Virus record (IMG/VR): IMGVR_UViG_3300047318_000315
Span: 1-36,688 of that record
Source: a virus
DNA length: 36,688 nucleotides
Direction: 5' to 3' (one strand)
Below the pieces are notes generated by a model. It searched no databases. It had not been told where the DNA came from and was given only the letters and a program-made list of their open reading frames with translations. The translations under genes and the position numbers were made by a program. Positions 1 through 36,688 of the stretch are shown one piece after another; the first letter of the stretch is position 1; each line of letters begins with the position of its first letter.

Positions 1-572
1 CCCGCACCCGGGCGCTGCGGCCCCCGCGCCTGGCCGACCTCCCCACCCTGTACGACGAGGTCGGCCAGTGCCTCGTGCCCCGCAGGCACGGCTGGGGCGA
101 GATCGTGTCGACCCGGGGCACGGCCGGCCCCCGGTCCCCGCTCGACGAGGACGTCCTCGACACCGTCAACGTGGTCCGGGCCGCCGAGGTCGTGCACCTG
201 CGGCGGGTCGACGTGCAGCGCGAGCGGTGGCCGCAGCACGGGGCGCCCCCGCCGGCCGACCTGTCCGCCGATTGCCGGTGGCTGGCCATGGAGCTCGACT
301 GGGTCGTCGCCCGGTACCCGGCGGCCGGGGACCTGGCGCGCGAGGTGCGCGACCTGGAGCGGGACGCCCGCTCGATCGTCGGCGACCCGGTCCCCCGCGC
401 GCAGCGCCTCGGGCTGTGCGTCGCCGTCACGGACGCCGCGGGCACCGTGTGCGGCGCCGTCCTCACCCGCCTCCCGGGCGGGCCGGTGCGCTGCCGCTGG
501 TGCGGGACGGAGTACCGGTCCGAGCAGGAGCTGCTGCTGCTGGCGCACTTCCAGCCTCAGCAGTCCGCATGA
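1..572 (+). CDS. Zinc-ribbon protein, 3' part (5' part is at 36619-36688)
   Basis: The reading frame is open from the first base to a TGA at 572. Taking the codon split across the window ends (one base at 36688, two at 1-2), it continues in frame from the GTG at 36619, giving a 213-residue protein. The N-terminus has a CxxC...CxxH cluster and the C-terminus a second CRWCG knuckle, so it probably binds zinc. The middle is rich in Arg and acidic residues with no enzyme motif that I recognise. Proteins with an N-terminal Cys/His knuckle followed by an LRxLPxLY-like stretch are common in Streptomyces phages, usually without a known role. It sits at the end of the early operon and overlaps the next possible start by ATGA. 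DNA binding is a guess. Confidence 0.75.
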   Translation, partial: RTRALRPPRLADLPTLYDEVGQCLVPRRHGWGEIVSTRGTAGPRSPLDEDVLDTVNVVRAAEVVHLRRVDVQRERWPQHGAPPPADLSADCRWLAMELDWVVARYPAAGDLAREVRDLERDARSIVGDPVPRAQRLGLCVAVTDAAGTVCGAVLTRLPGGPVRCRWCGTEYRSEQELLLLAHFQPQQSA

Positions 573-581
573 CTATCGCAA

Positions 582-604
582 CCCCCCTTGTGCATAACGG
601 GGGG
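582..604 (+). promoter_or_regulatory. C6/G6 hairpin over the promoter
   Basis: Six C (582-587) and six G (599-604) can pair around an 11-base loop. The loop contains the proposed -35 element of the following gene, so the structure may be an operator or a weak terminator of the upstream gene. Confidence 0.35.
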
Positions 605-615
605 TGTGCTAATCT
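588..615 (+). promoter_or_regulatory. Promoter, probably for a leaderless transcript
   Basis: TTGTGC (588-593) and TAATCT (610-615) are separated by 16 bases. The expected start of transcription, about 7 bases after the -10, coincides with the GTG at 623, which is in frame with the next gene and has no good ribosome binding site. Confidence 0.45.
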
Positions 616-622
616 CGCAGAG

Positions 623-832
623 GTGGAAACACCCCCCTGGCGGGACCGACTCCGCACTGAGGACGCGCTGCTGGAACAGCTCGAAACTCAGGCGGAACAG
701 GCCCGCAGACGAAGAGCGGCAGCCCTGAAGGACGGGGCCCAGGAGCTCGGCAGCGTGTACGCGCTGGCGAAGCTGCTGGGCCTGAGCTGGACGGCCGTCG
801 CCAACGCGATCAAGAAGTACACAACCGCATAA
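623..832 (+). CDS. Small helix-turn-helix-like protein
   Basis: A 69-residue protein if the GTG at 623 is used. An ATG at 569 (87 residues, overlapping the previous stop as ATGA) is in frame, but its first residues look like read-through of a promoter region. The N-terminal half is a charged helix (EDALLEQL, EQARRRRAAAL). The C-terminal half, YALAKLLGLSWTAVANAIKK, has the spacing of a helix-turn-helix, like short DNA-binding proteins common in Streptomyces mobile elements. I favour 623 because a good -10 box lies 7 bases upstream, giving a leaderless message. Role: probably a small transcription regulator of the left operon; the target is unknown. Confidence 0.6.
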   Translation: METPPWRDRLRTEDALLEQLETQAEQARRRRAAALKDGAQELGSVYALAKLLGLSWTAVANAIKKYTTA

Positions 833-959
833 ACGAGGGCCGGACAGCAGCTCTCCCGGTGCTGGAACACCTGGAGGCGCGCGCGCCGTCCGACCCTCTA
901 CGCCCCCGGAGCGCAGCAACGCACCGGGCACTTGATCACGAACGAGATCGGACCTCGTC

Positions 960-1148
960 ATGACCCGGAAGAACCCTATCCCGCCCCCGGCCGCCGACAT
1001 CTCCGCGGCCCGTGTCGCTGAGCTGCACCGCCAGTGCCGCGCCGACTACCAGAGCGCCGCCGCCACCCGCGAGGCCGCCGCCGGAGCCGCCCGCGACCAG
1101 CTCGCCCTGGCCCGCGCGCACGCCGCCGAAAGCGGTGGCCGTCGATGA
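960..1148 (+). CDS. Small hypothetical protein, helical
   Basis: A 62-residue Ala/Arg-rich protein, mostly one predicted helix with a proline-rich start (NPIPPPA). I do not recognise it. It starts the chain of overlapping genes leading to the membrane proteins: its stop overlaps the next ATG (1145). The 127 bases before it hold no gene; they contain a 12-base palindrome GGCGCGCGCGCC at 876-887 and no clear promoter. The ribosome binding site is weak. Confidence 0.6.
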   Translation: MTRKNPIPPPAADISAARVAELHRQCRADYQSAAATREAAAGAARDQLALARAHAAESGGRR

Positions 1149-1366
1149 GCACCTCCTACACCCCGCTCCACAACCCGGAGACCGAGGCGCACGGCGTCGT
1201 CCCGACTCTGCAGCGGGCCATCGACCAGGCCCGGAAGGTCCTCGCCGAGAAGACCCCGGCGAACATTCACGACCAGGACGCGATGATCCGCGCCGCCTAC
1301 GGCCTCCACTACGTCCTGCACGACCTGCTCGCCGCACTCGACGCCGAGCGGGGTGACGCTCGATGA
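1145..1366 (+). CDS. Small hypothetical protein
   Basis: A 73-residue protein starting at the ATG that overlaps the stop of the previous gene; its own stop overlaps the next ATG at 1363, so all three are probably translationally coupled. It begins MSTSYTPLHNPETEAHG and then forms an amphipathic helix pair (ALQRAIDQARKVL-like, YGLHYVLHDLLAAL). No cysteines, membrane segment or catalytic motif is visible. It may be a small helper of the membrane protein encoded next to it; the function is unknown. Confidence 0.6.
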   Translation: MSTSYTPLHNPETEAHGVVPTLQRAIDQARKVLAEKTPANIHDQDAMIRAAYGLHYVLHDLLAALDAERGDAR

Positions 1367-2574
1367 CCGCGCTCACCACCTGGGCCCAGGCCCACACGAC
1401 CGCCGCCGCCATCACGATCGGCCTACTGCTCGTCGGGCTGGTCCTGCTGGCCCGCGCGATCGGCAAGGCCGTCGACTGGCCGCCCGCCGCCGTCGCGGTC
1501 GCCTCGCTCGCCGCGATGGCGTGCACCGCCTACAGCGCCGACACGTCGTGGCGGTTCGCCGAGCACCGCCTCGGCATGACGTCCGCCGGCGAGCGCGGCG
1601 CCATGTTCGCCGCCGCCGAACTCGCCCTGTTCGCCTGCGCCCTCATGGCCCGGCAGAACCTGCGCTCCCCGCAGGGGGCGCCCGGCACCCCCGGCGTCCT
1701 CGTCTGGCTCATCACCGGCGTCCAAGTCATTCCTGCCTACAGCGAGTCCGGCATCGTCGGCGGCACCGTCCGCGCCGTCGTCGGCCCCATCCTCGCCGCC
1801 CTGCTCTGGCACCTCGCCATGGGCATCGAGCTGCGGCACGCCACACCGGACGCCACCTCGCAGAGCCTGCCCGCCCTACTCGCCCGCGAGATCCGCGAGC
1901 GGCTGCTGTCCCGCCTCGGCCTGGCAGTCCGCGACCGGTCGGCGGAGCAGATCACCCGCGACCGGGCCACAGTGAAGGCGGTCGCCCTCGCGGCGAAGCT
2001 CGCCGCCATGAAGCCCGGCGCCCGCGGTCGGGCCCGCATCGAGCGGCGCCTGTCCGTCGCCGTCGGCAAGGCCCAGGCCGGCGCCGACCAGCAGCAGCGG
2101 GCCCGGCTTCTGGAGCTGCTCGCAGCCCGCCGGCACTCCGCAGCCCTCGCCACCATCGACCTGCCGTCCCCGTGGCAGGACACCTCCCAGGACGCACAGG
2201 ACGCACAGGACGCCCCGCAGGACACCGAGGACGCGCCCGCGTCCCCGCCCGTCCCGCCTTTTCCGAACCCCGTCCCGCCCGGCGTCCGGCTGCTCCCGAT
2301 CGTCGCCCGCCCACCGGCCGCTGCGCCGACCGCCCAGGACGCCCAGGACGCCCAGGACGCGCCCGAGGACGACGAGGACGGACCCGACGGGCCCCCGCCC
2401 GAGCCGCCCCTCATGACGTCCGCTCAGGTCGCCTACTACTACAACATCGAGCAGTCGACCGTCCGGTCCTGGGTGCACGCAGGACGCCTCACCGTCCACA
2501 GCAAGGACGCCCGAGGACGCAACCTGTTCCACCCCGAGCAACTGCCGGACGTCTACCTGGGAGTACCGGGATGA
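1363..2574 (+). CDS. Multi-pass membrane protein with C-terminal DNA-binding HTH (Spd/DUF2637-like)
   Basis: A 403-residue protein with about five membrane segments (residues ~13-32, 41-58, 79-97, 111-128, 134-155), then a basic cytoplasmic stretch (~165-270), two acidic tandem repeats of the unit QDA (~275-290 and ~324-340) and a C-terminal MerR/excisionase-like domain (~350-403: TSAQVAYYYNIEQSTVRSW, then a basic wing). The membrane part, with its FAEHxLG and YSESG motifs, resembles the DUF2637/SpdB-type proteins encoded near transfer genes of Streptomyces plasmids and integrative elements. This suggests a protein that ties DNA to the membrane. No ATPase motif is present. It starts an operon of membrane proteins with overlapping starts. 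The family assignment is from memory of sequence patterns. Confidence 0.65.
   Translation: MTALTTWAQAHTTAAAITIGLLLVGLVLLARAIGKAVDWPPAAVAVASLAAMACTAYSADTSWRFAEHRLGMTSAGERGAMFAAAELALFACALMARQNLRSPQGAPGTPGVLVWLITGVQVIPAYSESGIVGGTVRAVVGPILAALLWHLAMGIELRHATPDATSQSLPALLAREIRERLLSRLGLAVRDRSAEQITRDRATVKAVALAAKLAAMKPGARGRARIERRLSVAVGKAQAGADQQQRARLLELLAARRHSAALATIDLPSPWQDTSQDAQDAQDAPQDTEDAPASPPVPPFPNPVPPGVRLLPIVARPPAAAPTAQDAQDAQDAPEDDEDGPDGPPPEPPLMTSAQVAYYYNIEQSTVRSWVHAGRLTVHSKDARGRNLFHPEQLPDVYLGVPG
2186..2365 (+). repeat. In-gene tandem repeats encoding QDA units
   Basis: Two blocks of direct repeats built on CAGGACGC (about 2188-2220 and 2337-2362) code for Gln-Asp-Ala units in the linker between the membrane and HTH domains of the protein at 1363-2574. 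Such blocks can change length by slippage. Confidence 0.7.
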
Positions 2575-2630
2575 AGGGGCTCCCACCCGGCACCCCACTG
2601 CCGCTCACCGCCCCGGCGGCCCGGTCGTGA
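2571..2630 (+). CDS. Possible 19-residue coupled ORF
   Basis: An ATG overlaps the stop of the HTH membrane gene and its stop overlaps the GTG of the next small membrane gene. The 19 residues (MKGLPPGTPLPL...) show no domain. It may only serve to couple translation between its neighbours. Confidence 0.25.
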   Translation: MKGLPPGTPLPLTAPAARS

Positions 2631-2773
2631 TCCTCGCCGTGCTCTTCGCGTTCGCGGCCCTCGCCGCCGCCCTCGGCCTCGCCCTGGTCGACATCCGCAC
2701 CGTCCCGCCCATCACCGGCACGGTCGCCCTCATCCTCACCATCGCGGCGCTCGGCGTCGCCGTCCTCCGCTGA
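2627..2773 (+). CDS. Tiny two-segment membrane protein
   Basis: A GTG at 2627 opens a 48-residue frame with two hydrophobic helices (VILAVLFAFAALAAALGLAL and ALILTIAALGVAVL) joined by a short turn, DIRTVPPITG. It lies in an otherwise unexplained 200-base gap between two membrane-protein genes, its start overlaps an upstream stop, and the next gene has its own AGGA site right after its stop. Small hydrophobic proteins of this kind occur among the Spd genes of Streptomyces plasmids. Function is inferred only from context. Confidence 0.5.
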   Translation: MILAVLFAFAALAAALGLALVDIRTVPPITGTVALILTIAALGVAVLR

Positions 2774-2781
2774 AGGACCCC

Positions 2782-3333
2782 ATGCCTGACCCCATCACCC
2801 CCAGCCGGATCATCCCCGCCGGCGTCCCGCTTCCCGCCCGGGCACCCGCCCCCGGTGAGGCCCCGCCGTGGCGTCCCACTCCGCCGCCTCCAGCCCCGCC
2901 TGCACCAGCACCGTGGCCGGGATTCCCGCCGCCTCCACCCCCGGGGCCCATCGACGTCCACGTCACCCTCATGCCCGCCCCCCTACCGGAGCCCGAACCG
3001 GAGCCCCGCTGGTGGGAGCGCACCTGGGACTACCTCACCGACCGCCTGGTCACCTGGCGCATGGCCGTGGCGATCCTCGCCGCCCTCACCCCCTGGGCCG
3101 GAGGCGAAAGCCCCGTCGGGATCTGGTCCCACACCGTGCACCAGGCCCGCACCGAGGCCGGCATCGGCGCCGCCTACGTCATCGCCGGCGTCGCCGTCAC
3201 CGCCGCCTGGGCCCTCGACCGGCACACCGGCCGCACCGTGCCCCGCTTCTTCCTCGTCACCGCCAGCCTCGGCGCCCTCGGCGTCCTGCACTGGTGGGAC
3301 CCCTTCCTCCTCCTCACCGGAGTCACCCGATGA
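2782..3333 (+). CDS. Membrane protein with proline-rich N-terminus
   Basis: A 183-residue protein. Residues 1-75 are proline-rich (PPPPAPPAPAP, FPPPPPPGP) and likely cytoplasmic or extended. From about residue 75, RWWERTWDYL precedes three to four membrane helices (~95-112, ~130-148, ~156-180). An AGGA ribosome binding site lies 4 bases before the ATG. The stop overlaps the next ATG at 3330. Similar pro-rich, C-terminally membrane-spanning proteins are encoded next to SpdB-type genes in Streptomyces integrative elements. No enzymatic motif is visible; I infer a structural partner in a membrane complex with its operon neighbours. Confidence 0.6.
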   Translation: MPDPITPSRIIPAGVPLPARAPAPGEAPPWRPTPPPPAPPAPAPWPGFPPPPPPGPIDVHVTLMPAPLPEPEPEPRWWERTWDYLTDRLVTWRMAVAILAALTPWAGGESPVGIWSHTVHQARTEAGIGAAYVIAGVAVTAAWALDRHTGRTVPRFFLVTASLGALGVLHWWDPFLLLTGVTR

Positions 3334-3842
3334 CCGGCACCACCACCCTCACCCTCGGCGGACTCCTCGCCGCCCTGCTCGTGCTGCTCGCCAACCTCCA
3401 CCCCTGGTGGACCGGCAGCCGCGAGATGAAGCAGCTCGCCGCGTTCGGCAAGGGCGTCGCCGCCGCGGCCTGCGCCGCCGCCTGCCCCGGCGGCATCCTC
3501 GGCTGGGCCCACTCCCGATCCGGAGCCGTCGCCAACGGCGCCGGCGAGCGCACCGGCAGCGCAGCCACCGGTACGACCTCGGGCACGGGCCTGACCAGCG
3601 GCCAGCTCGTCGGCCTCGGCACCACAGGCGCCGTCATCGTCGTCCTGGCCGTGTTCCTCGTCGGCCTGTCGTACAAGGCGGCAGGGAAGAAGGACAAGCG
3701 CCGTATCGTCGGCGGCGCGTTCGTCGGCTCCACCCTGTGCCTCACCGCCGGTGTGGCCGGCGCGCTGGCCTGGCTGCCCGGCGCCCTCAACGGAGCCGGT
3801 GACGCGGTCGTCGCCGCAGTGCAGGGGGCGGGCATCCTGTGA
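3330..3842 (+). CDS. Membrane protein of the Spd-like operon
   Basis: A 170-residue protein with about four hydrophobic helices: residues ~6-26 (LGGLLAALLVLLANL), ~38-56, ~88-112 (LGTTGAVIVVLAVFLVGL) and ~125-150, separated by a Gly/Thr-rich loop and a basic loop KAAGKKDKRR. The start ATG overlaps the upstream stop and the stop overlaps the GTG of the next gene, showing translational coupling in the membrane operon. The loop 'TSGTGLTSGQ' and overall plan resemble hypothetical membrane proteins of actinomycete integrative elements. It has no known catalytic residues. Probably part of one membrane assembly with the genes at 1363, 2782 and 3839. Confidence 0.6.
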   Translation: MTGTTTLTLGGLLAALLVLLANLHPWWTGSREMKQLAAFGKGVAAAACAAACPGGILGWAHSRSGAVANGAGERTGSAATGTTSGTGLTSGQLVGLGTTGAVIVVLAVFLVGLSYKAAGKKDKRRIVGGAFVGSTLCLTAGVAGALAWLPGALNGAGDAVVAAVQGAGIL

Positions 3843-4429
3843 GCCGCCTCGCCCGCCCCGCCGACCGTCTCGCCACCGGCTCCCGCCTCGTGGCCCGCCG
3901 TCTCGCCGCGCGCGCCGCCGCCTGGTGCGCGGGCGGCCGCCGCGACGACCTGCCCGGCTGGCGCGGCGCCCTCGGCGTCATCGTCCGCGCCGTCGTCCTC
4001 GCTCTCGGCGTGTACGTCCTGGCCCGGATCGGGCGCGCTCTGCCCGCCCTGATGTGGGCGCTGAGCGGCGGCTGGACCGTCGCCGCCTGGCGTGCGGGCC
4101 ACACTCCGGTCGAGGCCCCCGCGGAGAGCGCGGAGACGACCGCTCCGGGCCTCGACCGGGAGGCCGTCCAGACGCTCCTCCTGGAAGCGATGGGCGACGC
4201 CCCCGTGGTGCACCTCCGCGCGGTCCTCGCCCACCTCCAGAAGAAGGGGCAGTGGGAGGGCCGGACAGTGAGTGATCTGCGCGCTGCTCTGGGGCGCCTG
4301 AGCATCCCTCACGAGCGCGGCGTGAAGGTGGCCGGCGTGCCGACGTGGGGAGTGCGCCGGAGGGATCTGCAGACCCCTTCCCCGGCCGCCGCCCAGGAGA
4401 CGTCTACCGCAGCGTCTACCGCCGCCTGA
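3839..4429 (+). CDS. Membrane-anchored protein with C-terminal winged-helix-like domain
   Basis: A 196-residue protein starting at a GTG that overlaps the previous stop. Residues 1-45 are Arg/Ala-rich, ~48-85 form one or two membrane helices (VIVRAVVLALGVYVLARI, ALPALMWALSGGWTVAAW), and ~105-180 form a compact domain (VQTLLLEAMGDAPVVHLRAV, SDLRAALGRLSIPHERGVKV) that I recognise as a domain frequent at the C-terminus of membrane proteins in Streptomyces plasmids and integrative elements. It has a winged-helix feel but no proven DNA binding. The last codons lie inside the TCTACCG repeat array, so the 3' end of the gene doubles as a DNA site. Confidence 0.6.
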   Translation: MSRLARPADRLATGSRLVARRLAARAAAWCAGGRRDDLPGWRGALGVIVRAVVLALGVYVLARIGRALPALMWALSGGWTVAAWRAGHTPVEAPAESAETTAPGLDREAVQTLLLEAMGDAPVVHLRAVLAHLQKKGQWEGRTVSDLRAALGRLSIPHERGVKVAGVPTWGVRRRDLQTPSPAAAQETSTAASTAA

Positions 4430-4489
4430 CCTGCACGTCTACCGGTTCATCTACCGGCATCTACCGCCCGTCTACGGGCTCATCTACCC
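4403..4489 (+). repeat. Helically phased TCTACCG direct repeats
   Basis: Five exact TCTACCG copies (4403, 4415, 4438, 4450, 4460) and two with one change (TCTACGG at 4471, TCTACCC at 4483), all in one orientation. Start-to-start steps are 12, 23, 12, 10, 11 and 12 bases, close to one or two helical turns, as expected for cooperative protein binding on one DNA face. The array crosses the stop codon of the gene ending at 4429. It could be iterons, a partition site or a clt-like transfer site. Confidence 0.7.
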
Positions 4490-4528
4490 CGGGGCGGCCG
4501 CCATCCGCCAAGACATCGGCCGCCCCGG
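4489..4528 (+). repeat. Perfect 12-bp inverted repeat after the TCTACCG array
   Basis: CCGGGGCGGCCG (4489-4500) and CGGCCGCCCCGG (4517-4528) are perfect complements around a 16-base loop. It directly abuts the repeat array. It may be a terminator for the membrane operon (no U-tract) or part of the same DNA site. Confidence 0.65.
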
Positions 4529-4560
4529 TCCCATCCCACTCACGAGACAGGACCAACATC

Positions 4561-4698
4561 ATGGCACTCGGCTGGAGCAAGAAGCCCGAGCCCACCGACC
4601 CCCGCCTGAAGGGCCACGAGACGACCTACCAGGCGTCGCGCGGCGGCTGGCTGAAGCCCGCGGACAAGCCCACCCCGGGCAAGCCGAAGAAGAAGTAG
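4561..4698 (+). CDS. Small basic protein, 45 residues
   Basis: A short Lys/Pro-rich protein (MALGWSKKPEP..., ending PGKPKKK) with an AGGA site 9 bases upstream of the ATG and a strong terminator right after it. Longer upstream frames run through the repeat array and are unlikely. Proteins of about this length and composition occur in many actinophages and plasmids without known function. The basic ends suggest nucleic-acid binding; this is inference. Confidence 0.6.
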   Translation: MALGWSKKPEPTDPRLKGHETTYQASRGGWLKPADKPTPGKPKKK

Positions 4699-4714
4699 TA
4701 GCGCACTGAGCCCA

Positions 4715-4744
4715 GGCCCCGCCGCATCCCACTGCGGCGGGGCC
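4715..4744 (+). terminator. Hairpin terminator
   Basis: GGCCCCGCCGCA (4715-4726) pairs perfectly with TGCGGCGGGGCC (4733-4744) around a 6-base loop, 17 bases after the stop at 4698. No U-tract follows, as is usual in Streptomyces. Confidence 0.7.
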
Positions 4745-4755
4745 CAGGCCGCATC

Positions 4756-4965
4756 ATGGAAGGCATGGAGTCGCAGATCGTCCGGCCCGGCCACCTCACC
4801 GCCCACCAGACCGCGCGCGTCCTCGGCGTCGGCCTGCCGGCCGTCCGCAAGCTCGTCCAGCGCGGCCACCTCGCCCGCTCCGGCGGCACTCCCCGCCAGC
4901 CCTGGTACGCCGTCCACGACGTCGCCGCCCTCGCCGCCGACCGCCGCCCACACGACGCCGCTTGA
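4756..4965 (+). CDS. Excisionase/MerR-like small HTH protein
   Basis: A 69-residue protein (66 if the second ATG at 4765 is used). LTAHQTARVLGVGLPAVRKL forms a helix-turn-helix, followed by GHLARSGG and a short wing-like stretch WYAVHDVAALA; this is the plan of excisionase and MerR-type N-terminal domains. It is alone between a terminator (4715-4744) and a promoter/operator region (4962-4990). Candidate roles are excisionase for the integrase at 26975-28585 or a local regulator. Supporting the first idea weakly, the GCAGGTCAG sequence beside its 3' end (4968) also occurs twice in the right arm of attP. There is no clear ribosome binding site for either start. Confidence 0.55.
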   Translation: MEGMESQIVRPGHLTAHQTARVLGVGLPAVRKLVQRGHLARSGGTPRQPWYAVHDVAALAADRRPHDAA

Positions 4966-4990
4966 CCGCAGGTCAGCGACCTGTCACGAT
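4962..4990 (+). promoter_or_regulatory. Putative promoter with dyad operator
   Basis: TTGACC (4962-4967) is followed after 17 bases by CACGAT (4985-4990), a weak -10. In the spacer lies a perfect dyad CAGGTC-AGC-GACCTG (4969-4983), a likely repressor site. Confidence 0.35.
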
Positions 4991-4996
4991 CCGCGT

Positions 4997-5070
4997 GTAC
5001 AACTGTGCCCTCAAGAGGCACCACAGACGCACGACGAAGCCCCGGCCGCCTGCTCATCGGCCGGGGCTTC
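4997..5070 (+). ncRNA. Possible short RNA between a promoter and a terminator
   Basis: If the promoter at 4962-4990 is used, the transcript would run about 75 bases to the strong hairpin at 5036-5070. It has no open frame of note; it contains a small hairpin GTGCC/GGCAC (5005-5009, 5017-5021) before the terminator. It could be a regulatory RNA or an attenuated leader. Speculative. Confidence 0.25.
5036..5070 (+). terminator. Strong hairpin terminator
   Basis: GAAGCCCCGGCCG (5036-5048) and CGGCCGGGGCTTC (5058-5070) form a perfect 13-base-pair stem with a 9-base loop. Confidence 0.75.
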
Positions 5071-5141
5071 GCCGTGTCACAACACGGCCACAGGCGCCCC
5101 ACAACGCCCACCGAGGCCCGCATGATGCTCCCTCAGCATCA
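5071..5141 (+). promoter_or_regulatory. Two leader hairpins before the lipoprotein gene
   Basis: GCCGTGT/ACACGGC (5071-5077, 5082-5088) and TGATGCT/AGCATCA (5123-5129, 5135-5141) are perfect 7-base-pair stems. The second lies just upstream of the GGGGGG ribosome binding site at about 5149-5154, so it may affect translation of the lipoprotein. No good promoter was seen between them. Confidence 0.35.
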
Positions 5142-5157
5142 GCAACCTGGGGGGACC

Positions 5158-5724
5158 ATGCACGTCCGTAGAGCCGCCTGCGCCGCCATACTCATCACCG
5201 CCACCGCGACCGCCTGTAGCAGCAGCGGCGACAGCGCACCCCGCGCCACGGCCGCCAAGACCGCCACCGCCCCCGCCACACCGAACGCCGGCGCCGATGG
5301 CGTGCTCAAGATGGGCACGAAGAAGACCATCGATGACGACGCCAACGACGTCCACATCACCGTTCAGGCTGTCGAGTACCAGCAACCCTACAAGGGCCCC
5401 CAGCCGCAGAAGCCCGACGCCACCCAAGGCGGCGACATCTGGGCCACGGCCAGCATCAAGGTCTGCAACATCCGCGGTCCGATCATCAACGTGAGCCCGA
5501 CACCATGGGCTCTGGCCTACGAGGACGGCACCAGCATCGAATCGACCGGCCTGTCCGGCGGTGACCTGCCGAAGCCGGAGTTCCCCATGGACAGGCCCGT
5601 CAAGGCCGGCCGGTGCGCGGCGGGGCTGATCGCCTATCCCGTGCCGCACGGCAAGACGCCCGAACGGATCGTGTACGCCCCCGACGGCACGGACCCGATC
5701 GAGTGGGCCGTCAGCAAGGAGTAA
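5158..5724 (+). CDS. Secreted lipoprotein
   Basis: A 188-residue protein with a lipoprotein signal: MHVRRAACAAILITATATAC followed by SSSGDS, with the lipobox cysteine at residue 20. After a short Ala/Thr/Pro linker, residues ~50-188 form a beta-rich domain (VHITVQAVEYQQPY..., WATASIKVCNI, ...RCAAGLIAYPVP) reminiscent of DUF4352-type extracellular domains with two cysteines (~103 and ~159). A run of G lies 3-9 bases before the ATG. It stands alone, outside the structural operon, after three RNA hairpins. Phage lipoproteins known elsewhere block entry of related phages at the cell surface; lysogenic conversion or superinfection exclusion is a reasonable inference. Confidence 0.7.
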   Translation: MHVRRAACAAILITATATACSSSGDSAPRATAAKTATAPATPNAGADGVLKMGTKKTIDDDANDVHITVQAVEYQQPYKGPQPQKPDATQGGDIWATASIKVCNIRGPIINVSPTPWALAYEDGTSIESTGLSGGDLPKPEFPMDRPVKAGRCAAGLIAYPVPHGKTPERIVYAPDGTDPIEWAVSKE

Positions 5725-5738
5725 GGGAGGTGGCGCCC

Positions 5739-6014
5739 GTGGCAGGTATCCGCAACGGGCGCCCCTACCGTCGCCTGGTCACCGCGGTGAAGCGCCTCGG
5801 TCATCCCTGCTGGATCTGCGGGCACAACATCCCCGCGAACGTCGACGGGCGCACACACCCGCTCGCCTTCACCCTCGATCACCTCGTGCCGCTCAGCCGC
5901 GGCGGCGACCTACTCGACCCCGCCAACGCTCGCTCAGCGCACCGCCGCTGCAACTCTCAGCGCGGGAACAGGACGGCGCCGCGGCCGCAGTCGCGCGCGT
6001 CACGAAGGTGGTGA
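5739..6014 (+). CDS. HNH endonuclease
   Basis: A 91-residue nuclease. A zinc knuckle CWICG (C21, C24) is followed by the HNH core: LDHLVPLSRGG (D-H), the Asn-containing turn DPANARSAHRRCN and a final Cys pair. I chose the GTG at 5739 because GGGAGG lies 8 bases upstream; a GTG at 5730 overlaps that site. HNH proteins encoded next to terminase genes take part in cos cleavage in HK97-like cos phages. Here it lies about 640 bases before the terminase, separated by a P-loop gene. The two may act together in genome packaging. Confidence 0.85.
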   Translation: MAGIRNGRPYRRLVTAVKRLGHPCWICGHNIPANVDGRTHPLAFTLDHLVPLSRGGDLLDPANARSAHRRCNSQRGNRTAPRPQSRASRRW

Positions 6015-6020
6015 CGCGAC

Positions 6021-6458
6021 GTGCTGTACGTCGTCACCGGGCCGCCAGCCTCCGGCAAGTCCAGCTGGATCCAGTCGCACGCCACGGCGCGGGACATCGT
6101 CATCGACCTGGATCGCATCACCATCGCCCTCACTGGACCCGGCGCCCCGAACTGGAACCACGACCCTCTGCACCAGCGAGTCGCCCAGCGCGCGAGGTAC
6201 GCAGCCATCGACGAGGCGACGCAACACCTCGACAAGCTCGACGTCTACCTAATCCACACCATGCCGAGCCCCAAAGCCCTGGCCAAGTACAAGCGGCTCA
6301 AGGCCCGCATCGTGGTGGTCGACCCCGGGCGGGACATCGTCACGCAACGTATCGCTGCGATGCGCTCACCCGAGATGGAGCGCGTCGCGGCCCGGTGGTA
6401 CAACTCGCGGCGCGGACAGCCGCGGGCCGGCATGCCGCAGACGTCCCGGCAGTGGTGA
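6021..6458 (+). CDS. P-loop kinase-like ATPase
   Basis: A 145-residue P-loop protein. Walker A is GPPASGKSS (residues 7-15). It continues with IVIDLDRITIAL (a DxD-like nucleoside-kinase motif), then VYLIHTMP and an Arg-rich lid region DPGRDIVTQRIAAMR. The plan matches small phage AAA/polynucleotide-kinase-like proteins encoded between HNH and terminase genes in actinophages. It starts at GTG 6021, 6 bases after the HNH stop, and ends before a strong terminator. A role in end repair or packaging is inferred from context; the substrate is unknown. Confidence 0.7.
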   Translation: MLYVVTGPPASGKSSWIQSHATARDIVIDLDRITIALTGPGAPNWNHDPLHQRVAQRARYAAIDEATQHLDKLDVYLIHTMPSPKALAKYKRLKARIVVVDPGRDIVTQRIAAMRSPEMERVAARWYNSRRGQPRAGMPQTSRQW

Positions 6459-6504
6459 TCCGTATCGAAACGGACATAGTGGGATCATTCTTTGGATTTC
6501 GGGC

Positions 6505-6539
6505 CGGGCGACCCAAACGCCCTTGTCGCCCGATTTTTT
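6505..6539 (+). terminator. Canonical rho-independent terminator
   Basis: CGGGCGAC (6505-6512) pairs with GTCGCCCG (6525-6532) and six T follow (6534-6539), the clearest U-tract terminator in the window. It isolates the late operon from the left block. Confidence 0.85.
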
Positions 6540-6562
6540 GCGTGGCCTGGATGAAAGATCAA

Positions 6563-6638
6563 CTTCACGCGAACTGAGTTCGACCCATTTAGTGGAGATC
6601 GACTTCTGTCACTCTCGGTGACGTTACTCTGCGTGAAG
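6563..6638 (+). promoter_or_regulatory. Nested dyads before the terminase: late promoter region or cos site
   Basis: CTTCACGC (6563-6570) and GCGTGAAG (6631-6638) form an outer inverted repeat. Inside are GAACTGAGTTC (6571-6581) and GTCAC-TCTCG-GTGAC (6608-6622). A weak promoter TCGACT (6599-6604) / GTTACT (6623-6628, 18-base spacer) overlaps the last dyad. The sequence is AT-richer than its surroundings. The position just before the small terminase gene fits a cos/pac site or the late promoter. Confidence 0.5.
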
Positions 6639-6649
6639 GGCGGGTGATC

Positions 6650-6928
6650 ATGGGCGCCTTGACCGACGCGATCACCGATGAGCTTGACAAGCTGAGTGGA
6701 CACCATACCGCACCTGGCCTCGCAGAACTAGCCCTCAGCTTGGCTCGCGCGATCGACGAGACCGACGCTGCGACCTCCCGAGCCGTAGCCGGTCGTGAGC
6801 TACGGGCAGTGATGGCCGACCTGCGCAGGCTGTCCCCCGTCGAGTCGAAGGGGGACACGGTCGATGACATTGCTGAGCAGCGAAAGAAGCGCCGCGACGC
6901 AGCCCGAGCCCAGCAGCAGTCCGGCTGA
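6650..6928 (+). CDS. terS: Terminase small subunit
   Basis: A 92-residue helical protein. The sequence ALTDAITDEL...AELALSLARAIDE...GRELRAVMADLRRLS and the basic C-terminal tail EQRKKRRDAARAQQ match the short small-terminase proteins of actinophages. It recognises the packaging site and helps the large subunit. ATG 6650 is chosen because AAGGG lies 9 bases upstream; a GTG at 6644 is too close to that site. It is short for the family and overlaps the large subunit gene by 65 bases. It is the first gene of the late operon. Confidence 0.7.
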   Translation: MGALTDAITDELDKLSGHHTAPGLAELALSLARAIDETDAATSRAVAGRELRAVMADLRRLSPVESKGDTVDDIAEQRKKRRDAARAQQQSG

Positions 6929-8399
6929 CGGCCCGCTCCTCGGCCACCAGCGCCCCCGGATCCTCACCGTGCCGCCCACCGCGCTGTCGACGGCCGGGCA
7001 GGAAGCCATCGAGCTGGCGGCCCGAGCCGGGCTCCACCTCGATCCGTGGCAGCAGTTCGTCCTGAACCAGGGCATGGCCGAGGACGCGGACGGCGACTGG
7101 GCTGCGTTCGAGGTCGCCGTGAACGTCCCGCGCCAGAACGGCAAGGGCGGGATCATCGAGGCACGCGAGTTGTGGGGCCTGTTCATCGGAGGCGAGCAGC
7201 TCATCCTGCACAGTGCCCATGAGTTCAAGACGGCGAAGTCTGCGTTCCGCCGGATCGAGCGACTGATCCGGCAATGCCCTGACCTGCTGAAACGTGTGAA
7301 GACGTTCCGGCAGACGGTCGGTGAGGAAGCGGTCGAGCTGCATACCGGGCAGACGCTGCGGTTCATCGCCCGCTCGAAGGGGTCGGGGCGTGGCTTCACT
7401 GGCGACTGCAACATGTTGGACGAGGACATGATCCTCGGTGACGAGGCGATGGACGCGTTGCTGCCCACGATGGCCGCGGTTGCCAACCCGCAGATCTGGT
7501 ACCTGGGCAGTGCCGGGATCGGCGCCCCGTCCGTACAGCTGGGCCGCCTGCGCCGCCGTGCGCTCGCCGCACTTGAGGCCGGCGCCCCGGACAAGTCGCT
7601 CGCCTACTTCGAATGGTCGGCCGACCCGCACGTCGACGAGTGCCCGCCGGACTGCGACCAGCATGATGACGCGTCCGGCGACGAAGCGGTGCTCAAGGCG
7701 AATCCTGCGGTCGGGTTCCGGCTGACACTGGAGAAGGTGCGCAACGAGCGGTCGACGCTGAGCCCGGCCGGTTACGCCCGTGAGCGGCTCGGTGTAGGCG
7801 AGTACCCGTCGGATGTGGCGGACACGTGGCAGGTCATTGGGCAGGACGCCTGGCGGTCTCTGGCGGCCGCGGAGTCGGCCCCGTCGGATCCGGTCGCGTT
7901 CTCGATCGACGTGACGCCGGAGCGCTCACACGCGGCGATCGCCGTAGCAGGGACTTGGCGGGGCGGCACGCACGTCGAGATCGTCGAGCACCGGCCGGGC
8001 ACGGGCTGGGTGGTGGAGCGCGCCAAGGAGCTGCACAGGAAGTGGAAGCCGCACTGCTGGGTAGTGGACGGCGGCGGCCCGGCCGGGTCGCTGATCGCCG
8101 ACCTGGAGGACGAGGAGACCGGCCTGGGCGTGACGGTCGTGCAGCCCAAGGCGCGTGACATCGCCTCGGCTTGCGGCCAGTTCTACGACGCGGTGACCGA
8201 GCAGAACCTCAGCCACCTCGATCAGGCGCCACTCGCAACGGCTCTGGCCGGGGCGCAGAAGCGGCCGCTGGGGGACGCCTGGGCGTGGGCCCGGCGCGGT
8301 GTGGGCGTCGACATCAGTCCGTTGGTGGCGGTGACGCTGGCCAAGTGGGGGCTCGGCGCCGAGGTCGAGGAACCGGAGAGGGCGCCGAACCTGTGGTGA
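6864..8399 (+). CDS. terL: Terminase large subunit
   Basis: A 511-residue packaging motor. The ATPase domain has a Walker A-like VPRQNGKGG (residues 88-96), the adaptor region HSAHEFKTAKSAFRR, the conserved SKGSGRGFTGD and Walker B NMLDEDMIL (~183-191). The C-terminal nuclease domain begins near FSIDVTPERSHAAIA (~345-360) with the acidic motif WVVDGGGPAG (~395). A GGGGG site lies 11-15 bases before the ATG at 6864. It pumps DNA into the prohead and cuts the concatemer. The order TerS-TerL-portal-protease-capsid is the HK97-like plan. Confidence 0.93.
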   Translation: MTLLSSERSAATQPEPSSSPADGPLLGHQRPRILTVPPTALSTAGQEAIELAARAGLHLDPWQQFVLNQGMAEDADGDWAAFEVAVNVPRQNGKGGIIEARELWGLFIGGEQLILHSAHEFKTAKSAFRRIERLIRQCPDLLKRVKTFRQTVGEEAVELHTGQTLRFIARSKGSGRGFTGDCNMLDEDMILGDEAMDALLPTMAAVANPQIWYLGSAGIGAPSVQLGRLRRRALAALEAGAPDKSLAYFEWSADPHVDECPPDCDQHDDASGDEAVLKANPAVGFRLTLEKVRNERSTLSPAGYARERLGVGEYPSDVADTWQVIGQDAWRSLAAAESAPSDPVAFSIDVTPERSHAAIAVAGTWRGGTHVEIVEHRPGTGWVVERAKELHRKWKPHCWVVDGGGPAGSLIADLEDEETGLGVTVVQPKARDIASACGQFYDAVTEQNLSHLDQAPLATALAGAQKRPLGDAWAWARRGVGVDISPLVAVTLAKWGLGAEVEEPERAPNLW

Positions 8400-8581
8400 G
8401 GAACCTGCGGTACGCCGGCTGGCTGCTGCTCGAAGTGCTGTGTCTGCTGTGCGCCCTGCTGGGCGTGTGGCTCATCTACCCGCCCGCCGCGTTCATCCTG
8501 GGCGGCGTCGTCGGCGCCCTGGGCGCCGAGCAGTCCATGGCCCGCTCGAAGGCCACCCGGCGGAAGGGGGCAAGCGGATGA
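8396..8581 (+). CDS. Small membrane protein between terminase and portal
   Basis: A 61-residue protein starting at a GTG that overlaps the terminase stop (GTGA) and ending in overlap with the portal start. It has two membrane helices (WLLLEVLCLLCALLGVWLIY and AAFILGGVVGALGA) and a basic tail ARSKATRRKG. Coupling on both sides makes it a real gene. A membrane protein in the packaging module is unusual but recurs in some actinophages; its role is unknown. Confidence 0.65.
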   Translation: MRNLRYAGWLLLEVLCLLCALLGVWLIYPPAAFILGGVVGALGAEQSMARSKATRRKGASG

Positions 8582-9900
8582 GCCTGTTCGGCCTGTTCGA
8601 GAAGCGCTCGGTGGAGGACCCGGCCGTGCCGCTGTCGTCCGCGTCGCTGGTCGACCTGTTGGCCGGCGGCCGGGCCTCGGAGTCGGGAGTGCGGGTCACG
8701 GAGACCACCGCCCTGCACATGCCCGCGGTGTGGCGGTCCGTCGCCGTCATCGCGAACGTGTCGGCGTCCCTGCCGCTGCATACGTACACGGCCGGCACCA
8801 AGGACCGGGCGAGCGTGGACATCCTCGAGGATCCGCACCCTGAGCTGACGCCGTTCGAGCTGTGGCGGCTGGTGTACGTACACCGGCTGCTGTGGGGCAA
8901 CGCCTACCTGCAGAAGGTCCGCAACGGGGCCGGCGCGGTCGTGCAGCTGTGGCCGATCCGCCCGGACCGGGTGAAGGTCGACCGGGAGAAGCCGACGCCG
9001 GAGAACCCGGGCGGCAAGGTGTTCTGGGTCAAGGACGATGACGGGGTGCGCCAGCGGCGGACGTCCCGGGAGATCCTGCACCTGCCCGCGCTGGGCTACG
9101 ACGGCATCACCGGCTGCTCCCCGATCCGCGCGGCGGCCGAGGGTATCGGCCTGGGGCTGGCCGCGGAGAAATCCGCGGCCCGGCTGTACGGCTCCGGCAA
9201 CATGATCTCCGGTGTGCTGCAGACCGAGCAGCGCCTGGAGGAAAGCCAGGCCGCAGCCCTCAAGGCCCGCTGGGCAGCGAAGTACGGCGGCCACCAGTCC
9301 GCTCATGACGTGGCCGTCCTGGACTCGGGCGCGTCCTTCAGTCCTGTGACGATGCCCTACAAGGACAGTCAGTTCCTCGAGTCGCGGCAGTTCCAAGTCG
9401 TCGAGGTGGCCCGCATGTTCGGGGTGCCGCTGTTCCTGCTGATGGAGACCAACAAGTCCACCAGTTGGGGCACCGGTCTGGAGCAGCAGGCACAGGGGTT
9501 CGTCACCTGGGATCTGGCTCCGACGTGGCTCACTCCGACCGAGCAGCGTGTCAGCAAGGAACTGCTGCCCGCCTCGCAGTACGCGAAGTACCAGCTGGGC
9601 GGTCTGCTGCGCGGCGACTCCGCGGCACGGGCCACGTTCTACCGGGCGATGCGCGACACCGGCGCCTACTCGGCCAACGACATTCGCGACTTGGAAGACC
9701 TCACCCCGATCGGGGCCGAGGGCGACATGCGCCTGCAGCCGCTGTACATGGCGCCGCTGGGATCCGACCCGACCGCGAAGACGGCGAACCCGCCGCCGTC
9801 CGGCGACGCGGCAGCGCGAGCTGCCGACCATCTGGCCAAGGCCACCGCCCTGTTGACCGGGCAGACCAGGGAGGGCAGTGATGAAGACGCCGAAGCATGA
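8578..9900 (+). CDS. HK97-type portal protein
   Basis: A 440-residue portal protein. The N-terminus VWRSVAVIANVSASLPLHTY, the middle WRLVYVHRLLWGNAYLQK and WPIRPDRVKV, and LHLPALGYDGITGCSPI are the usual signatures of the HK97 portal family, followed by FLESRQFQVVEVARMFGVPLFLL and the C-terminal helix. A GGAAGGGGG site lies 8-16 bases before the ATG at 8578. It forms the dodecameric ring through which DNA enters the head. The last 40 residues are low in complexity and overlap the protease gene by 20 bases. Confidence 0.92.
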   Translation: MSLFGLFEKRSVEDPAVPLSSASLVDLLAGGRASESGVRVTETTALHMPAVWRSVAVIANVSASLPLHTYTAGTKDRASVDILEDPHPELTPFELWRLVYVHRLLWGNAYLQKVRNGAGAVVQLWPIRPDRVKVDREKPTPENPGGKVFWVKDDDGVRQRRTSREILHLPALGYDGITGCSPIRAAAEGIGLGLAAEKSAARLYGSGNMISGVLQTEQRLEESQAAALKARWAAKYGGHQSAHDVAVLDSGASFSPVTMPYKDSQFLESRQFQVVEVARMFGVPLFLLMETNKSTSWGTGLEQQAQGFVTWDLAPTWLTPTEQRVSKELLPASQYAKYQLGGLLRGDSAARATFYRAMRDTGAYSANDIRDLEDLTPIGAEGDMRLQPLYMAPLGSDPTAKTANPPPSGDAAARAADHLAKATALLTGQTREGSDEDAEA

Positions 9901-10645
9901 GGAGCGCCGGGACCTCGCCCTGGACGCCGCAGGCGTGGCTCTGCGCGCGGCCAGCGACGACACGACAGTGCGTGGCTTCGATGGTCACGCCGCCGTCTTC
10001 AACCAGCGGACCGCCATCGGCAACCCACTGACCTGGGGTTTCTACGAGCAGATCGCGCCGGGTGCGTTCACCAAGACTCTCGCCGAGGGGGACGCCCGGT
10101 ACCTCGTCGACCACGACACCCGGCTGGTCGTCTCCCGCGTGACGGCCGGCACGCTGCGCCTGGCGCAGGACGACATCGGCCTGGCCGTGGACTCGGACCT
10201 CGACGCGCGCCTGTCCTACGTCGCCGACCTGATCGTCAACCTCGACGTGCGCAACGTGACCGGGATGTCGTTCGGGTTCCGCACCGTCAAGGACGACTGG
10301 GAGACCATCACCGTCGAGACGACTGACGGGGACAACGTCGCCCAGGCCGAGGTGGAGCTGCGCACCATTCGCGAGGTGCAGCTGTACGAGGTGTCCGCGG
10401 TGACGTTCCCCGCCTACGAGGGCACGGACGCCGCGCTGCGCTCCGTCGGGCTGGCCCTGGCCGCCCGCGGCGACGCGGCCGCCTTCGACCGCCGGGCCGC
10501 ACTACGGCCCGAACTCAACGACTTCCGCCCCGAGCCGGACCTGTCCACTCGGGGCGGTGACGCAACCCAGCCGGGAGAGACCACTGGGGGCCGTCAGGCG
10601 ATGCAGATGAAGGCACTCGCCGCCCGCTACCGCCTGGCGCGGTAG
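9881..10645 (+). CDS. HK97-family prohead protease
   Basis: A 254-residue protease. Features: VRGFDGHAAVFNQRT, EQIAPGAFTKTL, YLVDHDTRLVVSRVTAGTL with the catalytic His (~84), and MSFGFRTVKDDW with the catalytic Ser (~130), as in the serine proteases of HK97-like heads. The final ~50 residues (DFRPEPDL..., TGGRQAM) look like a linker or scaffold tail. ATG 9881 is chosen over the GTG at 9878 because GGAGGG lies 5 bases upstream. It matures the capsid by removing the delta domain of the next gene's product. Confidence 0.9.
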   Translation: MKTPKHEERRDLALDAAGVALRAASDDTTVRGFDGHAAVFNQRTAIGNPLTWGFYEQIAPGAFTKTLAEGDARYLVDHDTRLVVSRVTAGTLRLAQDDIGLAVDSDLDARLSYVADLIVNLDVRNVTGMSFGFRTVKDDWETITVETTDGDNVAQAEVELRTIREVQLYEVSAVTFPAYEGTDAALRSVGLALAARGDAAAFDRRAALRPELNDFRPEPDLSTRGGDATQPGETTGGRQAMQMKALAARYRLAR

Positions 10646-10666
10646 CCGCTCTCACCATCCATCCCC

Positions 10667-10692
10667 AGCCCCCGCCGCACCGGCGCGGGGCT
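10667..10692 (+). terminator. Hairpin between protease and capsid genes
   Basis: AGCCCC-CGCCG (10667-10677) pairs with CGGCG-C-GGGGCT (10681-10692), with one bulged C and a 3-base loop. It may adjust capsid gene expression or RNA stability rather than end transcription. Confidence 0.5.
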
Positions 10693-10711
10693 TCTCCTGC
10701 TGGAGGCACAC

Positions 10712-11962
10712 ATGCCCACCCTGAAGGATCTGCTGGACCAGCGGGCCACCGCCTGGGACGCCGCACAGAAGTTCCAGGCCCGCGCCGCCACCGAGGCGGA
10801 TATGTCCGCCGAGGACCGCTCCGCGTGGGACGCGGCCCTCGCCGACGTCGAGCGTCTGAGCGCGGACATCGAGCGGGACGAGCGTCACGCCCGCCTCGCC
10901 ACGGTCGACTACTCGCAGGTCATCGAGACCGCCAAGGACGACGACGAGGAGCGGCACGGCGGGCCCGACAAGGCCGATGCCTACGCCACCGCCTGGCGCT
11001 CCTGGGTGCGCGAGGGCAACACCGACCTGACCAGCGAGGAGCGGGCGACGCTCCGCTCTGGCTGGGTCGACGGCAAGGAGCTGCGCGCGGCGGGCGTGGC
11101 GACCGGCGCGGCCGGCGGGTACACGGTGCCCGCACCGTTTCGTGCCCAGCTCATCGAGACGATGAAGTTCTACAGCTCGATGCGCGACGTCGCCGAGGTC
11201 ATCACCACTGACACCGGCGCGCTGCTGCCGTGGCCGACGAACGACGACACCGCGAACGTCGGCGCGATCCTCGCCGAGAACTCGCAGGTCACCGAGCAGG
11301 ACGTCACCCTGGGCACCAACGACGTCGGCGCGTACATGTACACGTCGAAGCTGGTGCGGGTGTCGCTGCAGCTGCTCAACGACTCCGCGTTCAACCTGGA
11401 GTCGTGGCTGGCCGGGGTCCTCGGCCGGCGTATCGGCCGCGCGCAGAACGCGCACTTCACCACCGGCACGGGCACCGCCCAGCCGGAGGGGGTGCAGACC
11501 AACGCGGTCGTCGGCAAGACCGGCGCCACCGGTCAGACCACGTCGGTCACCTACGACGACCTGATCGACCTGATCCACTCCGTGGACCCGGCGTACCGCA
11601 ACAGCGGCCGGGCCGGCTGGATGCTCAACGACGCCACGCTCGGCACCGCCCGCAAGCTGAAGGACGGCCAGCAGCGTCCGCTGTGGGAGCCGTCCGTGCA
11701 GGTCGGCATCCCGGACGGGCTGCTCGGCTACAAGTACACGATCAACCAGGACATGCCGACGATGGCGGCCAACGCCAAGTCCATCCTGTTCGGCGACCTC
11801 TACGCGGGCTACCTCATCCGTGACGTCGCGGACGTGCAGATGCTGCGCCTGGCCGAGCGGTACGCGGACTTCCTCCAGGTCGGTTTCCTCGCGTTCGCCC
11901 GCACCGACGGCACACCGCAGGACTTCAGCGCCTACAAGGCGTACCGCAACTCCGCCACCTGA
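10712..11962 (+). CDS. Major capsid protein, HK97 fold
   Basis: A 416-residue capsid protein. Residues 1-~110 form a charged, coiled-coil delta domain (LKDLLDQRATAWDAAQKFQ, ...LADVERLSADIERDERHA) that the protease should remove. The HK97 body follows from about residue 130 (GGYTVPAPFRAQLIETMKFY) and contains WPTNDDTANVGAILAE, VRVSLQLLNDSAFNLESWL, and GRRIGRAQNAHFTTGTG. A GGAGG site precedes the ATG at 10712. It is the main shell protein and should be the most abundant late product. Confidence 0.93.
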   Translation: MPTLKDLLDQRATAWDAAQKFQARAATEADMSAEDRSAWDAALADVERLSADIERDERHARLATVDYSQVIETAKDDDEERHGGPDKADAYATAWRSWVREGNTDLTSEERATLRSGWVDGKELRAAGVATGAAGGYTVPAPFRAQLIETMKFYSSMRDVAEVITTDTGALLPWPTNDDTANVGAILAENSQVTEQDVTLGTNDVGAYMYTSKLVRVSLQLLNDSAFNLESWLAGVLGRRIGRAQNAHFTTGTGTAQPEGVQTNAVVGKTGATGQTTSVTYDDLIDLIHSVDPAYRNSGRAGWMLNDATLGTARKLKDGQQRPLWEPSVQVGIPDGLLGYKYTINQDMPTMAANAKSILFGDLYAGYLIRDVADVQMLRLAERYADFLQVGFLAFARTDGTPQDFSAYKAYRNSAT

Positions 11963-12003
11963 TCCCGACGGCCACCGGCCAACTCACAGGAAGGAACGCC
12001 GTC

Positions 12004-12393
12004 ATGGCGACCAGCCAGAAGAAGGAGACCCCGGCGGACAGCGGGGTCCTGCAGGACAAGCCGAGCGCGGCCGCGGCCGAGCACGGCGACCACGACCGCA
12101 TCGTCATGGCCTCGCGCCGGGCGGATGGCTCGATGGACCAGGTCAACCCGGAGTTCATCGGCGACAAGGACGCGGCGCTCGCCGCGGCCAAGGAGCAGCT
12201 CGCCGTGCAGGCGGCGTCCGCCGTCGACACCGCGGCGCGCGGCGTTACCTCCGGCCCGCAGGACGGGGCCGGGTCGTCCGAGCCGGACGCCGACGTGCAG
12301 GCCCTCAAGGACGCCCAGGACGCGGCCGTGAAGGCGGCCGAGGCCAAGGCCGAGCGTGAGGTCAACGACCTCCACCAGGGCCTGGGTGAGTGA
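12004..12393 (+). CDS. Hypothetical head-region protein
   Basis: A 129-residue acidic, Ala-rich protein with a good AGGAAGGA site 9 bases before its ATG. Residues ~25-70 (HDRIVMASRRADGSMDQVNP..., AALAAAKEQLAVQAA) and a C-terminal helix (VKAAEAKAEREVNDLHQGL) are predicted helical. I do not recognise a family. Its place directly after the capsid gene suggests a head decoration or head-completion role; this is from position only. Confidence 0.65.
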   Translation: MATSQKKETPADSGVLQDKPSAAAAEHGDHDRIVMASRRADGSMDQVNPEFIGDKDAALAAAKEQLAVQAASAVDTAARGVTSGPQDGAGSSEPDADVQALKDAQDAAVKAAEAKAEREVNDLHQGLGE

Positions 12394-12626
12394 TGGCCCG
12401 CATCCGCATGCTGACCAGCGTGGCGGGTGACGGGTTCGCCTGGGAGACCGGGCAGGTGATCGACCTGCCCGGCTCCGAGGCTGCGGTGTGGGCCGACGGT
12501 GTCCGCGCCGAACTCGTCCGCAGCCGCCCGGTCGAGACGCCCGAGGCCGGGCCCGCCCCTGAAGCCGCCGGCCGAGCCCGCAAGACGACCGCCGCCGCGC
12601 GCCGTAAGGCCGCCGCCCAGCCGTAA
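12393..12626 (+). CDS. Small head-tail protein, MARxR type
   Basis: A 77-residue protein. The first 45 residues (MARIRMLTSVAGDGFAWETG, IDLPGSEAAVWADG) form a small beta domain found in short proteins of many actinophage head-to-tail modules; the rest is an Ala/Arg/Lys tail. ATG 12393 is the likely start, overlapping the previous stop. Its start and basic tail resemble the protein at 13690-13896, suggesting that the two are related. Precise role unknown. Confidence 0.6.
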   Translation: MARIRMLTSVAGDGFAWETGQVIDLPGSEAAVWADGVRAELVRSRPVETPEAGPAPEAAGRARKTTAAARRKAAAQP

Positions 12627-12639
12627 GGGAGGCGTCCGT

Positions 12640-13188
12640 ATGGCGCTGCTGACGCTGGACGAGGCCAAGAGGCAGCTGGACATCGAGTCGGCCGCGCACG
12701 ACGTGGAGCTCCAGCTGTACGTCGACTCCCTGACCGCGGTCATCGAAAGCTACGTCGGGCCGGTCGAGGGCCGGGAGGTGACCGAGCTGGCGCAGGCGCA
12801 CGGCGGTGTCGTGTGCCTGCTGTCCACCCCGGTCGTCGCCGTCACCTCGCTGACGCCCGCCCTCTCGGAGGGAATCGCGTACACGCCCGATCTGCTGCAG
12901 GTCGACGGCCCGTCCGGAGTGGTCCGTCTGCTGAGCGGCGGCTACCTGTGCGGCGGGCCGTGGACGGTCACCTACACGGCGGGGCGGGGCGCGGTGCCGC
13001 CCACCATCAAGCTCGCCGCGCTGATCCTGCTGCAGCATCTGTGGCGCACTCAGAACGGTGCGGCCCGCGGCGGCGGCCCGACCGACGACTACTCCGTCAC
13101 CGAGCCGATCCCGGGCTTCGGATACGCGGTACCCAACCGCGTACTGCAGCTGCTGGAGCCCTACAAGCGCGGACCGGGAATCGGCTGA
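12640..13188 (+). CDS. Head-tail connector (gp6/adaptor-like)
   Basis: A 182-residue protein. It starts with MALLTLDEAKRQLDIESAAHD and has ELQLYVDSLTAVIESYVG, then a beta domain and a C-terminal helix with VPPTIKLAALILLQHLWRT, the signature of phage head-tail adaptor proteins (gp6/gp15-like). An AAGGGAGG site is 8 bases upstream. I start at ATG 12640; the frame is open further upstream but overlaps the previous gene. It forms the ring below the portal. The stop overlaps the next start (TGATG). Confidence 0.82.
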   Translation: MALLTLDEAKRQLDIESAAHDVELQLYVDSLTAVIESYVGPVEGREVTELAQAHGGVVCLLSTPVVAVTSLTPALSEGIAYTPDLLQVDGPSGVVRLLSGGYLCGGPWTVTYTAGRGAVPPTIKLAALILLQHLWRTQNGAARGGGPTDDYSVTEPIPGFGYAVPNRVLQLLEPYKRGPGIG

Positions 13189-13661
13189 TGGCGACGACCT
13201 CCCGCGTGCCCGCCGCCCTGAACGCCCTGGTGTCGATCTGCCGCACCGCCCCGGCCCTGGCCGAGGTACGCATCATCGACGGGCCGCCGCCCTCCACGAA
13301 CCTGACGGAGCGCGACCGCCTCTACCTCGGCTACGGCCCCGGCGCCGAGCAGGCTGTCGACCTGCAGCAGGAGTTCGCCGGCGCGGGCGCCCGCACCCGC
13401 AACGAGTCCTTCCGCATCGCCTGCTACGCCGAGACCCGCGGCGGCGACAAGGACATGTCGCTCCGCCGCGCCCGGGTGTTCGAGATCGTCGCCGCTGTCG
13501 AGGTTGCTCTGCGCGCCACGGACGCGGCGCCAGAGGCGCCGACGCTGAACGGGGCGGTGCTGTGGTCCGAGCTGGCCACCGGCTCCCTTCTGCAGGAGCA
13601 GGGGCCTGACGGTCTCCTCGCCGGTCTCGCGTTCACGGTCGCCTGCCGCGCCCGCATCTGA
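13188..13661 (+). CDS. Tail terminator/head-tail joining protein
   Basis: A 157-residue protein, coupled to the previous gene (TGATG). MATTSRVPAALNALVSICRT, VRIIDGPPP, FRIACYAETRGGDKDMSLRRARVFEIVAAVEVALRA-type helices and the beta end LAGLAFTVACRARI match tail-terminator-like proteins of actinophages. It should cap the tail tube and join it to the connector. The position between connector and tail tube protein supports this. The exact assignment (stopper or terminator) cannot be made from the sequence alone. Confidence 0.65.
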   Translation: MATTSRVPAALNALVSICRTAPALAEVRIIDGPPPSTNLTERDRLYLGYGPGAEQAVDLQQEFAGAGARTRNESFRIACYAETRGGDKDMSLRRARVFEIVAAVEVALRATDAAPEAPTLNGAVLWSELATGSLLQEQGPDGLLAGLAFTVACRARI

Positions 13662-13689
13662 TCCACCCCACCCGAGAAGGAGTACTGCC

Positions 13690-13896
13690 ATGGCGCGTGT
13701 GCGCTACCTGGGCCCGGAGCCGGTCACCGTGCCGGAGCTGGGAGACCGCGAGGTACAGCCGGACGAGATTGTCACCGTGCCCGACGAGCGGTTCGAGGGC
13801 TACGTCTGCCAGCGGGCGAACTGGGAGCCCGTCGAAGAGCCCGGCGCGAAGCAGGCCAAGAAGACCGCGGCCGTGCCGCAGAAGCTGGAGGGCTGA
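13690..13896 (+). CDS. Small head-tail/tail protein, MARxR type
   Basis: A 68-residue protein with a strong GAAGGAG site before its ATG. MARVRYLGPEPVTVPELG and VQPDEIVTVPDERFEGYVCQ form a small beta domain, followed by a Lys-rich tail (AKQAKKTAAV). It is similar in plan to the product of 12393-12626. Short proteins like this are common just before the tail tube gene of actinophages. The biochemical role is not known. Confidence 0.6.
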   Translation: MARVRYLGPEPVTVPELGDREVQPDEIVTVPDERFEGYVCQRANWEPVEEPGAKQAKKTAAVPQKLEG

Positions 13897-13899
13897 TCC

Positions 13900-14886
13900 A
13901 TGGCGATCGGATCCGGGCTCGGCGCCCAGCTCGGCATCGCGGCCGAGGTCACCTACGGCACGTTCGTCGCACCGACGAAGTTCATCGAGTTCACGAAGGA
14001 GAGCCTCGTCCTCAAGAAGACGACGGCGCAGTCCGCGGGGATCGCGGCGGGGCGGCTGCTGCCCCTGTCGTCGCGGCGGGTGGTGACACAGACGGAAGCC
14101 AACGGGTCCGTTGACCTGGAGGTCACCAACAAGGGCATGGGGCTGCTGCTGCAGGCCCTGATGGGCACGACCGTGACGCCCGTGCAGCAGGCCACCAGCA
14201 CGGCCTACCTGCAGACGCACACCCTCGCGGACACGGCGGGCAAGAGCCTGACCATCCAGAAGGGCGTGCCGCTCACGACGGGCACCGTCACCGACAAGAC
14301 CTTTCTGGGCTGCAAGGTCACCTCCGGTGAGTTCTCGTGCGAGGCGGGCGGCATGCTCACCGCGTCCTACGAGTTCGACGCCAAGGCGTGCGACGAAACG
14401 CAGACCCTGGCGACCGCGGCGTACCCGGCCATGGCTCCGTTCAACTTCTCGCAGCTCGCGGTGAAGACCGGCACGTTCGGCACGGAAGCGGCCCGGGACG
14501 GCATCCGCAAGATGTCGGTGAAGATCGAGCGGCCGATGGCCGTCGACCGGTTCTACGCGGGACAGTCCGGCACCAAGAAGGAGCCGATCGCCAATGACCA
14601 GGTGAAGATCACCGGCTCGCTGGAGATGGACTACGTCGACACGACCCTGGACGACCTGCACACCTCGGACGCGGCGACGTCGCTGGTCATCGAGTTCGTG
14701 GGCCCGATCATCGCGAGCACGTATGCGGAGACGTTCCGGATCACGCTGCCCGCGGTGAAGTTCGACGAAGCCCCGCCGAGCGTGGACGGCTTCGACGTCA
14801 TCAAGCCCACTGTCCAGTTCACCGCCCTGTACGACGGCACGAACCCCGTGAAGATCGAGTACCTATCGACCGACCTCACGCTGTGA
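13900..14886 (+). CDS. Major tail tube protein
   Basis: A 328-residue protein. GLGAQLGIAAEVTYGTFVAP, the pattern RVVTQTEANGSVDLEVTNKG and the C-terminal beta strands (DVIKPTVQFTALYDGTNPVKIEY) match the phage tail tube family of siphoviruses. It is preceded by a connector block and followed by the gp10-like and chaperone genes and the tape measure, the usual order. It polymerises into the tail tube around the tape measure protein. The ATG at 13900 follows the previous stop closely. Confidence 0.85.
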   Translation: MAIGSGLGAQLGIAAEVTYGTFVAPTKFIEFTKESLVLKKTTAQSAGIAAGRLLPLSSRRVVTQTEANGSVDLEVTNKGMGLLLQALMGTTVTPVQQATSTAYLQTHTLADTAGKSLTIQKGVPLTTGTVTDKTFLGCKVTSGEFSCEAGGMLTASYEFDAKACDETQTLATAAYPAMAPFNFSQLAVKTGTFGTEAARDGIRKMSVKIERPMAVDRFYAGQSGTKKEPIANDQVKITGSLEMDYVDTTLDDLHTSDAATSLVIEFVGPIIASTYAETFRITLPAVKFDEAPPSVDGFDVIKPTVQFTALYDGTNPVKIEYLSTDLTL

Positions 14887-14893
14887 GCGGGCC

Positions 14894-15400
14894 ATGACCC
14901 GTGATGTCCGGATCCTCAACACCGGCAGCCTGCTCGAACTGCAGCGCAGACTGCGGGCTGCCGGCGGCGAGAACATCCGCTCCTCGATGCAGCGCCGGAT
15001 CCGGCGGGCCGCCGAGCCACTGAAGGACGACCTGCAGTCCACGACCCGCGGCATGAACATCCGCAGCCAGGGCCGCTCTGGGCGGGGTGGCGGACCGTCG
15101 CCGAACACGCGCCCGCTGCGGGCGACGATCGCCGACGCCATCCGTATCTCGGTGCGCACGTCCGGCAACCCCGGCGCCACCGTGTGGCTCGACAAGGGCC
15201 GCATGCCGCCCGACATGAAGAACATCCCCGCTCAGCTGAACGCCGGCCGTCTGCGCCACCCCGTGTTCGGCAACCGGCGCCGTTGGGCCAGCCAGTACGC
15301 CTCGCCCCCTTGGTGGGACCAGACAGTCCGCCGCCACCAACCGCGCATGACGGCCGAGGTCGCCCGTGTCCTCGACGACGTCCGGCGCCGCCTCGAATAG
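14894..15400 (+). CDS. HK97 gp10-like tail component
   Basis: A 168-residue basic protein. The motif RLRHPVFGNRRRWASQ followed by PPWWDQ is a strong mark of HK97 gp10-family proteins in actinophages; the N-terminus LLELQRRLRAAGG...IRRAAEPLKDDLQ is also typical. In many HK97-like phages this gene lies before the tail tube gene; here it lies after it, so the order is swapped. It contributes to the neck or tail completion. Confidence 0.8.
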   Translation: MTRDVRILNTGSLLELQRRLRAAGGENIRSSMQRRIRRAAEPLKDDLQSTTRGMNIRSQGRSGRGGGPSPNTRPLRATIADAIRISVRTSGNPGATVWLDKGRMPPDMKNIPAQLNAGRLRHPVFGNRRRWASQYASPPWWDQTVRRHQPRMTAEVARVLDDVRRRLE

Positions 15401-15408
15401 GAGCCACC

Positions 15409-15861
15409 GTGATCATCGAGTACACGCCCGAGGGCGCCGAGCCCCAGCGCCTCGACGCCGGCCGTATGCGTGCGTCCGAGATCCAGGTCATCGAGCGGAC
15501 CGCGGACCGCCGCTGGGACGAGATCCGCGAGGCGATGAGCGAGGGCGACGTCAACGCGATGCGCACCGTCGCATGGGCCATCCTGAAGCGCCAGGAGCCG
15601 ACGCTGCGGTACGGGGACTTCGACCCGTGGGACGACGAGCTGCGCGTGCGCCTCGACGCCCGCGAGACCCGCGTCTACGCCGCGGAAATCTTCGCGAAGT
15701 ACGGCAGCGACCCGGACGACCTCGCCGCCGCGTTCGAGGAGCTGCGGGCGGTGACCGCGGACCGCGAGGCGTGCGAGGCGGCGATCGCCGACGTGACGGC
15801 CCCAAAAGACCCGGAGCCCGCCGCGCCGGAGCCGAGCCCAGCTTCACCGAGCGACGGCTGA
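15409..15861 (+). CDS. Tail assembly chaperone, unshifted product (gpG-like)
   Basis: A 150-residue acidic protein starting at a GTG with GGAG 6 bases upstream. It lies directly before the tape measure gene, where siphoviruses encode chaperones. ASEIQVIERTADRRWDEI, MRTVAWAILKRQEPTLRYGDF and VRLDARETRVYAAEI are features seen in actinophage chaperones. A slippery heptamer C CCA AAA (15801-15807) near its end allows a -1 shift that makes the longer chaperone. The short product ends in a Pro/Ala/Glu tail. Confidence 0.82.
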   Translation: MIIEYTPEGAEPQRLDAGRMRASEIQVIERTADRRWDEIREAMSEGDVNAMRTVAWAILKRQEPTLRYGDFDPWDDELRVRLDARETRVYAAEIFAKYGSDPDDLAAAFEELRAVTADREACEAAIADVTAPKDPEPAAPEPSPASPSDG

Positions 15862-15995
15862 GCTACCTACCGCTCTTCGCGTTCTACCTGCACCTGGCCC
15901 CGCGCGACGTAGACGACCTCACCGAGGACGACTTCGACCTGCTCACCCACTGGATCGACGCCCATGAAGCCCGGCTGCGCGGAGGTGGTGAGTGA
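15409..15995 (+). CDS. Tail assembly chaperone, -1 frameshift product (gpGT-like)
   Basis: Reading 15409-15807 in the first frame and then shifting -1 at C CCA AAA gives a 195-residue protein (133 residues plus 62). The second frame adds SFTERRLSYLPLFAFYLHL and LTEDDFDLLTHWIDAHEARL, a conserved C-terminal block of actinophage tail chaperones. That block has no start of its own near the overlap. The heptamer fits the X XXY YYZ rule exactly. The shifted product ends by overlapping the tape measure start (TGATG). This is the classic G/GT arrangement of lambda-like tails, and a set ratio of both products is needed for tail assembly. Confidence 0.82.
15801..15807 (+). promoter_or_regulatory. -1 ribosomal frameshift site CCCAAAA
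   Basis: Codons gcC-CCA-AAA present the heptamer in the right phase; a shift by one base keeps CCC and AAA pairing. No strong hairpin was found downstream, only a weak CCGG pair. Confidence 0.78.
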
Positions 15996-18900
15996 TGTCT
16001 GAGCGCCTGCGGTTCATCCTCGACGGAGACGACAGGCTGTCGGCCGTCCTCAACCGGGCCGGGGACTCCTCGGCCCGGCTGCACCGCCGTCTCAACGACG
16101 ACATGAACGCCAACTCGCGCGCCGTGCGCGGGTTCACGCGGGACAGCGACGGCCGTCTGCGTGACCTACGCGGCCGGTTCCTCTCGGCGGCGGACGCCTC
16201 GCGCGCCATGGCCGGCGGACTGCCCGACCTGACGAACCGTCTCGGCGACGTGTCCGACGCGGGCGGGAACGCCGCCACCTCGCTGGGCAAGTCCGGCGGC
16301 GGCCTGGGCGGCACGATGATTGCGGTGGCCGCGGCCGCGGGACTGTCGCTGCTGCCCGCCCTCGGCGCGCTGGTGCCGATGCTGGCCGGGGCCGGGCTCG
16401 CCGCGGGCACGCTGAAGCTCGGGTTCTCTGGGGTCGGCGACGCGCTGGAGGCGTCGGGCAAAGGGCAGAAGGAGTACGCGGCCTCTCTCAAAAAGCTCTC
16501 CCCCCCTGCCCGCGAGTTCACCAAAGCACTGGTCGGGCTGAAGAAAGAGTTCGGCCCGATCGGCCGGGAAATCCAGAAAGCGATGCTGCCCGGCTTCACC
16601 AAGGCGGTGAAGGCCGCCGGCCCGGTGGTCAAGATCCTCGGCAAGAGCATGACCGAGATGGGCGGCGCGTTCGGCAAAGCCGCCGACGGCGTCGGCCGAC
16701 TGCTGAAGGACTCCGGGTTCCAGGACGACCTGCAGACCAACCTGCGCCTGGGCGCCGGGTTCGTCCGCGACATGACGTCCTCGCTCGGCCCCTTCACTCG
16801 CAGCCTGCTCGACTTCGGCGCCGCGTCCGGGCCCACCCTGAAGTCGTTCAGCGACGGCATCGGCGGCCTGCTGTCCAAGGGCCTGCCCAGCATGTTCACC
16901 GGTCTGCAGTCCGGCATCCCGGGCACGGCGAAGATGCTGGACGGGCTGTTCTCGCTGGTGAACGACGTGCTCGGCGGGATCGGGCGGCTGGCGGGGGAGG
17001 CCGGGCGCACCCTCGGGCCGGTCTTCGGCGAGCAGTTCCGGCTCACCGGGTCGGTCGCCGCCGGCGCCATGGACACCCTGCGCGGCGCGATGATCCTGTT
17101 GCGGCCGGTCTTCCGGGACATCGCGTTCGGCCTCAAGTCGGTCATGGACTTCGGGGCGATCGTGGGCCCCACGCTGAAGGACGCCGGTCTGTCCATCGTC
17201 GGCGCGTTCCTCCCGGTCGGCGGCGCGGTCAACAGGGCGGTCGGTCCCCTGCAGGCCCTCAACATGGCGATCAACAACAACAAGGGCGCGATCCTGGAAG
17301 GCGCCCGGATGTTCGGCAGCGCCCTCATCAGCATGACCAGTGCCGCGATCTCTGCAGCGCCGACGATCATCCATGCGTTCCTGCTCGTCTCGGGCGGCAT
17401 CCTGTCCGCGCTGAGCGGCGTCGCGCACGGTGCCGCGCTGGCGTTCGGATGGGTGCCGGGTATCGGCGGGAAGCTGAAGGCCGCGGACAAGTCCTTCAAG
17501 AGCTTCAAAGACAACTACATCGCGGGTCTGACCGCTGCCGAGTCCAAGGCCAGCAGCTTTGCCGCGTCGGCCGCGCCGAAGCTGGCGTCGGGCAAGCTGA
17601 AGCTGAACATCAACAACTGGCAGCAGCAGATCGAAGCGGCCAAGGCCAAGCTGAAGACGGTGCCGGCGTCCAAGCAGTCCGCTCTGCGGGCGACGATCGC
17701 CGACCTCGAGGCGAAGGTGCGCAGCGCGAAGGGGCAGCTGGCGTCACTGCACGACAGGCACGTCTCGGTCACCACGACGTTCTACTCAGTGGGCTCGCCC
17801 GGCAGCGGCGGCATTCCGGTGGCCAAGCGCAACTACGCGAGCGGCGGACCGATCGGCTTTCCCGGCGGCGGCCCGATCACCGGGCCGGGTACCGGCACGT
17901 CGGACAGCATCCCGATCATGGCGTCCAACGGCGAGTACATGATCAACGCCCGCTCGACGTCGAAGTACCGGCCGCTGATCGAGGCCATCAACTCCGACCG
18001 TCTCGGCGCCTCGGGCGGTACGGGCGGCGCCGGGCTCGACGTCGGCAAGGGTCTGATCAAGGGCATGTCCGACTCGACGGCCGGAGTCCAGGCCGGGGCC
18101 CGCACCATGGCGGCCGCCGTGGTGACGGGCATCCGCGAAGAACTGCAGATCGCCTCACCGTCGAAGCGGACCAAGGCGCTCGCCGCGGACATCGGCAAGG
18201 GCCTGATCGTCGGTCTGACCGGATCCCGCGACAAGATCAAGTCGGTGTCGAAGGATCTCGCCAAGGACATCTGGTCGGCGTTCTCCGGCAGCAAGGACAA
18301 CCGGCTCGTGGCCTACGTCAACCGGCAGACGTCCAAGCTGTTGGCCGCGGCGAAGAAACGCGACAGCATCGCGGCGACGATCAAGCGGGCCACCGAATTC
18401 GCCGAGACCACCCGGGTCGGGGCGAAGCAGTCGGCGAGCCTCGGCGGAATGTTCGGCAGCGAGGAGGAGGTCACGGCCGGGGGCATCTCGGCGACGCTGT
18501 CGCAGCGCCTGACGAAGATGAAGGTGTTCGCGTCCTACATCAAGATGCTCGCGAAGCGCGGCCTCAACAAGACGATGCTGCGGGAGATCCTCACCATGGG
18601 GCCGGAGCAGGGCTACGCCTACGCCTCCGCTCTGGCCGGGGCGAACTCGTCCATCTTCAAGGCGATCAACTCCACCCAGTACAAGATCAACTCGACTGCT
18701 GATTCCCTCGGCAAGACCGGGGCGGACGCCCTGTACGACTCCGGGAAGAACGCGTCGAAAGGGTTCCTCGCCGGGCTCAAGTCGCAGCAGAAAGCCGTCG
18801 AGTCGTACATGCTCTCGCTGGCCAAGGCCATGCAGAAGGCGCTGCGCAAGGCGCTCGGCATCCGCTCGCCCGCCCGCAAGATGATCCCCGACGGCGTCAA

Positions 18901-19171
18901 CGTCGCCCGGGGTGTGGGCGTCGGCATCCTGCAGGGCCTGCCGCACGTCGACAGCGCCATGCAGGCCGTGGCCGGACGGGCCATGGGCGCTGTCGGCGCC
19001 CGCGCTGCGGGACGGCCGGCAGCCGCGGCGGGCGGCGGCGCCCAGCAGATCAGTGTGCAGATCGACATCAACGGCGCCACCGACCCGGTATCCACCGCGC
19101 GGGAGATCCGCCGCCAGCTGCTGGAACTCAAGCGGACGTTCGGGCTGAACGTCGAACTGAAGGTGGGGTAA
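15995..19171 (+). CDS. Tail tape measure protein
   Basis: A 1058-residue protein, the longest gene of the window, which sets tail length. The N-terminus has repeated helical segments (RLRFILDGDDRLSAVLNRAG), a hydrophobic region at ~105-145 (AVAAAAGLSLLPALGALVPM) and many amphipathic helices. Near residues 615-665 is the Gly-rich motif FPGGGPITGPGTGTSDSIP with NGEYMINARST, a tape-measure signature, and repeats of IASPSKRTKAL and GIRSPARKMIPDGV follow. The start at ATG 15995 has GGAGGT 8 bases upstream. An estimated tail length of about 150 nm follows from the usual 0.15 nm per residue. Confidence 0.93.
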   Translation: MSERLRFILDGDDRLSAVLNRAGDSSARLHRRLNDDMNANSRAVRGFTRDSDGRLRDLRGRFLSAADASRAMAGGLPDLTNRLGDVSDAGGNAATSLGKSGGGLGGTMIAVAAAAGLSLLPALGALVPMLAGAGLAAGTLKLGFSGVGDALEASGKGQKEYAASLKKLSPPAREFTKALVGLKKEFGPIGREIQKAMLPGFTKAVKAAGPVVKILGKSMTEMGGAFGKAADGVGRLLKDSGFQDDLQTNLRLGAGFVRDMTSSLGPFTRSLLDFGAASGPTLKSFSDGIGGLLSKGLPSMFTGLQSGIPGTAKMLDGLFSLVNDVLGGIGRLAGEAGRTLGPVFGEQFRLTGSVAAGAMDTLRGAMILLRPVFRDIAFGLKSVMDFGAIVGPTLKDAGLSIVGAFLPVGGAVNRAVGPLQALNMAINNNKGAILEGARMFGSALISMTSAAISAAPTIIHAFLLVSGGILSALSGVAHGAALAFGWVPGIGGKLKAADKSFKSFKDNYIAGLTAAESKASSFAASAAPKLASGKLKLNINNWQQQIEAAKAKLKTVPASKQSALRATIADLEAKVRSAKGQLASLHDRHVSVTTTFYSVGSPGSGGIPVAKRNYASGGPIGFPGGGPITGPGTGTSDSIPIMASNGEYMINARSTSKYRPLIEAINSDRLGASGGTGGAGLDVGKGLIKGMSDSTAGVQAGARTMAAAVVTGIREELQIASPSKRTKALAADIGKGLIVGLTGSRDKIKSVSKDLAKDIWSAFSGSKDNRLVAYVNRQTSKLLAAAKKRDSIAATIKRATEFAETTRVGAKQSASLGGMFGSEEEVTAGGISATLSQRLTKMKVFASYIKMLAKRGLNKTMLREILTMGPEQGYAYASALAGANSSIFKAINSTQYKINSTADSLGKTGADALYDSGKNASKGFLAGLKSQQKAVESYMLSLAKAMQKALRKALGIRSPARKMIPDGVNVARGVGVGILQGLPHVDSAMQAVAGRAMGAVGARAAGRPAAAAGGGAQQISVQIDINGATDPVSTAREIRRQLLELKRTFGLNVELKVG

Positions 19172-19173
19172 CC

Positions 19174-21612
19174 GTGCCGCTGCTGGTAGAAGTGGGCTGG
19201 GGCGGCCTGGTGCAGGCCCCCGCCACCATCACGTGGACGGACATCACCCAGTACGTCAACCAGGTGCAGGGAGTGTCCATCACCCGGGGCGCGTCCGATG
19301 AGCTGTCGGAGACGCAGCCCGGCACGGCCACCCTCCGCCTGGACAACGCCGACGGCAGGTTCACGCCCGGCAACACGGCCTCGGCGTACTACCCGTATGT
19401 GCGGCGCAACGCCCCGATCCGGATCTCCCAGGCGGTCATGCCCACCGTGTCCGGGTCGGCGCCCTGGCCGCTTGCCCAGCTGGGCGACGACTTCGACGAC
19501 GGTGTGGTCACATCGAGCCTATGGACGGCGAGCGGCGGGGCCTTCGAGACGGGCGGACGCATGCGCCTGCCGATGACGTCGGCCGGTATCACCGCCCGCT
19601 ACCTCAGTGCCCGCCAGTGGGTACTGACCGGCTCCAAGCTCACTGCGAAGTTCTCCACCATCCCGGCAGCCGGCGGCTCCAGCTCGGCGTCCGTCAGCAT
19701 GTATGTGCTGTCGCAGACGTCCAACACACAGCTGCGGTGGCGCTACGACGCACTCTCTGGCGAACTGCGCGCGCTCAACGAGGTCAGCTCGGCGGACGCA
19801 TCACCGACCGTCCTCACCTTCAGCCCTATCGATCACGCGTGGCTGCGCATCCGCGAGTCCAGCGGCACCGTGTATTTCGAGACCAGCCCGGACGGCTGGG
19901 CGTGGACGGTGCGCCGCTCGGTGCCCACCCCGGCTTGGGTGGGCACCGACCAGGTGCAGGTTTCATTTGCCGCGTCCCGCTCTGGCGGCGCCAGTGACTA
20001 CGTCGAGTTCGACCTGGTCGGCGCCGAAGTACAGCCCCGGTTCTACGGCATGGTCAACGAGTTCCCCGTCGACTGGGAGGGCCTCGTCTCGACGGTCACC
20101 GTCTCCTGCACCGATCTGTTCAAACGGCTCAACCGGCTGCCCGCGCTCAGGAGCATGGTCGCCGAGGAGATCATCGAGTTGGCGCCGCTGGTGTACTACC
20201 CGCTGAACGAGGCGGCCGCCTCGACCAGCGCCGGCGACATCTCCGGCTCCGGCGCCCCGTCGCTCGCTATCTCCCAGTCCGGGGCCGGCGGCACCATCGC
20301 GATGGCCAGCGTGGACGGCCCACCCGAGACGGCCGAGCAGTACCCGCTGTTCACGCCGACCTCAGCGACCGCGGGCAAGTGGCTGTCGGTGGACCTCGGC
20401 CCGCAGTTCGAGGATGCCACCTACCAGTACCTCTGCATGGAAGCCTGGTTCCAGACCACGACGACCGGCCGGTGCATCATGGGCGTGCACTCCACCGACC
20501 TGACGAACCAGCACCTCCTGTCCATCAGCGCGGCCGGCGGACTGCAGATCGAGTGGACATCCGACGGCAGCCCCCTCACGGTCGAGACCGTCAGCGGCCC
20601 CACCACCCTCGCCAACGGCCTGTGGCACCACGTCGTCTACGACCAACGCGAAGGCACCGTGTGGATCGACGGTGCCCTCGTCGACTCCGCTCTGGCGGTG
20701 CCCCGCCGCTGGGCGGAGCGCGTGCTGCACGTGGGCGGCTACCGCAGCAGCCGCCTCTGGAGCGGGTCGATCGCGCACGCCGCGGTGTACTCCACCCTGA
20801 CCACGTCGGCCGGAGTGACAGCGGCCACGCACTACGCCGCGGGCATGACCGGCTACTCGGGCGAGAGTGCCGACGCGCGGATTCAGCGGCTGGCCCGTTA
20901 CGCCGGCCTGCCGAGCGTGACGGTCTGGGGCACCACTCACGACCCGATCGCCTCGCAAGGCCCGGGTGGCACGCAGGTCGTGGCCCGGATGCGGGAGGTG
21001 GAATCCACCGAGTCCGCCAAACTGTTCGCGGCGCGCGACACCTTCGGCCTGGCGTACCAGTCCCGCGACCAGCGGTACAACCCGAGCCCCGCGTCCGAGG
21101 TTTTCACGATCGACTACGCCGACCTGGAGCCCGGCACAAGCCTCGCCGACGACGACCAGAAGCTGGTCAACTCCGTCCAGGCGTCCCGGCCCGGCGGAGC
21201 GACCCAGCGAGTCACCGCGCCCTCGTCGATCCTGGCGTTCGGCGAGTACCCGCAGACCCTCGACGTCCTCAAGACGTCCGACAACTCGGTCTTGGACGCC
21301 GGGTACTGGCTGGTGTCCCGGTACGCCAACACGGGCCCGGAGTTGCGCGAAGTCGTCATCGAGGCGTACACGCTGCCCGCCTACCTGGGCATCCTCGGCG
21401 CCGACATCTCCAGCTACTTCAGCGTCTACAACCTGCCCTCCCAGTCGCCCGCCAGCTCGCTGCGGGTCACCGTCGAGGGCTACACCGAAACAATCAAAGA
21501 GAGATCGCACGTCATCTCCTTCCATACGAGCACCAGCCTGAACGACTCCGTCTGGGTCCTCGGCGACTCGACGTACTCGGTGCTCGACTCCACCACCCGA
21601 CTCGCCTACTGA
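19174..21612 (+). CDS. Minor tail protein with LamG-like domain
   Basis: An 812-residue protein starting at GTG with AAGGTGGGG upstream. The N-terminal ~95 residues (ITWTDITQYVNQVQGVSITR, TATLRLDNADGRFTPGN) are a distal-tail-like module. Residues ~110-290 form a beta sandwich with FDDGVVTSSLWTASGGAFE. At ~330-490 is a laminin G/concanavalin-like domain (YYPLNEAAAS..., GLWHHVVYDQREGTVWIDG). The rest is a baseplate-hub-like region. Such proteins make the tail tip and bind cell-wall sugars; the LamG domain suggests carbohydrate contact. Confidence 0.85.
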   Translation: MPLLVEVGWGGLVQAPATITWTDITQYVNQVQGVSITRGASDELSETQPGTATLRLDNADGRFTPGNTASAYYPYVRRNAPIRISQAVMPTVSGSAPWPLAQLGDDFDDGVVTSSLWTASGGAFETGGRMRLPMTSAGITARYLSARQWVLTGSKLTAKFSTIPAAGGSSSASVSMYVLSQTSNTQLRWRYDALSGELRALNEVSSADASPTVLTFSPIDHAWLRIRESSGTVYFETSPDGWAWTVRRSVPTPAWVGTDQVQVSFAASRSGGASDYVEFDLVGAEVQPRFYGMVNEFPVDWEGLVSTVTVSCTDLFKRLNRLPALRSMVAEEIIELAPLVYYPLNEAAASTSAGDISGSGAPSLAISQSGAGGTIAMASVDGPPETAEQYPLFTPTSATAGKWLSVDLGPQFEDATYQYLCMEAWFQTTTTGRCIMGVHSTDLTNQHLLSISAAGGLQIEWTSDGSPLTVETVSGPTTLANGLWHHVVYDQREGTVWIDGALVDSALAVPRRWAERVLHVGGYRSSRLWSGSIAHAAVYSTLTTSAGVTAATHYAAGMTGYSGESADARIQRLARYAGLPSVTVWGTTHDPIASQGPGGTQVVARMREVESTESAKLFAARDTFGLAYQSRDQRYNPSPASEVFTIDYADLEPGTSLADDDQKLVNSVQASRPGGATQRVTAPSSILAFGEYPQTLDVLKTSDNSVLDAGYWLVSRYANTGPELREVVIEAYTLPAYLGILGADISSYFSVYNLPSQSPASSLRVTVEGYTETIKERSHVISFHTSTSLNDSVWVLGDSTYSVLDSTTRLAY

Positions 21613-21622
21613 GGAGCCCTGC

Positions 21623-22078
21623 ATGCCGATCGCTGTTGTCCGCGCGGAGACGTACTACCTGCCGACGCGCCCGCTGCCGGCCGACGCGTGGACGGGCGTG
21701 CCCGGCGCCGAGTTGGTGTACCGGTGGATCGAAGCCCGCATGAGTCGCCGCGTCCCGCTGCCCGAGGGCACCATCACGGACGTGCCGTCCGTGTACGCGC
21801 ACGTCGACGCGAACCGGTGGCTCGCGCCGTGCGTGTGCGGTTCGGCCGCGATCGTCTCGCCCGTCGACCCGCGCTGGGGCTGCACCGAGTGCGGCTACGG
21901 CTGGGTGCAGATGATCGTGCCGACCGCCGAGGAGATCGCCGCGATCGAGGCGGAACTACTGAAGATCCCGCAGCCGCACCTGCGGTTCTGGTGGCACCCT
22001 GATGACCCGGCCAACCCCGACCGGCCCGCCGACCTGGCGGCCGCCGAGGGCATCGACCTGCCCACCGTGCAGGGCTGA
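21623..22078 (+). CDS. Minor tail-region protein with zinc ribbon
   Basis: A 151-residue protein with a GAGGAG site 5-10 bases before its ATG. CVCG (70-73) and CTECG (~90-94) form a four-cysteine zinc ribbon, preceded by VYAHVDANRWLAP. The C-terminus (PHLRFWWHPDDPANPDRP) is rich in Trp and Pro. I recognise this combination from Streptomyces phages, where it is encoded between tail-tip and fibre genes, but I know of no defined role. Confidence 0.7.
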   Translation: MPIAVVRAETYYLPTRPLPADAWTGVPGAELVYRWIEARMSRRVPLPEGTITDVPSVYAHVDANRWLAPCVCGSAAIVSPVDPRWGCTECGYGWVQMIVPTAEEIAAIEAELLKIPQPHLRFWWHPDDPANPDRPADLAAAEGIDLPTVQG

Positions 22079-22081
22079 GCT

Positions 22082-22606
22082 ATGACGACGACCCCGCGCA
22101 CCTGGTCCGTCGGTGAGACCGTCACCGCGGCCTACATGAACACCGAGATACGCGACCAGTTCAACAGCTTCTTCGGCGCCTGGACCACGTATACGCCCAG
22201 CTGGATTGCCGAGGGCGGCGCTGGGACGAACCCGGTGCTCGGCAACGGCAGCCTCGGCGGCCGGTACCTCAAGGTCGGCCGCACCGTCGACTGGGTCCTG
22301 CAGCTCAACTGGGGCTCGACCTCGGTGGCGGGCGGCGGCGCCGGCTCCGAGAACTGGATGTTCGGTCTGCCCGCGGTTCCCGCTGCTGGCTTCACCTACC
22401 GCACCGCCACCGTCGACGTGTTCGACAACAGCACGTCGCTCCACTACAGCGGTAACGCGATCTACAACACGGGCTCGGGCGGCGTCATCAAGACGCTGGT
22501 GTCCAACCGCGCCGATGCCTCCGGCATCTGGGACTCCACCCTGCCCATGGTCTTCGCCGCCGGGGACATCCTGTACGCGTCCGGCCGCTACGAGGCCGCG
22601 TCCTGA
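22082..22606 (+). CDS. Tail fibre-like protein
   Basis: A 174-residue protein. The N-terminus PRTWSVGETVTAAYMNTEIRDQF is the attachment motif seen at the start of many actinophage fibre and fibre-like proteins; the rest is a beta-rich sandwich (VDWVLQLNWGSTSVAGGGAG..., GDILYASGRYEA). It is probably a short trimeric tail fibre. It lies between the tip proteins and the endolysin, and a terminator-like hairpin follows at 22625. Confidence 0.72.
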   Translation: MTTTPRTWSVGETVTAAYMNTEIRDQFNSFFGAWTTYTPSWIAEGGAGTNPVLGNGSLGGRYLKVGRTVDWVLQLNWGSTSVAGGGAGSENWMFGLPAVPAAGFTYRTATVDVFDNSTSLHYSGNAIYNTGSGGVIKTLVSNRADASGIWDSTLPMVFAAGDILYASGRYEAAS

Positions 22607-22624
22607 CCCTGCCTCATCCCGCCC

Positions 22625-22647
22625 GCCCCGCGCCTGATGGCCGGGGC
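22625..22647 (+). terminator. Hairpin terminator with short T run
   Basis: GCCCCG (22625-22630) pairs with CGGGGC (22642-22647), with an inner GCC-TGAT-GGC and one bulged C; TTT follows. It may reduce read-through into the next genes. Confidence 0.55.
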
Positions 22648-22669
22648 TTTCGTCATGTCTGGAGGCACC

Positions 22670-23167
22670 GTGACAGGCGTCCGCGTCGTCTCGCTGAAGA
22701 CCGACACCGCGCAGTCCATCCCCGCCGACGGCGGCTATCACATCGTCCGCTTCCCCTACACGACCGAGTCCTACGACCCGTGGGGCATGCACGAGCTCGC
22801 GCAGCCCGACGGGTACAGCGTGAGCAGCTGGTCGAAGGACGACCGCTCCGGGCTGATCTGGCCGTCCGTCGCCGGGTGGGGGACCCTGACCTCCCTCATC
22901 TACTGGGAGGCCGGCGACTACGCCGAGCTGCGCGACCGGTACGTGCGCGACCCGCTCGGCCTCACGGAGACCGGCTACGACTCCACGGCCACCGAGCACC
23001 GGCCGCCGTCACCCGGCATCCAGTGCTGGCACAAGACGCACGAAATGTTCGTCAGCCCCGGCACCCCGATCGCGCTGCTCGCCGCGCACGACGCCAGCGG
23101 CTCGAAGCGCATCACCCTCGCCGAGTTCAAGCTCGCCATCCACCCCGTAGAGGAGCCCCCGGCATGA
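22670..23167 (+). CDS. Tail fibre/receptor-binding protein, C1q-like
   Basis: A 165-residue protein. I start at GTG 22670, which has GGAGG 4 bases upstream; an ATG at 22637 lies inside the terminator hairpin. TAQSIPADGGYHIVRFPYTTE and SYDPWGMH are the opening motif of the C1q/TNF-like beta-jelly-roll heads found on tail fibres of actinophages; the end (RITLAEFKLAIHPVEE) fits this fold. It is probably a receptor-binding fibre tip. The stop overlaps the endolysin start. Confidence 0.68.
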   Translation: MTGVRVVSLKTDTAQSIPADGGYHIVRFPYTTESYDPWGMHELAQPDGYSVSSWSKDDRSGLIWPSVAGWGTLTSLIYWEAGDYAELRDRYVRDPLGLTETGYDSTATEHRPPSPGIQCWHKTHEMFVSPGTPIALLAAHDASGSKRITLAEFKLAIHPVEEPPA

Positions 23168-23997
23168 AGCTCGTCACCAGAGACCAGCTCGGCTGGCCCG
23201 CCTCGGCCGCACCGTCGCAGACGTCCACGAAGGGCGTGAAGGTCCACTACGAGGGGACCGCCGTCAGCACACGACTGCTCACGGATCACGACGCGTGCAT
23301 CGCCGAATGGAAGGCCATCCGCAAGAGCCACCTGGCGAACACCAAGGAGAACTACTCCGACATCGCCTACAACTACGGCGCCTGCCCGCACGGGTTCTTG
23401 CTCGAGGGTCGCGGCATCGGCAAGCGCACCGGCGCCAACGGCAACCAGCCGCTCAACCAGGCGCATTACGCGATCGTCGGGCTCGTCGGCAGCGAAGGCC
23501 TCACCGAACCCAACGACTCCATGCTCGGCGCCATCCGCGACGGCATCGAACTCCTGCGCCAGCACGGCGCCGGGAGTGAGATCAAGGGGCACCGCGACGG
23601 CTACGCCACCGCCTGCCCCGGCGGACCCCTGTACGCCTGGGTCCAGAAGGGCGCGCCACGGCCGGCCGGCACGGCCACCGACCCCCAACCGGCCGCCAAG
23701 CCGAAGGTGTCCCTCGCCCACGTCGTGTACGCAGCGAAGCACGACCCGGCTGCCGCACAGGGGCACACCACCCACAAGGCCGAGGTCCTCACCGTCGAGA
23801 AGGCGCTGAAGGCCGAGGGCCTCCTCGAGAGCCAGTACGTCGACGGCAGCTACGGCACAAAGACCGTCGACGCGTATGCCCGCTGGCAGCGATCCCCGGC
23901 CGGCGGCGGCTACGTCGGATCCGATGCCGACGGCATCCCGGGCGCCGCGTCCCTCCGCCGTCTCGCGGCCCGGCACGGATTCACCGTCACCCCCTGA
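23164..23997 (+). CDS. Endolysin: N-acetylmuramoyl-L-alanine amidase with peptidoglycan-binding domain
   Basis: A 277-residue lysin. The amidase/PGRP fold spans ~20-165, with zinc ligands H28 (KVHYEG), H143 (KGHRDG) and C151 (ACPGG), and IAYNYGACPHGFLLEGRG as the conserved substrate-side motif. After a Pro/Ala linker (~165-185), a peptidoglycan_binding_1 domain spans ~205-277 (VEKALKAEGLLESQYVDGSY, YGTKTVDAYARWQ). It cuts the bond between muramic acid and L-alanine in the cell wall. It has no signal peptide, so the neighbouring holin must release it. Confidence 0.93.
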   Translation: MKLVTRDQLGWPASAAPSQTSTKGVKVHYEGTAVSTRLLTDHDACIAEWKAIRKSHLANTKENYSDIAYNYGACPHGFLLEGRGIGKRTGANGNQPLNQAHYAIVGLVGSEGLTEPNDSMLGAIRDGIELLRQHGAGSEIKGHRDGYATACPGGPLYAWVQKGAPRPAGTATDPQPAAKPKVSLAHVVYAAKHDPAAAQGHTTHKAEVLTVEKALKAEGLLESQYVDGSYGTKTVDAYARWQRSPAGGGYVGSDADGIPGAASLRRLAARHGFTVTP

Positions 23998-24017
23998 CCC
24001 TCTGAAAGGACACCGTC

Positions 24018-24209
24018 ATGAGGATTTCCAGCATCGCCAAGTCCATCGTCGCCGGGCTCGCGGCCGGCGCGACCGCCGCCGTCACCGCCGTGCAGGACGG
24101 CGTGCTCACCACCGGGGAAGGCGTCACCATCGTGCTCGCCATCCTCGGCGCGTGGGGCATCACCTACGCGGTACCCAACAAGGCGGCCACCTCGGGACCG
24201 GCCCTCTGA
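24018..24209 (+). CDS. Holin-like membrane protein
   Basis: A 63-residue protein with an AAAGGA site before its ATG. Two hydrophobic helices (SIVAGLAAGATAAVTAV and GVTIVLAILGAWGITYAV) and a short tail. The size, two-helix plan and position right after the amidase gene make it the best holin candidate, releasing the endolysin at the end of infection. The stop overlaps the next ATG. Confidence 0.75.
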   Translation: MRISSIAKSIVAGLAAGATAAVTAVQDGVLTTGEGVTIVLAILGAWGITYAVPNKAATSGPAL

Positions 24210-24637
24210 TGCGTGCGGCGGCCCGGCGGCTCCGGCAGCAGCTCGGCCGCCGCGGCGCCCTACTCACCCTCAAAGGCACCATCGCCACCCTCTTCGGCTC
24301 CAGCCAGTTCGTGCAGCCCACCCCCGACCTACGCGGCCTCGGTCTGCTTCTGTGGATGATGCCACTGCAGGCGTGGGCGGCGGCCTGGGTGGCGGCCGGG
24401 TCCGTAGCGCTGGTGTGCGCGTGGCTGCCACCTCGTCGGGACTGGCCCGGTTTCCTCGCCGTGTGGGCGATCGCGGCCCCGTGGTCGATGTCCTACCTGG
24501 TGGCCTGGTGGCCGCTGTACGAGCACCCGCGGGGCTGGGTGGTCGCTCTGATATTCGGCGCGTTCGGCGGGGTCTGCCTGGTGGCCATCGGCTGGGACGA
24601 GCCTCCGGCACGATCGGAGTCACCGCGTGAGACCTGA
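24209..24637 (+). CDS. Membrane protein of the lysis cassette
   Basis: A 142-residue protein with three to four membrane helices from ~45 on (GLGLLLWMMPLQAWAAAW, AAGSVALVCAWL, WPGFLAVWAIAAPWSMSYLV, WVVALIFGAFGGVCLVAIGW). The N-terminus is basic. It is coupled to the holin (TGATG). Similar membrane proteins occur after the holin gene in Streptomyces phages, and may tune lysis or protect the host membrane. No motif gives a precise role. Confidence 0.6.
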   Translation: MRAAARRLRQQLGRRGALLTLKGTIATLFGSSQFVQPTPDLRGLGLLLWMMPLQAWAAAWVAAGSVALVCAWLPPRRDWPGFLAVWAIAAPWSMSYLVAWWPLYEHPRGWVVALIFGAFGGVCLVAIGWDEPPARSESPRET

Positions 24638-25004
24638 GATGCTGACCGCGCTGAGCGCGCTCGCCGTCGCCCTCGTCACGGCGGCCGGCGGCATCCTCAC
24701 CGCCATCGTGGGGCGCCGCCAGCCGTGGCGGCCGCGGACTGCCGAACGGCGGGATGATTTCACCGCGGTCACCGACCGGCTGGGGCAGCACATCGAGCGC
24801 CTCGAGCGGGAGGCCGGCCAGGACCGGCAGCAGGCCGAGCGGGACCGGGACCAGATCGCCGCCCAGGACGTCACCATCCGGTACCTGGTCGGATGGATCC
24901 GCACGCTGGTCGGCTCCGCTCGGCAGGCCCGGATGGAGCCGCCGCCGCCACCCCAGCCGGTGCCCGAGGAGGCCCGGCCTTATCTTCACGACGTGGGGCT
25001 GTGA
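24627..25004 (+). CDS. Holin-like/coiled-coil membrane protein
   Basis: A 125-residue protein with one N-terminal membrane helix (MLTALSALAVALVTAAGGIL), a basic turn (VGRRQPWRPRTAERRDD) and a coiled coil at ~47-85 (VTDRLGQHIERLEREAGQDR). The plan resembles the single-span, coiled-coil holins of mycobacteriophages (DUF2746-like, as Ms6 Gp5). The start is GTG 24627 (overlapping the previous gene) or ATG 24639. It is the last gene of the late operon, before a strong terminator. Confidence 0.6.
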   Translation: MRPEMLTALSALAVALVTAAGGILTAIVGRRQPWRPRTAERRDDFTAVTDRLGQHIERLEREAGQDRQQAERDRDQIAAQDVTIRYLVGWIRTLVGSARQARMEPPPPPQPVPEEARPYLHDVGL

Positions 25005-25062
25005 GCCCCGGACCGGCCCCGTGATGGGAGGCCGGCCCGGGGCGGCCTTCGCCCCCGCCGAT

Positions 25063-25103
25063 GCGCCCCTGCTCTCCCCTGGTGGGGAGGGCGGGGGCGC
25101 TTT
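25063..25103. terminator. Bidirectional terminator ending the late operon
   Basis: GCGCCCC (25063-25069) pairs with GGGGCGC (25094-25100), and inside it CTCCCC-TGGT-GGGGAG (25074-25089). TTT follows. It lies between convergent genes (25004 forward, 25106 reverse). Confidence 0.75.
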
Positions 25104-25105
25104 CG

Positions 25106-25351
25106 TCATGCCCGGGGCGGCGAGTCCACCACGTAAGAGCCTTTGCCCCGCACGGTGACGACCAGGCCCCGCTCGACGAGCAGCTGCACCGCGGCCCGCG
25201 CGGTGGGCCGGGACACACCGAACTCGGCGACGATCCCCGCCTCCGACGGCACCCGCCGACGCGGTGGATAAGTGCCATCGGCGATCCGGGCAGCGATGAC
25301 CTCGGCGATCTGTTCGTACAGGGGCTCGGGCCCGTCGAGATCCACGGTCAT
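25106..25351 (-). CDS. GntR-family regulator, DNA-binding domain only
   Basis: An 81-residue protein: LYEQIAEVIAARIADGTYPP, RVPSEAGIVAEFGVSRPTAR, AVQLLVERGLV and the wing VRGKGSYVV make a complete GntR winged-helix, with no effector domain. The ATG at 25351 is used; a TTG at 25378 adds nine residues. GntR repressors (KorSA, KorA and relatives) control transfer genes in Streptomyces plasmids and integrative elements. A dyad covers its start (25345-25361) and three ACCTG half-sites lie upstream, suggesting self-regulation and control of the divergent gene. Confidence 0.85.
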   Translation of the reverse strand: MTVDLDGPEPLYEQIAEVIAARIADGTYPPRRRVPSEAGIVAEFGVSRPTARAAVQLLVERGLVVTVRGKGSYVVDSPPRA

Positions 25352-25361
25352 ATATCGACCG
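25345..25361. promoter_or_regulatory. Dyad at the start of the GntR gene
   Basis: CGGTC-ATATATC-GACCG spans the start codon of the reverse GntR gene. A protein bound here would block its expression. Dyad seen; function inferred. Confidence 0.4.
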
Positions 25362-25388
25362 TAGGAGCCATACGACAATGCTTCCCGT

Positions 25389-25418
25389 CAGGTGACGTGA
25401 CCTGACAACACCTGACAA
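25389..25418. promoter_or_regulatory. Probable GntR operator, three ACCTG half-sites
   Basis: CAGGTGACGTGACCTG (25389-25404) is a dyad; ACCTGACAA occurs at 25400-25408 and again at 25410-25418, exactly 10 bases apart. The block lies in the divergent region between the GntR gene and the gene at 25496. Confidence 0.55.
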
Positions 25419-25431
25419 GTGGGCGTAGCGT
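25402..25431 (+). promoter_or_regulatory. Promoter inside the operator
   Basis: CTGACA (25402-25407) and TAGCGT (25426-25431) with an 18-base spacer. Its -35 is formed by the ACCTGACAA repeat, so the operator protein would block it. Confidence 0.45.
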
Positions 25432-25495
25432 CGACAGCAGAAACCCCCGCAGCCGATGGCACGGCCCGGGGTGTGGCCGACTGGATGGAGTCGAC

Positions 25496-25867
25496 ATGGC
25501 GCACCGTACCGCTCGCCCGGCCGTAGCGGCAGAGGGCCCAGCGGGAGACAGTCCCCCCGCGCCGATCACGGCAGCCCTGCCGCTGCCTACCGGATCGCTC
25601 CAGCCCGACCAGATCCGCGGTGCCGCCTGCGTCTGGTGCGCGGAGCCTCTCAGTAACGCCAGCGCCGTTGACCTCGGCGAGCGACCCGGCGTGTTCGGGG
25701 GAGTCGACAGCCGGTGGTTCCCCCGCGGCTGCACCACCTGCGTGAACGCAGCCGCGCGACGTGTCCTCGGCATCCACGTCCGGACGTGCGACCGGTGCAG
25801 CCGGGAACCCTCCGCGTGCGCCGCACGCCGCGAACTGCGCCAGCTCGCACTGGAGACCCGCCGATGA
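25496..25867 (+). CDS. Cysteine-rich zinc-ribbon protein
   Basis: A 123-residue protein with a GGAG site 6-9 bases before the ATG. Three cysteine pairs: CVWC (45-48), CTTC (79-82) and CDRC (98-101), with another Cys after, plus RWFPRG. Proteins with the pattern CxWC...AVDLGER...RWFPRxC are common in Streptomyces genomes near GntR genes and mobile elements. It should bind zinc; a regulatory or nucleic-acid role is a guess. It is divergent from the GntR gene and overlaps the next gene (ATGA). Confidence 0.65.
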   Translation: MAHRTARPAVAAEGPAGDSPPAPITAALPLPTGSLQPDQIRGAACVWCAEPLSNASAVDLGERPGVFGGVDSRWFPRGCTTCVNAAARRVLGIHVRTCDRCSREPSACAARRELRQLALETRR

Positions 25868-26040
25868 AGACTGCACCGACACGGGACCTCGAGCAGGAAG
25901 AGCGCTCCATGGCGGCCGGGCGGGCGGCCGGCTACTGCTGGGACCAGAATGCGGACGGGCCGGGCCGCTGCACCTGGCCCCCCAACCACTCGACAGACCG
26001 TCCCCACCGGGACGTGTACGCGCACACCGAGTGGACGTGA
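25864..26040 (+). CDS. Small Cys/His protein
   Basis: A 58-residue protein coupled to the previous gene. Y-C-W...RCTWPPNH...DRPHRDVYAH has Cys and His spaced as in small proteins that Streptomyces encodes in mobile elements (CTxPxxHxxPHxxxYA). It may bind a metal. The operon ends here; strong GC palindromes follow. Confidence 0.55.
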   Translation: MKTAPTRDLEQEERSMAAGRAAGYCWDQNADGPGRCTWPPNHSTDRPHRDVYAHTEWT

Positions 26041-26102
26041 GACCTCCCGCTGCCTGCGACGGCGCTTGCAGTAGGCAGCGGGTAGGGGGTGGCCGCCTCC
26101 GT

Positions 26103-26160
26103 CCCCCGTCGGGGGTGGCCGCCCGTCCGCCCGCGGGGCGGGGGGCCCCCCCCCCCGCGG
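26103..26160. terminator. GC palindromes between convergent genes
   Basis: CCCCC-GTC-GGGGG (26103-26115) and a 30-base near-palindrome at 26131-26160: 15 bases ending in six G followed by eleven C and GCGG, with one mismatch and no loop. They can end transcription from both sides. The long G and C runs may also be misread in sequencing. Confidence 0.55.
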
Positions 26161-26161
26161 G

Positions 26162-26395
26162 CTAACCCATGAGGTGCCGGAGCGGGACGCCGAGCGCGTC
26201 GGCCAGGAGCAGCAGGTCGTCCAGCGTCGGGACCCGGTAGGCGTACTCCCAGCGGTGGATGGTCCGGTGGTCGCGGCCGACGTGCTCGCCGAGCTGCACC
26301 TGGGTGAGGCCGGCGTGGAGGCGCGCTGCCCGGAGACGCTCACCGATCTCCCGGCGGCGGGCAGGTACCCAGTCGGGCAGGGGATCGAGTGGCAC
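26162..26395 (-). CDS. XRE-family HTH regulator
   Basis: A 77-residue Cro/CI-type protein: EIGERLRAARLHAGLTQVQL, GEHVGRDHRTIHRWEYAYRV and PTLDDLLLLADALGVPL form the five-helix XRE fold. It starts at GTG. The dyad TTTGCCC-AACG-GGGCAAA (26429-26446) lies 34 bases upstream and is a likely operator. It has no dimerisation or cleavage domain, so it may be a Cro-like protein or a helper of lysogeny. It lies between the cysteine-rich genes and attP. Confidence 0.8.
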   Translation of the reverse strand: MPLDPLPDWVPARRREIGERLRAARLHAGLTQVQLGEHVGRDHRTIHRWEYAYRVPTLDDLLLLADALGVPLRHLMG

Positions 26396-26428
26396 CCGCC
26401 CACGCTGCGACGATCATGACGTTGTGTC

Positions 26429-26446
26429 TTTGCCCAACGGGGCAAA
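26429..26446. promoter_or_regulatory. Perfect operator dyad
   Basis: TTTGCCC (26429-26435) and GGGCAAA (26440-26446) around AACG. GATCATG occurs on both sides (26412, 26453). Probably bound by the XRE protein encoded next to it. Confidence 0.55.
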
Positions 26447-26574
26447 TTCATTGATCATGGTTGGGATAGACCTGCCGACGCGTTGGGGCCGAAGGGCCCC
26501 GGAGAGGACGCGGAGGCGGGGCAGGGCGGTCACTCATCGGGTGGCCGCCCTTGCTTCATCTCCGCGAACCTTTC

Positions 26575-26594
26575 GGGCCAGCAGCGGGCCAGCA
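26575..26594 (+). repeat. attP left arm sites
   Basis: GGGCCAGCA at 26575-26583 and 26586-26594, 11 bases apart. The same pair with the same spacing recurs at 26859-26878, on the other side of the tRNA core, as expected for integrase arm-type sites. Confidence 0.65.
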
Positions 26595-26623
26595 GCCCAG
26601 CACGAACCCCCGGGAAACGAGTT

Positions 26624-26660
26624 GGGCCCCCAGCTCCGATTGCCTCAGAGCTGGGGGCCC
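26624..26660. terminator. Strong hairpin next to the attachment core
   Basis: GGGCCCCCAGCTC (26624-26636) and GAGCTGGGGGCCC (26648-26660) are a perfect 13-bp stem with an 11-base loop. It follows the tRNA 3' end (reverse strand), so after integration it could serve as the tRNA terminator. Confidence 0.7.
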
Positions 26661-26663
26661 GTC

Positions 26664-26709
26664 GGTAGACCCTGTGGGACTCGAACCCACAACCAATGGA
26701 TTAAAAGTC
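26664..26709 (-). other. attP core: 3' half of a tRNA-Lys gene
   Basis: On the reverse strand the sequence runs from GACTTTTAATCC (anticodon TTT) through a perfect T-arm (GTGGG-TTCGAGT-CCCAC), an acceptor strand AGGGTCT, discriminator A and CC. The 5' half of a tRNA is absent: the flanking bases do not pair with the anticodon stem or the acceptor. This is what phages carry to restore a tRNA gene upon integration. The integrase gene lies 265 bases away. The host site is predicted to be a tRNA-Lys(TTT) gene. Confidence 0.8.
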
Positions 26710-26748
26710 TGCTGAGTGGCTAACCCGTCCCACCCTGCCGTGTTCGAC

Positions 26749-26833
26749 TCACCCCACCGCGCCCCAGGGAGTGCAGGTCAGCGGGACTCTAGGTCCACCT
26801 GCTGCGCGTTCTTCACCCCATCTCACCCCACCG
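26749..26833 (+). repeat. TCACCCCA repeats in the attP right arm
   Basis: TCACCCCACCG at 26749-26759 and 26823-26833, and TCACCCCATC at 26813-26822. The last two start 10 bases apart. They lie between the core and the right GGGCCAGCA pair and may bind integrase, excisionase or host factor. Confidence 0.45.
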
Positions 26834-26858
26834 TGTATCACCCTGTTGCACGGCCTTC

Positions 26859-26878
26859 GGGCCAGCACGGGGCCAGCA
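26859..26878 (+). repeat. attP right arm sites
   Basis: GGGCCAGCA at 26859-26867 and 26870-26878, the same 11-base step and same orientation as the left pair. The surrounding sequence (TTCGGGCCAGCA...GGGCCAGCAG) is also shared. Confidence 0.65.
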
Positions 26879-26880
26879 GG

Positions 26881-26912
26881 AAGGGCCCCCGACCCGCAGG
26901 TCAGAGGCCCTT
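26881..26912. terminator. Terminator after the integrase gene
   Basis: AAGGGCC (26881-26887) and GGCCCTT (26906-26912) form a 7-bp stem; TTT lies at the right end. Its loop contains one GCAGGTCAG copy. It is 63 bases beyond the integrase stop. Confidence 0.5.
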
Positions 26913-26974
26913 TGTCCGTCCGTCAATTCTACTCCGACACCTACCCGTTGTCAGTGTCGGCCCGTACCGTGGGG

Positions 26975-28585
26975 TCATCCATCAGCGTCTGCTGGCTGCG
27001 TCGCTGAGCCCGGCCCCTGCTGCGGTACGGCACCCTCAGCAGGGGCCGGTCCACGCCGTCGGCGGGCCCGCGGCACGGCGGCCGCCGCGCGCTCCGTCAG
27101 GTCCTGCTCATACTCCTGAAACAGCGCCATGTACGTGTCGGCGGTCAGCACGATCGTGGAGTGCCGCAGCTTCTTGCTGGCGTCGTCGATGTCGCCGCCG
27201 CCGGCCTTCACCAGTGCGGCCGCTCCGTGCCTCAGGTCGCGGAGGTTGATGGGCGGTAGGCCGGCCGTCTCCACGATCCGCCGGAACTCCTTGGACACCG
27301 TGTCGGGATGGAGCCAGGACCCGTCCACCGCTGCGAAGACCTTGCCGGTGACGGTCCAGGTCTTCCCTGCGGCCAGGCGCGCGTCGCGCTCTGCGTCCTG
27401 CCGGGCGCGGTGCTCGCGTAGTACGGCCACCGTCTCGCGGTCGAGCACCACCGCAGCCACGGAGGAATCCGTCTTCGGCTGTGTCTCGACCGGCGTCCAC
27501 CCGTCGACCACGATCTCTGTGAGCACGTCGATGCGCGGCGGCTCCGTGTCCAAGTGGACGTTCGCCCAGTCCGCGCCGACGCCCTCGCCGCGGCGCAGGC
27601 CGTGGTGGGCGACCAGGTGGTAGAAGGCGTACAGCCTGCTGTCCTCGGCTGCGTCGAGGAACGCGCCCAGCTGCTCGGGTGTCCAGACCATGACCGGGCT
27701 GGGAACTGCCCCTGTCTCGCGCCACCGGGCGACGCGCTCGGCTGTCCAGAGCTGGCCCTTGGGGCGTGCGCTGGAGCCCAGCTCGACATGCGCGGCCGCA
27801 TTGAAGGTGAGGAGCTGCTCGCCGATGGCCTTGTTCAGAGCCGCGCGCAGCGTGCGGCGGATCGCGTGCCGCGTCGCGGGGCCGGTCACCTTCCGATACG
27901 GCGTCATCGCGGCGAGCGTCTCGCGCTCAGCGGCGAGACGATCGCGCTCCTTGGCCGGCGGCCGCCCGGGGCTCAGCCACTTCGCCTTGGCTTCCTGCTC
28001 GCGGCGGGCCTCGTTCTCCGCGCGGATGACGTCGGCCTGGTCGGCGATGGCGTCGAACATGGCTTGGACATGGCCAACGTTCAACCTGTCGAGACGGTAG
28101 TGCCCGATGTGCGGCTTCAAGTGAATCTTGATATGCGAGCGGTAACCCGCGTTCGTCGTGGCGCGTGTTTTCTTCGCGGCCATCCACCGGTCGAGCCACT
28201 CGGCCACGGTGGTCTGGCCGTTCAGTGGAACGCCCACGCCCAGACGTCTCTGCACTTCGGCGGCCTGGGGAATGTCTGCGCGGCGCCGGGCGATGTCGGC
28301 GAGCAGATCGCCCACACGCTGCTGTTCAACGGGATCGTCACCCGGCAAGTCCAGGATGGCCTGCAGGCGGGAGAGGTCGCCCTGAGCCTCCGTCACGGAC
28401 TTGTACCCGGTGCGTCTGAAGGTCCGACGCTTGCCGTCGGCGTCCGGCGGCACCTCCTGGCGGAGACCGACGGAACCGTGGTTCTTCTTCTTGAGCTGCG
28501 GGCAGTCGTTGCCCAGTAGCTTGCCGTCCGCACCACGGCACTCGCAGCGTCGGTAGATGCTGCCTGCCCGGCGTGCTGACGGCAT
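26975..28585 (-). CDS. int: Tyrosine integrase
   Basis: A 536-residue recombinase. The N-terminus has a Cys-rich stretch (RRCECRGADGKLLGNDC) and an AP2-like arm-binding part; residues ~115-270 form the core-binding domain (TVAEWLDRWMAAKKTRATTN). The catalytic domain has Arg I in HHGLRRGEGVG, Lys in KTDSSVA, box II INLRDLRHGAAAL, LRHSTIVLTADTY with the His and nucleophile Tyr. In box II the usual first His of HxxR is an Arg (RDLR). GAAAGGAG lies upstream of the ATG. It integrates the phage at attB, a tRNA-Lys gene. The low-complexity C-terminal tail overlaps a 13-bp hairpin (27010-27049). Confidence 0.93.
   Translation of the reverse strand: MPSARRAGSIYRRCECRGADGKLLGNDCPQLKKKNHGSVGLRQEVPPDADGKRRTFRRTGYKSVTEAQGDLSRLQAILDLPGDDPVEQQRVGDLLADIARRRADIPQAAEVQRRLGVGVPLNGQTTVAEWLDRWMAAKKTRATTNAGYRSHIKIHLKPHIGHYRLDRLNVGHVQAMFDAIADQADVIRAENEARREQEAKAKWLSPGRPPAKERDRLAAERETLAAMTPYRKVTGPATRHAIRRTLRAALNKAIGEQLLTFNAAAHVELGSSARPKGQLWTAERVARWRETGAVPSPVMVWTPEQLGAFLDAAEDSRLYAFYHLVAHHGLRRGEGVGADWANVHLDTEPPRIDVLTEIVVDGWTPVETQPKTDSSVAAVVLDRETVAVLREHRARQDAERDARLAAGKTWTVTGKVFAAVDGSWLHPDTVSKEFRRIVETAGLPPINLRDLRHGAAALVKAGGGDIDDASKKLRHSTIVLTADTYMALFQEYEQDLTERAAAAVPRARRRRGPAPAEGAVPQQGPGSATQPADADG
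27010..27049. repeat. 13-bp inverted repeat in the integrase 3' end
   Basis: CCGGCCCCTGCTG (27010-27022) and CAGCAGGGGCCGG (27037-27049) pair perfectly around 14 bases. It lies inside the region encoding the dispensable-looking C-terminal tail, and could stabilise the mRNA or attenuate transcription. Confidence 0.5.
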
Positions 28586-28590
28586 GGGGT

Positions 28591-28830
28591 CTACTCCTTT
28601 CGTTCGGGAGGCGTGTCCGTACGCTCCACGTCCAAGTGCGCAAGCCCTACGCCCAGTACGAAGTCTGCCGCCGCATTGAGCTGGTCGAGCATCTCTTGCG
28701 TTATCCCCGCATCCCGGCGTACTGCGAACGCCAGCCCGTACTCGTTCTTGACGGGGACGACAAGTTCCCCCTCAGGAAGGTCGTCGCTGAAGGCGTACCA
28801 AAATCTTTGAAGGTGACACGGTGACTCCAT
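28591..28830 (-). CDS. Small acidic protein upstream of integrase
   Basis: A 79-residue protein. I start at the ATG at 28830, with GGGGGAGGA 4-12 bases upstream. WYAFSDDLPEGELVVPVKN, AVRRDAGITQEMLDQLNAAA and DFVLGVGLAHLD are a pattern seen in small Streptomyces proteins, often next to integrase genes. It has no catalytic motif. It lies 5 bases before the integrase and is probably co-transcribed, so a role in integration control is possible but unproven. Confidence 0.6.
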   Translation of the reverse strand: MESPCHLQRFWYAFSDDLPEGELVVPVKNEYGLAFAVRRDAGITQEMLDQLNAAADFVLGVGLAHLDVERTDTPPERKE

Positions 28831-28952
28831 GCAGTCCTCCCCCATCTCCCGCTCGCACGTTCGAGTTACAGCTTGGACCAGTACCCTTCCCCAACGGTGT
28901 GGCGCTCATGATCGCACCGTGCACCCCACCGGTCTACAGCTGGCAGCGGCGC

Positions 28953-28967
28953 ATTACCGAGAGTAAT
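28953..28967. promoter_or_regulatory. ATTAC-CGAGA-GTAAT dyad
   Basis: A perfect 5-bp dyad with the same centre as the one at 6608-6622 (on the reverse strand it reads ATTAC-TCTCG-GTAAT). It lies in the 156-base gap between the repressor gene and the integrase pair. On the reverse strand a weak promoter for the integrase pair may exist in the same gap (TTGGGG about 28902, TGTAAC about 28878). Confidence 0.5.
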
Positions 28968-28986
28968 CCTTAGGGGAATGCCTGGC

Positions 28987-29400
28987 TCAGCGCTCGGTGT
29001 CAGGCGGCACCAGGGTGTCGATCAGGCGCAGCAGACGGTCTCGCTGATCCGTCGGCAGCTGGTCGAGCTTGTGCACGTAGGCCTTGGCCTCGGTCGACCC
29101 GCTGATGAGCGGATCCACCCCGAAGAATTGACTGCCGGCCGCGTCCTGGAGTGTCTCCACAGGTAGCTGGCAGGCAGCCGCGAGCGCGCACAACTCCTCA
29201 TAGACCGGCGGCGTGACCGGCTGCCCGGTTTCCAGGCGGTAGATCCATCCCCGCTTCACCTGGACTCCTGACACAGGGTCGACGGCCTTCATGGCGAAGG
29301 TGTCGAGGCCCTCATTCAGCTCAGTGCGGCGCCTGCGAATCAAGTCCGCGAACTGCCTGCGCCGTTCAGGGTCCTGTGTGGGCATGCCAGTGGAAGCCAT
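28987..29400 (-). CDS. Probable immunity repressor, XRE HTH
   Basis: A 137-residue protein from ATG 29400 (an ATG at 29409 has no room for a ribosome binding site; GGCAGGA lies 7-13 bases before 29400). RRQFADLIRRRRTELNEG, the helix around TFAMKAV, and VKRGWIYRLETGQPVTPPVYEEL form an XRE fold; the C-terminus LDQLPTDQRDRLLRLIDTLV is a helical dimerisation-like part. It is divergent from the early operon (29678 on) across a region with several CCGTTCAG sites, the plan of a lysogeny switch. There is no protease/cleavage domain, so induction must differ from lambda. Confidence 0.72.
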   Translation of the reverse strand: MASTGMPTQDPERRRQFADLIRRRRTELNEGLDTFAMKAVDPVSGVQVKRGWIYRLETGQPVTPPVYEELCALAAACQLPVETLQDAAGSQFFGVDPLISGSTEAKAYVHKLDQLPTDQRDRLLRLIDTLVPPDTER

Positions 29401-29658
29401 AGGGATCATCCTGCCACTCCGTGGTCAAAGGTAACGGCGGGCCGTTCAGGGCCTGCCCGGCCTATCAAGGCATACGAGCAGGTCAGTCACTTCACTCATT
29501 GCGCGTACTGAACGGATTGTTCAGCACTTCGAGCGATCACGCCAGGTCGCTCTCCGTCATTGACCTGTTACCACCCATGCCGCTCGCCTTCATCTTGCTG
29601 GACAAACCGTTCAGACCGTGGAATGCTCGGCGCAATCGCCATTCAGCGCGATGAACGG
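29362..29658. promoter_or_regulatory. Switch region with CCGTTCAG operators
   Basis: CCGTTCAG at 29362-29369 (inside the repressor gene), 29442-29449 and 29607-29614; its complement at 29508-29515, where it forms the dyad CTGAAC-GGATT-GTTCAG (29508-29524); and a degenerate dyad CCATTCA/TGAACGG at 29639-29658. The 29607 copy lies in the spacer of the early promoter. CAGGTC/GACCTG (29543-29548, 29562-29567) is a further dyad. Confidence 0.6.
29599..29627 (+). promoter_or_regulatory. Early rightward promoter
   Basis: TGGACA (29599-29604) and AATGCT (29622-29627) with a 17-base spacer that holds a CCGTTCAG site. It would drive the replication operon and be shut off by the repressor. Confidence 0.45.
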
Positions 29659-29677
29659 TATGTCCCGTGAGGTGAAC

Positions 29678-29971
29678 GTGAGCGATTCTCCACCCCTGAT
29701 GTACGCGGTCCACAGCCCGAACCGCCTCAAGACGCTCATGGAGCGCACCGGCACCGGTGAGTCCATCACCAGCCGCGAATTGGCCGCCGCCGCAGGCGTG
29801 GCGACCGGCACCATCGGCGCCCTCATGTCCGGCACCCAGCGACTGGTCCCTGAGGAGAAGGCCAAGGCCGTCGCCGCCGCGCTCGGCGTCGACCTGCTCG
29901 TGCTCTTCATACCCATGGAGCGCGCCGGCCGCGTGTTCGTCGCCACCCAGCCGCAGAGGGAGGCCATGTGA
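29678..29971 (+). CDS. XRE-family HTH protein, first early gene
   Basis: A 97-residue protein from GTG 29678, with GAGG 5 bases upstream; ATGs at 29651 and 29660 have no such site. RLKTLMERTGTGESITSREL, AAAGVATGTIGALMSGTQRL and EEKAKAVAAALGVDLLVLF form an XRE-type HTH. It is the first gene downstream of the early promoter, and so likely a Cro-like control protein. It overlaps the next gene by GTGA. Confidence 0.72.
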   Translation: MSDSPPLMYAVHSPNRLKTLMERTGTGESITSRELAAAAGVATGTIGALMSGTQRLVPEEKAKAVAAALGVDLLVLFIPMERAGRVFVATQPQREAM

Positions 29972-30285
29972 CCGCCCCCATGGAGCCGCTGACCCCCGAG
30001 CAGGTCCTGGCCCTGCCCGCGATGCCGCCCGTCAAGTCCGCTTTCGCTGCCCTCAACATCTCCGAGGGCACCGGCTACGGCCTCATTCGGCAGGGCCAGT
30101 TCCCCATACCCGTCCTCGAGTTCGGCCGCGCCAAGCGCGTGCGCAGGACGGACCTGCTCGCCTTCCTCGGCCTCTCCCCGCTCGCTGCTGCCGAGGTCCA
30201 GTCGGCAGCAGCGGCCACCACCTACGACGCCCCCGGGGTCCAGCCGGGGGCGTCTGCCGAGCAGCCCGCGCCCACCAGCACGTAA
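29968..30285 (+). CDS. HTH protein, excisionase-like
   Basis: A 105-residue protein from a GTG overlapping the previous stop. The domain VKSAFAALNISEGTGYGLIR, QGQFPIPVLEFGRAKRVRRT and DLLAFLGL has the fold of excisionase-type (HTH_17/AlpA-like) proteins. The C-terminal ~35 residues are low-complexity. It is a second excisionase candidate besides 4756-4965, and lies closer to the integrase. A function in excision or in early regulation cannot be told from the sequence. Confidence 0.65.
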   Translation: MTAPMEPLTPEQVLALPAMPPVKSAFAALNISEGTGYGLIRQGQFPIPVLEFGRAKRVRRTDLLAFLGLSPLAAAEVQSAAAATTYDAPGVQPGASAEQPAPTST

Positions 30286-30300
30286 GGAACGGATCAGCTC

Positions 30301-30780
30301 ATGCAGCAGCTTCCCACGCCAGCGCACGATGCCGACTCCAGGGTGGCGCGAGCGCTCGCCGCCATCGCGGCCGCCAAGGTCGGTGCCGACCAGGGCACGG
30401 TCGAGTACCTCGACCTTGTCGCCGAGATGGTGGAGACCTACCGGGACCCGGATCTGGTCTTCGACCGGGTCCTGGCCGGCCTGCGCCGCGAGCGCCTGCA
30501 GGCCCTCGCCGAGACGCACGGTCTGCGCCTGTACTACTCCAGCCAGCAGTCGGCCGCCGAGGGCACGGTGACCGAGGCCGTCGTGTTCTGGCCCAGCGTC
30601 GCGCTCCTGCCTCACGGCCAGGACCCCGCCGTCAGCCTCGCCCAGCTCCGCAAGGCGATCGCCGAGCGCGAGCGCGAGCAGCGCATAGCCGTCTCCTTCC
30701 AGGCATCCGTCACCGCCGGGCACGTCGAGGACGTCGACAGCTGGTACGACCACACCTCTCGCTCCTGGACCGCCCGATGA
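30301..30780 (+). CDS. Hypothetical early protein
   Basis: A 159-residue protein with AAGGAA upstream of its ATG. An N-terminal helical part (ADSRVARALAAIAAAKVGAD, TVEYLDLVAEMVETY) precedes a mixed region (GLRLYYSSQQSA..., VVFWPSVALLPHGQ). I do not recognise a family. It lies between HTH genes and the replication protein, and its stop overlaps the next ATG. Confidence 0.6.
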   Translation: MQQLPTPAHDADSRVARALAAIAAAKVGADQGTVEYLDLVAEMVETYRDPDLVFDRVLAGLRRERLQALAETHGLRLYYSSQQSAAEGTVTEAVVFWPSVALLPHGQDPAVSLAQLRKAIAEREREQRIAVSFQASVTAGHVEDVDSWYDHTSRSWTAR

Positions 30781-30983
30781 CCGCGGCCCCGGGCCGCACC
30801 TCGGCGCAGCGCGTCGATGCCCTGCTGGTCATCGACATGGAGAAAACCAGCGCTCACTACGAGTGCTACCGCCCGGGGTGTCCGAAGCCCCGCGAAGAGC
30901 CGATCAAGCCCTCCGCCACCAGGGCGTTCATCGACGGGATCACGACCCGCCACCTGGCCCAGCACCACGGGGAGACGCGTTGA
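30777..30983 (+). CDS. Small hypothetical early protein
   Basis: A 68-residue protein, its ATG overlapping the previous stop and its stop overlapping the TTG of the replication gene. HYECYRPGCPKPREEP has two cysteines, and FIDGITTRHLAQHHGE has several His, perhaps a small zinc-binding module. Tight coupling to the replication gene suggests a helper role. Confidence 0.6.
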   Translation: MTAAPGRTSAQRVDALLVIDMEKTSAHYECYRPGCPKPREEPIKPSATRAFIDGITTRHLAQHHGETR

Positions 30984-33637
30984 CCGACTCACAGACTCCA
31001 GACCTCCGGGCGGCTGCTCGCGAGCTGCACGACGCTGGCCTGTGCGTCCTGCCCATCAAGGCCGACGGCACCAAGAAGCCGGCCGTGTCCTGGCTTCCGT
31101 ACAAGGTCGCCCGCAGCACTCCCGAAGAACACGACCAGTGGTTCACCGGCGACCGCCCGCGCGGCATCGCCGTGGTCTACGGCGGCGTCTCTGGACACGT
31201 CGAGATGCTGGAGTTCGAGGGCCTCGCCGTCCGCGACGGCGTCCTCGACGAGGTCACCGAGATCATGGAGGGATCCGGCCTCGGCGACGTATGGCAGAGC
31301 ATCACCACGGGATGGGCGAGCCAGTCGCCTTCCGGTGGCGTGCACTACCGGATCCGTGTCGAGGACGGCGTCGCCGGTAATAAGAAGTTGGCCCGCCGCC
31401 TCGCGCGTGAGGAGGAGTACAGCGCGGAAGAGCGGCAGCGCGTCGCGGAAAAGCCCAACTCGAAGATCGTGCGAGTCCTCATTGAGACCCGCGGCGAGGG
31501 CGGCTACGGGCTGGTCGAGCCGTCCGGCGGTCCGGTCCACGCCTCCGGACGCCCGTACATCCGTCTCGCCGGCGACCCGAACAGCATCCCGACCCTCGAC
31601 GCGGACACGCTCGACGCGGTGCACGCCATCTGCCAGATGGTCGACGCGATGCCTCGCGAGGAGAAGGCGAAGACAGCGCCGCGCCCGAAGCGAGAGCTTC
31701 CCGCCGGCACTGTCCGGCCCGGTGACGACTTCGAGGCCCGTACCGACTGGCCACAGATCATCGGTGACGAGTTCGACCCGGTCTTCACTCGCGGCACCAC
31801 CACGTACTGGCGGCGCAAGGGGAAGAACCAGGGGATCTCGGCAACGACTGGCCACGCTGCGGACCGGGACCGGCTGTATGTTTTTACCACCTCGACCACG
31901 TTCGAGTCGGAGACGCCCTACGACAAGTTCGCGGCGTACACCCACCTGACGCAGGGCGGCACCAGCACCGAGCACTTCAAGCGTGCCGCAGCCGAGCTGC
32001 GCGGGCGCGGATTCGGCACCGACACCCGCCCACTCAACCTCGTCTCCCAGCAGCCGCGGCACTTCAGCGACGGCTCGTCTGCGCTCGACGCCGAGCACGC
32101 ACCCGACGAGGTCGCAGGAGACGGGCCCGGTCTGCGCCTCGTCACCAGCACCCCCGAACTGGACATCACCAACGAGGCTGACGCGCTCGACGGCGTCCTC
32201 GGCCTGATGGAGCAGGGCCGTCTCCCCGACCTCTACGCCCGCTCCGGTGGGCCCACCTGGGTCCACAAGGACGACGAGGGCAACCCGACCATGCAGCAGC
32301 TCGGCACCGACAACCTGCGGGCCTACCTCGCCGAGCACGTAGCCACCTACACCGTCCGCTCCGACCCCCTCACCGAGGGGATGAAGCACGAGCGAGAGCT
32401 GCTCATGCCGAAGACGTGCAGCACGATCCTCGGCCGGCGCACGTGGCCGCTCCCTCGGCTGCGCGGCATCGTCACCTCGCCCGTGGTCCGGCCCGACGGG
32501 ACGCTGCTCCGCGAGCCCGGCTACGACCGGCCGACCGGTCTCTACCTTGAGCCTCGCGTGCCGCTGCGCCGTCTCCAGCCCGACGTCACCAGCGAGAGCC
32601 TGGAGCGCGCGAAGTCGATCGTCCTCGGCGACATGCTCGCCGACTTCCCCTGGCAGGAGCCGTCCGACAGGGCGCACTTCCTGGGGGCCCTGCTCACTCC
32701 GATCCTGCGGCCGCACTTCTACGGGCCGACGCCTATGTGGATCCTCACGGCGACCGCTCCGGGCTCGGGCAAGTCCCTGCTGAAAGACATCCTCAAGGCG
32801 GCATACGGCATCTCCGAGACCGCCTGGCCCGAGAACGACACCGAGTTGCGGAAGAGCATCACGACGCAGCTCTACACGACCGGGCAACCGGTCGTCGTCC
32901 TCGACAACCTGCCCAACGGGTTCGTGCTGAAGAGCCCGGTCCTGTCCTCGCTGCTCACCGCAGAGCACTGGGGTGACCGCGTACTCGGCTCCACCTCGTC
33001 CGTGACCATGCCCAACGATCGCGTCTGGATCGTCACCGGCAACGCCCTACGCACCGGGGGCGACAACGGACGCCGCGTCATGTGGGTACGCCTGGACCCC
33101 AACTGCCCCGATCCGGACCAGCGCGACGGCTTCCGCGTGGGGGACCTCCGCCCCTGGCTGCGGGCCAACGCATCCACGGTCGTGGCTGCCCTCGTCACCA
33201 TGGTCCGGGCCTGGCTCGCCGCCGGGGCACCGACCGAGCGCATCCGGAAGGGCGACTACTCGGAATGGGCCTCCATGGTGGCCGGGCTGCTGGCCTACCT
33301 CGGCGTCGACGGATGGATGGCCGACCGCGACAAGGCCATCGACCAGGACGACGAACAGTTGGAGTGGTCGGCGTTCCTTGAGTCCTGGCGGGAGAAGCTC
33401 GGCGACCAGGCGCAGACGACCAGCGCGGTGCTCGGCTCCGTCGCAGACCACGTACCGCGCCACCCGAAGACCGGCGAGATGCCGACTCCGAACGTCCTGG
33501 GCGGCTGGCTCAAGAGCCGTGCCGGCCGGTACTTCGGCACGCACAAGGTGGTCAAGGTCTGGGATGCGCACCGCCGCGCGAACGTCTGGCGCGTCGAGGT
33601 GCACGAGCAGCGCGGCACAGGACGGCACGAGTCATGA
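30980..33637 (+). CDS. Prim-Pol/ATPase replication protein
   Basis: An 885-residue protein. The N-terminal ~200 residues are a bifunctional primase-polymerase domain: AGLCVLPIKADGTKKPAVSW, GHVEMLEFEG (acidic motif) and SPSGGVHYRIRVEDGV (motif with His). The C-terminal half is an SF3-like/AAA helicase: Walker A TAPGSGKSLL at ~592-600, Walker B VVVLDNL at ~638 and a sensor region (DRVWIVTGNALRTGGDNGRR). I start at TTG 30980 with GGGGAGA upstream; the ATG at 30863 lies inside the previous gene. Prim-Pol replicases are used by actinomycete integrative elements (RepPP) and phages. It would prime and unwind at the origin that follows. Confidence 0.85.
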   Translation: MTDSQTPDLRAAARELHDAGLCVLPIKADGTKKPAVSWLPYKVARSTPEEHDQWFTGDRPRGIAVVYGGVSGHVEMLEFEGLAVRDGVLDEVTEIMEGSGLGDVWQSITTGWASQSPSGGVHYRIRVEDGVAGNKKLARRLAREEEYSAEERQRVAEKPNSKIVRVLIETRGEGGYGLVEPSGGPVHASGRPYIRLAGDPNSIPTLDADTLDAVHAICQMVDAMPREEKAKTAPRPKRELPAGTVRPGDDFEARTDWPQIIGDEFDPVFTRGTTTYWRRKGKNQGISATTGHAADRDRLYVFTTSTTFESETPYDKFAAYTHLTQGGTSTEHFKRAAAELRGRGFGTDTRPLNLVSQQPRHFSDGSSALDAEHAPDEVAGDGPGLRLVTSTPELDITNEADALDGVLGLMEQGRLPDLYARSGGPTWVHKDDEGNPTMQQLGTDNLRAYLAEHVATYTVRSDPLTEGMKHERELLMPKTCSTILGRRTWPLPRLRGIVTSPVVRPDGTLLREPGYDRPTGLYLEPRVPLRRLQPDVTSESLERAKSIVLGDMLADFPWQEPSDRAHFLGALLTPILRPHFYGPTPMWILTATAPGSGKSLLKDILKAAYGISETAWPENDTELRKSITTQLYTTGQPVVVLDNLPNGFVLKSPVLSSLLTAEHWGDRVLGSTSSVTMPNDRVWIVTGNALRTGGDNGRRVMWVRLDPNCPDPDQRDGFRVGDLRPWLRANASTVVAALVTMVRAWLAAGAPTERIRKGDYSEWASMVAGLLAYLGVDGWMADRDKAIDQDDEQLEWSAFLESWREKLGDQAQTTSAVLGSVADHVPRHPKTGEMPTPNVLGGWLKSRAGRYFGTHKVVKVWDAHRRANVWRVEVHEQRGTGRHES

Positions 33638-33654
33638 CGGCCGTCGATCGTGAC

Positions 33655-33974
33655 GCAGGGAGTGCAGGGACCTGGCAGGGACCTGTGCAGGGACTTCCGC
33701 GCCTCCCTGCACAGGGCCTGATCTGCGCTGACGCAGGGAGGCGGGGAGTCGCGGGGAGTTTCCGCCGCCCCCCTTACTGCACGCGCGTCCCACATGCATC
33801 GCACACCACATCTGCGGTGTGGATCTCACGACGATTCCGCCGGACCTCTCACCACGTAAGCCCATAGCTAACTCCCTGCAACTCCCTGCCTCCCTGCAAA
33901 ACCGCAGATCACCGGCACACCTACCTGACGCGGGACTCCCCGCACGACTCCCGCCAAGTCCCTGCACTCCCTGC
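33655..33974. other. Probable replication origin: GCAGGGA iterons
   Basis: Eleven exact copies. Forward GCAGGGA at 33655, 33664, 33675, 33687, 33733; reverse (TCCCTGC) at 33704, 33873, 33883, 33891, 33959, 33968. Variants GCGGGGA at 33741 and 33751, and TCCCCGC at 33937. The forward set on the left faces the reverse set on the right, around a less GC-rich centre at about 33775-33870. The 367-base region carries no gene and lies between the Prim-Pol and helicase genes. Confidence 0.78.
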
Positions 33975-34004
33975 AAAAGCCCAGCAACCGAACCGAGGTG
34001 AACC

Positions 34005-35642
34005 ATGAACGCCACCGCCATCGCCACACCCGCGACCTACACCCCTCGCCCCTACCAGCTCGACGCCATCGAGGCCCTGCGCAAGGGATGGGCCGACGGC
34101 CAGAGCCGGTTGGCCGTCGTACTGCCCACCGGCGCCGGCAAGACCGTCGTGTTCTCCCACCTGGCGCACCAGATGCTCGACAGCCTCGGCGGCCGCCGCG
34201 TCCTGGTGATCGCCCACCGCGAGGAGCTGATCGAGCAGGCCGCTTCCAAGCTCTTGGCGGTCGACCCGATGCTGCGGGTCGGCATCGTCAAGGCGCAGCG
34301 CGACGACCACCAGGACGCCGACGTGATCGTGGCCAGCGTCCAGACCCTGGCCGTCGCCCGGCGCCGCGAGGCCATCCGCGACGTCGGCCTGATCATCGTG
34401 GACGAGTGCCACCACGCCGCGGCCCGCTCCTACATGGAGGTCCTCAAGCACTTCGGCGCCTGGGACGGCGTACCGACGGCGGGCTTCACCGCGACGATGA
34501 CGCGAACGGACGGTGGCCTGGCCGAGGTCTGGCAGGACGTCGTGTTCCGCCTCGACATCCTCGACATGATCGAGGACGGCTACCTGTGCGACGTCCGCGG
34601 CAAGAGCATCACCGTCGACACTCTCGACCTCAACAAGGTGAAGACCCGCGGCGGCGACCTGGTCGACGGCCAACTCGGCAAGGCCCTGGAGGACTCCGGC
34701 GCGCTGGACGCCGTCGCCAAGGCGTACCTCGAACATGCCGCCGACCGGCCCGGCGTCGTTTTCACGCCGACCGTGGCGACCGCGCAGGCCGCCGCCGAGT
34801 CGCTGCGCGCGGTCGGCATCACGGCCGCGCCGGTGTGGGGCGACATGGGCCGCGACGAACGCCGCGCCACCCTCGCCCGGTACACGGCGGGTGACGTGCA
34901 GGTCCTCACCAACTGCATGGTGCTCACCGAGGGGTTCGACGCTCCGCACACCAGCTGCATCGTGGTCGCTCGCCCGACCAAGAGCCCTGGTCTGTACGTG
35001 CAGATGGTCGGCCGTGGGCTCCGGCCGGCGCCCGGGAAGCGGGACGCGCTGCTGCTCGACGTGATGGGCGCGGCGTCCCGGCACAAGCTGGCGTCGATGG
35101 TCGACCTGACGGAGCGGGAGATCGGCGAGGCGAAGGCAGGCAAGAGCCTGCGGCAGGTCGCCGAGGAGCACGCGGCCACCGAGAAGCGCCGGGTGCTCGC
35201 CGCGCAGGTGACGACCGAGGAGATCAACCTGTTCGGCAGCAGCGCGATCCGCTGGCTGCGCACCGAGAACGGTGTGTGGTTCATCCGGCTGACATCCGCC
35301 ATGTTCCTGTTCCTGCAGCGCGACCCCGGGACCCGGCTGTACCGGATGCGCCGCTGGACGGAGGCGGACGGCGTGCACCCGCCGAAGGACGACGTGGCCC
35401 GGCCTCTGCCGGAGGCGCTGGCGTGGCTGGAGCAGCAGGCCAAGGTGCTGGCGCCCGGAGCGTTCGTCTCGCGTCAGGCCCGCTGGAGGTTCGGGACGCC
35501 GAGCCCGAAGCAGCTGGGGCTCTGCCGCCGTCTGGGGCTCGCCGTGCCGCGCGGTGCGTCCGCCGGCGACGTCGCCGACCTGATCGACCAGGACCGCGTC
35601 GGCCGTGTCCTCGGCCAACTGATCCTTCCCGCTGCTGCATGA
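34005..35642 (+). CDS. SF2 DEAD/DEAH-box helicase
   Basis: A 545-residue helicase. Motif I PTGAGKT (41-47), Ia IAHREELIEQA, motif II DECH (about 132), III TAT, then the second RecA domain with VVFTPTVATAQAAAESL, MVLTEGFDAPHTSC and motif VI QMVGRGLRP. The C-terminal ~150 residues are a separate domain (VWFIRLTSAMFLFLQ). An AGGTG site is near the ATG. It lies just beside the iteron origin and probably unwinds DNA during phage replication; UvrB/Res-type enzymes are the nearest relatives. Confidence 0.9.
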   Translation: MNATAIATPATYTPRPYQLDAIEALRKGWADGQSRLAVVLPTGAGKTVVFSHLAHQMLDSLGGRRVLVIAHREELIEQAASKLLAVDPMLRVGIVKAQRDDHQDADVIVASVQTLAVARRREAIRDVGLIIVDECHHAAARSYMEVLKHFGAWDGVPTAGFTATMTRTDGGLAEVWQDVVFRLDILDMIEDGYLCDVRGKSITVDTLDLNKVKTRGGDLVDGQLGKALEDSGALDAVAKAYLEHAADRPGVVFTPTVATAQAAAESLRAVGITAAPVWGDMGRDERRATLARYTAGDVQVLTNCMVLTEGFDAPHTSCIVVARPTKSPGLYVQMVGRGLRPAPGKRDALLLDVMGAASRHKLASMVDLTEREIGEAKAGKSLRQVAEEHAATEKRRVLAAQVTTEEINLFGSSAIRWLRTENGVWFIRLTSAMFLFLQRDPGTRLYRMRRWTEADGVHPPKDDVARPLPEALAWLEQQAKVLAPGAFVSRQARWRFGTPSPKQLGLCRRLGLAVPRGASAGDVADLIDQDRVGRVLGQLILPAAA

Positions 35643-35643
35643 C

Positions 35644-35672
35644 GGCCGGGCCTGTCGCTATCAGGCCCGGCC
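35644..35672 (+). terminator. Hairpin after the helicase gene
   Basis: GGCCGGGCCTG (35644-35654) and CAGGCCCGGCC (35662-35672) pair perfectly around a 7-base loop. Genes continue downstream, so it probably attenuates rather than stops transcription. Confidence 0.6.
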
Positions 35673-35701
35673 CTCCCGCCCATCACACCACGGAGGAACC
35701 C

Positions 35702-35869
35702 ATGAAGAACCAGCCCACCCCCTGCCTGACCGAAGCCGAGCGGAAGTTCCTCGCCTTCGCCCTCGGCCTCGCCACCGACCAGATGGCCAACCGCAGCGAC
35801 GAGTTCGACGAGGCCGACGAGGCCTCACTGGAGAACCTGCGCCGCATGGCCGACGGGACGCAGTCGTGA
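35702..35869 (+). CDS. Small acidic hypothetical protein
   Basis: A 55-residue protein with a perfect GGAGGA site before its ATG. LTEAERKFLAFALGLATDQM and FDEADEASLENLRRMADG form two helices. Small proteins with this helical pattern are frequent in Streptomyces phages and chromosomes. Its stop overlaps the next GTG. Confidence 0.65.
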   Translation: MKNQPTPCLTEAERKFLAFALGLATDQMANRSDEFDEADEASLENLRRMADGTQS

Positions 35870-36033
35870 GCGGCCGCCCTCGCTGCGCCCGTGGCCACTT
35901 CCTCCCCACCTCCGGCATCTGCCGCTGCGACCTTCCCCGCGACAGCTGGGCCGCCGACCTGTGGGGCCAGGGCCTCACCACCCGCCAGCGTCACTCCATC
36001 CGCACCGTGTCCCTCACCGGGAGGTACCTGTGA
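35866..36033 (+). CDS. Small Cys/His zinc-knuckle protein
   Basis: A GTG at 35866 overlapping the previous stop opens a 55-residue frame: CARGHFLPTSGICRCD has C-x3-H-x8-C-x-C, a probable zinc knuckle, followed by WAADLWGQGLTTRQRHSIR. Its stop overlaps the next GTG (36030). Overlap on both sides, and the metal motif, support a real gene. Confidence 0.55.
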   Translation: MSGRPRCARGHFLPTSGICRCDLPRDSWAADLWGQGLTTRQRHSIRTVSLTGRYL

Positions 36034-36383
36034 CCCGCACCGACCACGCCCTGGCCTGGGCCTACCTACTCGCCGCGCTGCTCACCATGCACTGCTCCAT
36101 CAACAGCGCCCACAACAAGGCGCCGTGGTACGCCGCCGGCCTGGCCGCCACCTCGGTACTGCTCACCGTCTCCATGGTCCGCGAGTACATCGCCGCCGAC
36201 GAACGCCGCGCGGCCGCCGTCAAGGCCGAGCGTGCCGCCCGGCCCCCACTCCCCCGCCGGACCGCGGCCGCCGACGCCGTCGTTGCCGCCGCCCTCACCT
36301 CCGCCTGCTGCGAGCGGTGGTGGACGTCCGCAGGCGCCGAGCACGACCGGGCCCACTGCACCAGGACGGACCAGACCGCATGA
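36030..36383 (+). CDS. Membrane protein, two helices
   Basis: A 117-residue protein with GGGAGG 5 bases before its GTG. Two membrane helices (ALAWAYLLAALLTMHC and AAGLAATSVLLTVSMV) are followed by a charged helix (DERRAAAVKAERAARP) and a Cys-rich end (ACCERWW...HC). I do not recognise it. It overlaps the next ATG. Confidence 0.55.
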   Translation: MTRTDHALAWAYLLAALLTMHCSINSAHNKAPWYAAGLAATSVLLTVSMVREYIAADERRAAAVKAERAARPPLPRRTAAADAVVAAALTSACCERWWTSAGAEHDRAHCTRTDQTA

Positions 36384-36622
36384 GTCAGCAGCGGTACACC
36401 GCGAGCACCATCACGGATGACGCCCTCGACGCGCTGTACGAGAACGCCAACCGTGGCTGGCGGCGCGGCGACGAGTGGAAGCGCCGAGCCGAGCAGGCCG
36501 AGGCCGCCATCAAGCGCGCCGAGCGGCTGGCCCGCCGGTGGGCGATCCTTCGCGCTCACGGATCCGCCGCCCTCGAGCTTCGGGGCGCCCTCGCTGAACC
36601 CAAGGAGCAGAGCAGCAAGTGA
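36380..36622 (+). CDS. Coiled-coil hypothetical protein
   Basis: An 80-residue protein. SQQRYTASTITDDALDALYE opens it, and a long basic coiled coil follows (EQAEAAIKRAERLARRW). Proteins starting ITDDALDxLY with a coiled coil are very common in Streptomyces phages, function unknown. The stop overlaps the next GTG (36619). Confidence 0.65.
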   Translation: MSQQRYTASTITDDALDALYENANRGWRRGDEWKRRAEQAEAAIKRAERLARRWAILRAHGSAALELRGALAEPKEQSSK

Positions 36623-36688
36623 GCACCTGCGAGCTGTGCGGCGACGCGGCCAGCGGCTACCTGTGCCACCGGCACCAGGAGCAGCTGG
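36619..36688 (+). CDS. Zinc-ribbon protein, 5' part (continues at 1-572)
   Basis: A GTG overlapping the previous stop (GTGA) starts VSTCELCGDAASGYLCHRH, a CxxC...CxxH zinc knuckle. The window ends in the middle of a codon; joined with bases 1-2 it continues in the frame of the gene at 1-572 for 213 residues in total. See that entry. Confidence 0.75.
   Translation, partial: MSTCELCGDAASGYLCHRHQEQL

Follow-up and report, generated by a model that had tools for sequence, protein, structure and literature searches.

The locus considered here raises the question of why a phage should keep a regular series of short DNA repeats at the end of a membrane-protein gene, and which protein reads them. 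The window, that is the whole stretch of DNA analysed, is an IMG/VR virus record of 36,688 bases, in which a TCTACCG-like word recurs across the 3' end of the last gene of a small membrane operon, here called gene D. The explanation favoured by the sequence comparisons set out below, with a probability of roughly 60%, is that the array is a cis-acting site for the winged helix of D itself and probably serves in a membrane-docking complex. The features on which the argument turns are as follows.

1363 to 2574, plus strand: gene A, a protein with multiple membrane segments and a C-terminal HTH_17/BldC-like domain (family matches)
2782 to 3333, plus strand: gene B, a small membrane protein (phrog match, phrog_15316)
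3333 to 3842, plus strand: gene C, a small membrane protein (phrog match, phrog_16379)
3839 to 4429, plus strand: gene D, 196 amino acids, with an N-terminal helix, a membrane hairpin and a C-terminal winged helix (phrog_5650; AlphaFold2 model and winged-helix matches)
3962 to 4099, plus strand: predicted membrane hairpin of D, residues 42-87 (hydropathy peak of 2.39 at residue 44; long helix H42-87)
4148 to 4378, plus strand: winged-helix domain of D, about residues 104-180 (AlphaFold2 and structural matches), covarying with the array motif
4313 to 4357, plus strand: wing codons of D, residues 159-173, varying together with the array motif
4403 to 4421, plus strand: array copies 1 and 2 (TCTACCG), contained in the final codons of D with their rare TCT triplets; relatives have them equally far from the stop
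4427 to 4434, plus strand: the octamer TGACCTGC, which takes up the repeat position separating copies 2 and 3; the TGA within it is the stop codon of D
4438 to 4489, plus strand: array copies 3-7 (4438, 4450, 4460, 4471, 4483), non-coding, past the stop of D

The array comprises seven copies spanning 4403-4489, five of them exact (starting at 4403, 4415, 4438, 4450 and 4460) and two variant, TCTACGG at 4471 and TCTACCC at 4483, and the steps between successive copies are 12, 23, 12, 10, 11 and 12 bases. Its chain score is 6.0, the highest of any stretch of the window, whereas 300 dinucleotide shuffles gave 3.0 at most, and the seven direct repeats, stepping by 10-12 or 23 bases, that a first-pass annotation had described are thereby confirmed. 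The helical phasing claimed at the same time is approximate, the mean period of copies 3-7 being about 11.4 bp, which amounts to a drift of roughly a third of a turn round the helix. The second-highest repeat score in the window belongs to the repetitive QDAQDAQDA linker of gene A (approximately 2041-2400).

Repeats of this kind might be the by-product of a repetitive protein tail or of tandem duplication, and copies 1 and 2 are indeed 12 bases apart and mutually in frame, each coding for Ser-Thr. To that extent the earlier argument that the spacing is not a multiple of three fails for the coding copies. However, five of the seven copies lie past the stop codon and in one relative (L162) all of them do, which refutes a protein repeat as the source, and the flanks between copies differ among relatives while the motif and its spacing persist. 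Across 42 homologues, Ser codons are TCT in 68 of 82 cases in the last 11 codons of D, compared with 6 of 237 in its body, and although these homologues share kinship and the counts are not independent, the contrast is still large. Since TCT is so concentrated in the tail, the DNA itself is under selection, and by this route the point of the spacing argument is recovered; the chance that the array is a by-product is negligible.

Relatives of D were compared in 20 viral loci, in the phages Kromp and VWB and in 20 Streptomyces chromosomal loci. Homologues occur in 72 of 393 sampled Streptomyces genomes, and a class-wide draw of 395 genomes yielded only 10 with a match. The comparison with related phages and elements, which had been proposed as a check, found an array with near-identical spacing behind D in about 18 of the 20 viral relatives and in most of the close chromosomal ones, and its retention in nearly all close relatives supports the proposal of a DNA site that acts in cis and is associated with the membrane operon. 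In VWB the word TCTCCC replaces TCTACC, and the record of that phage carries no repeat annotation at the site. Phage OnionKnight, whose membrane-gene DNA matches, lacks the array, and its gp60 differs from D and has no winged helix; weak homologues of D often have no clear array. Each phage has a single array, and a second suggested check, a search for TCTACCG clusters in host genomes, found the other pairs there to be isolated, so that scattering of the KOPS kind can be rejected. TCTACCG pairs in viral contigs at large were likewise set aside, true arrays occurring, among the matches listed, only beside D or the octamer (L084, L095, L114, L121), and L025 proved to be an unrelated 14-bp tandem repeat. 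Three loci (L128, at 5001-6571, L167 and L205) contain two tandem D-like genes, and in L128 the first of them is followed by a degenerate array of mixed TCTCCC/TCTTCC words, though its wing matches that of the window. In another locus (L139, 5001-5315) the N-terminal membrane segment that precedes winged helix and array is a different one, an arrangement suggesting that the two move as a unit.

The AlphaFold2 model of D (mean pLDDT 75.5, pTM 0.34) ends in a winged helix, and structural matches to residues 100-184 are mostly winged helices with no single close match; the hairpin topology of its membrane part is a prediction. No Pfam or NCBIfam family matches D, the MerR, BldC and excisionase families included. 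Among 30 members, Pfam searches at E<=1 gave no FtsK_gamma hit, remote kinship lying beyond the reach of sequence tests alone, and the absence of a TraB/FtsK winged helix from the structural matches has no value for exclusion. A literature search on D-like systems found nothing relevant.

An important consideration in establishing what reads the array is whether its word changes with the protein. A motif-blind search for repeated words at the array position gave arrays scoring at least 4 in 52 of 98 homologues, as against 16 of 196 control stretches, and other winged-helix classes were found to carry different words in the same place:

ACTACA, behind VRVRGxGVTVGVHR wings
GCTACA, behind many STGV wings
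CTCTCC, behind GRSGVHR wings
CAACA, behind GNGPGVH wings
GTAGAC, behind GRSGIKA wings

Motif similarity correlates more strongly with identity in the H1-H3 helices (r=0.70) and in the wing (r=0.60) than with that in the membrane part (0.44), and in a joint regression the helices alone reach clear significance (P=0.002; wing P=0.06), the membrane part contributing nothing (0.03, P=0.35). Among pairs with unlike helices, motif similarity is 0.70 if the wings are alike versus 0.10-0.32. A natural chimera (L140) has helices 73% identical to those of L158, whose word is ACTACA, a wing 94% identical to that of the window, and a TCTACC array; in homologues outside the sample with a known wing type the expected motif was present in two of two. 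The wing codons touch the array, so that a single recombination could carry both, and linkage explains part of the covariation; for the same reason the chimera is no proof of recognition. As evidence of recognition the covariation is strong but not conclusive, and on comparative grounds D is a well-supported candidate for the binder of the array.

Two domains had been nominated as binders, the C-terminal ends of the proteins at 3839-4429 and 1363-2574, and the motif tracks the winged helix of the first, that is of D, which is the likely one. It is improbable that the array is instead bound by the helix-turn-helix of A or by that of a small protein encoded at 4756-4965. Both are MerR/BldC/excisionase-like, and for BldC head-to-tail binding to direct repeats at intervals of one helical turn is documented (PMC5859096). 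However, the same TCTACC array is preceded in relatives by several mutually unrelated proteins, and for this reason A is unlikely to set the motif; the genes past the array, too, differ between relatives. The ends of A counterparts in other phages resemble helix-turn-helix domains of unrelated kinds.

The Spd-like neighbourhood had led to a comparison with the clt locus of Streptomyces plasmids such as pSVH1, and there is a real resemblance. As with TraB and its TRS repeats in clt, there is an element-encoded membrane-associated protein, short repeats on its own element and Spd-type neighbours (PMC4170104), and the short direct repeats have their counterpart in the 7-bp repeats of the array. 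The membrane genes upstream of D in relatives, the counterparts of A among them, belong to the DUF2637 family, whose members adjoin FtsK-like genes in many Streptomyces genomes and are thereby linked to conjugation-type modules. About 11 Streptomyces genomes have a DUF2637 gene (about 250 amino acids) at most some 1.5 kb from an FtsK-like gene, e.g. G403:C3 6390939-6392309. However, FtsK_SpoIIIE (PF01580) was found in none of 12 whole phage records, tblastn with FtsK domains gave nothing in 67 loci, the window included, and a search of plasmids revealed no close homologue of D. The ParA domain AAA_31 (PF13614) was likewise found in 0 of the 12 records, 10 of which encode a tyrosine integrase, and several D loci lie in chromosomal contigs, observations with which a transient plasmid state would still be compatible. 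Since these 12 records contain neither FtsK/TraB nor ParA, the site is regarded neither as a clt locus for TraB nor as a centromere of the ParABS type, and neither the transfer locus nor the partition site of the original proposal is sustained. The present elements are phages without an FtsK/TraB ATPase, the motif is different and the site is at the end of the presumed binder's own gene; a conjugation locus served by a TraB/FtsK translocase is accordingly a very improbable reading.

The step of 23 bases within the array is explained by the octamer, which occupies the slot of the "missing" repeat. Of 98 homologues, 76 have either TGACCTGC or its complement next to the array, counted from -60 to +300 relative to the winged-helix end, and they span all motif classes; the other 22 lack it, and 850 kb of loci contain 195 occurrences in all. 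In the TCTACC class the distance from copy to octamer is 12 bp in 32 of 40 loci and that from octamer to copy is 11 bp in 33 of 40. One relative (L158) keeps the octamer though it does not serve there as a stop codon, and in four of four homologues found later GACCTGC or its complement lies no more than 155 bases from the winged-helix end. A literature search on the octamer, confined to one collection of papers, found no paper. The plasmid pIJ101 contains three octamers.

Membrane-anchored winged-helix regulators such as ToxR and CadC exist, and D might be a membrane-bound one-component regulator for which the array is an operator or roadblock acting on its own operon or on the genes behind. 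The window has phage portal and capsid-type genes downstream, and terminase and portal genes lie a few kb further on at most in many loci, so that the array sits between the operon and the late genes. Such control is nevertheless unlikely, since the gene following the array varies widely, the array often nearly reaches the ribosome-binding site of that gene (L131, L153), where a promoter would find no space, and many homologues have it whole within the D reading frame.

A site lying inside the gene that encodes its presumed binder also recalls lambda O, a soluble initiator whose ori iterons lie inside its own gene, and winged helices of plasmid Rep proteins bind iterons. In VWB the GC-skew minimum is 2 kb from the array. 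However, no turn of skew coincides with the array in Kromp or in the window, and D has no recognisable replication domain and has a membrane hairpin instead, so that an array of origin iterons recognised by D as replication initiator is rather improbable. Quite improbable, too, is action in the mRNA, where UCUACCG repeats bound by D or another protein would control translation of the next gene. The array would be transcribed if the operon is read through, it falls within the leader of the gene that follows and its stretch folds strongly (z = -4.2), but the fold is owed largely to an inverted repeat downstream, and repeats set roughly one DNA turn apart, with a double step of 23-24 bp, suit double-stranded DNA.

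Recognition of the array by D would proceed through the winged helix, with several molecules side by side and about one helical turn apart on the direct repeats, for which BldC offers a precedent, and binding may be cooperative. Because each D also carries a predicted membrane hairpin, array-bound molecules may form a nucleoprotein patch fixing phage DNA at the membrane, a role for D that follows from its predicted topology. The octamer would be bound by a second, shared factor, either a host protein or D itself. The least certain part is the purpose of docking, which might be membrane-associated replication of the phage or an Spd-like spreading through the hyphae.

The phage protein p16.7 of phi29 is likewise a membrane protein with a DNA-binding domain and anchors phage DNA at the membrane, but its DNA-binding fold is different from that of D and it is not known to have a cognate direct-repeat array. 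BldC, Xis and RdfS form filaments in which, as proposed for D, winged helices lie side by side on DNA, in BldC on direct repeats with a spacing near one helical turn (PMC5859096, PMC11963761); they are soluble regulators or excision factors with no sequence match to D, whereas D is predicted to be membrane-anchored. The DNA-binding spread protein SpdA2 of pIJ101 has its sps sites, two to three repeats of a conserved 12-bp palindrome, inside its own gene (PMC4170104), as the array lies at or in the gene of D, its presumed binder, but here there are 5-8 direct repeats and no palindrome, the motif changes with the protein and D is predicted to sit in the membrane. SpdB2 of pSVH1 is an integral membrane protein that binds double-stranded DNA without sequence specificity (cited in PMC4170104); D would share the membrane location and the putative binding of double-stranded DNA, and differ in its specificity.

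A wider generalisation, tentative and rather more doubtful than probable, is that docking of this kind extends across Streptomyces phages, each membrane-anchored winged-helix protein having its own DNA word in a cognate gene-end array and the invariant octamer being read by a conserved host factor. As many pairs of winged helix and motif have diverged together, the D family would constitute a natural data set for a recognition code, and with protein and site sequences paired in dozens of phages, the specificity of winged helices can be tested directly. The invariant octamer suggests a shared partner. A membrane-docking site in a temperate phage would bear on how phage DNA is placed or spread in multicellular hyphae.

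Immediately behind the array are two further features.

4489 to 4528, no strand assigned: perfect 12-bp inverted repeat (hairpin), arms 4489-4500 and 4517-4528 with 16 nucleotides between them, an element apart from the array
4561 to 4698, plus strand: gene for 45 amino acids (MALGWSKKPEP...), accompanying the inverted repeat

The inverted repeat is present exactly as first described, but the notion that it is a component of the array has been abandoned. A perfect inverted repeat of at least 10 bp accompanies 14 of 42 arrays, nine of these 14 also having the 45-amino-acid gene, while 23 arrays have neither, and in OnionKnight both are present where the array is absent. The repeat is probably a terminator or leader of the small gene. 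The stretch from 4489 to 4698 has short matches in several Streptomyces plasmids, and inverted repeat and gene together look like a mobile module of their own.

What the first reader, a model, noticed from the sequence alone, without database searches (positions are those of the whole stretch)
33637..34004. Candidate replication origin with eleven opposed GCAGGGA iterons
Eleven exact heptamers plus three near copies in 320 gene-free bases, five of the left ones forward and all of the right ones reverse, around a less GC-rich centre. The site lies between a Prim-Pol/helicase gene and an SF2 helicase gene. I know of no described origin with this heptamer. The opposed layout suggests loading of two replisomes, or a looped complex.
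Basis: partly seen in the sequence, partly recalled or inferred. Interest (0 to 1): 0.75.

Follow-up and report, generated by a model that had tools for sequence, protein, structure and literature searches.

The report
Mirror-image phage replication origin
A Streptomyces-type virus carries, just behind the gene for its DNA-copying starter protein, a 320-base mirror-image cluster of short repeats that is very probably where it begins copying its DNA, and comparison with relatives suggests which end of that protein reads the repeats.

Summary
In detail: 11 exact GCAGGGA plus 3 GCGGGGA lie in 33655-33974; elsewhere the heptamer is at background. It is more ordered than reported: two pairs of inverted arms share one centre (~33815). 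The gene before it encodes a Prim-Pol fused to an SF3-type helicase (fold matches: pox D5/E5, NrS-1, SaPI5) with a probable C-terminal winged helix. All 42 distinct full-length cases (window included) keep the array and its dyad directly after the gene, but the heptamer differs by lineage (mainly GCAGGG in 11, GCGGGG in 31). Both arms switch together (r=0.97). The class follows the C-terminal part of the initiator best, the Prim-Pol domain and the neighbouring SF2 helicase less; residue 866 is K in 31/31 G-class and R/C in 11/11 A-class. Best reading: an initiator-specific iteron origin loading helicases from both sides. It works like the pri-rep-ori of SaPI/PICI satellites, but in a complete temperate phage and with a purine-pyrimidine-alternating rather than AT-rich centre. 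Several other primase-helicase lineages have repeat arrays of other heptamers at the same place. No replication or binding assay could be run. New variant of a known kind; interest moderate.

The parts
30980..33637 (+). Initiator gene: Prim-Pol + SF3-type helicase + probable C-terminal winged helix (TTG start inferred, 885 aa)
   Evidence: PF09250 E 4.7e-08; phrog_19930 'DNA polymerase/primase' E 3.9e-300; start inferred from relatives
32153..33634 (+). Middle and helicase half, residues 392-885 (Walker A APGSGKS, Walker B VVVLDN, TGN, RR; motif names recalled)
   Evidence: AF2 model pLDDT 83.4; VIA-align Z 14.7 to MPXV E5, 13.4 to NrS-1 C-terminal region, 13.4 to SaPI5 primase-helicase
33317..33634 (+). 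C-terminal domain, proposed iteron reader (modelled helix residues 837-846, strands 855-862 and 867-874)
   Evidence: model secondary structure; iteron class follows this part best; residue 866 is K in 31/31 G-class and 0/11 A-class
33655..33693 (+). Left outer iterons, four forward GCAGGGA (33655, 33664, 33675, 33687)
33704..33710 (-). Single reverse iteron inside the left arm; part of a short inverted repeat 33679-33693/33704-33718
33719..33727 (+). Second element TGATCTGCG, left copy
   Evidence: octamers TGA[CTG]C[TA]GC in 31 of 42 cases
33733..33757 (+). Left inner iterons: GCAGGGA 33733, GCGGGGA 33741 and 33751
33758..33872 (.). Centre of the dyad; 33774-33823 is among the most purine-pyrimidine-alternating 50-nt stretches of the window
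   Evidence: 0.76 alternating, three windows higher of 36,638; 1 of 200 base shuffles as high
33873..33897 (-). Right inner iterons, three reverse GCAGGGA
33903..33911 (-). Second element TGATCTGCG, right copy (CGCAGATCA on +)
33937..33974 (-). Right outer iterons: GCGGGGA 33937, GCAGGGA 33959 and 33968, reverse
34005..35642 (+). SF2 helicase gene (ResIII/DEAD + Helicase_C); follows the array in 39 of 42 cases, not needed for it
   Evidence: no SF2 match in the held DNA of L036 (5.0 kb downstream) and L055 (1.5 kb) although the array is there; L004's contig ends too soon to tell

Best explanation
Region 33655-33974 is the phage's replication origin, an iteron-type origin read by the Prim-Pol/SF3-helicase protein whose gene ends 17 nt before it. 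Proposed steps: the C-terminal winged helix of the initiator binds the T-G-C-R-G-G-G-A iterons; each arm (3 inner and 3-5 outer copies around a TGATCTGCG element) gathers about one hexamer, the two arms facing each other; ATP-driven helicase action opens the centre, an alternating purine-pyrimidine tract of lower GC than its flanks; the N-terminal Prim-Pol primes both strands and two forks leave the dyad. SHOWN by sequence or model: array, dyad, conservation, co-switching of both arms, co-variation with the C-terminal part of the initiator, SF3 fold of the model. INFERRED: binding, winged-helix identity, hexamer per arm, opening in the centre, bidirectional start, priming.
For: Array directly 3' of the initiator gene in 42 of 42 distinct full-length cases, window included: 5-16 GCRGGGW sites in the 370 nt after the gene against a mean of 0.35 and at most 4 per 370 nt elsewhere in the loci. 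Dyad score above all of 30 shuffles in 42 of 42; an earlier test with other region limits gave 18 of 19, L013 failing. Right arm reverse (one extra forward copy in L009); left arm mostly forward in 40 of 42, ties in L003 and L004 (arms were split at the largest gap). Left and right arms change heptamer together, r=0.969 over 42. Iteron class needs 2 changes on the tree of residues 785-880, 4 on 395-780, 7 on 20-380 and 6 on SF2 (39 cases). Nearest non-close neighbour has the same class for 10/11 A and 28/28 G at residues 785-880, 0/11 A at residues 20-200, 5.5/11 A and 25/28 G at SF2 residues 1-96, about as near the array. Residue 866: K in 31/31 G-class, R or C in 11/11 A-class; 839: Q or M in 31/31 G-class, V, A or K in 10/11 A-class, Q in L032. 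L079, outside the set, has GCGGGTAC iterons with Q and K there. Helicase half matches SF3 initiators by fold. Repeat arrays of other heptamers after other primase-helicase genes.
Against: No functional data. No clear GC-skew switch. The end of the gene is the part nearest the array, so linkage alone would make it track the iterons; tracking rises gradually along the gene, and helicase slices also track (10/11, 9/11 and 8/11 A at residues 530-795; slice 700-795 also needs only 2 changes). SF2 is not random either (0 of 500 shuffles as low as its 6 changes). The class changes only 4 times on the whole-protein tree, 2 forced, so residue-base correlations carry little independent weight; some associated columns lie outside the C-terminal domain (661, 560, 606). 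L026 is a mixed case (9 A, 6 G sites). The centre is not AT-rich. No sequence-profile hit to a solved structure. L036, L043 and L044 lack the alternating centre.
Confidence: 0.82

Rival explanations
1. Operator cluster: the heptamers bind a phage regulator that controls transcription of the SF2 gene and what follows; no origin.
For: The array ends 30 nt before the SF2 start codon; weak HTH matches lie at 28987-29409 (-) and 29968-30285 (+), a better one at 29618-29971 (+).
Against: A 320-nt dyad with 14 sites is large for an operator (general knowledge); the array stays where no SF2 gene was found (L036, L055); in mycobacteriophages with arrays the next genes are RusA or hypothetical genes; no GCAGGGA between 27371 and 32773, where the regulator genes lie.
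Confidence: 0.08
2. The SF2 helicase, not the Prim-Pol/SF3 protein, reads the iterons.
For: Its gene follows the array in 39 of 42 cases, and its tree is not random with respect to the class (0 of 500 shuffles as low as 6 changes).
Against: 6 changes against 2 for the C-terminal part of the initiator; L001, L015 and L016 have SF2 87-89% identical to the window's but GCGGGGA, while L007 with 75% has GCAGGGA; array without SF2 in L036 and L055.
Confidence: 0.04
3. Origin, but the heptamers are single-strand priming sites for the Prim-Pol domain (as NrS-1 and ORF904 recognise short template motifs) rather than double-strand binding sites.
For: Template motifs GTG, TTTGGTTA and CCTG are reported for related enzymes (PMC8718748 passages); TCCCTGC contains CCTG.
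Against: The G-class complement TCCCCGC lacks CCTG; the class does not follow the Prim-Pol domain (0/11 A neighbours at residues 20-200).
Confidence: 0.07
4. Partition, packaging or recombination site.
For: Opposed repeat arrays occur at such sites in general (recalled).
Against: Terminase large subunit at 6864-8399 and integrase at 26975-28585 are far from the array; no partition protein among the ORFs scanned, but not every ORF was scanned.
Confidence: 0.03

Closest known systems
pri-rep-ori of SaPIs/PICIs (PMC7581432 and PMC6092414, passages read)
   Same: Initiator helicase, sometimes fused to a primase; it recognises, with its C-terminal domain, short iterons of an origin directly downstream of its gene; two iteron sets flank a central region; [quoted passage not shown] The PICI gene order integrase, repressor / xis, pri-rep, ori resembles the order here.
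   Different: Here in a full temperate siphophage with terminase, portal, head, tape-measure and endolysin genes; other heptamer; centre alternating purine-pyrimidine and about 60% GC. [quoted passage not shown]
pRN1 ORF904 and its downstream stem-loop (PMC4234260, passages read)
   Same: AEP primase + SF3 helicase + winged helix, essential element directly 3' of the gene, two-fork model proposed; the authors extend it to phage BIP-1.
   Different: There a ~100-nt stem-loop, and iterons are not the proposed origin; here opposed iterons in a 320-nt dyad.
NrS-1 phage polymerase (PMC8718748 passages; structures)
   Same: Prim-Pol + SF3-type C-terminal region; model aligns over 8-482, Z 13.4, 354 residues, rmsd 8.1.
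   Different: The motif reported there is a primase template site.
Phage P4 alpha protein with ori and crr (recalled; mentioned in passages)
   Same: Primase-helicase initiator with a C-terminal origin-binding domain and iterons (recalled).
   Different: P4 needs two distant sites (recalled); no second cluster in this window.
Streptococcus thermophilus phage Sfi21 noncoding origin, PER (PMC6356513 passages)
   Same: Noncoding origin in the replication module; extra copies hinder an infecting phage.
   Different: Its repeat layout was not read here.

Membership tests
PICI/SaPI-type rep-ori | Origin immediately 3' of the initiator gene | tested here: met
   17 nt between the Prim-Pol stop and the first iteron; array within 370 nt after the gene in 42 of 42 cases
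PICI/SaPI-type rep-ori | Two sets of iterons flanking a centre | tested here: met
PICI/SaPI-type rep-ori | AT-rich region between the sets | tested here: inconclusive
   centre mean 58.8% GC vs region 64.8%; the least stable 50-nt stretch of the locus lies in the region in only 8 of 42
PICI/SaPI-type rep-ori | C-terminal domain of the helicase binds the iterons | tested here: inconclusive
   co-variation only, partly explicable by linkage
PICI/SaPI-type rep-ori | rep-ori drives autonomous plasmid replication | not testable with these tools
   needs a bench test
PICI satellite (the element as a whole) | Lacks a set of virion genes and depends on a helper phage | tested here: not met
   terminase, portal, head protease, major head, minor tail, tape-measure and endolysin matches
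SF3 primase-helicase initiators | SF3-type helicase fold | tested here: met
   model pLDDT 83.4; pox D5/E5, NrS-1, SaPI5, ASFV PrimPol and papilloma E1 among the matches; the profile search by sequence found none
SF3 primase-helicase initiators | C-terminal winged helix | tested here: inconclusive
   helices then two strands in the model and fold alignments to NrS-1 and D5 that reach model residues 482-485; the domain was not folded or searched alone
pRN1-type stem-loop origin | Conserved ~100-nt stem-loop 3' of the gene | not tested
   a long interrupted dyad exists, but no single-strand folding or pairing count was run
P4 two-site origin (ori + crr) | Second distant iteron site | tested here: not met
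   the seven GCAGGGA outside the array are single copies at least 800 nt apart

The most novel reading that the evidence does not exclude
Actinobacterial phages use an exchangeable initiator-origin cassette in which the last ~100 residues of the primase-helicase and the adjoining mirror-image iterons co-evolve under a readable code (residue 866 K for GCGGGG, R/C for GCAGGG; residue 853 acidic where the base after the heptamer is T), while duplex opening relies on a purine-pyrimidine-alternating centre instead of an AT-rich element. The organisation thought private to PICI satellites would then be a general phage replicon type.
Probability: 0.35. Interest if true: 0.68.

Novelty: new variant of a known kind. 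Interest (0 to 1): 0.52.

Why it matters
To my knowledge (recalled) few origins of temperate actinophages are mapped, and origins in 70% GC genomes lack an obvious melting element. Here the origin, its likely reader and candidate specificity residues can be named from sequence, with natural variants for swap tests. It also questions the published statement that the two-iteron-set organisation is private to PICIs (PMC6092414, passage), and could give Streptomyces genetics compact phage-derived replicons with several specificities.

Tried and rejected
GC skew as origin evidence: no clear switch at 33.7-34 kb. BLASTN of 33500-34100 against phages: 32 records matched; the 20 listed match only the start of the SF2 gene or its edge (33992-34098), none the array; 12 were not listed. 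Prim-Pol against phage records: 92 matched, none over 80% of the query. Profile searches of solved structures with A1, A2 and A3: nothing convincing; Pfam on the second half: no family in more than 4 of 38 members. The first AF2 model of the whole protein was poor (pLDDT 48.5) and was not used for fold search. Rfam: no family at its cutoff, only weak miRNA matches that reflect the dyad. Stability of the centre: low but rarely the minimum. A Z-DNA energy table recalled from memory put its minimum mostly in the left iteron arm rather than the centre, so I make no Z-DNA claim; the alternation itself is the observation. TGACCTGC as a priming site (CCTG): dropped, because the window and several relatives have TGATC forms and the orientation is reversed in the CAGTGCC lineages.

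Results against a general rule: among 14 distant loci, six show no array (L070, L076, L077, L080, which is a fragment, L081, L082); of the eight with one, L078 and L079 show no dyad above shuffles, and strand patterns are clean two-block only in L072 and L079. Of 17 phage records, eight exceed all 200 shuffles; AcaML1 (3/200), PSA (9/200), RootBeer (14/200), Shambre1 (19/200) and Kenzers (25/200) are borderline; Eileen, Heather, Janeemi and Dubu show none. Only Ruthiejr, Reptar3000 and R24.1 of the eight have two clean opposed blocks. In MarkPhew and Ruthiejr another stretch of the locus holds a 7-mer 7 times, so their support is weaker.

Rows dropped: of the loci (the last: 21 of 392 genomes matched), those with a partial Prim-Pol match and those whose first 300 nt of the region repeat another locus were left out to give 42, window included; near-identical ones remain (36 effective at 92% identity). 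Tests by domain used 39 of 42, those with an SF2 gene.

That no paper describes this heptamer origin rests only on paper searches of an open-access library, seen as listings; nine papers were opened, passages only, one of which (PMC4155818) gave reference entries only.

Full report
OBSERVATION. GCAGGGA occurs 18 times in the window, 11 of them in 33655-33974, with three GCGGGGA near copies. It is the densest 7-mer cluster in the window; in 20 third-order Markov copies the best of any 7-mer was 6-8. The arrangement is a nested dyad: arms 33719-33760/33870-33911 (42 nt, 83%) and 33655-33679/33950-33974 (25 nt, 92%) share the centre 33815. Each arm holds an outer group of iterons, a TGATCTGCG element, and an inner group of three.

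CONTEXT. G000 is a virus record of 36,688 bases, completeness not given. Terminase, portal, head protease, major head, minor tail, tape-measure and endolysin genes are present, and an integrase, so this reads as a temperate siphophage rather than a satellite. On the right, the integrase and a weak HTH match run leftward; then rightward come two genes with HTH matches (29618, 29968), an unknown gene, the Prim-Pol/helicase gene, the array and an SF2 helicase gene.

RELATIVES. Scans with the Prim-Pol protein and its alignment gave Streptomyces prophages and viral contigs and matches in 21 of 392 genomes of the genus of G001. After dropping partial and repeated loci 42 distinct full-length cases, window included, remain. 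In 42 of 42 the 370 nt after the gene hold more GCRGGGW sites (5-16) than any other 370-nt stretch of the locus (at most 4, mean 0.35), and the self-dyad score exceeds all of 30 shuffles; an earlier run with other limits had L013 fail, 18 of 19. Eleven cases are mainly GCAGGG, 31 mainly GCGGGG; L026 is mixed, 9 to 6. The two arms carry the same version, r=0.969. The consensus is T-G-C-R-G-G-G-A/T; where the initiator has an acidic residue at 853 the base after the heptamer is T in 80% of sites, against 17% and 6% in the other groups (numbering).

WHICH PROTEIN READS IT. The iteron class needs 7 changes on a tree of Prim-Pol residues 20-380, 4 on 395-780, 2 on 785-880 and 6 on SF2 (39 cases; shuffled mean 9.8-9.9). 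In 96-residue slices the nearest non-close neighbour shares the class for 10 of 11 A and 28 of 28 G cases at residues 785-880, for 0 of 11 A at residues 20-200, and for 5.5 of 11 A and 25 of 28 G at SF2 residues 1-96. Helicase slices between 530 and 795 also track (8-10 of 11 A, 26-26.5 of 28 G), and slice 700-795 also needs only 2 changes. The SF2 start is about as close to the array as the end of the Prim-Pol gene, so linkage alone does not explain the asymmetry, but the gradual rise along the gene shows that linkage plays a part. The columns most associated with the class are 866, 822, 661, 831, 560, 839, 787, 788, 606, 438, 848, 842 and 861 in that order, leaving out one column without a window residue. 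Residue 866, between the two modelled C-terminal strands, is K in 31 of 31 G cases and R or C in 11 of 11 A cases. Residue 839, in the helix before them, is Q or M in 31 of 31 G cases; among A cases V in 8, A in 1, K in 1, Q in 1 (L032). The class changes 4 times on the whole-protein tree, 2 forced, so this is suggestive, not decisive. L079, outside the set, has GCGGGTAC iterons with Q and K at these places.

STRUCTURE. A model of residues 392-885 from 38 sequences has mean pLDDT 83.4. The leading fold matches are SF3 initiators: MPXV E5 (Z 14.7, rmsd 5.3, 315 aligned, model 6-405), NrS-1 C-terminal region (Z 13.4, rmsd 8.1, 354 aligned, model 8-482), SaPI5 primase-helicase (Z 13.4, rmsd 8.2, 369 aligned, model 5-476). 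Phage relatives by predicted fold are phiAsp2 Pas55 and a Caulobacter phage protein. That the last domain is a winged helix rests on secondary structure and on the long alignments; it was not folded alone.

THE CENTRE. In 37 of 42 cases no 50-nt stretch of the locus alternates purine and pyrimidine more than one inside the array region; exceptions are the window (three windows higher of 36,638), L007, L036, L043 and L044. In 28 of 42 none of 200 base shuffles reached the observed value. The centre is lower in GC than the region (0.588 vs 0.648 on average), but the least stable stretch of the locus lies in the region in only 8 of 42. That this tract is where the strands part is inference.

WIDER PATTERN. 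Of 14 distant loci, eight have a 7-mer array right after the primase gene above all 200 shuffles: CAGTGCC (L072, L074, L075), CAGTGAC/GCAGTGA (L071, L073), GCGTACC (L078), CGGGTAC (L079, a C-terminal relative) and AGTGACA in Arthrobacter phage Peas (L069); six have none; dyads exceed shuffles in six of the eight, and strand patterns are often mixed. In 17 phage records (Peas again included) eight exceed all 200 shuffles: Peas, six mycobacteriophages and Lacticaseibacillus phage R24.1; five are borderline and four show none; clean opposed blocks only in Ruthiejr, Reptar3000 and R24.1. The passages I saw of the paper on cluster K mycobacteriophages mention the primase/helicase and 13-bp start-associated repeats but no origin there. 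The octamer TGA[CTG]C[TA]GC is found in 31 of 42 cases and in seven of the eight distant arrays, not in Peas, and TGAYCTGC in none of the 17 records; its reader is unknown.

COMPARISON. Passages of PMC7581432 state that SaPI Rep helicases use the C-terminal domain to recognise iterons of an origin directly downstream of the gene, apparently as two hexamers. Passages of PMC6092414 show two iteron sets flanking an AT-rich region 3' of the initiator gene, plasmid replication by such a segment, and the statement that no other known bacterial replicon shares it. The present region works like that. The element is not a PICI, since it has its own virion genes, and its centre differs. Passages of PMC4234260 describe a stem-loop origin 3' of the Prim-Pol/SF3/winged-helix gene of pRN1. 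I therefore rate it a new variant of a known kind.

VERDICT. Origin of replication, 0.82. C-terminal domain of the initiator as reader, about 0.75. Bidirectional double-hexamer loading, about 0.5. Alternating centre as opening site, about 0.35.

Noticed in passing
L069:7475-7816 (Arthrobacter phage Peas MH834623): The annotated hypothetical gene 61 lies over eight AGTGACA copies (L069:7562-7777) directly after the primase/polymerase gene; the CDS may be spurious or overlap an origin.
   Followed up: partly
L086-L091 (mycobacteriophages Anaya, MarkPhew, Ruthiejr, CrimD, SgtBeansprout, Reptar3000), just 3' of the primase/helicase gene: 7-mer arrays (AACAGAT, AGCACAG, AGGGACA, CTGTGCC) in gaps of 222-434 nt; clean opposed blocks in Ruthiejr and Reptar3000, mixed strands in the others: candidate origins.
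   Followed up: partly
L097 (Lacticaseibacillus phage R24.1), 420 nt after 3844: Seven CCGTCAC copies in two opposed groups with a strong dyad (score 40, best of 15 shuffles 15).
   Followed up: no
window 33719-33727 and 33903-33911; L071-L079: A second inverted element, TGATCTGCG here and TGACCTGC-like in relatives, recurs in Streptomyces-group arrays whatever the iteron; its reader is unknown.
   Followed up: partly
window about 2188-2560: AGGACGC occurs 10 times within 368 nt, the second densest 7-mer cluster of the window, in a stretch with long ORFs.
   Followed up: no
   Followed up: no
window 26975-30285: Integrase and a weak HTH match leftward, then two HTH-match genes and the primase-helicase rightward: much like the gene order described for PICIs, in a complete phage.
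   Followed up: no
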